NCBI RefSeq assembly: GCF_008274655.1
Contig: NZ_VTRV01000007.1
Location: 1 to 37,485, forward strand
DNA: 37,485 nucleotides
Direction of reading: 5' to 3'
Source of the DNA: Cognatilysobacter lacus
GTDB taxonomy: Bacteria; Pseudomonadota; Gammaproteobacteria; Xanthomonadales; Xanthomonadaceae
Shown: one piece after another, positions 1-37,485 of the stretch
How the letters are laid out: each line of letters starts with the position of its first letter
Position numbering within the stretch: position 1 is the stretch's first letter
Made by a program: the position numbers and the translations under genes
Notes under the pieces: model-generated
Databases searched by the model: none
Told to the model about the DNA's origin: nothing
The model's input: only the letters and a program-made list of their open reading frames with translations

Positions 1-75
1 CGTGCGCCCGCGGGCGGGCGAAAGGACCGTTTCCTCAGCCGTCAGCGCGCGCGGGCAGCGGCGCCCGGCGGCCGA

Positions 76-813
76 TCAGAACTTCGCGCCCACCGGCAGG
101 TAGCGCCACGAACCCGGCGGCATCGCACCGGCCGGTCCCTTGCCAATCCCGACCTTGCCGATGCGCAGCCGGCGGATCGACAGCACCTCGAGCCCCACCT
201 GCCGACACATGTCCTGCAGCTGGCCTTCGCGCGCCGCGCGGATCGCGAAGCGCAGACGGTTCTCGTTCTGCCAGCTCACGTTGCACGGCGGCAGCGGCCG
301 GCCCCGGTAGGAAAGCCCGAACTTCAGGCGGCCGATACCGTAGGGAACGATCTCGCCCTGTATCTCCACGAGGTATTCGTGCTCGATCTCGTCGGCGTCC
401 TCGGTGAGGCGACGCCAGACCCGGCCGTCCTGCGTGAGCACCATCAGGCCGCTCGCGCCCCTTTCCAAGGGCACCAGGGGCGTTAGGCGATGAAAATGCC
501 GATCGAGGATGCGGATGTCCGACGGATCATCGGCCCAACGCGATTCGGGCGTGATCAGCGCGCCGGCGGGTGACCGGCCCTCGATCGCATCGATCCCTAC
601 CGGCTTGTGCAGCAAAACCGTGGCCGGCTCGACGTTTTCGAGCTTGGCACGCTCGTCGAGCAGCACGGTCTGGTTCTCGACCGGGCGCTGCGGCGCGTCC
701 ACGACCTGTCCGTCGACCGTGACCCAGCCGTTGCGGATGTATTTTTCGGCCTCGGTGCGCGTGCAGCCGAAGAGCTGGGCCACGCGTTGGGCGAGTCGGA
801 CGGGCTCGGGCAT
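76..813 (-). CDS. RluF-like S4-domain pseudouridine synthase family protein with altered catalytic site
   Basis: 245 aa. An N-terminal S4 RNA-binding domain (about residues 1-48, with EAEKYIRNGWVTVDGQ) is followed by an RsuA/RluB/RluE/RluF-type synthase domain (HKPVG at 69-73, GLMVLTQDG at 122-130, EHEYLVEIQG at 144-153). Members of this family isomerise uridine to pseudouridine in rRNA; the layout is closest to RluF. The start is the ATG at 813, where homology begins; upstream in-frame sequence looks non-coding. Oddity: family enzymes carry RLD at the active site, but here residues 115-119 read PLERG, so the universally required Asp is Glu117. It may be inactive, or act as an RNA-binding protein. 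It diverges from the RIO kinase gene across 162 bp. Confidence 0.9.
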   Translation of the reverse strand: MPEPVRLAQRVAQLFGCTRTEAEKYIRNGWVTVDGQVVDAPQRPVENQTVLLDERAKLENVEPATVLLHKPVGIDAIEGRSPAGALITPESRWADDPSDIRILDRHFHRLTPLVPLERGASGLMVLTQDGRVWRRLTEDADEIEHEYLVEIQGEIVPYGIGRLKFGLSYRGRPLPPCNVSWQNENRLRFAIRAAREGQLQDMCRQVGLEVLSIRRLRIGKVGIGKGPAGAMPPGSWRYLPVGAKF

Positions 814-975
814 CGGGATGTCCGGAATCGGGCCGACGAGTGTAGCGGCCGCGCGGCGGCGCCTCGTACCGACGCATCTATCGGTGCCAGCGGCGACGGA
901 CGCTTCGTCCCCCCGGCCGGTTTCCTGCAACACTAGGCGCCCGTCGCGCTGGAGCGCGACCCGACAGCGGATTCC

Positions 976-1839
976 GTGAAGACACCCCCCAGCCTGCAGG
1001 CACTGATCGACGACGGCGTCATCGACGAAGTGTTGCGTCCGCTCAAGAGCGGCAAGGAAGCAGCGGTCTACGTGGTTCGCAGCGGCGACGACGTGCGCTG
1101 CGCGAAGGTCTACAAGGACATGGCACAGCGCAGCTTCAAGCAGCGCGTCCAGTACCAGGAAGGCCGCAAGGTGCGCGGCAGCCGCGAGACCCGCGCGATC
1201 GGCAAGGCCACCAACTACGGCCGCAAACAGCAGGAAACCGCATGGAAGAACGCGGAGGTCGACGCGCTGTACCAGTTGCGCGACGCCGGCGTCCGCGTGC
1301 CGGAGCCCCACGGCTACTACCACGGCGTCCTAGTGATGGAGCTGGTCACCGACGCCGAAGGATTCTCCGCGCCCAGGCTCGGCGAGGTCGAGCTGACGCC
1401 CGAACAGGCACGTGAATTCCACCGCGTGCTGGTCCGCCAGGTGGTGTTGATGCTCTGCTGCGGCCTCATCCACGGCGACCTGTCGGAATACAACGTGCTC
1501 GTCGATCCCTCCGGCCCGGTGGTCATCGACTTTCCGCAGGTGGTGAGCGCGGCCGGCAACAATGCCGCGCGCACGATGCTGCTGCGCGACGTCAACAACC
1601 TGACTGCGAGCCTCGGCCGCTGGGCGCCCGAACTTTTCGATACCTGGTACGGCGAGGAGATGTGGGCTTTGTTCGAAGCCGGCGAGCTGAGGCCCGACAG
1701 CGAGCTCACGGGACGCTTCGTGCACGACACGCGGCGGGTCGACCTGGCGAGCGTCCGCGATGCGATCAACGATGCCCGCGAACTCGCGCTCATCCGCCAG
1801 CAGGGCCGCGAGGCGCGGGACGCGGACGACGGCGATTGA
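976..1839 (+). CDS. RIO1-type serine/threonine protein kinase
   Basis: 287 aa, predicted cytoplasmic. It has the RIO-kinase signature: a glycine-poor ATP loop (KSGKEAAVYVV, 24-34), a lysine in CAKVYK (K44), the catalytic loop HGDLSEYNVL (D168, N173) and the metal-binding Asp in VVIDFPQ (D185). All key residues are present, so it should be an active atypical kinase. RIO kinases act in ribosome maturation in eukaryotes and archaea; bacterial substrates are poorly known. The start is GTG at 976; the next in-frame ATG (about residue 49) lies inside the kinase core. The neighbour on the other strand is an RNA-modification-like protein, which fits a ribosome theme but does not prove it. Confidence 0.92.
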   Translation: MKTPPSLQALIDDGVIDEVLRPLKSGKEAAVYVVRSGDDVRCAKVYKDMAQRSFKQRVQYQEGRKVRGSRETRAIGKATNYGRKQQETAWKNAEVDALYQLRDAGVRVPEPHGYYHGVLVMELVTDAEGFSAPRLGEVELTPEQAREFHRVLVRQVVLMLCCGLIHGDLSEYNVLVDPSGPVVIDFPQVVSAAGNNAARTMLLRDVNNLTASLGRWAPELFDTWYGEEMWALFEAGELRPDSELTGRFVHDTRRVDLASVRDAINDARELALIRQQGREARDADDGD

Positions 1840-1842
1840 GCA

Positions 1843-1860
1843 GGCCCGCGGTCGCGGGTC
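1843..1860. terminator. Short GC hairpin between convergent genes
   Basis: GGCCCGC, loop GGTC, GCGGGTC: a 7-bp stem with one G-T pair between the stop of the RIO kinase gene and the stop of the DUF4386 gene, overlapping the latter. There is no T-run. It could end both transcripts, but the support is structural only. Confidence 0.35.
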
Positions 1861-2578
1861 AGGCGCGGGCGAGCGCCTTGTGGAATGCCTGGACGTCGAC
1901 ACCGCGCACCAGCAACCACAGCGCGAACGAGAGTTCGGCGACGAGGCAGGGAAGCATCAGGAACGGGAACAGCTGGCCCTGCAGGTGCGGCATGAGCAGC
2001 AACAGCGTGCTGTTGACGACGTAGCACGCGCCCGCGAGCTGCATCGCCGTGCCGATCAGGCGCGGCAGGTAGCCCGAGCGCCGGATCAGGTAGCCCTCCA
2101 CCAGGCACACGGCGCCGAAGAACACCAGGCCCACGCCGAAACCGTATTCGTGGATGCGAATAGCGAGGTAGCCGAGCGCCTGAAGTTGCGGGGCATCCAA
2201 CCCGGCCAGGTATGCCGGGTGTCCCTCAGACAGGAACAGCGGTACGAGCAGCAGCAACTTGTTCGCCACGAGTACCGCGGTCTGGATCAGGTTGAGCAGG
2301 AGCACGAGCAGCGCGAGCCGCGCGCTTGTCGGCCGCAACAACAGGTAGATGACCCACATCACGAACACGTCGCAGACGTGCATCAGCAGGTCGACCGCGA
2401 TGCCGGTGCGCCACAGGCCCGGCGTCGCGGCGATATGCGCTGCCGTTGCGGCCGCGTCTCCCGATGCCACCATCGACCCGCGCACGAACAGTTCGCCGAA
2501 AATGCCTGCCGCGATGATCACGAGGTAAAGCAGGCCGCCAAGACGGGCGTGGTTCTGCGGGTACGGGGGCGTCGTCAT
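1859..2578 (-). CDS. DUF4386 family integral membrane protein
   Basis: 239 aa, six to seven hydrophobic segments (about 15-35, 56-80, 88-115, 140-165, 175-196, 203-226). The pattern, starting with a short hydrophilic N-terminus followed by ARLGGLLYLVIIAAGIFGE and a late GVGLVFFGAVCLVEGYLI segment, matches the DUF4386 family of inner-membrane proteins of unknown function. The start is ATG 2578, preceded by GAGGATG about 6 nt upstream; longer in-frame readings add only basic low-complexity sequence. It faces another membrane-protein gene (2860) across a 281-bp divergent gap. No catalytic motif is visible, so no activity is proposed. Confidence 0.85.
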   Translation of the reverse strand: MTTPPYPQNHARLGGLLYLVIIAAGIFGELFVRGSMVASGDAAATAAHIAATPGLWRTGIAVDLLMHVCDVFVMWVIYLLLRPTSARLALLVLLLNLIQTAVLVANKLLLLVPLFLSEGHPAYLAGLDAPQLQALGYLAIRIHEYGFGVGLVFFGAVCLVEGYLIRRSGYLPRLIGTAMQLAGACYVVNSTLLLLMPHLQGQLFPFLMLPCLVAELSFALWLLVRGVDVQAFHKALARA

Positions 2579-2712
2579 GGGCATCCTCGGCGTCGATGCA
2601 GGATCGCATCGCGGGCCGTCGCCCGCACGTGGCGTTCGGGCCCGGGGCCTGCGGCACTTGCCGTCCTGGAATCGCGACGCGCGCGTTACGCGAACGCCGC
2701 ACCACGACGCGG

Positions 2713-2724
2713 CGTGCATGCACG
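2713..2724. promoter_or_regulatory. Perfect 12-bp palindrome in divergent intergenic region (candidate operator)
   Basis: CGTGCATGCACG is a perfect dyad. Adding one unpaired base extends it (GGCGTGCATGCACGACGCC, 2711-2729). It lies midway in the 281-bp gap between two divergent membrane-protein genes, which has no other recognisable content. The placement suits a shared operator; no regulator gene is adjacent, and chance is possible at this base composition. Confidence 0.3.
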
Positions 2725-2859
2725 ACGCCTCTCCACCTGGCTGCGAGGCAGCCATCCAGCTGATCGTCATCGCCGTGCCGATCGACGAGCGGCGCGCGCA
2801 AGGGTCTTCGCGTAGGCATTCTTCGCCGAGCCGCATGAGGATGCGGAACTGGAGCCGCA

Positions 2860-3597
2860 ATGTCCGCAATCCCCGTTGGTGCCCCCGTCCCCGCGGTTCC
2901 GCGCGGTGCTCCGCTGTATCCGCGCGCCGCGTTCTACTACCTGTTGGCGACCGTTGGCGCCGTGGCGGCGTTCGTTCCGTCGTACTTCTCGCGCCTGCAG
3001 GAGAACGATGCGGTCCGCCACGCGCACGGCATCGTCGGTTTCGCGTGGATGCTGCTGCTGGTGACGCAGGCCTTCCTGATGCGTTCGCGCAAGGTCGCGT
3101 TGCATCGCCGTCTCGGAAAGGCGGCGTATGTGCTGGCGCCGGCCTTCGTCATCTCCGGGCTGCTGATCGTGCGTGCGATGGCTTCGGGAGCTACCGGCTT
3201 CGAGCAACACTTCGGCGCGCGACTGGCGTGGGTCGATCTGCTCTCGGTCTCGACGTTCGGTACGTGCGTGTACATGGCGATTCGCGACCGGCGCCAGGTG
3301 CAGTTGCATGCACGGTGGATGACCTGCACCGCGCTGCTGTTGCTGCCGCCGGTGTTCGTGCGGCTGGAACAGGCGCTGCCATTCATCCACTCCTTCGAGC
3401 AGGCGATGAACGTGGCGTTCGGCCTGACCGAGTTGATCATCGTGCTGCTCCTTGTCGGCGACTTCCGGCAGGGGCAACGCAGGCTGCCGTATCGGGCGTT
3501 GCTGGCTGTAACGGCGGCCCAGCAGGTGGGCTTCGTGATGCTGGACGGCGTGCCCGGCTGGGCGGCGTTCGCCTATTCGCTGGGCCATCTCGGCTGA
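2860..3597 (+). CDS. Multi-pass membrane protein with conserved histidines (DUF2306-like)
   Basis: 245 aa with about seven hydrophobic segments (starting near residues 23, 49, 81, 118, 150, 185 and 209). Histidines lie at membrane edges: HAHGIVGFAWM (about 50-60), LHRRLGKAAYVL (about 81-92) and VQLHARWM. This arrangement resembles DUF2306-type and other small proteins suspected to bind haem or quinone, but I cannot confirm a family. The start is ATG 2860 with GGAG 6 nt upstream. The gene is transcribed away from the DUF4386 gene and followed by 271 bp without a gene. Function unknown. Confidence 0.85.
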   Translation: MSAIPVGAPVPAVPRGAPLYPRAAFYYLLATVGAVAAFVPSYFSRLQENDAVRHAHGIVGFAWMLLLVTQAFLMRSRKVALHRRLGKAAYVLAPAFVISGLLIVRAMASGATGFEQHFGARLAWVDLLSVSTFGTCVYMAIRDRRQVQLHARWMTCTALLLLPPVFVRLEQALPFIHSFEQAMNVAFGLTELIIVLLLVGDFRQGQRRLPYRALLAVTAAQQVGFVMLDGVPGWAAFAYSLGHLG

Positions 3598-3868
3598 GTC
3601 GTCGCATTCGCGTGGCGTCCGCGCGACCCCACGCGCGTGGATGCGACGGTCGCGGCGGAAACGCTCGCGTGTGCCTCGCGGCGGGCGCCGGATGGGGTTT
3701 TCATCTGCACTTCCTGCGACTGCCCGCACTGCGGTTGCACGCTGTCGCGCGCCACACGGGACGCGAAGGACGCGATTCGCCTGTGGAAATGACGCTGCAA
3801 CGCCGTGGCATTGACCCAGCCGTCGCGCCCGCTTGCCCAGCATCCGTGCATCGACCGGAGAGCCTCGC
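3598..3868. other. Intergenic, no gene seen
   Basis: 271 bp between the membrane-protein gene and the glutaredoxin-like gene. Long open frames cross it on both strands, but they lack start signals and have the Arg/Ala/Pro-rich composition of GC-rich shadow frames. No tRNA, strong hairpin or clear promoter was seen. Confidence 0.5.
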
Positions 3869-4135
3869 ATGCAGCAAGACCAGGAACCCACGTCCCAGCG
3901 CGCCACCGTCTATCGCATGGTGCTGCCCGACCACGTCTGTCCATACGGCCTGAAGGCCGTCGACCTGCTGACCCGCAACGGGTTCGACGTCGACGACCGG
4001 CACCTGACGTCGCGCGAGGAGACCGAGAGCTTCAAGCAGGAACACGGCCTGATGACCACGCCGCTGGTTGTCGTGGGCGAGGAACGCGTCGGCGGCGCGG
4101 ATGACCTGGAGCGCTGGTTGGCCAAGCGCGCCTGA
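3869..4135 (+). CDS. Glutaredoxin-like protein with single-cysteine CPYG motif
   Basis: 88 aa with a thioredoxin fold of the glutaredoxin class: beta strand ATVYRMVL, active site CPYG at 24-27, helix LKAVDLLTRNGF, then the cis-proline segment TTPLVVVGEERVGG and a C-terminal helix DDLERWLAKR. Classical dithiol glutaredoxins have CPYC; the second cysteine here is Gly, so a monothiol mechanism (glutathionylation exchange or iron-sulfur handling) is more likely than disulfide exchange. The start is ATG 3869 with GGAG upstream; an upstream in-frame ATG (3833) would add 12 residues without homology. It is a stand-alone gene with 243 bp of gene-free sequence downstream. Confidence 0.85.
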   Translation: MQQDQEPTSQRATVYRMVLPDHVCPYGLKAVDLLTRNGFDVDDRHLTSREETESFKQEHGLMTTPLVVVGEERVGGADDLERWLAKRA

Positions 4136-4338
4136 CCGGGCGCGGGTGCGCATCGATCGTTGCCGAGCGGCTCGGGCGGCTTTGTGACTGTCGCTCGGCA
4201 GTCAACCGCCGCAAGCCTCCCGTCGTCCCTTTTCCGCGGCACGGCAGCATCGTCACCGGCCGCAAGCCGGACGATGTTCGCGCGTTCACGGCGGCGCTCC
4301 TCCACGCGCTGCACTGACGCGCCGCGCTCGACACACCT

Positions 4339-4368
4339 GCGCCATCGCGGCATTCACCGCGATGGCGC
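4339..4368 (-). terminator. Perfect 12-bp hairpin downstream of the alcohol dehydrogenase gene
   Basis: GCGCCATCGCGG, loop CATTCA, CCGCGATGGCGC: a perfect 12-bp stem with a 6-nt loop, 10 bp beyond the dehydrogenase stop. There is no T-run, so it may be a Rho-assisted end, an RNA-stabilising hairpin or a bidirectional end. The rest of the 4136-4378 gap holds no gene. Confidence 0.55.
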
Positions 4369-4378
4369 CTGCCGTGGA

Positions 4379-5431
4379 TCAGGCAGCGAGCGACGCGATG
4401 TCGATGACGAAGCGGTACTTGACGTCGCTGCGCAACATGCGCTCGTAGGCCTCGTTGATGCCGTCGGCCGGGATCATTTCGATATCCGAAACGATGCCGT
4501 GCTCCGCGCAGAAGTCGAGCATTTCCTGCGTTTCGGCAATGCCGCCGATCAGCGAGCCCGCGATCGAGCGGCGACCGAAGATCAGCAGGCCGATGCTCGG
4601 GCTCGGATGCGGATCAGCCGGCACGCCGACCAGGCAGAGCGTGCCGTCGCGCTTGAGGAGCGAGGTGAACGCGTCGAGCACGTGCGGCGCGGCGACGGTG
4701 TCGAGGATGAAGTCGAAGCTGCCCGCGTGCGCGGCCATCGCGCTGGCGTCGCGCGAGACGACGACTTCGTCGGCGCCCAGTTTGTGCGCATCCGCGCGCT
4801 TGCTTTCCGACGTGGTGAACGCGACCACGTGCGCGCCCATCGCATGCGCGAGCTTGATGCCCATGTGGCCCAGCCCACCGATGCCGACGATGCCGACCTT
4901 CTTGCCGGGGCCGACGTTCCAGTGCCGCAGCGGCGAGTAGGTGGTAATCCCGGCGCACAGCAGCGGCGCGACCGCGGCCAGCTGCGCGTCGGGGTGTCGG
5001 ATGCGCAGGACGAAGCGCTGGTCGACGACGATGCGCTGCGAATAGCCGCCCAGGGTGTAACCCGGCGGATCCTGCGTTGCGCCGTTATAGGTGCCGGTAA
5101 ATCCGTTCGTGCAGTACTGCTCCAGCCCTTCGCCACACGCCGCGCAATGCTGGCAGCTGTCGACCAGGCAGCCGACGCCGACCGTGTCACCCACCTTGAA
5201 TCCCGAAACGTCGCCGCCGACAGCGCTCACGCGGCCGACGATCTCGTGGCCCGGAACGCAGGGATACCGGGTGCCCGACCACTCGGAGCGCACGGTGTGC
5301 AGGTCGGAATGGCAGACGCCGCAGAACGCGATGTCGATCTGCACGTCGCCGGGGCCGGGCGCGCGGCGCTCGATGTCGAGGCCGACGAGAGGCTGGTCGG
5401 CGGCGTGGGCTCCATACGCTTTGACGGTCAT
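4379..5431 (-). CDS. NAD(P)-dependent zinc alcohol dehydrogenase (CAD/YahK type)
   Basis: 350 aa, full length for the cinnamyl-alcohol-dehydrogenase-like MDR family, which reduces aldehydes (often with NADPH) in the cytoplasm. Catalytic zinc ligands include C40 and H62 with E63 (GVCHSDLH, PGHEIVGRV). The structural zinc cysteines are C93, C96, C99 and C107. A Rossmann motif, GIGGLGHMGIKLAHAMGA, sits in the middle. The start is ATG 5431 (MTVKAYGAHAA) with AGGAA 8 nt upstream. The gene lies 192 bp downstream of a small lipoprotein gene on the same strand and probably has its own promoter. YahK-like aldehyde reduction is the likely activity; the substrate is not readable from sequence. Confidence 0.93.
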   Translation of the reverse strand: MTVKAYGAHAADQPLVGLDIERRAPGPGDVQIDIAFCGVCHSDLHTVRSEWSGTRYPCVPGHEIVGRVSAVGGDVSGFKVGDTVGVGCLVDSCQHCAACGEGLEQYCTNGFTGTYNGATQDPPGYTLGGYSQRIVVDQRFVLRIRHPDAQLAAVAPLLCAGITTYSPLRHWNVGPGKKVGIVGIGGLGHMGIKLAHAMGAHVVAFTTSESKRADAHKLGADEVVVSRDASAMAAHAGSFDFILDTVAAPHVLDAFTSLLKRDGTLCLVGVPADPHPSPSIGLLIFGRRSIAGSLIGGIAETQEMLDFCAEHGIVSDIEMIPADGINEAYERMLRSDVKYRFVIDIASLAA

Positions 5432-5623
5432 GGACGGCGTTCCTGGGGTGGGGAACACCGAGCGTACGCGGCGGCGCGTTACCCGGGCACGACGTCACAG
5501 GTCCAGTGTGTTCCGACGCCCCGCGAAATCGCCCGTTCGCGCCCACGCTGCCGGAGATACGCAACGCGCCGTTCGCGGCGTACCAGGCGGCGGCCCCGCG
5601 CCGTATTTGCCGAGATCCCGGAT

Positions 5624-5950
5624 TCAGCGCGGCGGCTTTGCGCTCTCGTCGGCCGATGTCTCGTCAGAGGTCGTGGAGCTGGCGGAGCTGCTCGCCCCCG
5701 CGTCGCTACCGGCCATGTTGGCGCGGCCGGTGAGGACCGACGCGCCCGACGAACCCGATCGACCGCGCACATCGTCCGAGGTGCCGACAGCGCCATACGC
5801 GCCGATCGCGCGCGTGCCGGCTGCGGACGCTGCGGCCGCGCCGGCTACCGGGTTGGAGGAGGGCGTGGTCATGCCGGACATGTCGCCCGTCGCGCAGGCG
5901 GACAGGGCCGTGGCCACAACAAGGAATGCAAGAGTGCGGATCGGGCGCAT
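5624..5950 (-). CDS. Small Ser/Ala/Gly-rich lipoprotein of unknown function
   Basis: 108 aa. Arg residues and a hydrophobic core (TLAFLVVATAL) lead into a lipobox, L-S-A-C with C19, so it should be a lipid-anchored envelope protein. The mature part is low complexity, rich in Ser, Ala, Gly and Thr, with no recognisable domain; it may be disordered. The start is ATG 5950; the longer open frame to 6349 overlaps the divergent GFA gene and is rejected. It lies upstream of the dehydrogenase gene in the same direction. No family assigned. Confidence 0.7.
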   Translation of the reverse strand: MRPIRTLAFLVVATALSACATGDMSGMTTPSSNPVAGAAAASAAGTRAIGAYGAVGTSDDVRGRSGSSGASVLTGRANMAGSDAGASSSASSTTSDETSADESAKPPR

Positions 5951-6106
5951 GGGAGCCTCCAGGCCGCCACCGGGCGTGGCGCGCGTCGTGGAAACGCTAG
6001 CCGCATGCGCATGACGCCGGGGCGAAACGCAGGCGGTCCGCGCGTCGCCAACTTGATGCGACGTTGATATCCGTGCGGCCAGCATGGCTGTTCCAGGAGG
6101 CGCGCC

Positions 6107-6589
6107 ATGCGGCTCGAAGGTTCCTGCCACTGCGGCCGGGTGCGCTTCCACTGCGAGGCCTACGCACCCGTCCCGTACCAGCTCTGCTACTGCTCCATCT
6201 GTCGGAAGACGGCGGGCGGGAGCGGCAGTGCGATCAACCTCGGCGCGCGGGCCGATACGCTGGTGGTGGAAGGGCGCGAACATCTCGGCGTGTATCGCGC
6301 ACGCATCCGCGACGGCGATGACTGTCGCCTCAGCGGTGGCCGACGCCACTTCTGCACGTCATGCGGCAGTGCGCTCTGGCTGTTCGACCCGGAGTGGCCG
6401 GAGTACGTGCACCCGCACGCCTCGGCGATCGACACAGCCTTGCCGGTGGCCACCGAGCGCGTCCACATGATGCTGGGTTCGAAGGCGAACTGGGTGCCTG
6501 TCCCGGAGGGCCCCGTCGACATTCACTTCGACGAATACCCCGAGGAATCGCTGGAGGAATGGCACCGGCGCCATGGCGCGCTGGGCTGA
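6107..6589 (+). CDS. GFA family (glutathione-dependent formaldehyde-activating-like) zinc protein
   Basis: 160 aa. The zinc-binding cysteine pattern of the GFA/CENP-V fold is clear: GSCHCGRVRF (C7, C9), CYCSICRKTAGG (C27, C29, C32) and FCTSCGSALW. The founding member was described as assisting S-hydroxymethylglutathione formation; most homologues have unknown roles. The start is ATG 6107 with a strong AGGAGG 8 nt upstream. It is transcribed divergently from the small lipoprotein gene. The neighbouring dehydrogenase and old yellow enzyme are on the other strand, so no operon is implied. Confidence 0.9.
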   Translation: MRLEGSCHCGRVRFHCEAYAPVPYQLCYCSICRKTAGGSGSAINLGARADTLVVEGREHLGVYRARIRDGDDCRLSGGRRHFCTSCGSALWLFDPEWPEYVHPHASAIDTALPVATERVHMMLGSKANWVPVPEGPVDIHFDEYPEESLEEWHRRHGALG

Positions 6590-6719
6590 GGCGCGATGCC
6601 GCGTTGTGCTGCGCGGCGCCGATCCAACGCACATGCCGCGACGCGACGGGCGCGCGCGTCATCGGCATCGCCGACGCCGCAGCGGTCGCTTCCAAACAAA
6701 CCCGCGATGGCGGCTGCGG

Positions 6720-7835
6720 TCAGGATGCGACCTGGTCCAGCGTCGGGTAGTCCGCGTAGCCCGACGCGCCGCCCGCGTAGAACGTGTCGCGGTTCGGCGT
6801 GTTCAGCGGTGCACCTTCGCGGAAGCGGCGCACGAGGTCCGGATTCGCGAGGAACGGCACACCGAACGCCACGGCATCGGCGCGGCCTTCGCGTATGGCG
6901 GCCTCGGCCATGTCGCGGTCGTAGCCGTTGTTGACGATCCACGTGCCGCCGAACTTCGCGCGCAAGGCGGCATAGTCGAACGGCTGCGCATCGCGGCGCC
7001 CGCCGGTCGCGCCCTCGATCACGTGGATGTAGGCCACGCCGAGCGCGTCGAGCCGTTGCACGGCGCGCTCGAACAACGGCTGCGGGTTCGAGTCGTGGGC
7101 ATCGTTCGACGGCGTGACCGGCGCCAGCCGCACACCGACGCGGTCGCCGCCGATGGCAGCGACGCACGCCGTCGCGACTTCATCCAGGAAACGCGTGCGG
7201 TTTTCGATGCTGCCGCCGTACTCGTCGTCGCGATGATTGCTGCCGTCGCGAAGGAACTGGTCGATCAGGTAACCGTTCGCGGCATGGATCTCGATGCCGT
7301 CGAAGCCGGCCTGCATGGCGTTCCGCGCGGCAGCGGCGAAGTCGCGCACGATGCCCGGGATCTCGTCGAGGCGGAGCGCGCGCGGTTCGGAGACGTCGAC
7401 GAAGCCTTCGGGCGTGAACGTCTTGGTCTTCGCGCGGATCGCGCTCGGCGCCACCGGAACTTCGCCCGCGGGCAGCAGCGAGGTGTGCGAAATGCGCCCG
7501 ACGTGCCACAGCTGCACCACGATGCGGCCGCCGCGGCGGTGCACCTCGTCGGTGACGCGCCGCCAGCCCTCGATCTGCGCCCCGGTATAGATGCCCGGCG
7601 TCGAGATGTAGCCCTGCGCCAGCACGTTCACCTGCGTCGCTTCGGTAATGATCAGGCCAGCGGTCGCGCGCTGGCCGTAGTACTCCGCGGCGAGCGGAGA
7701 GGGCACGAGGCCTTCGGCCGCGCGGCTGCGCGTCAGCGGCGCCATCACCATCCGGTTCGCGCAGTCGATCGCGCCGATGCGGATCGGGTCGAACAGCGAG
7801 GGCGCGTGGTGCGCGGCCGGTTTCGTATCGCTCAT
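6720..7835 (-). CDS. nemA: Old yellow enzyme, alkene reductase (N-ethylmaleimide reductase type)
   Basis: 371 aa, full length. A TIM-barrel flavoprotein that binds FMN and uses NADPH to reduce activated C=C bonds and nitro groups of electrophiles. Visible motifs: DPIRIGAIDCANRMVMAPLT at the N-terminus, VQLWHVGR around 107-114, substrate-anion-binding H184 and N187 with Y189 in the HAANGYLIDQF segment, and YGGSIENRTRF. These match the NemA subgroup rather than YqjM types. The start is ATG 7835. In enterics nemA is controlled by a TetR repressor next door; none is visible here, so regulation is unknown. Confidence 0.93.
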   Translation of the reverse strand: MSDTKPAAHHAPSLFDPIRIGAIDCANRMVMAPLTRSRAAEGLVPSPLAAEYYGQRATAGLIITEATQVNVLAQGYISTPGIYTGAQIEGWRRVTDEVHRRGGRIVVQLWHVGRISHTSLLPAGEVPVAPSAIRAKTKTFTPEGFVDVSEPRALRLDEIPGIVRDFAAAARNAMQAGFDGIEIHAANGYLIDQFLRDGSNHRDDEYGGSIENRTRFLDEVATACVAAIGGDRVGVRLAPVTPSNDAHDSNPQPLFERAVQRLDALGVAYIHVIEGATGGRRDAQPFDYAALRAKFGGTWIVNNGYDRDMAEAAIREGRADAVAFGVPFLANPDLVRRFREGAPLNTPNRDTFYAGGASGYADYPTLDQVAS

Positions 7836-7982
7836 GCGCGGGCTGCCTGTCTCAAGTCGACGTACAGGATGCGCTCGCCGACGTTACCGGTGCCTCGCGG
7901 TTGCACGGATGCTTTGTTGCGCTGGCGCGCATTGAAGCTGCCCGCCATTGTTGGCGCGCGTCGGCGATGCCGTCGCAGACGG

Positions 7983-8012
7983 CGCACCGGATGCGTCGGC
8001 GCGCCCGGTGCG
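7983..8012 (-). terminator. GC hairpin downstream of the peroxiredoxin gene
   Basis: CGCACCGG paired with CCGGTGCG across a 14-nt loop, 7 bp beyond the peroxiredoxin stop. There is no T-run. A plausible 3' end structure, not proven. Confidence 0.4.
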
Positions 8013-8019
8013 CAGCCGC

Positions 8020-8574
8020 TTACTTGCGGGGCGATTCCTTCGCAGCCGTCACGGCGTCGAGCATGCGTTGCACGTGCTGTTTCGGGTCAAGGTCGGAGAA
8101 CGCCGCACTGATGTGGCCGTCCTTCGATACGACGTATGACGTGCGGTTCGACCAGCCCGGTCGCAGCATCAACGTCGCGTCGTAGCGCTTGGCGATCTTG
8201 GCGCCCGGGTCCGCCGCAACCGGGAAGCGGCCGCCGCAATGCTCGGTCTCGCGCGAGAAGTCGGCGAGTTGTTCGATGTTGCCCGCGCTCAGCCCGATCA
8301 CGGTTGCGCCCTGGGCCTTGAAGCGGTCGACGGCCTCGGAGAAGAGATGGGCCTCGAGGTTGCAGCCAGGCGTGTGTGCCGCCGGGAAGAAGTAGACGAC
8401 GACCGGCCCCTTCCGACGCGCCTGCGCCAGGTCGAACGTGAACGGCTTGCCGGCGAGGTAGGCCTGCGCCTTGAAGTCCGGTGCGGCGTCGCCGGGCTTG
8501 AGCGCAGCGGCCGCGGGCGTCGCGATGGCGAGCAGGGACAAGGCGGCGAGCGTGGTGCGTTGCAGTCGGTTCAT
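8020..8574 (-). CDS. Exported peroxiredoxin (AhpC/TSA-BCP class)
   Basis: 184 aa. It begins with a signal peptide (residues 1-23, ending TPAAAA), so it should act in the periplasm, unlike cytoplasmic BCP. The peroxidatic motif PxxxTxxC is present (P64, T68, C71). A second cysteine, C113 in the helix after the NIEQLADFSRETEH segment, could resolve the sulfenic acid. It would reduce peroxides at the expense of thiols. The start is ATG 8574 with GGGAG upstream. A possible -10 element lies just upstream. It is a single-gene unit flanked by an unknown small gene. Confidence 0.9.
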   Translation of the reverse strand: MNRLQRTTLAALSLLAIATPAAAALKPGDAAPDFKAQAYLAGKPFTFDLAQARRKGPVVVYFFPAAHTPGCNLEAHLFSEAVDRFKAQGATVIGLSAGNIEQLADFSRETEHCGGRFPVAADPGAKIAKRYDATLMLRPGWSNRTSYVVSKDGHISAAFSDLDPKQHVQRMLDAVTAAKESPRK

Positions 8575-8600
8575 GGCGGACTCCCGGTGTGGACGTGCCC

Positions 8601-8606
8601 GTTATA
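8601..8606 (-). promoter_or_regulatory. Possible -10 element of the peroxiredoxin gene
   Basis: On the minus strand CGTATAACGG contains TATAAC, a near-consensus -10 box, 26 bp upstream of the start codon. That would give a short leader carrying the GGGAG ribosome site. No good -35 box is seen at the usual spacing. Confidence 0.3.
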
Positions 8607-8723
8607 CGGGATGGACGCCTGTCCGGATTCGCTCGTTCGGGTGGCCGCGGAACGCGACAGTGCCGGATGCCGACCGGCCGGAAGGCAAGTGCGGGCCGGG
8701 CGCGCAGGCGGGCGCCCCATGCC

Positions 8724-8741
8724 AGCCCCGCACGCGGGGCT
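8724..8741 (-). terminator. Hairpin at the stop codon of the 84-aa gene
   Basis: AGCCCCG, loop CACG, CGGGGCT: a perfect 7-bp stem whose arm touches the stop codon. There is no T-run. Confidence 0.45.
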
Positions 8742-8995
8742 CACTCCGCGTCGGTGATCGGTGCTATCCATTCGCTGATGCAGCCAAGCACGGCTTCGGC
8801 ATCCGTGCCGCTGGCGACGCAATAGCCGCGCAGGCCGAGTGCCAGCACGAATTCGGCGCTCAGGCAGTCGAGGTCGAGGATCGCATCGCCCAGTTCGGTC
8901 AGCTTTCCATGGAAATCCGACGGGAAGCTTCCGTGCAGGTCGACGGGCAGTACCACCGTCGAGCCATCGTCCCGGTTAAAAACCTTTACTTTCAT
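8741..8995 (-). CDS. Small conserved-looking protein of unknown function
   Basis: 84 aa, starting [20 protein letters not shown]. The composition is normal for a cytoplasmic protein (balanced charge, no Arg/Pro bias), and the first codons are AT-rich relative to the region, as expected for a real start. It looks like a small alpha/beta fold with two Cys residues. No family is recognised. The ribosome site is weak. The gene is divergent from upp across 254 bp that hold no other gene, and a hairpin sits at its stop. Confidence 0.65.
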
Positions 8996-9249
8996 CGGCC
9001 ACTAACCGGATGTGCAAGGCGCGTGAAGTTACGCCAACCTGCCGGATTAGCAAGCGACCTTGCTCACGTCCGCCCACCGGCTGTCGGAACTGTCGACCCG
9101 TCCACGGCTCGCGGGCCGAACCTCCACGACGCCGCCGGGCCTGCGGTGATGCAGCCCCCGTGACGGGACCGGCGAGCCACCCTGAGCAGCCCGTCGCGCG
9201 CGCCGCGGCCGTCGTCCACACTGTCGCGGTCCCGCAGGCAGGCAACCGA

Positions 9250-9882
9250 ATGAAGATCACCGTCGTTGACCACCCGCTGGTGCAGCACAAGCTCGGACTG
9301 ATGCGTCGTGCGGATCTCAGCACGAAGGAGTTCCGCGACCTCGCGGCGGAAGTGGCGACGCTGCTCACGTACGAGGCCACGGCCGACCTGCCGACCGAGG
9401 AGGTCGAGGTGGAAGGCTGGGCCGGCCCGGTGCGCGTCAGGCGGATCAAGGGCCGCAAGGTGACGCTGGTGCCGATCCTGCGCGCGGGCCTGGGGATGCT
9501 GCCCGGCGTGCTGGAACTCGTGCCGGCCGCCAAGGTGGGCGTGGTCGGACTGCAGCGCGACGAAGCGACGCTCGGCGCGGTCGGCTATTACGAGAAACTC
9601 GTCGGCGGCATGGCCGACCGGATCGCCCTCGTGCTCGACCCGATGCTCGCCACGGGGGGCACGCTGATCGCCACGATCGACCTGCTCAAGGCCGCCGGCG
9701 CGACGAGGATCAAGGCGTTGTGCCTGGTCGCGGCGCCCGAGGGCCTGCGCGCCGTGGAAGCGAGGCATCCCGACGTCGAGGTGGTGGTCGCGTCGGTGGA
9801 CGAGCGACTCAACGAGCAGGGCTACATCCTTCCCGGCCTCGGCGACGCCGGCGACCGCATCTTCGGAACGCGCGCAGCCTGA
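9250..9882 (+). CDS. upp: Uracil phosphoribosyltransferase
   Basis: 210 aa, the usual length. It converts uracil and PRPP to UMP in pyrimidine salvage (cytoplasmic). The PRPP loop is the DPMLATGG segment at 130-137, followed by [14 protein letters not shown], and the uracil-binding C-terminus [17 protein letters not shown] is intact. R79-A-G in PILRAGLGM is also present. The start is ATG 9250 ([11 protein letters not shown]), matching the family; the open frame upstream is not coding. No uraA permease gene follows, so it is a single-gene unit here. A 5-bp hairpin (9906-9919) follows 24 bp after the stop. Confidence 0.96.
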
Positions 9883-10029
9883 GCGCTTGCCGAGCGGCGG
9901 GTGCGCCGCGTGAACGCGGTCACGATCGAAGCGTCGCGTACGGGACTTTCGGCCTACGGGCATGCCGCAGCGGCCCCTTATCCTCGGGGATCGCTTCGCA
10001 CCGGCATTCGGTGCCCCGGGAGATCCTGC

Positions 10030-12150
10030 TTGAAGACGTCACTGCTCACACTCGCGACCGCTGCCGCGCTCGCGCTTGCCACGCCGCTCCACGCGCAGGA
10101 GGCGACGTGCCTCGACGAGGCCTGCTCGCTGCAGTCATTGCTCCCCGCGGACACCGCGTCCACCACCGTCGGAGGCGACATGATCATTGCGCCGCGCATG
10201 GGTCCCTGGGGTGTCGACACCGCGGGCATGGACCGCAGCATCAAGCCCGGCGCCGACTTCTTCGGTTACGTCAGCGGCAACTGGGCGAAGACCACGAAGA
10301 TCCCGGCCGACCGCTCGAGCTACGGCGGGTTCGCCGTGCTGCGCGACCTGTCGGAGGCGCGCGTTCGCAAGCTCGTCGAGAGCTATCCGGCGGCCGATCC
10401 GGCGTCGGGCATCGATGCGGCGAAGGTAGGCACGCTGTACCGCGGTTTCATGGACGAGGCGACCATCGAGAAGCTCGGAGCGACGCCGCTCAAGCCCCAT
10501 CTGGCGGCGATCCGTTCGGCGAAGACGCGCGAAGACATCGCGAAGCTGATGGGTGCTTCCAATGCCGGCTTCGGCAGCAGCTTCTTCGGCTTGGGCGTCA
10601 GCGACGACGCGCGTGATCCTGAGCATTACGCGTTGTACATCGGGCAGTCCGGGCTGGGCCTGGGCGACCGCGATCTGTACCTCGACCCGAAGTTCGCGCC
10701 GCAGCGTGAGCACTACCAGAAGTACATCGAGCAGATGCTCGGCATGGCCGGCTGGGACAAGCCTGCGCAGCGCGCCGTCGCGGTGATGGCGCTGGAAACG
10801 AAGATCGCACAGGCGCATTGGACCCGTGCGGAAAGCCGCGACCGCGACAAGACCTACAACCCGATGGCGACGTCGGACCTGGCCGCCAAGGCGCCGGGGT
10901 TTCCGTGGCAGTCGTACCTGGCAGCGGCCGGCGTCGACAAGACGCAGCGCATCATCGCGCGACAGAACACCGCCGTGCCGAAGCTCGCCGCGATCTTCGC
11001 CGCCACCGACATCGACACGCTGAAGGCCTACGAGGCGTTCCACACCGTCGACCAGGCGGCGCCGATGCTGTCCAAGGCGTTCGTCGATGCCAACTTCGAC
11101 TTCCGCGCGAAGTTCATGAACGGCCAGCCGCAGCAGCGCGAGCGCTGGAAGCGCGCGGTCGGCTTCGCCGAAGGTTCGATGGGCGAGGCGATCGGCCGCG
11201 ACTACGTGAAGATGTATTTCCCGGCCGAGTCGAAGGCCAAGATGGACGCGCTGGTCGCGAACATGAAGGACGCGCTGCGGGTTCGCCTGCAGAACCTGTC
11301 GTGGATGAGCCCGGCGACCAAGACCGAAGCGCTCGCCAAGCTCGACAACTTCGGCCTGAAGATCGGCTACCCGGGCAAGTGGCGCGACTACAGCGGTCTG
11401 AAGGTCGTCGCCGGCGACGTGTTCGGCAACGCCGAGCGCGCGGCGCAGTTCGAGTGGAACTACGACCGGAACCGCATCGGCCAGGCGGTCGACAAGGGCG
11501 AGTGGGGCATGACCCCGCAGACGGTCAACGCGTACTACAACTCGGTCAAGAACGAGATCGTGTTCCCGGCTGCGATCCTGCAGCCTCCGTTCTTCGATCC
11601 CGACGCCGATCCTGCCGTGAACTACGGCGGCATCGGCGCGGTGATCGGCCACGAGATCATCCACGGCTTCGACGACCAGGGTCGCAAGTCCGACGGCAAG
11701 GGCATGCTGCGCGACTGGTGGACGAAGGACGATGCCGCCAAGTTCGAAGTGCAGGCGGCCAAGCTTGGGGCCCAGTACGAGGGCTATGACTTCGCGGCGT
11801 TGCCCGGTGTGCACATCAACGGCAAGGCGTCGATGGGCGAGAACATCGGTGACCTCGGCGGCGTGACCGTCGCACTGGACGCGTACCACCGCTCGCTCGG
11901 CGGCAAGCCCGCGCCCGTGATCGACGGTTTCACCGGGGACCAGCGCTTCTTCCTCGGCTGGGGCCAGGTGTGGCGCACGCTGACCCGTGACGACGCGCTT
12001 CGCCAGCAGCTCGTCGGCGACCCGCATTCGCCCGGCCAGATCCGCGCGTTCGCGCCGCTGCGCAACGTCGACGCGTGGTACGACGCGTTCGGGATCACCA
12101 AGGGCGACGCGCTGTACGTTGCGCCGGAGGATCGCGTTCGAATCTGGTGA
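10030..12150 (+). CDS. M13 family (neprilysin/PepO-like) zinc metallopeptidase, exported
   Basis: 706 aa, normal for M13. A signal peptide (residues 1-22, ending LHAQ) points to the periplasm or outside. The zinc site is HEIIH at 541-545, with the third ligand E604 in ENIGDLGG. The M13 substrate-binding NAYYN and the late segment RFFLGWGQVWR are present. The family usually ends in CxxW; here the end is RVRIW without the Cys. The start is TTG 10030, preceded by GGGAGA at the right distance; the frame upstream is not coding. A small leader hairpin (GCACCG/CGGTGC, 9998-10014) precedes the ribosome site. The gene ends in a good intrinsic terminator, so it is monocistronic. Confidence 0.95.
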   Translation: MKTSLLTLATAAALALATPLHAQEATCLDEACSLQSLLPADTASTTVGGDMIIAPRMGPWGVDTAGMDRSIKPGADFFGYVSGNWAKTTKIPADRSSYGGFAVLRDLSEARVRKLVESYPAADPASGIDAAKVGTLYRGFMDEATIEKLGATPLKPHLAAIRSAKTREDIAKLMGASNAGFGSSFFGLGVSDDARDPEHYALYIGQSGLGLGDRDLYLDPKFAPQREHYQKYIEQMLGMAGWDKPAQRAVAVMALETKIAQAHWTRAESRDRDKTYNPMATSDLAAKAPGFPWQSYLAAAGVDKTQRIIARQNTAVPKLAAIFAATDIDTLKAYEAFHTVDQAAPMLSKAFVDANFDFRAKFMNGQPQQRERWKRAVGFAEGSMGEAIGRDYVKMYFPAESKAKMDALVANMKDALRVRLQNLSWMSPATKTEALAKLDNFGLKIGYPGKWRDYSGLKVVAGDVFGNAERAAQFEWNYDRNRIGQAVDKGEWGMTPQTVNAYYNSVKNEIVFPAAILQPPFFDPDADPAVNYGGIGAVIGHEIIHGFDDQGRKSDGKGMLRDWWTKDDAAKFEVQAAKLGAQYEGYDFAALPGVHINGKASMGENIGDLGGVTVALDAYHRSLGGKPAPVIDGFTGDQRFFLGWGQVWRTLTRDDALRQQLVGDPHSPGQIRAFAPLRNVDAWYDAFGITKGDALYVAPEDRVRIW

Positions 12151-12168
12151 CAACCACGCTGCACGTCG

Positions 12169-12203
12169 ACGGCCGGCCCCGCGAGGGGTCGGCCGTTCGT
12201 TTT
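12169..12203 (+). terminator. Intrinsic terminator of the M13 peptidase gene
   Basis: ACGGCCGGCCCC, loop GCGA, GGGGTCGGCCGT: a 12-bp stem with one G-T pair, followed by TCGTTTT, 18 bp after the stop. One of only two hairpins in the window with a T-run. Confidence 0.85.
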
Positions 12204-12284
12204 CGGGCCCGGGCCCACGGCTGCCTCACGCGCGTTGAATCTCCCGTCGGCTCCAATGGGCCATCACAAACGGCCGTCGCCCCT

Positions 12285-12656
12285 ATGGAAACCCGAATCC
12301 TCGTCGTGGATGACAACGCGCGCGTGCGCGAACTACTGGCGGACATGCTCGAACTCGATGGCCACGTCGTCTACCAGGCCGAGACCGGCCAGGTGGCGCT
12401 GCAACTGATGCAGGGCGGCCTGAACCCCCGCCTGGTGGTGTGCGACCTGATGATGCCGGACGTGGACGGGTGGCAGGTTCTCGCGTCGGTCGAACAGATG
12501 GCCGAGCGTCCCAACGTGATCATCTTTACCTCGCTTGGCGACCTCGCCTCGATCGAACGCCTGACTGAGCGCTACGGCTGCACCGTGATGAAGAAACCGG
12601 AGCAGTTGCGGGAAGTCGTCGCCGCGGCACGGGCGCTCCTGAACCGGCCCAACTGA
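12285..12656 (+). CDS. Single-domain response regulator (receiver only)
   Basis: 123 aa, one CheY-like receiver domain with no output domain. The acidic pocket D9 and D10, phospho-acceptor D54 (CDLMMPDVDGW), switch Thr82 and K104 (KKP) are all present, so it should be phosphorylated. The start is ATG 12285 (METRILVVDD); the longer frame lacks homology upstream and runs through the previous terminator. It precedes a hybrid histidine kinase gene by 77 bp on the same strand; the pair may form one phosphorelay, with this protein as a diffusible relay or output partner of the kinase. Confidence 0.93.
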   Translation: METRILVVDDNARVRELLADMLELDGHVVYQAETGQVALQLMQGGLNPRLVVCDLMMPDVDGWQVLASVEQMAERPNVIIFTSLGDLASIERLTERYGCTVMKKPEQLREVVAAARALLNRPN

Positions 12657-12733
12657 CCCGCCGGTTCCGTCGCGGCCTGATCACGCAGCCGTCACTAATT
12701 TTGCAGCAAGCGGTCGTGTCGACAGGGGCGGTA

Positions 12734-14293
12734 ATGCAAGGCGAGTTGCAGAAGTTCGAAGGCATCCGGCCCACGACGGAGCTGGGCCTGGGCGAGAGCG
12801 AGCGTCAGTTTCGCCTGCTCGTCCAGGGCGTCACCGACTACGCCATCTACATGCTCGACACCGACGGCAAGATCGCCAGCTGGAACGCTGGCGGCCAGCG
12901 CATCAAGGGCTACGAGGCCGAGGAAATCATCGGCCAGCATTTTTCGCGTTTCTATACGGACGAAGATCGCGTGCGCAACGAGCCCGCGCATGCGCTCGAG
13001 ACCGCGCGTACCCAGGGTCGCTTCGAGAAGGAAGGCTGGCGCCTGCGCAAGGACGGCACGCGCTTCTGGGCGCACGTCGTCATCGACCCGGTCTACGACG
13101 ACGACGGCACGCACATCGGCTACGCGAAGGTCACGCGTGACATCAGCGAGCGTCGCGAACAGCAGCGCGCACTCGAGGTCGCGCAGCAGGCCATGCTGCA
13201 GGCACACCGGATGGAGGCGATCGGCCAGCTGACCTACGGCGTCGCGCACGACTTCAACAACCTGCTGACGGTCATCACCAACAGCCTCGACCTGATCGCC
13301 GTCGACACCGGCGACGCACAGCGCGTGCGGCGGCTGATCGCGGGCGCGAACCGCGCGGCGCAGCGCGGCTCGCTGCTGACGCGCCAGTTGCTCGCGTACT
13401 CGCGCCAGCAAACGCTGCGGCCGGAGGTGCACGACCTCAATGCGCTGATCTATGCGGCGGAGTCGGTGCTGCGTCGCGGCGTCGGCGATAACGTCGAGAT
13501 CGAGTTGTCGCTGGGCCGCGGCATCGGCGAGGTCAGCGTGGACGCACCGGAGTTCGAGGCCGCACTGCTCAACCTGGTCGTCAATGCGCGCGATTCGATG
13601 CCCGAAGGCGGCCGCATCACGCTGAGCACGCGCGAGCATTACCAGAAGGACACGGAAGGGCGCCGCAGTCCCGGCCGCTACGTGCTGGTGACGGTCGACG
13701 ACACCGGCACGGGCATGCCGCCCGAGATCATCGAGCACGCGATGGAGCCGTTCTTCACGACCAAGGAAGTCGGCAAGGGCAGCGGCCTCGGGTTGAGCCA
13801 GGTGTACGGGTTCGCCGTGCAATCCGGCGGTGACGTCACCATCGACAGCACGCCGCGCGAGGGCACCACGATCAGCTTCTACCTGCCCGTGCGCAGTGGC
13901 AGCACCAGCTTGCACGAGGGCGACACCGGCGCGCCGGTGAAGGTGCTGCTGGTCGAGGACGATCCCGACGTGCAGGCGATGGCGATCGAGTCGCTGCGCT
14001 ACCTCGGCTATGCCGTGCTGACCGCCGACGAGGGCCAGGCCGCGCTCGATATCCTGAGCCGCGACTCCGAAGTCGAGATCCTGTTCACCGACGTGGTGAT
14101 GCCGCGCGGCATGAGCGGCGTGGACCTCTATCGCGAGGCCCGAAAGCTCCGGCCCGAACTGCGCGTGCTGCTCGCGTCGGGCTATGCGCGCGGCCAATTG
14201 CCTACGATTCCGGACGACTGCGATTTCATCCCGAAGCCCTACCGCGTCGAGGACCTGCAAAAGCGGCTCGCCGCGCTTGCGCCGCGGGGCTGA
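12734..14293 (+). CDS. PAS-domain hybrid sensor histidine kinase with C-terminal receiver
   Basis: 519 aa, cytoplasmic (no membrane segment). Order: PAS (about 22-140, with DYAIYMLDTDGKIASWNAG), HisKA with H172 in VAHDFNNLLTV, HATPase (N-box N284, G1 VDDTGTGMPP, G2 KGSGLGLSQVYGF) and receiver (about 403-515; D409/D410, acceptor D453, K501). The PAS lacks the cysteine motif of LOV photosensors; the ligand is unknown. H-box and receiver resemble FixL/hybrid kinases that use HDFNN. The start is ATG 12734 with AGGGG upstream; a TTG at 12701 would add 11 residues. It probably works with the upstream stand-alone receiver. Confidence 0.94.
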   Translation: MQGELQKFEGIRPTTELGLGESERQFRLLVQGVTDYAIYMLDTDGKIASWNAGGQRIKGYEAEEIIGQHFSRFYTDEDRVRNEPAHALETARTQGRFEKEGWRLRKDGTRFWAHVVIDPVYDDDGTHIGYAKVTRDISERREQQRALEVAQQAMLQAHRMEAIGQLTYGVAHDFNNLLTVITNSLDLIAVDTGDAQRVRRLIAGANRAAQRGSLLTRQLLAYSRQQTLRPEVHDLNALIYAAESVLRRGVGDNVEIELSLGRGIGEVSVDAPEFEAALLNLVVNARDSMPEGGRITLSTREHYQKDTEGRRSPGRYVLVTVDDTGTGMPPEIIEHAMEPFFTTKEVGKGSGLGLSQVYGFAVQSGGDVTIDSTPREGTTISFYLPVRSGSTSLHEGDTGAPVKVLLVEDDPDVQAMAIESLRYLGYAVLTADEGQAALDILSRDSEVEILFTDVVMPRGMSGVDLYREARKLRPELRVLLASGYARGQLPTIPDDCDFIPKPYRVEDLQKRLAALAPRG

Positions 14294-14425
14294 CAGCGGT
14301 TGCACGTCCTGATCGACGGCTGCGCAGGGCGCCCACTGGCGGGCTGACCGACCAGGCGCCGCGACGTTGCGCACGCGACGACGACACACTGCGTGGCATC
14401 CGGGAAGCTTCGACACGGAGCCCGC

Positions 14426-15142
14426 ATGCGCCGATTTGCCCAGGCCTTCCTGCCCGAAGCATTGCCGCCGGAACTTCCGCACGCGGTCGCGCACGCGCTT
14501 GGCCAGGCCCCGGAGCGCTACAACATCGCGGTGCGCAAGCCGGCTTCCGTGATCCACGACCCCGGCTCCGGGCTCGCAGTGGCCGACTTCACCTGGGGGC
14601 TCGTGCCCAGCTGGTCGAAGTTGCCGGAGACCAAGTACACGACGGTGACCGCGCGCCTTGACCGCGCGCCGGGCAGCCGCATCTATCGAAGTGCATGGGA
14701 GAAGCGCCGCTGCGCGGTGCCGCTGACGGGCTACTACAAATGGGATCGCACGACGTCGCCGGCGCGTCCGTACTTCATCCAGTCGCGCGCGGGCGACGTG
14801 CTGTTTGCCGCGGGCCTCTGGGACCGCTGGCCTGCCGAAGAGCCCGAGCTGCTGACGTTCACCGTGCTGACCATGCCGAACGCCGCGATCCCCGAGCCGC
14901 TGGTTCAGGACGGCCCGGTGTTCCTGCCAGCGGCAGCGGTCGCCGACTGGATCGCCGGGCCGTGGCTGCCGTCGCGCTTCCTGACGCGGATGAAACAGCC
15001 CCAGCTGGAGGCGTATCCGGTTTCACGTGCGATCCGCAGCCGCGACGTGGACGACTACACGCTGCTTGAACCCGCAGATGCCGACAGCGAGCCCGCGTCG
15101 GCACCCGACGAAGACTGGATCGACGAGGACGACATCGACTGA
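14426..15142 (+). CDS. Catalytically degenerate SRAP (YedK/HMCES-like) family protein
   Basis: 238 aa. The SRAP fold is clear (WGLVPSW at 58-64, RSAWEKRRCAVPLTGYYKW at 88-106). In active SRAP proteins Cys2 crosslinks to abasic sites in single-stranded DNA with help from Asn75, Glu105 and His160 (E. coli YedK numbering). Here the N-terminus is MRRFAQAF instead of MCGRFAQ-type, position 75 is Thr (VTARLD), 105 is Lys (GYYKW) and 160 is Val. None of the four survives. The C-terminus is an acidic tail (about 217-238). The start is ATG 14426 with GGAG 5 nt upstream; no upstream in-frame Cys start exists. The intact paralogue is at 27470. It may bind DNA without crosslinking. Confidence 0.9.
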   Translation: MRRFAQAFLPEALPPELPHAVAHALGQAPERYNIAVRKPASVIHDPGSGLAVADFTWGLVPSWSKLPETKYTTVTARLDRAPGSRIYRSAWEKRRCAVPLTGYYKWDRTTSPARPYFIQSRAGDVLFAAGLWDRWPAEEPELLTFTVLTMPNAAIPEPLVQDGPVFLPAAAVADWIAGPWLPSRFLTRMKQPQLEAYPVSRAIRSRDVDDYTLLEPADADSEPASAPDEDWIDEDDID

Positions 15143-15224
15143 CGCGGCGGGCGGGCAGCGCGGCGGCACTCGTCGCCGGCGCCGATCCGCGATCCAATGG
15201 AGTTCGTCCGCTTCGGAGTCGACC

Positions 15225-15671
15225 ATGCCGCGCATCGCCCTCGACCGCATCGCCGCCACCAACGCCACGGGCTATCCGGCGCCGTATGCCGATGCAGTCG
15301 CGGGACGCTGGCAACGTCGCCTCGGCCCCGTATCCGGTCTGACCGATTTCAGCGCCACCCACGTCACGCTCGAGCCAGGCGCCTGGTCGTCGCAGCGTCA
15401 CTGGCACGAAGACGAGGACGAGATGGTGGTGATGCTCGCCGGCGAAGCGCTGTTGATCGACGACAGCGGGTCCACGCGCATGCATGCGGGCGACATCGCC
15501 GTCTTTCCGAAGGGCGACGGCAACGGTCATTGCCTTTGGAACGACGGCACGTCGCCCTGCGTATTCGTCGCGATCGGCCAGCCGGTGACGCGCATCTGCC
15601 ACTACCCCGATATCGACATGCACCTTCCGGAATCCGGTCGCTACGTGCACAAGGATGGCGCGCCTTATTGA
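15225..15671 (+). CDS. Cupin-domain protein
   Basis: 148 aa, a single cupin barrel. The first metal motif is present, with H59-W-H61 and E66 in the HWHEDEDEMVVMLAGEAL region; the second motif region contains DIAVFPKGDGNGHCLWN with a late His. Metal binding is therefore likely. Cupins of this size range from isomerases to dioxygenases and sugar-binding proteins, and the motifs do not decide. The start is ATG 15225 with GGAG upstream. It follows the SRAP-like gene by 82 bp on the same strand and converges on the DUF4105 gene. Confidence 0.88.
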   Translation: MPRIALDRIAATNATGYPAPYADAVAGRWQRRLGPVSGLTDFSATHVTLEPGAWSSQRHWHEDEDEMVVMLAGEALLIDDSGSTRMHAGDIAVFPKGDGNGHCLWNDGTSPCVFVAIGQPVTRICHYPDIDMHLPESGRYVHKDGAPY

Positions 15672-15708
15672 CCTTGCCCGTGCCGCAGACGATGGAGCGG
15701 GTCGCGTC

Positions 15709-17499
15709 TCAATCGGTGGACTTCGCGGCTGCCAGTTGGCGTAGCCGATCGCCGAGCCGCGCGATGTTTCGGCGCGTCGCTTCGAGCGCGATGCGTTGCC
15801 TCGCGGGCAGCGCGGTTTCGCCCAGCGCCTGCAAGGCCCCGGTGCCCGCCTGCCAGTGCGCGGAAGCTTCCGCGAGGCGCTGGGCTGCGACGGCGCGCTC
15901 GGTCGCGTCCGGTATGCCGTAGCCCCCCGCTGGCAGCAGGCTTGCCGGTCGGGAAAGGCGCTCGGCGATGACGAGCGTGTCCCGGAACGTGTCGTTCAGC
16001 GGTTGCGTCACTAGCGAGCCGCTGCCGAGGCTGCGTTTGAGCGCATCCACCGCGCGCGACTGCTGGCGGCGCAATGCCGCGTTCTCGAGAACCAGCAACG
16101 CCGCCGTCGAGCGCAGGTCGGCCCTGTCGATCCAGGCCCCCCGCGCGTCGGGCGGGAGGTCGAGCCAGTCGACGACACGCGCTTGGCGGATGGGCAGCGA
16201 CTCGCGCGCCGTGGACAACATGGTTTGCAGATGTTCGCCGATCGAATCGAACACGTAGCCGAGGCGGCGGGCTTCGGCAGGGTCGCGTGGCGTGGACGTG
16301 TCAGCGATTCCTGCGCGCGACAATCGCCGTAACAGCCCGGTCGGGCTCAGGCTCGCGAGGTCCTGCGCCGCCAGGCGCGGCACGCCGTCGTGCAGCAGGC
16401 GCCAGGTATCCACGGCGCAGTTGTTGTCGATGAAGCGATAGCGGCCGTCATAGCTCCAGTGCACCTGCGTGGCGCGCGCGAGCAGCGACTCGATCTCGTC
16501 CGCAGAGAGGCGCAGCGGCACCGAGCGAAGCGTGCGCAGTTCCACCTTCGTGTACTCGTCGACCACCTGCGGCAGCGGCAGTACGAACAGCCGCGTCGGA
16601 TAACCGCCCGTCAAGCCGCGCCAGCTGGAGATCTGCACGTCGTCGACGAAGGCGCGGAACGAGAGCACCTGGTGCCAGGCCAGGTCGAGGCGGCACTCCG
16701 GACCCGGCGCGTGGCCCGGTGCGCAGATGACGATCCGCAGCATCGCGTGGCCCCAACGGCTCATCGGGTGCTCGTCGGGCTCGGCAAGCAGATAGTCGAT
16801 CGCGTAGACGCGCGCGGGATCGATCGCGAGAAGCGGCGACGCGTCGGCGGCGCCTTCGGTTGCTGGACGCGCAAACACCGGCGCGCCGCAGTCGCGCGTC
16901 GTCGCCCGCGCACCCGTGCGCATCGCGAGATACGCAAAGAGCGCCGGGCGCCGGCAGGCGTAGTCGGCGTCGAGCGCGAAATGCTCGAGGTTCACGGCGA
17001 GGAACTCGGCCGGCGAGTCCAGCTCGTACGGATCGGGCGAGCGGTCCCGGAACGGGTTGACGCGCAGGCGGCCGTGCAGGGGCGTCGCGGACCAGCCGGC
17101 GAGATCGAGCAGGCGAGGATCACGTGATGCGCCACCGCCGGGCGAGCGATCCCACGCATGGGCCACCTCATGCACGAGCGCGGCGAGCGCAGGGCGCGCC
17201 GCTGGATCGGCTGGGTCCTGCCGTGTCTGTCGCCAGTCGTCGAGCCGGTCCTGGCGCAGCGTTATGACGCCTGGACGAAAGTGGCCATCCACCCCGTCGC
17301 GCAGGTGGCTGCTCAGCTCGATGCGGAGCCGCCCGTCCAGCATTGCGGCAACGGCCGGCGGCAGTGTCGCGCGCGCGGCAGTCACCAGCGTCCGAAGGTC
17401 ACCGGATTGCGCGGGGTCGCCCGCCTGCGCACTGCACGAGAGCGCGGCCAACAGGGCGGGCACCGCTACCCGCCAACGCGGGCGGCTTCGCGTCGTCAA
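15709..17499 (-). CDS. DUF4105 (Lnb N-terminal-like) protein with N-terminal HExxH domain
   Basis: 596 aa, exported (signal peptide about 1-26, ending SAQA). Two parts are visible. The N-terminal region has a zinc-protease-like motif HEVAH at 110-114 and a possible third ligand E165 in SPAEFLAVN. The central DUF4105 domain carries WGHAML with H251 and DNNCAVDTW with C361, the Cys/His pair expected of its NlpC/P60-like fold. To my knowledge DUF4105 occurs in the Lnb lipoprotein acyltransferase of Bacteroidetes; that function cannot be transferred here. The C-terminal third is helical. The start is TTG 17499, 15 bp after the DUF2388 stop, so the two are probably one operon. Confidence 0.88.
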   Translation of the reverse strand: MTTRSRPRWRVAVPALLAALSCSAQAGDPAQSGDLRTLVTAARATLPPAVAAMLDGRLRIELSSHLRDGVDGHFRPGVITLRQDRLDDWRQTRQDPADPAARPALAALVHEVAHAWDRSPGGGASRDPRLLDLAGWSATPLHGRLRVNPFRDRSPDPYELDSPAEFLAVNLEHFALDADYACRRPALFAYLAMRTGARATTRDCGAPVFARPATEGAADASPLLAIDPARVYAIDYLLAEPDEHPMSRWGHAMLRIVICAPGHAPGPECRLDLAWHQVLSFRAFVDDVQISSWRGLTGGYPTRLFVLPLPQVVDEYTKVELRTLRSVPLRLSADEIESLLARATQVHWSYDGRYRFIDNNCAVDTWRLLHDGVPRLAAQDLASLSPTGLLRRLSRAGIADTSTPRDPAEARRLGYVFDSIGEHLQTMLSTARESLPIRQARVVDWLDLPPDARGAWIDRADLRSTAALLVLENAALRRQQSRAVDALKRSLGSGSLVTQPLNDTFRDTLVIAERLSRPASLLPAGGYGIPDATERAVAAQRLAEASAHWQAGTGALQALGETALPARQRIALEATRRNIARLGDRLRQLAAAKSTD

Positions 17500-17514
17500 C
17501 GAAGGTGCCGCGAG

Positions 17515-17832
17515 CTAACGCGCGAGGATCGCCGTCGCGAGCTGCATGTCGCTCGCCGCGCGCGCCTGCGGGCGCGTCTCGCGCAACAGATGCAGTGCCG
17601 CTTCGAGCTGCGCGCCGCGTATCCGGCCGTCGCTGGCGACGAATAGCGCGGCGTCGTCGCGCGCCTGCAGCACGACCTTGTCGTTCCCGGAGGAGCTGCC
17701 GGTGGAATTCGAGACGCCCCCCGACGACGCGCCAGCGGATGTGCCGGCAAAGCTGCTCGCAGCGGCGTTGCCGGCGGCGAGCGGGAGGGCGATCGCGATG
17801 GCGGTCGCGAGGATCGTGCGCGTCTGGGTCAT
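17515..17832 (-). CDS. DUF2388 family small exported protein
   Basis: 105 aa. A signal peptide (residues 1 to about 24, ending NAAA) is followed by a short Ser/Gly-rich stretch and the DUF2388 core ARDDAALFVASDGRIRGAQL with the ETRPQA region after it. Function unknown; the family is periplasmic. The start is ATG 17832; a GTG at 17874 would put extra residues before the signal peptide. It is the first gene of a likely two-gene unit with the DUF4105 protein, 15 bp apart, which suggests a joint envelope role. Confidence 0.85.
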   Translation of the reverse strand: MTQTRTILATAIAIALPLAAGNAAASSFAGTSAGASSGGVSNSTGSSSGNDKVVLQARDDAALFVASDGRIRGAQLEAALHLLRETRPQARAASDMQLATAILAR

Positions 17833-17905
17833 GCGGGCGGGTTCGGGCGGGAAAACGCGAGCATAGTCGCGCACGCCGCCGTCGCGCTGAACCGCCGGTG
17901 TCGCG

Positions 17906-18205
17906 TCAGTGGCGACGTTCGGCGCCCGCAGGCGTTCCGTCCTGACGATCGGCGATCGCGAACTCGGGGGATTCGGCGTCGTGCACGTGGCGCAGGGCCT
18001 CGATCACCTCGGGCGCGAGCCGGGCGATGTCCAGGACGACCTTCCCCGAATGGACATCGCGGACCGCGTCGAGCGGCAGCACGAAGTCCCCGGCGTTCTG
18101 GATGTTGATCACGATCGCGTCCTGGCGGGTCTCCCGCACCGCGCCGACACCGACGCTCCCGTCGGCCACGAACACCATCTGACCGACTTCGATCCGCTGC
18201 TGCAT
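17906..18205 (-). CDS. PRC-barrel-like small protein (DUF2171-like)
   Basis: 99 aa. The strand pattern IEVGQMVFVADGSVGVGAV followed by DAIVINI, then DFVLPLDAVRDVHSGKVVLD, matches the small beta barrel of DUF2171/PRC-type proteins. The C-terminal part is helical, then a short polar tail. Role unknown; PRC-like barrels usually mediate protein or RNA contacts. The start is ATG 18205 with GAGGAAG 6 nt upstream; the long upstream frame is rejected. It is divergent from the DUF1993 gene across 193 bp with no other gene. Confidence 0.75.
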   Translation of the reverse strand: MQQRIEVGQMVFVADGSVGVGAVRETRQDAIVINIQNAGDFVLPLDAVRDVHSGKVVLDIARLAPEVIEALRHVHDAESPEFAIADRQDGTPAGAERRH

Positions 18206-18398
18206 GGCTGCTTCCTCATCGTTCGCGCCGCGAAGGCGGCTGTGCGTTCCGATGATGCGTAGCGCCGCCGGTGGTGCGCGTGAACATCGGGCCCGGCGGA
18301 GCGCGGCCGACCCAAGGGAAGCACGCTGCTGCCAAGCGCGGATGCGCGGTGGCCACCACGCCGTATTAGGCTTCGCTTTTCCCACTGGCGAGCCGCCC

Positions 18399-18917
18399 AT
18401 GACGATTTCCCTGTACCAGGCCTCGGTGCCCGCGTTCGAGCGTGCGTTGCGCAACCTCCGGCACGTGCTCGGCAAGGGTGCCGCGCACGCAAGCGAACAT
18501 GGCGTCGAACCGGATTCGCTGCTGCAGCTGCGCGTCATCGACGACATGCTGCCGCTCTCGCGCCAGGTGCAGATCGCCTGCGACATGGCGAAGAACGGCG
18601 CCGCGCGGCTGGCCGGGATGGAGCCGCCGGTGATGGCGGACGAGGAAGCCACGATCGAGCAGCTTTACGCGCGCATCGACCGCACGCTTGAATTCGTGCG
18701 GGGCATCGACGCGGCGTCGATCGATGGTGCGGAAGGCCGCGAGATCGTGCTGAACATGCGCAGCGGCGAGATGCGTTTCAACGGGCAGGATTACCTGACG
18801 ACGTTCGTCCTGCCGAACCTCTACTTCCACGCGACGACGACATACCTGCTGCTGCGTCGCGAGGGTGCGCCGCTGGGCAAGATCGACTTCATCGCCGGTC
18901 CCGACGCCCCCGGGTGA
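18399..18917 (+). CDS. DUF1993 family protein
   Basis: 172 aa, all-helical. It begins MTISLYQASVPAFERAL, has the family segment DMLPLSRQVQIACD (about 47-60) and ends with NLYFHATTTYLLLRREGAPLG, the conserved C-terminal helix with His of DUF1993, a DinB-like four-helix family. Function unknown; DinB-like folds often bind metal through His residues. The start is ATG 18399; the annotation follows the family N-terminus. It lies 93 bp upstream of an SDR gene on the same strand, so cotranscription is possible. Confidence 0.88.
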   Translation: MTISLYQASVPAFERALRNLRHVLGKGAAHASEHGVEPDSLLQLRVIDDMLPLSRQVQIACDMAKNGAARLAGMEPPVMADEEATIEQLYARIDRTLEFVRGIDAASIDGAEGREIVLNMRSGEMRFNGQDYLTTFVLPNLYFHATTTYLLLRREGAPLGKIDFIAGPDAPG

Positions 18918-19010
18918 CGGCTGGCCGGGCGCTGTCGGCAGGGCTCCCGATCACCGTTGCTTTGCGCGGTCGCGGCCATGCTGCGTCTTTCCCCCGAAGG
19001 AATGACGCAC

Positions 19011-20003
19011 ATGGCCACCCAGCACCAGAAGGACGGCGGCGCGCGCACCGCCGCCTCGCAGCGCGAAATCCAGGCGGGCATCGACGCGGGCGAGGGCACG
19101 CAGGCCAAGGCCAAGGGTGAGCGCGGCGCGCCGGTCCAGGCCGGCGTCGAAGACGAGCCAACCAATCCGATGCCCGAGCAGCACCTGCAAAAGCCGGGCA
19201 ACGAGCATGGGCTCGACGTCGAACCGCGCTTCCTGGCGCCGGGCTACGTCGGCAGCGGCAAGCTTCAGGACATGGTCGCGATCGTGACCGGCGGCGACTC
19301 CGGAATCGGCCGCGCGGTGGCCGTGCTGTTCGCGCGCGAAGGCGCCGACGTGGCCGTGCTTTACCTCGACGAACACGAGGACGCCGATGCCACCAGGGGA
19401 TTCGTCGAGGCCGAGGGCCGTCGCTGCATCACCCTCGCCGGCGACGTACGCGACGCGGGCTTCTGCAACCAGGCGGTCGAGAAGGTGGTGGGCGAGTTCG
19501 GCCGCCTCGACATCCTGGTCAACAACGCCGCATTCCAGCAGCACGCGTCCAGGCTCGAGGACATCACCGACGAGCACCTGATGATGACGCTGGAGACCAA
19601 CATCGGCGGTTACTTCCACATGGCGCGCGCCGTCCTGCCGCACATGGAGAAGGGCGCCTGCATCATCAACACCAGCTCGGAGACCGCGCTGTTCGGCAAC
19701 AAGCAGTTGCTCGACTACTCGGCCACCAAGGGCGCGATCAACGCATTCACCATGTCGCTGGCGAGCAACCTGCTCGACCGCGGCATCCGCGTCAACGCGG
19801 TGGCGCCGGGCCCTGTCTGGACACCCCTGAATCCTGCCGACAAGGATGCCAAGTCGGTGGCCACGTTCGGCCAGGACAGCGACATGCGGCGCCCCGCGCA
19901 ACCGGAAGAGCTTTCACCGGCGTACGTATTCCTCGCTTCGCCCGTGACCGGCTCGTACGTCAACGGCGCGATCCTGCCGGTGATGGGCGGACCGCGCGGC
20001 TGA
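19011..20003 (+). CDS. SDR family oxidoreductase, YghA type with long N-terminal extension
   Basis: 330 aa. Residues 1-85 are a hydrophilic, low-complexity extension typical of YghA-like proteins. The SDR core follows: NAD(P) motif TGGDSGIGR (93-101), NNAA at 171-174, catalytic S223 (in INTSSETA), Y236 and K240 (YSATK), and the end VNGAILPVMGGPRG. All catalytic residues are intact. It is probably an NAD(P)-dependent reductase of small carbonyl compounds. The start is ATG 19011, 9 nt after AAGGA; an ATG at 19002 would sit on the ribosome site. It converges on the DUF1615 gene with a 15-bp gap. Confidence 0.92.
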   Translation: MATQHQKDGGARTAASQREIQAGIDAGEGTQAKAKGERGAPVQAGVEDEPTNPMPEQHLQKPGNEHGLDVEPRFLAPGYVGSGKLQDMVAIVTGGDSGIGRAVAVLFAREGADVAVLYLDEHEDADATRGFVEAEGRRCITLAGDVRDAGFCNQAVEKVVGEFGRLDILVNNAAFQQHASRLEDITDEHLMMTLETNIGGYFHMARAVLPHMEKGACIINTSSETALFGNKQLLDYSATKGAINAFTMSLASNLLDRGIRVNAVAPGPVWTPLNPADKDAKSVATFGQDSDMRRPAQPEELSPAYVFLASPVTGSYVNGAILPVMGGPRG

Positions 20004-20018
20004 CGGAAGCGCGCGAGG

Positions 20019-21137
20019 TCAGCCCTTGGATCGCGCCATGCAAGCGCGGTAGCGCTGGTCCACGCGCTTCGCGAACCACGCCGTGGTCAGGTGACGCGTG
20101 ATCTTCGGGCTCGACAGCCGGATTTCGGGCAGGCGCGCACGCGGCAGCGCATGGCCGGCGGCGTGTTCGCCCAGCGAGAAGATTTCCCGGTAGAGATCGG
20201 TCTTCTCGAAGTCGAGCGTGCTCGCTTTCAGCAGGTCGCGATGGATGGCGGCGTCGTCCATGCCGATCTCCTGCGAGAGCGCGCGGACGGCCACCTCGGT
20301 GCGGCTCGCTTCGCTGCCGTCATAACGCACGACATCGCCGTCGAGATCGAGCGGGATGCCCGACGCGATCGACGCCGCGTTCTGGAACGCCGCGTTGCGG
20401 CTTGCGTACCAGCCGGCGTTGTAGTCGGCGAAGCGGAAGATCGGCTGCCGGTACGAGCTGCGGTAACCGAGCAGGTGCGCTGTGCCGAAGTAGACGCCGC
20501 CGCGACGCGTGAACACCTCGTGCCGGATCGAGCTGTCGACCGCGTAGGGGTAGTCGCGGTCGGCCGCGAGGTGTTCGGCGAACGTCACCGACACCTGCAT
20601 CGGCCCGCCCGTGTGCACGGGGTTGGCGCTTGCAAGCAGACGGCGGCCCATCGGCACGCGGTCGATCATCGCTTCGTAGATGTCGCTGAGCTCGCGCTCG
20701 GTGGTGGCGGCTGCGATGCGCTGTTCCCACGTGCGTCCATCGGGCGACGTGATCTGCAGCGCGGCGCGCGCGACCAGGGGTGGAACATGGTGCGCGGCGA
20801 ACCGCCGGTCGATCTCCTCGAGCGCGATGCGCCCCAGGCCGGGCACCTTCGGGTCGCCAGCGAACGACGATTCCTGCTCGGTCACCGCCACTACCGCGCA
20901 CAGATTCGCCGTCGAAGGCTCGATGCGCAGCGCAGCGAACGCGGCCTGGATGTCGCCCGCCCAACCGCTGCGGTCGCGAACGCCCGACGGCATCAAGCGT
21001 GACAGCTCCGCGCGGACTTCCGCGGGCGTTTTCACGTGCGGGCGAGGGCGCTCGTTGCAGCCGACGATGCCCAGGGCGAGCAGGCACGCGGAGGCGCCGG
21101 CGAGCAGCAGGCGGAATCGCAACGCAGGTTCTGTCAT
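20019..21137 (-). CDS. DUF1615 family lipoprotein
   Basis: 372 aa. Lipoprotein signal with lipobox I-V-G-C (C27), so it should be anchored in the envelope. The mature part resembles DUF1615 proteins: VVAVTEQESSFAGDP (a Glu in a setting like that of lytic transglycosylases), GLGRIALEEID, NPVHTGGPMQVSVTFAE, and YRQPIFRFADYNAGWYASRN. A lysozyme-like fold acting on peptidoglycan is plausible from these motifs but not established. The start is ATG 21137; the ribosome site is poor. It is divergent from the DUF1203 gene. Confidence 0.88.
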   Translation of the reverse strand: MTEPALRFRLLLAGASACLLALGIVGCNERPRPHVKTPAEVRAELSRLMPSGVRDRSGWAGDIQAAFAALRIEPSTANLCAVVAVTEQESSFAGDPKVPGLGRIALEEIDRRFAAHHVPPLVARAALQITSPDGRTWEQRIAAATTERELSDIYEAMIDRVPMGRRLLASANPVHTGGPMQVSVTFAEHLAADRDYPYAVDSSIRHEVFTRRGGVYFGTAHLLGYRSSYRQPIFRFADYNAGWYASRNAAFQNAASIASGIPLDLDGDVVRYDGSEASRTEVAVRALSQEIGMDDAAIHRDLLKASTLDFEKTDLYREIFSLGEHAAGHALPRARLPEIRLSSPKITRHLTTAWFAKRVDQRYRACMARSKG

Positions 21138-21441
21138 TCGTGGTGGTCCGTTGGAGGAGGTGTCGTTCGCGATCGCGTGGTCGCGGCGCGGAAGGTTCGG
21201 ATGGACTCACGCGCGTCGCTTGACCGATGCCAAGCAGCGCGCGTGTTGGCTGCATGGAACAGCGCGCCGGGACGCGATCGAGGGTCTCGGCAGTCCGGGT
21301 TCTGTCCAGGGTCGAGCTGTCGGGGTGCCGAGGCGTTGCGGAAGGGTAGCCCAGACGGTTGCTTACGGACGATGCGCAAACTCCGGATAGCAGCGGGCCG
21401 CAAGCAGGGCGACGCTGGCGAACCACAGACGGAGCCCCGAT
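21138..21441. other. Divergent intergenic region, no gene seen
   Basis: 304 bp between the divergent DUF1615 and DUF1203 genes. It must hold two promoters, but no -35/-10 pair close to consensus is visible. No tRNA, repeat or strong hairpin was found. Confidence 0.5.
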
Positions 21442-21909
21442 ATGACGTTTCGCACCATCGGTCTCGATCCGACCCCCTTCATGCGGCTTTACGACCTCGG
21501 CGACGATGAACTCGCATTGCACGACGCGCGCCGGGTGCGTGTAGGCGTCGCGGGCCGGGTACCGGACCGAGTCGAACTCCGCGACCTCGCAGTCGGAGAG
21601 TCCGCGCTCCTCGTCAATTACACGCACCAGCCCGCACGGACACCGTACCGCGCCTGCCATGCCGTCTACGTCCGCGAAGGCGCGACCGCGGCGCGCGTCG
21701 TCGAGGGACGACTGCCGTCGGTGATGGTTCGTCGACTCCTGTCTCTGCGCGCGTTCGACTCAGGCCACATGATGGTCGAGGCCGACGTCGTCGAGGGCCA
21801 GGTTGCGAGAGCGCGGCTGATCGACATCCTGGCTGATCACCGCGTGGCCTACGTGCACGCTCACTACGCGAAGCCCGGGTGTTTTGCCGCGAGGATCGAG
21901 CGGATCTAG
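21442..21909 (+). CDS. DUF1203 family protein
   Basis: 155 aa. The family order is clear: MTFRTIGLDPTPFMRLYDL, CHAVYVREGA in the middle and a C-terminal VAYVHAHYAKPGCFAARIERI. Small cytoplasmic protein of unknown function. The conserved C-terminal His, Tyr and Cys are all present. The start is ATG 21442 with GGAG 9 nt upstream. It converges with the degenerate GGDEF gene with a 2-bp gap. Confidence 0.88.
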   Translation: MTFRTIGLDPTPFMRLYDLGDDELALHDARRVRVGVAGRVPDRVELRDLAVGESALLVNYTHQPARTPYRACHAVYVREGATAARVVEGRLPSVMVRRLLSLRAFDSGHMMVEADVVEGQVARARLIDILADHRVAYVHAHYAKPGCFAARIERI

Positions 21910-21911
21910 GA

Positions 21912-22919
21912 TTAGTCGCGCGCCGACACTCGCTCGTGTCCCGCGTCGAACTTCGCGCGATCGGCACGCGCGAGCACCGCGTCGGCGTCCACTTCGCCGC
22001 TACGCGCCAGCACGGTGCGGATGGTCGCGCCACTGCAGGCGACGAGGCGTTCTTCGCCGATGTCGAAAGGCCCGCGCATGGCCGACTGCAGCCGGCTTCG
22101 CAGCACGCCCGACGCGGCTTCGGCGTTCTCGCGCGGCACGGTGGCCGCCACGACGAATGCGTCGACGCCAACGCGCGCGATCAGGTCCCCGCCACGCAGC
22201 GCGCCTTCGAGTGCGCGGGCGATCGCGATCAGCAGACGGTCGCGCGCGTCGTGGCCGGGACGCGCCGCTATTGATCTCAAGTCGTCGACGTCGATGAAGG
22301 CGACCACGAGTGCGCGGTCGTCGCGTTGCGCGCGGGCAAGCATGCGGCTTACCTCCTGCGCCAGCGCCTGACGGTTCGGAAGGCCGGTGACAACATCCGA
22401 CAAGGCAGAGCGTGCCAGCGCACCATTCGCCACGCGCAGTTTCTCCACGAGGCGCTCGCGGTCGACGCGCTCGCCGATCAGCTGCGCGAACAACACGAGC
22501 GAGCTTTCGGACTCCGCGTCCAGCGTGCGCGGCTCCGAGTGGGCGGCGCAAAGCGAGCCGAACTCCAAGCCGTCGCAGGTGAGCACCGGGGCGCTGACGA
22601 GCGTGTGTGCGCCCGCGGCCGTCCGGAGCGCCGCGTCGCGGTGCCCGCCCGGCACGTGGCGGCGCTGCGCATGTCCCGCGTCCAAGGCAGCTGCCGGGAA
22701 CTCGAGCCAAGGCAATAACGTGCCTTCCCGAATGCCCAGCGAACCCGTATTGCGGGCGAACAGGACGCTTTGCCGCCGAGCGTCGGGATCAACCGACGTG
22801 AGGAACGTGCTCTCCAGCCCGGTCGCGTCCGCCAGCAACTCGAGCAGCGGACGGACGAGCTGTTCCAGCGTCGATGCGCCGTCGAAGCATTGCGACAGCC
22901 GGGCGAACGGGCGGTCCAT
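21912..22919 (-). CDS. GAF-GGDEF protein with degenerate active site and intact I-site
   Basis: 335 aa, soluble. GAF domain (about 15-155), then a GGDEF domain (about 170-330; DVVTGLPNRQALA at 175-187). The signature loop is GVDAF at 251-255, lacking the second Gly and the catalytic acidic residue, and the substrate-binding Asn/Asp of FKxIND is also lost (DDLRSIAARPGHD). It should not make c-di-GMP. The inhibitory-site motif RxxD is intact (R242, D245), exactly five residues before the loop, so it may bind c-di-GMP as a receptor. The start is ATG 22919 with GGGGAAA upstream. The intact homologue is at 28244. Confidence 0.92.
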   Translation of the reverse strand: MDRPFARLSQCFDGASTLEQLVRPLLELLADATGLESTFLTSVDPDARRQSVLFARNTGSLGIREGTLLPWLEFPAAALDAGHAQRRHVPGGHRDAALRTAAGAHTLVSAPVLTCDGLEFGSLCAAHSEPRTLDAESESSLVLFAQLIGERVDRERLVEKLRVANGALARSALSDVVTGLPNRQALAQEVSRMLARAQRDDRALVVAFIDVDDLRSIAARPGHDARDRLLIAIARALEGALRGGDLIARVGVDAFVVAATVPRENAEAASGVLRSRLQSAMRGPFDIGEERLVACSGATIRTVLARSGEVDADAVLARADRAKFDAGHERVSARD

Positions 22920-23037
22920 GGGAATTTCCCCGCGAGGTGCGATGGATTCTGCACGAGGCCTGCTGCGGCCGGTAGCGCATGTTTTGTCGGCCGTTCACCT
23001 GGCGCAGCCTAGGATTTGCAGTCAGGAGGGCCGGACG

Positions 23038-23304
23038 ATGGCGACAGGCTGGGCAGGCGATGGCGCAGTACAGGATCAGATCGACGCGACCGTCGGCGAC
23101 GCGATACGTCGTGCGCGCAGCCGGCTGCCGCACGGGCCCGGACGCAGTCATTGCGAGGAATGCGAGGCGCCGATTCCCGAAGCGCGCCGCGCAGCGCTGC
23201 CCGGCGTGCGCCTGTGCGTGGCATGCCAGGAGCGCCTCGACGCCGAGGAAGGCGCGCACGCGGGTTACAACCGTCGCGGCAGCAAGGACAGCCAGTTGCG
23301 CTGA
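23038..23304 (+). CDS. TraR/DksA-family zinc finger protein (YbiI type)
   Basis: 88 aa, the length of E. coli YbiI. The zinc finger is C39-x2-C42-x17-C60-x2-C63, within CEECEAPIPEARRAALPGVR and LCVACQ. The family binds RNA polymerase or related partners through the secondary channel in DksA; this short type lacks the long coiled-coil, so a DksA-like action is uncertain. The start is ATG 23038 with AGGAGG 8 nt upstream. The gene ends in TGA immediately abutting the stop of the Nudix gene (TGATCA), and a hairpin follows inside that gene. Confidence 0.9.
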   Translation: MATGWAGDGAVQDQIDATVGDAIRRARSRLPHGPGRSHCEECEAPIPEARRAALPGVRLCVACQERLDAEEGAHAGYNRRGSKDSQLR

Positions 23305-23778
23305 TCAGGCCGGCGGTTCGCCGCCGAGCAGCGCGTCCAGGCGGTCGAGCAGCGGACGCTGGCTCTCCAGCATTTTCGGATAGGCCTCCGCGAGCGCGAA
23401 CCACCGCGCGCGGTCGACTTCCGGAAATTCGCTGAAACGACCGCTGCGGGGTGGCCATTCCATGCGGAACATCATGCTGTTCAGGTGGTCGGGGTCGAAG
23501 TCGCCTTCCATCGCGAATGCTTCGACCCACTTGCCGCCGCGTTGGCGCAGCCGGCCCAGCGCTGCGAGCGGACCCGTTGCGGGCGCGCCCAACTCCTCTT
23601 CGAATTCACGACGCGCCGTCTGTTCCGGCGTCTCGCCTTCCATGGGCCCGCCCTTGGGGATGCTCCACGCACCGTCGTCGCGTGCGTGCCAGAAGGGACC
23701 GCCGGGATGCGCGAGCAACACGTCGACCCCGCGGGCGCGTGTTCGATAAAGAAGGATGCCTGCGCTTTCCCGTGGCAT
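23305..23778 (-). CDS. Nudix hydrolase
   Basis: 157 aa. The Nudix box Gx5Ex7REUxEExGU is complete (from GGPMEGE at about 43-49 to REFEEELGA). It also has SAGILLYRTR at the N-terminus and WSIPKG before the box, an arrangement common in Nudix proteins acting on nucleoside diphosphate-linked substrates, including diadenosine polyphosphates. The substrate is not readable. The start is ATG 23778; the ribosome site is weak. Its last codons overlap a UUCG-loop hairpin of the opposite gene. Confidence 0.92.
   Translation of the reverse strand: MPRESAGILLYRTRARGVDVLLAHPGGPFWHARDDGAWSIPKGGPMEGETPEQTARREFEEELGAPATGPLAALGRLRQRGGKWVEAFAMEGDFDPDHLNSMMFRMEWPPRSGRFSEFPEVDRARWFALAEAYPKMLESQRPLLDRLDALLGGEPPA
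23311..23326 (+). terminator. UUCG-loop hairpin after the YbiI-type gene
   Basis: CGGCGG, loop TTCG, CCGCCG, 7 bp after the stop of the zinc-finger gene and inside the last codons of the convergent Nudix gene. There is no T-run. A possible shared 3' end structure. Confidence 0.35.
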
Positions 23779-23838
23779 GCGTCATCCGTCGTGGCGACAC
23801 CGATGCTCGCGCACCGCGCGGCGTGATCCCGTGAATGT

Positions 23839-24222
23839 CTACTGACGCGTCGCGCCGCGCCCGTCGGCACGTTCCCGGCGCTCGGTTTCGAGCGCCGCGA
23901 GCCAGGCTTCGAGTTCCATGCCCTCGCTCGCGGCCTCCTCCATGGCGGGCAATTGCAGGTCGGGTGCGATGTCGATCGACAGCGGCACGGGCCCGCTCGA
24001 CAGCGTCACGCGCGCATGCCGCAGCATCGCGATCGCCATCCCGGGGCTCTCGGTCGACGCCATGACGCGGCCGCCGAGCACCAGCGCGTATTCGCCGTAG
24101 CGCCGCGCGATGCCGCCGACGATGCGGTCACCGTCGGCCAGCAGGTGAGCTACGGCCGGCATGCTCAGGCCGGAGAACGCGCCATCGCGGGGAATGTGTC
24201 GAGGTGGCTTGGAATCGGGCAT
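23839..24222 (-). CDS. Small protein of unknown function
   Basis: 127 aa. No family recognised. The N-terminus is polar, then DRIVGGIARRYGEYALVLGG suggests alternating strands, and the end is acidic then basic (EAWLAALETERRERADG), probably helical. The composition is normal for a cytoplasmic protein, the frame is free of stops and it fills a gap between two same-strand genes, so I call it real. The start is ATG 24222 (MPDSKPPRHIP); the ribosome site is weak. It is 60 bp upstream of the Nudix gene on the same strand and may be cotranscribed with it. Confidence 0.65.
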   Translation of the reverse strand: MPDSKPPRHIPRDGAFSGLSMPAVAHLLADGDRIVGGIARRYGEYALVLGGRVMASTESPGMAIAMLRHARVTLSSGPVPLSIDIAPDLQLPAMEEAASEGMELEAWLAALETERRERADGRGATRQ

Positions 24223-24318
24223 GTCGAGATCCGGGGGCCGTTGCCGCAGTCTGCATGTTGGCGGCGGAATGGGCGAGGCATGCGGTCGCCATTGGTTCAG
24301 CGCGGCGCAACCGGGCGG

Positions 24319-25218
24319 TTACCGGCTGCGCTGGTTCCGCTCCACGTCCATGCGCTCGAGGATGCTGCCGTGCACGCCCGTGCCGATCGCAATTGGGCGG
24401 TGCAGGTTGCCGGCCTGCTCCGGCGCTTCGGGCGCGGTCTCCATTTGCGCCAGCTGCGTCATCGCGCCGGTCATGCCGTGCGTCAGCGTTTGCGCGAGGC
24501 GCTCGGCGATGCCGGCGGCGGTTGCGGACATGCCGATCGAGAGTTCGTCCTGCGGCTCGTTGACAAGGCCCACGATCGCGGCGACGACTTCGTCCGCGTC
24601 GGTGATCGGGAACGGCTGCAGGGTATGGCCCGTGTAGTTCGCCGCGTGATCGTATAGGGGCGTGTCTGCCGCCATCGGCAGCACCGCGCACACGTGGATG
24701 CCGGTGGCATCCTGCGCGACAAGTTCCTGCCGTAGCGCATCGCAGAGGCCGACGATGCCGTACTTGGTGGCGCAGTACGACGCGTAGTACGGCGCGGGCG
24801 TGCGCCCGAGCATGGCCGCAATGTTGATGAGCGTGCCGCCGCCCGCCTTGCGGAAGTGGCTGATCGCGGCATGGCTCCCGGCGATCGCACCGCCGAGGTT
24901 CGTCTGCATGACACGAAGGTGGTCTTCGAGCGGTATGCGCTCGAAGGGTCCGAGCGCGGCAACACCCGCATTGTTGATCCAGACATCGATGCGATTGAAC
25001 TTCGCGATCGCCGCTGCGGCGAGCTTTTCGACCGCGTTCGGGTCGCCGACGTCGCAGCTCACGGCGATCGCATTGCCGCATTCCTCCGCGAGCTGTTCAA
25101 GCAGGCGTGCGCGTCGGGCGGCGAGCACGAGGTTGCAGCCCTCCGCCGCCAGGGCAAGCGCAACGCCGCGGCCGAGGCCGCTCGATGCGCCGGTGATGAC
25201 GACTGTGCGTGCCAGCAT
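24319..25218 (-). CDS. SDR family oxidoreductase with Ala in place of the catalytic Ser
   Basis: 299 aa. The SDR layout is normal: VVITGASSGLGRGVAL (NADP motif GASSGLG at 10-16), INNAG at 81-85, and Y148 and K152 in the YASYCATKYG segment. The catalytic Ser should be 13 residues before the Tyr; here that is A135 (INIAAMLG). The codon reads GCC, so this is not a reading error of one frame. Activity may be lost or the substrate position may be served by another residue. The C-terminal 60 residues form a helical extension. The start is ATG 25218 with AGGAG 8 nt upstream; a GTG/ATG-like start 15 bp further up is less likely. The 96-bp flank has no gene. Confidence 0.93.
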   Translation of the reverse strand: MLARTVVITGASSGLGRGVALALAAEGCNLVLAARRARLLEQLAEECGNAIAVSCDVGDPNAVEKLAAAAIAKFNRIDVWINNAGVAALGPFERIPLEDHLRVMQTNLGGAIAGSHAAISHFRKAGGGTLINIAAMLGRTPAPYYASYCATKYGIVGLCDALRQELVAQDATGIHVCAVLPMAADTPLYDHAANYTGHTLQPFPITDADEVVAAIVGLVNEPQDELSIGMSATAAGIAERLAQTLTHGMTGAMTQLAQMETAPEAPEQAGNLHRPIAIGTGVHGSILERMDVERNQRSR

Positions 25219-25314
25219 GAAGCGCTCCTGCATTGAGATTGCCGCATGGTGGCGGGACAGCCGTCGTTGCGGGGTGTTCGCCGCGGCGGTATCGATAAGC
25301 GTGAAAGGCGCGCT

Positions 25315-26154
25315 TCAGCCCAGCGCGGCGGGCAGCACCCGGGTGCAGTCGGCGCGCAGCGCGAGCGTGGCGAGGTCATCGGCACGCGTCACGCCGCGGG
25401 TCACGAGCGCGATGGGCAGGCCGGCGGCGTGCGCCATCAGCGCGAACCGGTAGCCGGAGTACACCATCAGAGACGAACCGACGACGAGCAGGCCGTCGCT
25501 GCCCGCGAGCGCGGCCGCGGCCTTTTCGTACCGCGGACGCGGCACGTTCTCGCCGTAGAAGACGACGTCGGGCTTGAGCATCCCGCCGCAGCGCGAACAC
25601 TCCGGCACGACGAAGGTGTCGAAGTTCTCGCGCTCGAGGTCCGCATCGCCGTCGGGCGCGAACGCGGCCACGGCATCGAGACGATCCGGATTGCACTCAG
25701 CCAGGCGCGTCTGCATGCCGGCACGCGGCGTGCGGTCTTCGCAGTGAAGGCAGCGCACGCTGTCGAGCCTTCCGTGCAGGTCGACGACGTCATCGCTGCC
25801 GGCGCGCTGGTGCAGGCCGTCCACGTTCTGCGTCAGCAGCATCGATACCTGGCCGCTGCGCTGCCACGACGCGAGCGCCGCGTGCGCCGCGTTCGGCGCA
25901 GCTGTATCGAACCGTGGCCAGCCAGCGTACGAACGGGCCCAGTACCTGCGCCGGACGGCCGCGTCACCGGTGAAGGCCTGGAACGTTACCGGCGGCGACC
26001 GTTTCCAGCTGCCTGCTTCGTCGCGGTAGTCGGCGATGCCCGATGCGGTGCTGCAGCCGGCGCCGGTGACGACGAACACTCGCCGGAGCGGCGCCAACCA
26101 AAGGCGCAGAGCGCGCGATGGGACGACGTCCAGTGGTTCAGAAACTGCGTGCAC
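25315..26154 (-). CDS. SIR2 family NAD-dependent protein deacetylase (class II-like)
   Basis: 279 aa with the start chosen at GTG 26154; a GTG at 26202 (16 aa longer) is the alternative, starting 3 bp after the ribosome-factor gene. NAD-binding motif GAGCSTASGIADYR (31-44), QNVDGLHQRAG (109-119), catalytic H127 in DLHG, and zinc cysteines C135, C138, C186 and C189. The conserved GIPD is GIAD here (Pro to Ala), a minor change. It would remove acyl groups from lysines using NAD. Cytoplasmic. Closely coupled behind the HPF-type gene; adjacency of the two suggests one transcript. Confidence 0.92.
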   Translation of the reverse strand: MHAVSEPLDVVPSRALRLWLAPLRRVFVVTGAGCSTASGIADYRDEAGSWKRSPPVTFQAFTGDAAVRRRYWARSYAGWPRFDTAAPNAAHAALASWQRSGQVSMLLTQNVDGLHQRAGSDDVVDLHGRLDSVRCLHCEDRTPRAGMQTRLAECNPDRLDAVAAFAPDGDADLERENFDTFVVPECSRCGGMLKPDVVFYGENVPRPRYEKAAAALAGSDGLLVVGSSLMVYSGYRFALMAHAAGLPIALVTRGVTRADDLATLALRADCTRVLPAALG

Positions 26155-26205
26155 GAAAGTTGGGAATTCCCTGGTTGCGAGTTGTCCCACAGCCCGTCGC
26201 ACCGG

Positions 26206-26514
26206 TTATTCGAGCCGCCCCAGGTCGTGGTCGAGCCGCCGCTGCAACTTCTTCGCCGCGCCGGTGATGGCAGCCGCCAGCGAGTCCGCCTCGTCCGACG
26301 CGGCGAGCGGGGGACGTCCCTCCACCTTTGCTTCCAGCAGGCATTGCTTGTCGCGGCCGCCGCGGCGATCCGCGCTCTTGTCGCGCAGATGCACTTCGAT
26401 GCGCGTCACCTGGTCTGCAAAGCGCGACAACGATCCGTCGAGGGCGTGCCGCACGTGGCGCTCGACCGAAGCGTCGTTGTTGATGTGGTTGTCGGTGTTG
26501 ATTTCGATGTGCAT
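26206..26514 (-). CDS. HPF/RaiA family ribosome-associated protein
   Basis: 102 aa, short-form length. The beta-alpha-beta-beta-beta-alpha fold is visible: MHIEINTDNHI, helix VERHVRHALDGSLSRFA, strands TRIEVHLRDK and CLLEAKVEGRPPL, and final helix DSLAAAITGAAKKLQRRLDHD. Short proteins of this family dimerise or silence ribosomes in stress. It lacks the long C-terminal extension of long HPF. The start is ATG 26514 with CAGGAG 7 nt upstream. It precedes the sirtuin gene by 3 or 51 bp. Confidence 0.9.
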   Translation of the reverse strand: MHIEINTDNHINNDASVERHVRHALDGSLSRFADQVTRIEVHLRDKSADRRGGRDKQCLLEAKVEGRPPLAASDEADSLAAAITGAAKKLQRRLDHDLGRLE

Positions 26515-26578
26515 GGAATGCTCCTGGTTCTTCGGGGAACGCTGGCTGCATCGGCGTGGACGCGGGGTGGCCGGCCGG

Positions 26579-27364
26579 TCAGGGACTCTTGGCAGGCGCG
26601 GCGTGCGCCGTCGTGCCGCGCTCGGCGTCGATGGCGCGGAAGATCGCTTCGGTCGCCGGCGTCCATGTGCTCCACGCGTGCTTGCCGGGAACCACGTACA
26701 CGTGTCCGGCGGGCAACAGCCCGGCTACGAGCGGCATGCCTTCCCGCAGGTAGTCGTTGTCGCCGTACGACAGCCACACGTTGCGCGCGCGCTCGGGCTC
26801 GTCGCGCCATGTCTTCAGGTGGCCCCACAGCTCGCGCTGCCACGCATCGTAGGGGTTCGCGGACTCGGGCGGCGGACGCCAGCTGCCGAGCCCGCCGGCC
26901 GCGCGGATCTCGTCGTGCACCGCGCGCTCGCCGGTGTAGGGCGCCAGCAACACCATGCCGTCGACCTGGCCGGGATACATGCGGTCGTAGAGGATCTCGC
27001 CCATGCCGCCCAGGGACGCGCCGACCAGCCAGATCTCCGTATAGGCGCGTCGTCGCGCTGGCATCAGCACTTCGTCGTGCAGGCGCCGCGCCGCGCTGCG
27101 GTCGAGGTAGTAGGGCATCGACAATTCGGCGAACAGCACGTCGGCGTCCGGCCACACGCGCTGGATCGCTTCGCCCACGCCGCTGCGACGCATGGATTCG
27201 AGGCGGTCCCGCCGCCCCGGCAGCACGACCACGAGTCGATGCGAGCCCTCCTTCGATGGAAGCAGCGCCGTCGGCACGGGCCGCGATGTATTGACGCGTT
27301 GCGAGGCGCAGGCGAGCAGAGCGCTCGCCGCGAGAAGAACCACCGACCAGCGCAGCAGGCGCAT
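26579..27364 (-). CDS. Alpha/beta hydrolase lipoprotein
   Basis: 261 aa. Lipobox L-L-A-C (C19), so an envelope-anchored protein. The alpha/beta-hydrolase core has the nucleophile in GASLG (S117), with RLVVVLPGRRDRLE as the first strand and oxyanion region, GMVLLAPYTGERAV after it, and a late His in VVPGKHAWSTW. Asp of the triad is probably in YGDNDYL. An esterase-like role is likely; the substrate is unknown. The start is ATG 27364 with AGAGG close upstream; the much longer open frame to 28072 overlaps the SRAP gene and is rejected. It is divergent from the SRAP gene across 105 bp. Confidence 0.88.
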   Translation of the reverse strand: MRLLRWSVVLLAASALLACASQRVNTSRPVPTALLPSKEGSHRLVVVLPGRRDRLESMRRSGVGEAIQRVWPDADVLFAELSMPYYLDRSAARRLHDEVLMPARRRAYTEIWLVGASLGGMGEILYDRMYPGQVDGMVLLAPYTGERAVHDEIRAAGGLGSWRPPPESANPYDAWQRELWGHLKTWRDEPERARNVWLSYGDNDYLREGMPLVAGLLPAGHVYVVPGKHAWSTWTPATEAIFRAIDAERGTTAHAAPAKSP

Positions 27365-27469
27365 GCCACCTCTCCATTCACGATGAGCCAGTCTTGGCAG
27401 GCGGCCGTGACTGGCCAGTGGAGAAACGGTGGAGAAGCCGTCGCGGATGCAGGTGTAGGCTGCTGCCGC

Positions 27470-28150
27470 ATGTGCGGACGCGACACATTCAGGGCGACGT
27501 GGGCCGAGGTGCATGCCGCCTCGCAGCCGCTTTTCGTGAAATTCCCGGATGAGGAGCCGGTGCCGACCTACAACCGGGCGCCGACCCAGCGCGGCTGGAC
27601 GGTGATCGCGGACGAGGGCGGCGGCATCGTGGTGCCCATGCGCTGGGGCCTGCTGCCTCCGTGGGCAAAGGACACGCGGCTGGCCTACAGCACGATCAAC
27701 GCGAGGCTCGACGGCATCACCACCAAGCCAGCCTTCCGCAGCGCGTGGAAATCGCGTCGCTGCCTGATTCCCACGTCCGGCTACTACGAATGGCAGCCGG
27801 TCGCTGGCGGCAAGCAGCCCTACTTCATCCACCCGGCGAACGCGCCGGTGATGTTCTTCGGCGGGCTCTACGAAGCGCGCCCGGACGGCGCGGGCGGCGA
27901 GCTTCTTACGTACAGCGTGATAACGCGCGAGGCGGATCCGGAACTGGCGGCGATCCACGACCGCATGCCGTTGATACTGGCGCCCGAGACGTTCAACGAA
28001 TGGCTGCACGGCACGCCCGAGCAAGCGATGTCGATCGCGTTGATGACACCCGAGGCGCCGGTCGCTGCGCATCCGGTCGATCGTGCCGTCGGCAACGTGC
28101 GCAACGACCGCCCAGACCTGATCGATCCGGTTCAGCTCGCGACCGGCTGA
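27470..28150 (+). CDS. SRAP family protein (YedK/HMCES-like, intact active site)
   Basis: 226 aa. It starts MCGRDTF, so after Met removal Cys2 can form the stable thiazolidine link to abasic sites in single-stranded DNA. The other catalytic residues are present at the expected places: N77 (TINARLDG), E107 (GYYEW) and H163 (AIHDRMP). This is the standard SOS-associated protein that shields abasic sites at forks. The start is ATG 27470; no LexA box is obvious in the 105-bp upstream gap. The degenerate paralogue at 14426 gives a natural comparison. Confidence 0.95.
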   Translation: MCGRDTFRATWAEVHAASQPLFVKFPDEEPVPTYNRAPTQRGWTVIADEGGGIVVPMRWGLLPPWAKDTRLAYSTINARLDGITTKPAFRSAWKSRRCLIPTSGYYEWQPVAGGKQPYFIHPANAPVMFFGGLYEARPDGAGGELLTYSVITREADPELAAIHDRMPLILAPETFNEWLHGTPEQAMSIALMTPEAPVAAHPVDRAVGNVRNDRPDLIDPVQLATG

Positions 28151-28231
28151 GCATTGCAGAGTGTGACGCCTGCACGTCGCGGCTCACATGCAGTTGATGG
28201 TGCGCGCCGCACGATCGCCGGACCGTCTTCA

Positions 28232-28237
28232 GATAAT
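28232..28237 (+). promoter_or_regulatory. Possible -10 box giving a leaderless transcript
   Basis: GATAAT stands out in this GC-rich sequence and lies 6 bp before GTG 28244. If it is a -10 box, transcription would begin at or beside the start codon. No convincing -35 box was seen. Confidence 0.3.
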
Positions 28238-28243
28238 TCAACC

Positions 28244-29353
28244 GTGCCGAGCCTTGGACGACCCCGCGCCGAACGGGGCTTGCCCTGGATAGCGTCCTCG
28301 TCAAAGGACAGCGAAATCCACCGTCTTCGCGGGCTCGTGTCCGCGCTGGCGGCGATCGCCGAGCATCCGGGAACCGCGCAGTCTTTCATCGAGTACGCGC
28401 TCGACCGGGTGGTCGAGGTCACGCGTGCCACCGGTGGCGTCGTGCTGCTCGATGGATCGGAGGTCGGCATGGACGTCGCGGTCGCGCACGGCCAGATGAC
28501 GCTTCCCGGCGTCGACGTCTTCAACGGCGGGCAGACGCTTGCGCGGGCCTGCATGGAAGCCGGGACCTGCATGCGAAGCGACGCCACTGCCAACGACGAA
28601 CGCATCCACGGCGACGCGCGCCGGGTGCATGCGCTGCACTCGCTGATCGCCGCGCCCCTGCGCTATGGCGAATCGGTGCTGGGCGTGCTCGAGGTCTGCT
28701 CGTCCGTCAGCCATGCCTTCGACGACATCGACGCGCAGGCGATCGGACTCATCGGCGATGCGATGGGCGGCGCGCTCGGCCGCCAGCTCGCGCTCGAGGA
28801 GAACGCGCGCCTGCTGCGGCGCCTTCATGACGCGCTGCTGGACACGCAGGCGACCGCGCAGATGTACCAGGACGCCGCGTCCCTCGATGCGCTCACCGGC
28901 CTTCCCAATCGACCCGCGTTCGAGACGCAGCTCGAGGCGGTGTGCGCAGCGCACGAAGGCCAGCCCCATCGTTTCGGCCTGCTGTTCATCGACCTTGACG
29001 ATTTCAAGGACATCAACGACACGCACGGCCACGCCATGGGCGACCAGGTGTTGCGCGCCACCGGCGCGGCGCTGCGCGAGACTCTGCGCGATACCGACGT
29101 GGTGGCGCGCCTCGGCGGCGACGAGTTCGTGGTGCTGCTGTCGTCCTTGCGCGACGCGGATCGCGACGTGCGGTCGGTGGCCGCGGCCGTGGAGGACGAG
29201 CTGGCGCGGCCGCGCGTCGTGAACGGCGTGCGCCTGCGCATCAAGTGCAGCGTGGGCTGGGTGATCCACGACGGCTTCGCGCATGCGAGCGAGGTCCTGC
29301 AGGCCGCGGACGCCCGCATGTACGAGCAGAAGCGCGAGCGCCGCCGACGCTGA
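28244..29353 (+). CDS. GAF-GGDEF diguanylate cyclase
   Basis: 369 aa, soluble. GAF domain (about 45-185) followed by a complete GGDEF domain: SLDALTGLPNRPAF (213-226), FIDLDDFKDINDTHGH, GGDEF at 291-295 and inhibitory RxxD (R282, D285) five residues before it. It should make c-di-GMP from two GTP with product inhibition. The GAF ligand is unknown. The start is uncertain: GTG 28244 is chosen because a -10-like box sits just upstream; the open frame extends to TTG 28154. It follows the SRAP gene by 93 bp. Compare the degenerate homologue at 21912. Confidence 0.9.
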   Translation: MPSLGRPRAERGLPWIASSSKDSEIHRLRGLVSALAAIAEHPGTAQSFIEYALDRVVEVTRATGGVVLLDGSEVGMDVAVAHGQMTLPGVDVFNGGQTLARACMEAGTCMRSDATANDERIHGDARRVHALHSLIAAPLRYGESVLGVLEVCSSVSHAFDDIDAQAIGLIGDAMGGALGRQLALEENARLLRRLHDALLDTQATAQMYQDAASLDALTGLPNRPAFETQLEAVCAAHEGQPHRFGLLFIDLDDFKDINDTHGHAMGDQVLRATGAALRETLRDTDVVARLGGDEFVVLLSSLRDADRDVRSVAAAVEDELARPRVVNGVRLRIKCSVGWVIHDGFAHASEVLQAADARMYEQKRERRRR

Positions 29354-29431
29354 GCGCACGACCCGGCGCTCACGCGCGGGGCGCTATTCATCGGGGCGAT
29401 GCGGCGTGGCCGCGAACCGGTGAGACATCCC

Positions 29432-30097
29432 ATGAACCATTCCGTTCCCGTCGCACGCGTGCTCGGCGCGGCGCTGATCGGCGCCCTCGCGCTGACGGCG
29501 TGCAAGGGCCGTGGCAGTAACGACACGCTCGCCGAAGGCGCAACCGATCGCCCGAGCGAGAGCAGCGGCGCCACCAACGCGGGCCCGGGCGCTCCGCCCG
29601 TCGACTCGGCCGGGCCGGGCTCGGGCGACGCGATTTCGCAGCCAGCAGGCGTCACCAGCGCCCCGGGCCCGGGCCCGACGCTGATGCTCGTGTCGCAGGG
29701 CGCGCACGCGCCATTCCTCGGTAACGCGGCGGGTAATGCGCTCTATTACGTCGACGGTGACACCGACGGGAGCAAATGCACGGGCCCGTGCCTGCAGACG
29801 TGGCCGCCTGTAACCATCGAGGCCCAGCAGCCGACCGGCGCGCCGGGTCTGCAGGGCGCCATGATCTCTACGATCACGCGCGCCGAGGGCAGCCACCAGG
29901 TCACCTTCAACGGCCGTCCGCTGTACCGCTATGCGGCCGACGCCGGCGCCGGCAGTGCCAACGGGGACGGCGTCAAGGACAAGTTCGGCAGCTGGCACCT
30001 TGCAACGCCGACGATGGCCGGCTCGACGGGCAAAGCCCAGGGCGCGCAGCCTTCCGCGTCGTCGGCCGGGACCGCCCCGCCGAAGACGGGAGGCTGA
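29432..30097 (+). CDS. Lipoprotein with COG4315 (PF03640-type) repeats
   Basis: 221 aa. Lipobox L-T-A-C (C24), then a Ser/Gly/Pro-rich linker (about 25-85), then the secreted repeat fold seen in COG4315 proteins: YYVDGDTDGSKCTGPCLQTW with two Cys, and VTFNGRPLYRYAADAGAG with SWHLATP. The C-terminus is again low complexity. Anchored in the envelope; function unknown, although related proteins have been reported in electron transfer or stress settings. The start is ATG 29432 with GGTGAG upstream. It ends at a hairpin. Confidence 0.87.
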   Translation: MNHSVPVARVLGAALIGALALTACKGRGSNDTLAEGATDRPSESSGATNAGPGAPPVDSAGPGSGDAISQPAGVTSAPGPGPTLMLVSQGAHAPFLGNAAGNALYYVDGDTDGSKCTGPCLQTWPPVTIEAQQPTGAPGLQGAMISTITRAEGSHQVTFNGRPLYRYAADAGAGSANGDGVKDKFGSWHLATPTMAGSTGKAQGAQPSASSAGTAPPKTGG

Positions 30098-30106
30098 AAT
30101 CAAACG

Positions 30107-30128
30107 GGCGGCCGGTCTCCCGGTCGCC
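30107..30128. terminator. Hairpin between convergent lipoprotein and small-protein genes
   Basis: GGCGGCCGG, loop TCTC, CCGGTCGCC: a 9-bp stem with one G-T pair in the 38-bp convergent gap. There is no T-run. It could end both genes. Confidence 0.5.
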
Positions 30129-30135
30129 TGCGTGG

Positions 30136-30354
30136 TCAGCCGTGTGCGTAGCGCCCCACCGGCGTACGTTCGATGTGGATCGCGTCGCGACCGGCGGGTG
30201 AAAGGCAGCGATCCCAGGCGCTGTGCAGCAGCCCCTTGGCGTAGAGGTCGTCTTCGAGCTGCTTGTCGATCTTCGCGCGTGCGTCGATCGCCAAAAGGCG
30301 AAGCGCACTTATTTCGCGGTGGCTGAGGTCCGTCTGCTGCGTCGAGCTGGTCAT
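30136..30354 (-). CDS. Small protein of unknown function
   Basis: 72 aa. The ATG at 30354 has GAGGGAC about 8 nt upstream. The sequence is mostly helical with heptad-like hydrophobics (EISALRLLAIDARAKIDKQL) and polar ends. No family recognised. A possible membrane-free helical peptide-size protein; the good ribosome site and normal composition support coding. Its stop faces the lipoprotein gene. Confidence 0.55.
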   Translation of the reverse strand: MTSSTQQTDLSHREISALRLLAIDARAKIDKQLEDDLYAKGLLHSAWDRCLSPAGRDAIHIERTPVGRYAHG

Positions 30355-30456
30355 AGCGGCTGTCCCTCGGTCATGCCGGGGCCAGTCTCGGCCGCCGAAC
30401 CCTCAAGGCCGCGTGAAAACTTCGACGCCGGCCGGGGCTCCGGACGAACGGCCTGA

Positions 30457-30481
30457 CCAGGGCGTTCCGCGGCCGCCCTGG
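30457..30481 (-). terminator. 8-bp hairpin after the CheX-like gene
   Basis: CCAGGGCG paired with CGCCCTGG over a 9-nt loop, 9 bp beyond the stop of the CheX-like gene. There is no T-run. Confidence 0.4.
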
Positions 30482-30490
30482 CTGTACCGT

Positions 30491-31336
30491 TCAGTCGCCG
30501 ACGACGAGGATGAACGGGCCGAGCTGGGACGTCATGGTCACGAGTACGTGCAGTTCGCTGTCGAGGCCCGAGAGCGGCGTTTCGAAGTCGGGCGGAGATG
30601 CGGTGTAGTTCGCGTCCTCGGCCAGGCTGTCCTTCACCACGTAACCCATCAGCATGTTCACGAGCTCGCCAAGCGCGTCACGGGCGAGTTCTTCGTCGCA
30701 GGCCTCCGGCGGGATCGACAGGAAGGCCTGCGCCATCGCATGCATGGTGGCGCCATCGCAGGCCATTCCGATCACCAACGGGCGGTCGGCGGCGACACGC
30801 ACCAGCGCGGCTGCGTCGACATGCGGTGGCGCCAGCGGATCGATGACGCTCGAAAACTGGCACTGCGTGCGCAGGAGCCGCGGGAAAAGCTTGTTGCAGG
30901 TGGCGATCGCGTTGCCCACGCGGCGGCCGAACTGGTGCGTGGCGACGATGGCGTCGAGTGAGCGCGCGGCTTCATCGCGATCCGCCGAATGCAGCCGCAG
31001 CTCGTCGTCGAGCCGATGGCGTTCGACGTACCCTTGCTCGACCAGGATCTCCCCGAACAGCTTGCGGCGCGATTTCTGTTCGTCGAGCAGCTGGCCGACC
31101 TCGTCGGCCGTGAGCAGCCCCATCGATTGCGCGATGTCGCCGAAGCGTTTGTCCTCGCGACGCTGGCGCTCGTTGATGGCCTGCGCCTGGTGCGCGGTGA
31201 GCATGCCCCTCCCGCACGCGATTTCGCCCAGCGCGGGGTTGGACATGCGCTGGATCTCGAGCGCCCGCAGCAGCTGCGGCGCGTCGATGACGCCTTTTTC
31301 CAGCAGGAACTGCCCGAAGAACTTGGCTGCTGCCAT
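30491..31336 (-). CDS. CheX-like phosphatase with four N-terminal MshEN-like repeats
   Basis: 281 aa, soluble. The N-terminal 120 residues hold four repeats of exactly 29 residues (starting at 7, 36, 65 and 94), each with FG/LG, a second Gly (15, 44, 73, 102) and an ending Gln (29, 58, 87; His116 in the last). That is the spacing of MshEN c-di-GMP-binding motifs (24 plus 5 residues). The C-terminal part (about 125-281) is CheX/CheC-like: D220-x3-E224-x2-N227-x3-G231 matches the phosphatase signature. So it may dephosphorylate a receiver domain. The start is ATG 31336 with AAGGA overlapping the cheY stop, 12 bp apart; the two form a tight unit. Confidence 0.9.
   Translation of the reverse strand: MAAAKFFGQFLLEKGVIDAPQLLRALEIQRMSNPALGEIACGRGMLTAHQAQAINERQRREDKRFGDIAQSMGLLTADEVGQLLDEQKSRRKLFGEILVEQGYVERHRLDDELRLHSADRDEAARSLDAIVATHQFGRRVGNAIATCNKLFPRLLRTQCQFSSVIDPLAPPHVDAAALVRVAADRPLVIGMACDGATMHAMAQAFLSIPPEACDEELARDALGELVNMLMGYVVKDSLAEDANYTASPPDFETPLSGLDSELHVLVTMTSQLGPFILVVGD
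30971..31318 (-). repeat. Four tandem 29-residue MshEN-like repeats within the CheX-like gene
   Basis: Encodes residues 7-122. Repeat starts fall at residues 7, 36, 65 and 94 without any gap. Positions in common: an aromatic or Leu then Gly at repeat positions 1-2, Gly at 9, and Gln at 23 (His in repeat 4). Only repeat 3 keeps the Arg of the RLG motif (R64). The period equals one 24-residue motif plus the 5-residue linker of MshEN domains, so the array reads as two MshEN modules. Confidence 0.75.
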
Positions 31337-31348
31337 GGTCGCGCGTCC

Positions 31349-31717
31349 TTATGCGGTGACTTCGCCGAGCACGCGCTCGAGCGTGTCGCGGTCGATCGGC
31401 TTTTGCAGGTAGCTCTTCGCGCCGATCTTCAGGCACTGCTCGATGTCGTTCTGCGCGCCGAGCGAGCTGAGCACCACGACTTTCGCGTCCGGGTCGAGTT
31501 CGAGAATGCGCTTGAGCGCGGCCTTGCCGTCGACCTTCGGCATCACGAGGTCAAGCAGCACGACATTGGGCTTGAGCGCGAGGTACTGCTCCACGGCCCG
31601 GACGCCGTTATCGGCTTCCCCGGCCAGTTCATAGCCGCAGGCCGCAAGTTGCTGCGCGGTGAGCATGCGCAGCGCGCGCGAATCGTCGCAGAGAAGTACG
31701 GTCGGGCGGACGCTCAT
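31349..31717 (-). CDS. CheY-like response regulator
   Basis: 122 aa, a receiver domain alone. D11 and D12, phospho-acceptor D56 (LLDLVMPKVDG), the switch Ser84 and K106 (QKP) are intact. It lacks an output domain and should signal by protein contact. The start is ATG 31717 with AAGGAAGAG upstream. It is the first gene of the pair with the CheX-like phosphatase 12 bp downstream, which is the likely partner. The kinase is not in this unit. Confidence 0.94.
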   Translation of the reverse strand: MSVRPTVLLCDDSRALRMLTAQQLAACGYELAGEADNGVRAVEQYLALKPNVVLLDLVMPKVDGKAALKRILELDPDAKVVVLSSLGAQNDIEQCLKIGAKSYLQKPIDRDTLERVLGEVTA

Positions 31718-31802
31718 CGGACTCTTCCTTGCGCGCGTTACGCCGCGCGCGTGCGTCGGGCGAACCGGTGTCCGCCCTCGATCCATGCTAACGGCGCGGG
31801 TG

Positions 31803-33059
31803 TCAGGTTCTTGAATCGAAGCGGCGCAGGCGGTTCACGGCGGCCTTGCCGGCGCGCAGCCCGCTGGCGAAGCAGGCGGTGAGGAGATAGCCCCCGGTCG
31901 GGGCCTCCCAGTCCAGCATCTCGCCGGCGACGAAAACGCCCGGCATGCGACGGATCATCAGGTGCGCGTCGAGTTCCTCGAGACGGACGCCGCCGGCGGA
32001 GCTGATCGCTTCCGCGATCGGGCGGGGCGCCGTGAGACGCAATGGCAGTCGCTTGATGGCCGCGGCCAGGCGCGCCGCGTCGGCGGCCAGCGGGACGCCC
32101 AGGACTTCGTGCAGCAGGCCGAGCTTGACGCCGTGCAGGCCCGTCTGCCGACGGATGTGTTCGCCCAGGCTGCGGCCCTTGCGCGGGCGCTCCAGCGCGG
32201 TGCGCAGGTCGGCCTCGGCACGCCCGGGCGCTAGGTCGAGCTCCATCGACGCGGTGCCGTCCCGCGTGATCGCATCGCGTAGTTCTGCCGACAGCGCGTA
32301 GACCAGGCTTCCTTCGACACCGGCGCGGCTCACCACGCACTCGCCCTGGCGAGAGTGCTCGCGGCCCTGTGCATCCCTCCAGTGCGCTACGACGGGTTTC
32401 AGCGGGTCGCCAGCGAAGCGCTCGACGAAGTGCGTGGTCCATGCGACATCGAAGCCGCAGTTCGCGGGCTGCAGTGGTGCAACGTCGACGCCGGCATGCG
32501 CGAACGGTGCCACCCACGCCCCGTCGGAGCCGAGTTCGGGCCAGCTGCCGCCGCCGAGCGCAAACACGGTCGCACGCGCGTGCGCTTCGACGACGCCCTC
32601 CGGCGCGTCAAAGCGCAACGCGCCGTCGTCCGTCCAGCCCGTCCAGCGATGCTGCACGTGGAAGCGCACGCCCGATTCGCGCAATCGCCGCACCCAGCCG
32701 CGCAACAGGGGCGCAGCCTTGAGATCCATCGGAAATACACGTCCCGAGCTGCCGACAAACGTCTCGATGCCCAGCCGTCTCGCCCATGTGCGCAACGCAC
32801 CGGCATCGAAGTCATCGAGCCAGCGCCCGACGTCGGCGGCACGCTCCCGGTAGCGCGCGTCGAACGCGGGCCGCGCTTCCGAGTGTGTGAGGTTCAGGCC
32901 GCCCTTGCCCGCGATCAGGAACTTCCGCCCGACCGATCCCTTGGCCTCGAACACGTCGACCTCGACGCCGGCCGCGCGCGCAACCTCGGCCGCCATCAGG
33001 CCTGCCGGGCCGCCGCCGACGATGGCCAACCCGGGCAGTTCGGTGCGCGTCCCTTGCAT
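31803..33059 (-). CDS. BaiN-like NAD(P)/FAD-dependent oxidoreductase (TIGR03862 type)
   Basis: 418 aa. FAD-binding Rossmann motif AIVGGGPAGLMAAE at the N-terminus, KFLIAGKGGLNLTHSE (the family's GKGG stretch), RVFPMDLKAAPLL, and a C-terminal GVFVAGEMLDWEAPTGGY segment with LLTACFASG, typical of HI0933-like flavoproteins. It resembles the TIGR03862 group more than BaiN itself. The substrate is unknown. The start is ATG 33059; a start at 33089 would add 10 residues. It is divergent from the serine hydrolase gene across 86 bp and lies 85 bp upstream of the cheY gene on the same strand. Confidence 0.92.
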   Translation of the reverse strand: MQGTRTELPGLAIVGGGPAGLMAAEVARAAGVEVDVFEAKGSVGRKFLIAGKGGLNLTHSEARPAFDARYRERAADVGRWLDDFDAGALRTWARRLGIETFVGSSGRVFPMDLKAAPLLRGWVRRLRESGVRFHVQHRWTGWTDDGALRFDAPEGVVEAHARATVFALGGGSWPELGSDGAWVAPFAHAGVDVAPLQPANCGFDVAWTTHFVERFAGDPLKPVVAHWRDAQGREHSRQGECVVSRAGVEGSLVYALSAELRDAITRDGTASMELDLAPGRAEADLRTALERPRKGRSLGEHIRRQTGLHGVKLGLLHEVLGVPLAADAARLAAAIKRLPLRLTAPRPIAEAISSAGGVRLEELDAHLMIRRMPGVFVAGEMLDWEAPTGGYLLTACFASGLRAGKAAVNRLRRFDSRT

Positions 33060-33145
33060 GCGTGCGTACTTGAATCGGGCGCACAGCATGCCTGCGCGAG
33101 CGCCGCCACGGTATCGTCGGGGCTTCCGCCGCCTGAACGAATGCC

Positions 33146-34771
33146 ATGACGCCGCGCCTCGCCGCTCCATTGCTCGCGCTCTTTCTGCTGCACGCATTGC
33201 CCGCGCCCGCCCAGGCGGCGGCGCCTGCCGGGAGCGCCGACGCCGCCGCGCTTCCCGCCCAACTCGTCGACCTGGACGCCTACGTCGCGGCCGCGCAGAA
33301 GCGCTTCGGTGTGCCCGGCATCGCGGTGGCGATCGTCAAGGACGGCCACGTCGTGCTCGAACGCGGCTGGGGCGTGCGCGAGCTCGGGAAGCCGGCACCC
33401 GTCACCGCGCATACCGTGTTCGCGATCGCGTCGAACACCAAGGCGTTCACGTCGATGGCGATCTCCATGCTGGCCGACGAAGGCAAACTGTCGCTCGACG
33501 ACCGCGTGATCGACCACCTGCCGTGGTTCCGCATGTCCGATCCGTACGTGACGCGCGAGATGCGCATCCGCGACCTGCTCGCGCATCGCAGCGGGCTCGG
33601 CCTCGGCGCCGGCGACCTGCTGTACTGGCCGGGCACCACGTACACCGGCGAGGAAGTCGCGCATCGCCTCAAGGATGTGCCGCTTACCGGCCAGTTCCGG
33701 GCGCAGTACGCGTACGACAACATCCTGTTCGGCGTCGCGCAGCAACTCATCGAAAAGGAGAGCGGGCAGAGCTTCCAGGCGTTCCTCGACAGCCGGATCC
33801 TGGGCCCGCTCGGCATGACCGAGACGCGCTACAACTCCGATTTCCTCAAGCCCGGCGACGATGTCGCGATCGGCCACGCTGCCTACGACTTCAAGGACGT
33901 GCGACCACTCGCCGCGCCGATGACGTGGTCGAACGTGGCGGGCGCGGGCGGCATCTATTCGAGCGTGCACGACTTGTCGCGCTGGATGGAGCTGCAATTG
34001 GCGGACGGCGTGATTTCCGGCCGCGGCGACGCCGCCAAACGGCTCGTGAGTGCCGAACGCCACCGCGCCATGTGGCAGCTGGTCACGCCGATTCCGGTGA
34101 CGCCCGCCAAGGTGCCGCAACTGGCGCCGCTCACTCCCAATTTCTCGGGCTACGGCGAAGGCTGGTTCCTGTCGGACTACCGCGGCCACAAGCTCGTCTG
34201 GCACACCGGCGGCTGGCCCGGAATGGTGTCGAAGGTGACCCTCGTTCCCGACCTGGGCGTAGGTGTCGTCGTGCTCACCAACGCCGAATTGAGCGGCGCG
34301 TTCAACGCGATCACCTATCGCGTCCTCGATGCCTATACCGGCGCGCCGCCGACGGACTGGGTGGCCGCCTACGGCGCTGCACTGGATCGGCAGCACGACG
34401 ACGCCGACGCCGGCTGGAAGAAGCATCTGGCGTCGCGCGACGCGTCGTCCAGGCCATCGCTGCCGCTCTCGGGTTACGTCGGCACGTACCGCGACCCGTG
34501 GTATGGCGACGTCGCCATCGAGCGCGACGGGGCGGGCCTGCGCATGCGCTTCACCCGCACGCCGGAGCTGACCGGCCGTCTTGATCACTGGCAGCACGAC
34601 AGTTTCATCGTGCGCTGGGACAAGCGTTGGCTGAACGCGGACGCCTTCGTGGATGTCGACCTCGACCACGACGGCGCGATCCGCGGTATCCGCATGGCGC
34701 CCGTGTCACCCCTGACCGATTTCAGTTTCGACTTCCAGGACCTGCGGCTCGCACCCGTGCCCAAGTCCTGA
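33146..34771 (+). CDS. Exported serine hydrolase (class C beta-lactamase-like, DUF3471 C-terminus)
   Basis: 541 aa. Signal peptide 1-25 (ending AQA). Penicillin-binding-protein/beta-lactamase fold: S96-x-x-K99 (SNTK), Y190-D-N192 (YDN), and HTGG at 353-356 replacing KTG. A C-terminal domain (about 435-541; LSGYVGTYRDPWYGDV) is the DUF3471 module seen in such hydrolases. It is probably an esterase or peptidase of the periplasm rather than a resistance enzyme; beta-lactamase activity is not implied. The start is ATG 33146. A small membrane protein gene follows. Confidence 0.93.
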   Translation: MTPRLAAPLLALFLLHALPAPAQAAAPAGSADAAALPAQLVDLDAYVAAAQKRFGVPGIAVAIVKDGHVVLERGWGVRELGKPAPVTAHTVFAIASNTKAFTSMAISMLADEGKLSLDDRVIDHLPWFRMSDPYVTREMRIRDLLAHRSGLGLGAGDLLYWPGTTYTGEEVAHRLKDVPLTGQFRAQYAYDNILFGVAQQLIEKESGQSFQAFLDSRILGPLGMTETRYNSDFLKPGDDVAIGHAAYDFKDVRPLAAPMTWSNVAGAGGIYSSVHDLSRWMELQLADGVISGRGDAAKRLVSAERHRAMWQLVTPIPVTPAKVPQLAPLTPNFSGYGEGWFLSDYRGHKLVWHTGGWPGMVSKVTLVPDLGVGVVVLTNAELSGAFNAITYRVLDAYTGAPPTDWVAAYGAALDRQHDDADAGWKKHLASRDASSRPSLPLSGYVGTYRDPWYGDVAIERDGAGLRMRFTRTPELTGRLDHWQHDSFIVRWDKRWLNADAFVDVDLDHDGAIRGIRMAPVSPLTDFSFDFQDLRLAPVPKS

Positions 34772-34828
34772 TGTCATCCTTGGCACGGGAGCCGGCATCG
34801 TGCCGCGCCCCAGCAACGGGAAGCGCCC

Positions 34829-34981
34829 ATGAGCTGGATCGCCATCATCATCATCCTTGTCGGGCTTTGGCTCGCCTTCAAGGCCGTCGGCGTGGTCGTG
34901 CGCCTGCTGATCTGGGCGGTCGTGATCGCCGCCGTCTACTGGCTCGTCGCGCCGCACCTGGGTCTGCCGCGGCTCGGATGA
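34829..34981 (+). CDS. 50-aa double-pass membrane protein
   Basis: 50 aa: MSWIAIIIILVGLWLAFKAV, then VVVRLLIWAVVIAAVYWLVA, then PHLGLPRLG. Two hydrophobic segments (about 3-20 and 23-41) joined by a tight basic turn (R25). The ATG at 34829 has GGGAAG 6 nt upstream, and codon usage is normal. It is short, so homology is hard to judge, but the composition is not shadow-like. It lies 57 bp after the serine hydrolase stop and 52 bp before the next gene, on the same strand, and may be part of that unit. Function unknown. Confidence 0.75.
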   Translation: MSWIAIIIILVGLWLAFKAVGVVVRLLIWAVVIAAVYWLVAPHLGLPRLG

Positions 34982-35033
34982 CGCTCCGTCGATCAGCCGC
35001 TAGAGTCGGCCCATCGGCAAAGGGGGGCCGCGC

Positions 35034-35381
35034 ATGAACTGGCACGTGTATTCCATCGGGCCGATCGACTACGGCTGGCACCAGCTGCGAACCGTGCGGG
35101 AAACGCTCGAGGTGTCGGCGGTGCCGTGCGAGGGCAGCGACCCGCGCGAGGGGCTCGACAGCGCGGCGTCCATGGCCTTCCTGCAGAGCTGGGCATCCGC
35201 GAAGGAGGCCGCGCTCAAGGCCGGCTGGCAGGGCGGCTTCCGCCTGGAGCCGCGCGTGTTCTGGCTGCCCGACGAGCTGCAGATGGCGCACGGTTTCGTG
35301 TTCAAGCAGGACCACAACGGCGCGACGTTCGTCGCCAGCCCGCAGCCGCTGCCGCACCTGGCGGCGCTGGCCACCGCCTGA
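35034..35381 (+). CDS. Protein of unknown function
   Basis: 115 aa, MNWHVYSIGPIDYGWHQL at the N-terminus. A strong AGGGGGG precedes the start by 6 nt. Several aromatic residues, a predicted alpha/beta layout and a late strand pair (RVFWLPDELQMAHGFVFK). I do not recognise the family; it has the look of a conserved small cytoplasmic protein. It lies on the same strand as the membrane protein before and trhO after, with a 38-bp gap to trhO, which suggests a possible operon. Confidence 0.75.
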   Translation: MNWHVYSIGPIDYGWHQLRTVRETLEVSAVPCEGSDPREGLDSAASMAFLQSWASAKEAALKAGWQGGFRLEPRVFWLPDELQMAHGFVFKQDHNGATFVASPQPLPHLAALATA

Positions 35382-35419
35382 TCGACCGGGCGCCCGCTGG
35401 CGCTCCGTACAATGCGGCG

Positions 35420-36160
35420 ATGATCCTCAACGTCGCCGCCTACCACTTCGCGCAGCTTGACGAGCCGGGCGCGATCGCGGCGTCGCTGCACGCGATCGCC
35501 GACGCGGGGAACGTGCGCGGCACGATCCTCGTAGCGCCCGAGGGCGTGAATCTGTTCCTTGCCGGTGGCGAGGCGGAAGTCGGCGCGGTCCTCGAAGTGC
35601 TCGGAGACGATGCGCGCTTTGCCGGCATGCAGGTAAAGCGCAGCTGGAGCCGGACGCAGCCGTTCCTGCGGCTCAAGTGCAAGGTCAAGCCGGAGATCAT
35701 TACCTTCCGCCGCGACGGGACGGCGCCGCTGCAGGCGCGCGCACCGACCGTCGATCCCGCCACGCTGGCGCGCTGGATCGAACAGGGTCACGACGAAGCG
35801 GGAAAGCGTGTCGTGCTCCTCGACACGCGTAACCGCGAAGAGTTCGCGTACGGGACGTTCGAAAGCGCCATTACGCTACCCATCGACAACTTCACGGAGC
35901 TGCCGGCTGCGCTGGAGCCGCGACGCGAAGAACTGGTCGATGCAACAGTGGTGAGCTTCTGCACGGGCGGCATCCGCTGCGAGAAGGCCGCGCTGTGGCT
36001 GCAAGCCGACGGCATGGACAACGTGGTGCAGCTCGATGGGGGCATCCTCGGCTACTTCGAGCAGGTGGGCGGCTACGGCTTCGACGGGCGCTGCTTCGTA
36101 TTCGACAGCCGCGTCGCACTCGATCCCGCGCTGCAACCCCTGGTCGACGACGCCGGCTGA
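35420..36160 (+). CDS. trhO: tRNA uridine(34) hydroxylase (rhodanese-like)
   Basis: 246 aa. The N-terminal acylphosphatase-like part (VRGTILVAPEGVNLFLAGG at about 32-50, then SRTQPFLRLKCKVKPEI) is followed by a rhodanese domain with active Cys181 in CTGGIRCEK. This is the TrhO/YceA layout; the enzyme hydroxylates U34 of certain tRNAs with O2, the first step to cmo5U/mo5U. E. coli TrhO has about 350 residues; this copy lacks the C-terminal cysteine-rich segment, as some short forms do. The start is ATG 35420. Cytoplasmic. Confidence 0.92.
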   Translation: MILNVAAYHFAQLDEPGAIAASLHAIADAGNVRGTILVAPEGVNLFLAGGEAEVGAVLEVLGDDARFAGMQVKRSWSRTQPFLRLKCKVKPEIITFRRDGTAPLQARAPTVDPATLARWIEQGHDEAGKRVVLLDTRNREEFAYGTFESAITLPIDNFTELPAALEPRREELVDATVVSFCTGGIRCEKAALWLQADGMDNVVQLDGGILGYFEQVGGYGFDGRCFVFDSRVALDPALQPLVDDAG

Positions 36161-36241
36161 CACGCGGTCGCTTCACCCTGCGTCGGCGGCGGTTGCGGTC
36201 TCCTTGCGCGAGCGGCGATGTCGCCGTACCCAGGAGATCCC

Positions 36242-36766
36242 ATGGACATGCGCGACGACATGCGCACCGCGGCGCCCGACCGCGACGAGAACATCCGCAA
36301 GCTCCACGAGTTGGCCAAGAGCATGCACGTGGCAATGCTGACGACGCGCGGCGAAGACGGACGCCTATTCAGCCGGCCGCTCGGCGTGCAGGAACTCGAG
36401 TTCGACGGCGACGTGTGGTTCGCCACGGGCCTGGACAGCGAAAAAGTCCGCGAGGTCGAAGGCGATCCGCAAGTCAACGTCGCGTTCGCATCGAAAGACA
36501 ACGGCACCTACATCTCGATTTCCGGCCGTGCGACCGTCGTGCGCGACCGTGCCGAAATCGAGCGGCACTGGACGCCGGGCATGGCCATCTACTTCAAGGA
36601 AGGCAAGGACGATCCGAACCTCGCGCTGATTCGCGTCGAGGCGCAGAGCGCCGAGTACTGGGACGGCCCGGGCAGCGTCGCCGGCAAGGTGCTGCACCTG
36701 CTGCTGACAGCGGTGTCGAATGATCCAGGCAAGCTGTCGGACAACCAGCGGATGAACCTGCAGTAA
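36242..36766 (+). CDS. PNPOx-like FMN-binding protein (general stress protein 26 type)
   Basis: 174 aa. The split-barrel pyridoxamine 5'-phosphate oxidase-like fold is visible: HVAMLTTRGEDGRLFSRPLG, GDVWFATGLDSEKVREV, QVNVAFASKDNGTYISISG and the late GDDxNLALIRVEAQSAEYWDG-type strand. These proteins bind FMN or related cofactors and often respond to stress. It should not be called PNPOx itself. The start is ATG 36242 with AGGAG 6 nt upstream. It is 81 bp downstream of trhO, same strand. Confidence 0.9.
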   Translation: MDMRDDMRTAAPDRDENIRKLHELAKSMHVAMLTTRGEDGRLFSRPLGVQELEFDGDVWFATGLDSEKVREVEGDPQVNVAFASKDNGTYISISGRATVVRDRAEIERHWTPGMAIYFKEGKDDPNLALIRVEAQSAEYWDGPGSVAGKVLHLLLTAVSNDPGKLSDNQRMNLQ

Positions 36767-36963
36767 GAGCGGGAGCCGGAGCGGTGCTCGCGTCGCGCGA
36801 CGGCTGTATCGACGACAAGACCTTTCGGCAGGGGCGTAGACGCCCGCGGCGCGCGCCGGTGCGTGCTGCCGCGGTTCGAAATATTCGCGATTCGGCAGAG
36901 CAGGAGGGGCGCTCGACGTCGGAAGACGCCGCGAATGGCTACTCGCTGCATTCGTTAGCGCAC
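36767..36963. other. Intergenic, no gene seen
   Basis: 197 bp between the PNPOx-like gene and the helicase terminator. A 6-bp inverted repeat, CTGCCG and CGGCAG (36866-36871, 36893-36898), flanks an AT-rich core. No tRNA can be folded around the GGTTCGAA at 36873. Otherwise empty. Confidence 0.45.
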
Positions 36964-37000
36964 AAAACGACGAAGCCGCATTTCTGCGGCCTCGTCGTTT
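36964..37000 (-). terminator. Intrinsic terminator of the DEAD-box helicase gene
   Basis: AAACGACGAAGCCGCA (36965-36980), loop TTTC, TGCGGCCTCGTCGTTT (36985-37000): a 16-position stem with one A-C mismatch. On the minus strand it is followed by TTTTGT, the correct side for the helicase. The strongest terminator in the window. Its 16-position stem may also stop transcripts from the left. Confidence 0.88.
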
Positions 37001-37006
37001 GCTGGG

Positions 37007-37485
37007 TCAGCGGTCCCGGCGCGGCGGGCGTCCATCCCGACCACGCGGCGGACCGCCTTCGAAACGACCCGGACCGCGCGGCGGGCCACTGGGTCGATCG
37101 CTGCGCGGCGGCGAGGCACCGTCGTCTCGGCGCAGCTTCAGCTGCTGTCCGGCGACGCGCACACGCTTGAGGTGCTCCATCGTCTCGTGAGGCATTCCGG
37201 CAGGCAGGTCGATAAGCGAAAAGTTGTCGCGGATGTCGATGCGGCCGATGTGGCGGCTTTCCAGATCCGCCTCGTTCGCGATGGCGCCAACGATGTTGCC
37301 CGGCTTCACGCCGTGCACGTGGCCCACTTCGATGCGGAACGTCTCCATGCCGACATGGGACGGCTGGCGCGGTGCGCGCTCGCGGCCCGCTGCGTTGTCG
37401 AAGCTGCGCTCGGCGTCGTTCGGCGCGCGCGGGCCGCGTTCGAAGCGCGGACCCTGCGATTCGAAGGCGCTGCCGGGCGCCGGCG
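37007..37485 (-). CDS. deaD: DEAD-box RNA helicase, C-terminal part (DeaD/CsdA type), partial
   Basis: Only the 3' end lies in the window; the reading frame continues past the right edge. Visible: the DbpA-type RNA-binding domain (METFRIEVGHVHGVKPGNIV, then ANEADLESRHIGRIDIRDNF, and LPAGMPHETMEHLKRVRVAG) followed by an Arg/Gly/Pro-rich tail, and an upstream low-complexity linker rich in Arg, Gly and Pro. That is the DeaD/CsdA C-terminus, used for cold-adapted RNA remodelling and ribosome assembly. The helicase motifs are outside the window, so the symbol is an inference. It ends 6 bp before a strong intrinsic terminator. Confidence 0.85.
   Translation of the reverse strand, partial: PAPGSAFESQGPRFERGPRAPNDAERSFDNAAGRERAPRQPSHVGMETFRIEVGHVHGVKPGNIVGAIANEADLESRHIGRIDIRDNFSLIDLPAGMPHETMEHLKRVRVAGQQLKLRRDDGASPPRSDRPSGPPRGPGRFEGGPPRGRDGRPPRRDR

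Follow-up and report, generated by a model that had tools for sequence, protein, structure and literature searches.

A CheY-linked CheX-type protein with four MshEN-like repeats in Cognatilysobacter lacus and its relatives

The DNA analysed here (the window, a 37,485-nt contig of Cognatilysobacter lacus) encodes a receiver-only CheY and, directly downstream, a protein in which an array of four MshEN-like repeats precedes a CheX domain (mshEN-cheX). The pair is probably a two-gene, flagellum-linked CheY/CheX module whose MshEN array has kept a half-site and been repurposed, and would serve in docking or in the binding of a non-classical ligand; a probability of about 0.6 is assigned to this reading. 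The CheX domain carries the conserved phosphatase signature, cheY adjoins mshEN-cheX in nearly all carriers, and the adjacent cheY, flagellin and the catalytic asparagine are missing together in one clade.

Both genes are on the minus strand (Table 1), and mshEN-cheX starts 12 bp past the stop codon of cheY. The coordinates and spacing given in an earlier note on this DNA are confirmed. A single copy of mshEN-cheX is present in the genome, an assembly of 301 contigs with 92% completeness. On the plus strand, at 28154-29353, a GAF-GGDEF protein is encoded at a distance of 1.1 kb from mshEN-cheX; this gene adjoins the pair in four of the five loci of the genus. Outside the genus nine loci were examined, and matches to it occur in L119 only, with 55% and 39% identity and within about 3 kb to either side. 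Any link of the pair to this neighbour is weak. The whole neighbourhood of the window is kept in none of these nine loci (in L121 two of its genes are kept, 6-8 kb away), so that the cheY/mshEN-cheX pair is the stable unit. Past the end of mshEN-cheX, and on its strand, lies a 72-aa open frame with no clear family (30136-30354).

Table 1. Features of the cheY/mshEN-cheX pair in the window, with the evidence or the conservation among family homologues
Feature	Position	Strand	Evidence or conservation
cheY, receiver-only response regulator, 122 aa	31349..31717	-	Pfam Response_reg 85.8 bits
mshEN4-cheX, repeat array and CheX domain, 281 aa	30491..31336	-	Pfam, NCBIfam, homologue alignment, AlphaFold2
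repeat 1, residues 6-34	31235..31321	-	F6 (Arg position) 44/45, G8 45/45, L22 45/45, Q29 45/45
repeat 2, residues 35-63	31148..31234	-	A51 44/45, N55 38/45, R57/Q58/R59 45/45
MshEN_N-like four-helix bundle, residues 33-90 (repeats 2 and 3)	31067..31240	-	VIA match to 5htl
repeat 3, residues 64-92	31061..31147	-	best-kept MshEN half-motif: R64 44/45, G66 45/45, V80, L84, Q87 45/45
repeat 4, residues 93-121	30974..31060	-	L93 (Arg position) 38/45, H116 (Gln position) 41/45
CheX domain, residues 134-281	30494..30937	-	VIA matches to 3hm4, 3hzh
predicted catalytic E224 and N227	30656..30667	-	E 44/44, N 41/44 readable

Among 297 genomes of the Lysobacteraceae, 48 have a match to mshEN-cheX; three weak matches (E ~1e-4; G100, G195, G233) were set aside, leaving 45 carriers. 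Four loci (L002-L005) were left out as copies of genomes already counted, and G291, a 57%-complete genome in which both frames are broken, was left out of the tree and of the CheX counts. Among named species, Lysobacter segetis and L. terrigena are the closest relatives found. In a sample of 369 genomes of the class, searched at E 1e-6, 35 have a match: two belong to the family, five are full-length relatives outside it (G588, G489, G398, G514, G613), from three other gammaproteobacterial families, and in 28 the match stops short of the CheX signature. CheY matches adjoin in all five outside-family loci, with the frames read in three of them (L037, L038, L040). In a sample of 329 genomes of the phylum, searched at E 1e-12, no other complete member was found. 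Each of these searches scored a few best candidates per genome, so that misses are possible; in the class and phylum searches, with six or seven candidates at most, absences are weak. A separate 287-aa frame (L068:1177-2040) matches the array in its first part and has no Pfam match and, by eye, no CheX signature; no CheY match was found in that locus.

The CheY of the window reaches roughly 110-123 bits with a first group of solved CheY chains, which includes 1tmy, and roughly 53-56 bits with a second, lower-scoring group that includes 1ab5 and 3f7n; we take the former to be the Thermotoga, archaeal and Bacillus type and the latter the E. coli type. Residues D11/D12, D56, S84, Y103 and K106 are invariant in the 12 CheY sequences aligned, out of 45 loci. 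D11/D12 presumably form the acidic pocket and D56 is presumably the phospho-acceptor; the acidic pocket, the phospho-Asp, the Thr/Ser and the Lys expected of a CheY are all present in these 12 sequences.

The second part of mshEN-cheX has the CheX fold, as is seen from the Pfam CheX match of residues 177-250 (33.7 bits, gathering score 27) and from the VIA superpositions on the CheX structure 3hm4 (Z 17.1, 2.7 Å, 146 residues) and on the CheX chain of the CheX-CheY complex 3hzh (Z 15.8, 2.9 Å, 143 residues). The signature D220-x3-E224-x2-N227-x3-G231, noted earlier at residues 220-231, is present in the window protein, and its E and N are conserved among the family homologues (Table 1); the E-x2-N part is kept in all 14 rows of alignment A3, in which three other families are represented by a row each. 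Enzymes of the CheC/CheX/FliY group insert an asparagine and an acidic residue into the receiver (PMC3035606), and a corresponding phosphatase activity on the adjacent CheY is predicted for this domain. The known CheX phosphatases (PF13690) of Thermotoga, Borrelia, Desulfovibrio and Vibrio share with it the fold (Z 15-17), the E-x2-N motif and the CheY partner, but the solved CheX chains are about 150-160 residues long, lack a repeat array and are only 9-17% identical. Published accounts of CheX include a secondary mutation of the V. cholerae CheX VC0377 in a motility suppressor (PMC8789113) and the association of cheX with the F3 chemosensory class in Campylobacterota (PMC9321776).

CheY lies directly upstream of mshEN-cheX in 42 of the 45 carriers (30/30 distinct loci and 12/15 in a second set; the 42 include G291 with its broken frames), and these are the family carriers with flagellin, all 42 of which have adjoining CheY DNA. 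Flagellin is found in 42/45 carriers vs 116/252 non-carriers (Fisher p 6e-10, uncorrected for relatedness). Three carriers, G238, G261 and G281, have no flagellin match. In the 3.7-3.8 kb examined at their loci CheY was not found, and mshEN-cheX directly follows a DUF445 gene, whereas cheY separates these two genes in ten sister genomes. FliM was not found in these three genomes, and likewise not in the incomplete assembly of the window itself despite its flagellin; G026, of the same genus, has FliM. In the proteins of the three genomes N227 is replaced by Ser and Asp214 is changed, while the array residues persist; Asn is present in all 41 other readable proteins. The three genomes form a single clade (99/96), so that the loss of flagellin, cheY and the asparagine is to be counted as one event. 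This joint loss supports the view that CheX serves this CheY and that CheY serves the flagellum, which is the simplest reading of the comparison: the CheX activity would exist for the adjacent CheY, and that CheY for the flagellum. Together with the 42/42 adjacency it makes the CheY/CheX/flagellum link, and with it the functional link between the CheX-type protein and its neighbour anticipated earlier, well supported by genome comparison. Since 40 of the 45 carriers have a CheZ as well, this CheX need not be the main phosphatase.

The array consists of four 29-residue repeats that start at residues 7, 36, 65 and 94 and span residues 7-122. The periodicity proposed in the earlier note is borne out, since 29 is the top-scoring offset between 15 and 59 on residues 4-122 and none of 5,000 shuffles reaches its score. 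The relationship to MshEN is supported by the NCBIfam model for the c-di-GMP motif (NF053729), which matches the array in three stretches with 76 bits against a cut-off of 38, and by a profile of 24 homologues, which matches the solved chains of PilF (E 3.6e-9) and MshE (2.6e-5), and CheX weakly (0.023). Conservation is high and specific for each repeat: the first motif Gly is present in 45/45 homologues in all four repeats and the motif Gln in 45/45 in each of repeats 1-3; in repeat 4 this position is His in 41 homologues and Gln in the other 4. The arginine of the RLG motif is found in the window protein in repeat 3 only, as had been cautioned; of the 45 homologues, 44 have it in repeat 3 and 2 have it in repeat 4. 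The guanine pocket of repeat 2 has A51 and N55 where MshEN has LxxxL, followed by the invariant R57-Q58-R59; residue 55 is Gln or His where it is not Asn. In the rows that represent three other families, the first of these pocket sites is Ala or Val and the second is Asn. In other array loci, 36 of 37 rows carry hydrophobic residues at both equivalent sites; in this comparison some rows overlap or share a genus, rows were dropped if their key sites had more than four gaps, and rows were taken irrespective of a CheX domain.

In the AlphaFold2 model of the 281-aa protein (mean pLDDT 93.6, pTM 0.77), repeats 2 and 3 form a four-helix bundle of the MshEN_N type. It superimposes on c-di-GMP-bound MshE (5htl) with Z 11.6 and 1.3 Å over 58 residues, and in a model of the array only with Z 11.5 and the same deviation and length; helical bundles may reach such VIA scores by chance, but here the match is in line with the sequence profile. 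The good alignments with MshE, PilF-B and PilB all fall on residues ~33-90 in both models. In this register the second guanine pocket is kept (R64, G66, V80, L84 and Q87, with L36) and the first is not. It is possible that repeats 1+2 and 3+4 form MshEN bundles as well, as the structure aligners give the best placement only and the sequence profiles place their matches on residues 7-58, 64-112 and 62-115. When compared with MshEN/GSPII of V. cholerae MshE and T. thermophilus PilF-B, the period of 29 residues and the bundle (1.3-1.5 Å) are the same, whereas there are four repeats instead of two, CheX instead of MshEN_C follows, and the central bundle keeps only one of the two guanine pockets. 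An extended first helix, as in the non-binding GSPII-A domain of PilF, is seen at residues 2-13 of the full model, but in the array-only model this helix starts at residue 7, and the feature was dropped as evidence. Residues 35-90 also match the C-termini of fumarases and aspartases (Z ~8; fumarase-type rows follow 5htl at ~8.3 for the array-only model), and residues 50-85 have a weak Pfam match, below the cut-off, to the fumarase C C-terminal domain (window 31067-31234); a distant relation between MshEN and this domain is possible.

The relaxed 24-residue c-di-GMP motif was applied as printed in PMC5013675, where a receptor has two adjacent motifs 29 residues apart. No adjacent pair of repeats in the 45 homologues matches it. 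Repeat 3 is the sole repeat that passes, in 30 of the 45 proteins; the window protein is not among them, because Q70 breaks its repeat 3 motif. In other array loci an adjacent pair is present in 6 of 30 motif-bearing frames. Arrays are also seen outside mshEN-cheX: L064:1435-1887 and L065:1441-1872 are frames of 125-164 aa that are mostly a four-repeat MshEN-type array, lying by eye beside an apparent hybrid kinase and an apparent receiver gene, respectively, and more such matches, several of which cross in-frame stops, occur in L062, L063, L066, L067, L069, L074 and L076. Arrays of this type are possibly stand-alone adaptors.

The earlier note proposed that c-di-GMP binding to the array controls dephosphorylation of the adjacent CheY, a link it did not know as described. 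The association itself had been named: in one phrase of the main text, Wang et al. (2016) list CheX among the domains associated with MshEN, the same combination as in the window protein, as a possible c-di-GMP target (PMC5013675), and no further paper on the fusion was found in the open-licence literature, supplements aside. Of the proposal, the MshEN relation, the CheX fold and the link to CheY are supported; judged by the published motif, the nucleotide part has a lower probability than a half-site put to another use. The NF053729 score, the 1.3 Å match to c-di-GMP-bound MshE, the invariance of four first Gly and three of four Gln, the well-kept half-motif of repeat 3 and the 39 GGDEF matches in the genome all fit a c-di-GMP switch of CheX activity. 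This switch is nevertheless doubtful, in view of the missing motif pair in 45 proteins, the Ala/Asn pocket of repeat 2 and the single repeat with Arg in the window protein; several changes of key residues are reported to accompany loss of binding in XpsE and to contribute to it in PilF GSPII-A. In MshE, the reported cost of changing Arg9, Asp12 or Gln32 is at most about five-fold, and that of changing a conserved hydrophobic residue is more than ten-fold (PMC5013675); this mild cost of the polar changes, with the NF053729 score well above its cut-off, means that weaker c-di-GMP binding is possible. A more specific version is speculative and rather doubtful: the repeat-3 pocket would take one guanine of c-di-GMP, or another guanine nucleotide, and a partner chain or the Ala/Asn-Arg pocket of repeat 2 would complete the site, switching CheX and setting the lifetime of CheY~P for a second, Thermotoga-like CheY at the flagellum. 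The one kept pocket, with the other replaced by the conserved polar N55, R57 and R59, would also suit another guanine nucleotide, or c-di-GMP shared by the protomers of a dimer with one pocket per chain, a reading that appears unlikely.

A service of the module to the Pil-Chp twitching system in place of the flagellum is quite unlikely. All three CheW matches found in G238 belong to a single cluster that encodes a PilJ-type receptor, a kinase frame of 2312 aa (Hpt, HATPase, CheW, receiver) and two CheW proteins, genes that we take to be those named PilI, ChpA and ChpC; the cluster is a Pil-Chp system, and no flagellar chemotaxis kinase is thus seen in this genome, which keeps mshEN-cheX with Pil-Chp seemingly its only chemosensory system. 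Three CheW matches are likewise present in each of G261 and G281. However, these genomes lack the catalytic Asn as well as a cheY beside mshEN-cheX, and CheW-domain matches occur in 296 of the 297 family genomes, mshEN-cheX in 45 only. That the array is a decaying relic is very improbable: motif residues have been lost relative to MshE, but many repeat-specific residues are invariant in 45/45 and kept in three other families, on which ground a relic was rejected, and the array has a dN lower than its dS, the clade without flagellin included, by a counting method that is too rough to show differing constraint on the array and CheX. Since mshEN-cheX still seems to be under constraint in that clade, the array and its non-catalytic CheX could serve a second function there.

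A docking or altered-ligand role is accordingly graded above that of a classical c-di-GMP receptor as the more likely one: with one of its two guanine pockets replaced, the array is probably no longer a classical two-pocket receptor, and the earlier caution that it may be a protein-interaction module was apt. The docking reading rests on elimination and analogy. The GSPII-A domain of PilF has an MshEN-type fold, is reported not to bind c-di-GMP and is proposed to be a landing pad (PMC12002112); like the ND0 domain of X. citri PilB, it has a degenerate motif on an MshEN fold, but both are parts of pilus ATPases and not of CheX proteins. The closest docking analogue, X. citri PilB with PilZ, weighs against docking, as this PilB, which is without the binding residues, is reported to bind PilZ mainly via its other subdomain (PMC8389850). 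In the repurposed half-site module, a chemotaxis kinase would phosphorylate CheY, and CheY~P would act on the flagellar switch. The CheX domain would then place E224 and N227 in the CheY pocket and cause dephosphorylation, a mechanism of the family that the joint loss supports here. The central bundle has kept one guanine pocket and has a conserved polar site in place of the other, and most likely the array would position or regulate CheX by binding either another protein or a ligand of a non-classical kind.

The pair is a compact, conserved place where an architecture of the second-messenger type meets CheY dephosphorylation in soil bacteria of the Lysobacter group, and the clade that has kept the array and has no flagellin, no adjacent CheY and no catalytic Asn is a natural experiment that points to the partners. 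If the speculative version with a completed repeat-3 site is true, one protein would directly link a second messenger to the termination of a chemotactic signal. More generally, an array that senses a nucleotide would place the termination of chemotaxis signals under the control of a second messenger; an array that docks a protein would show how a nucleotide receptor has been turned into an adaptor.
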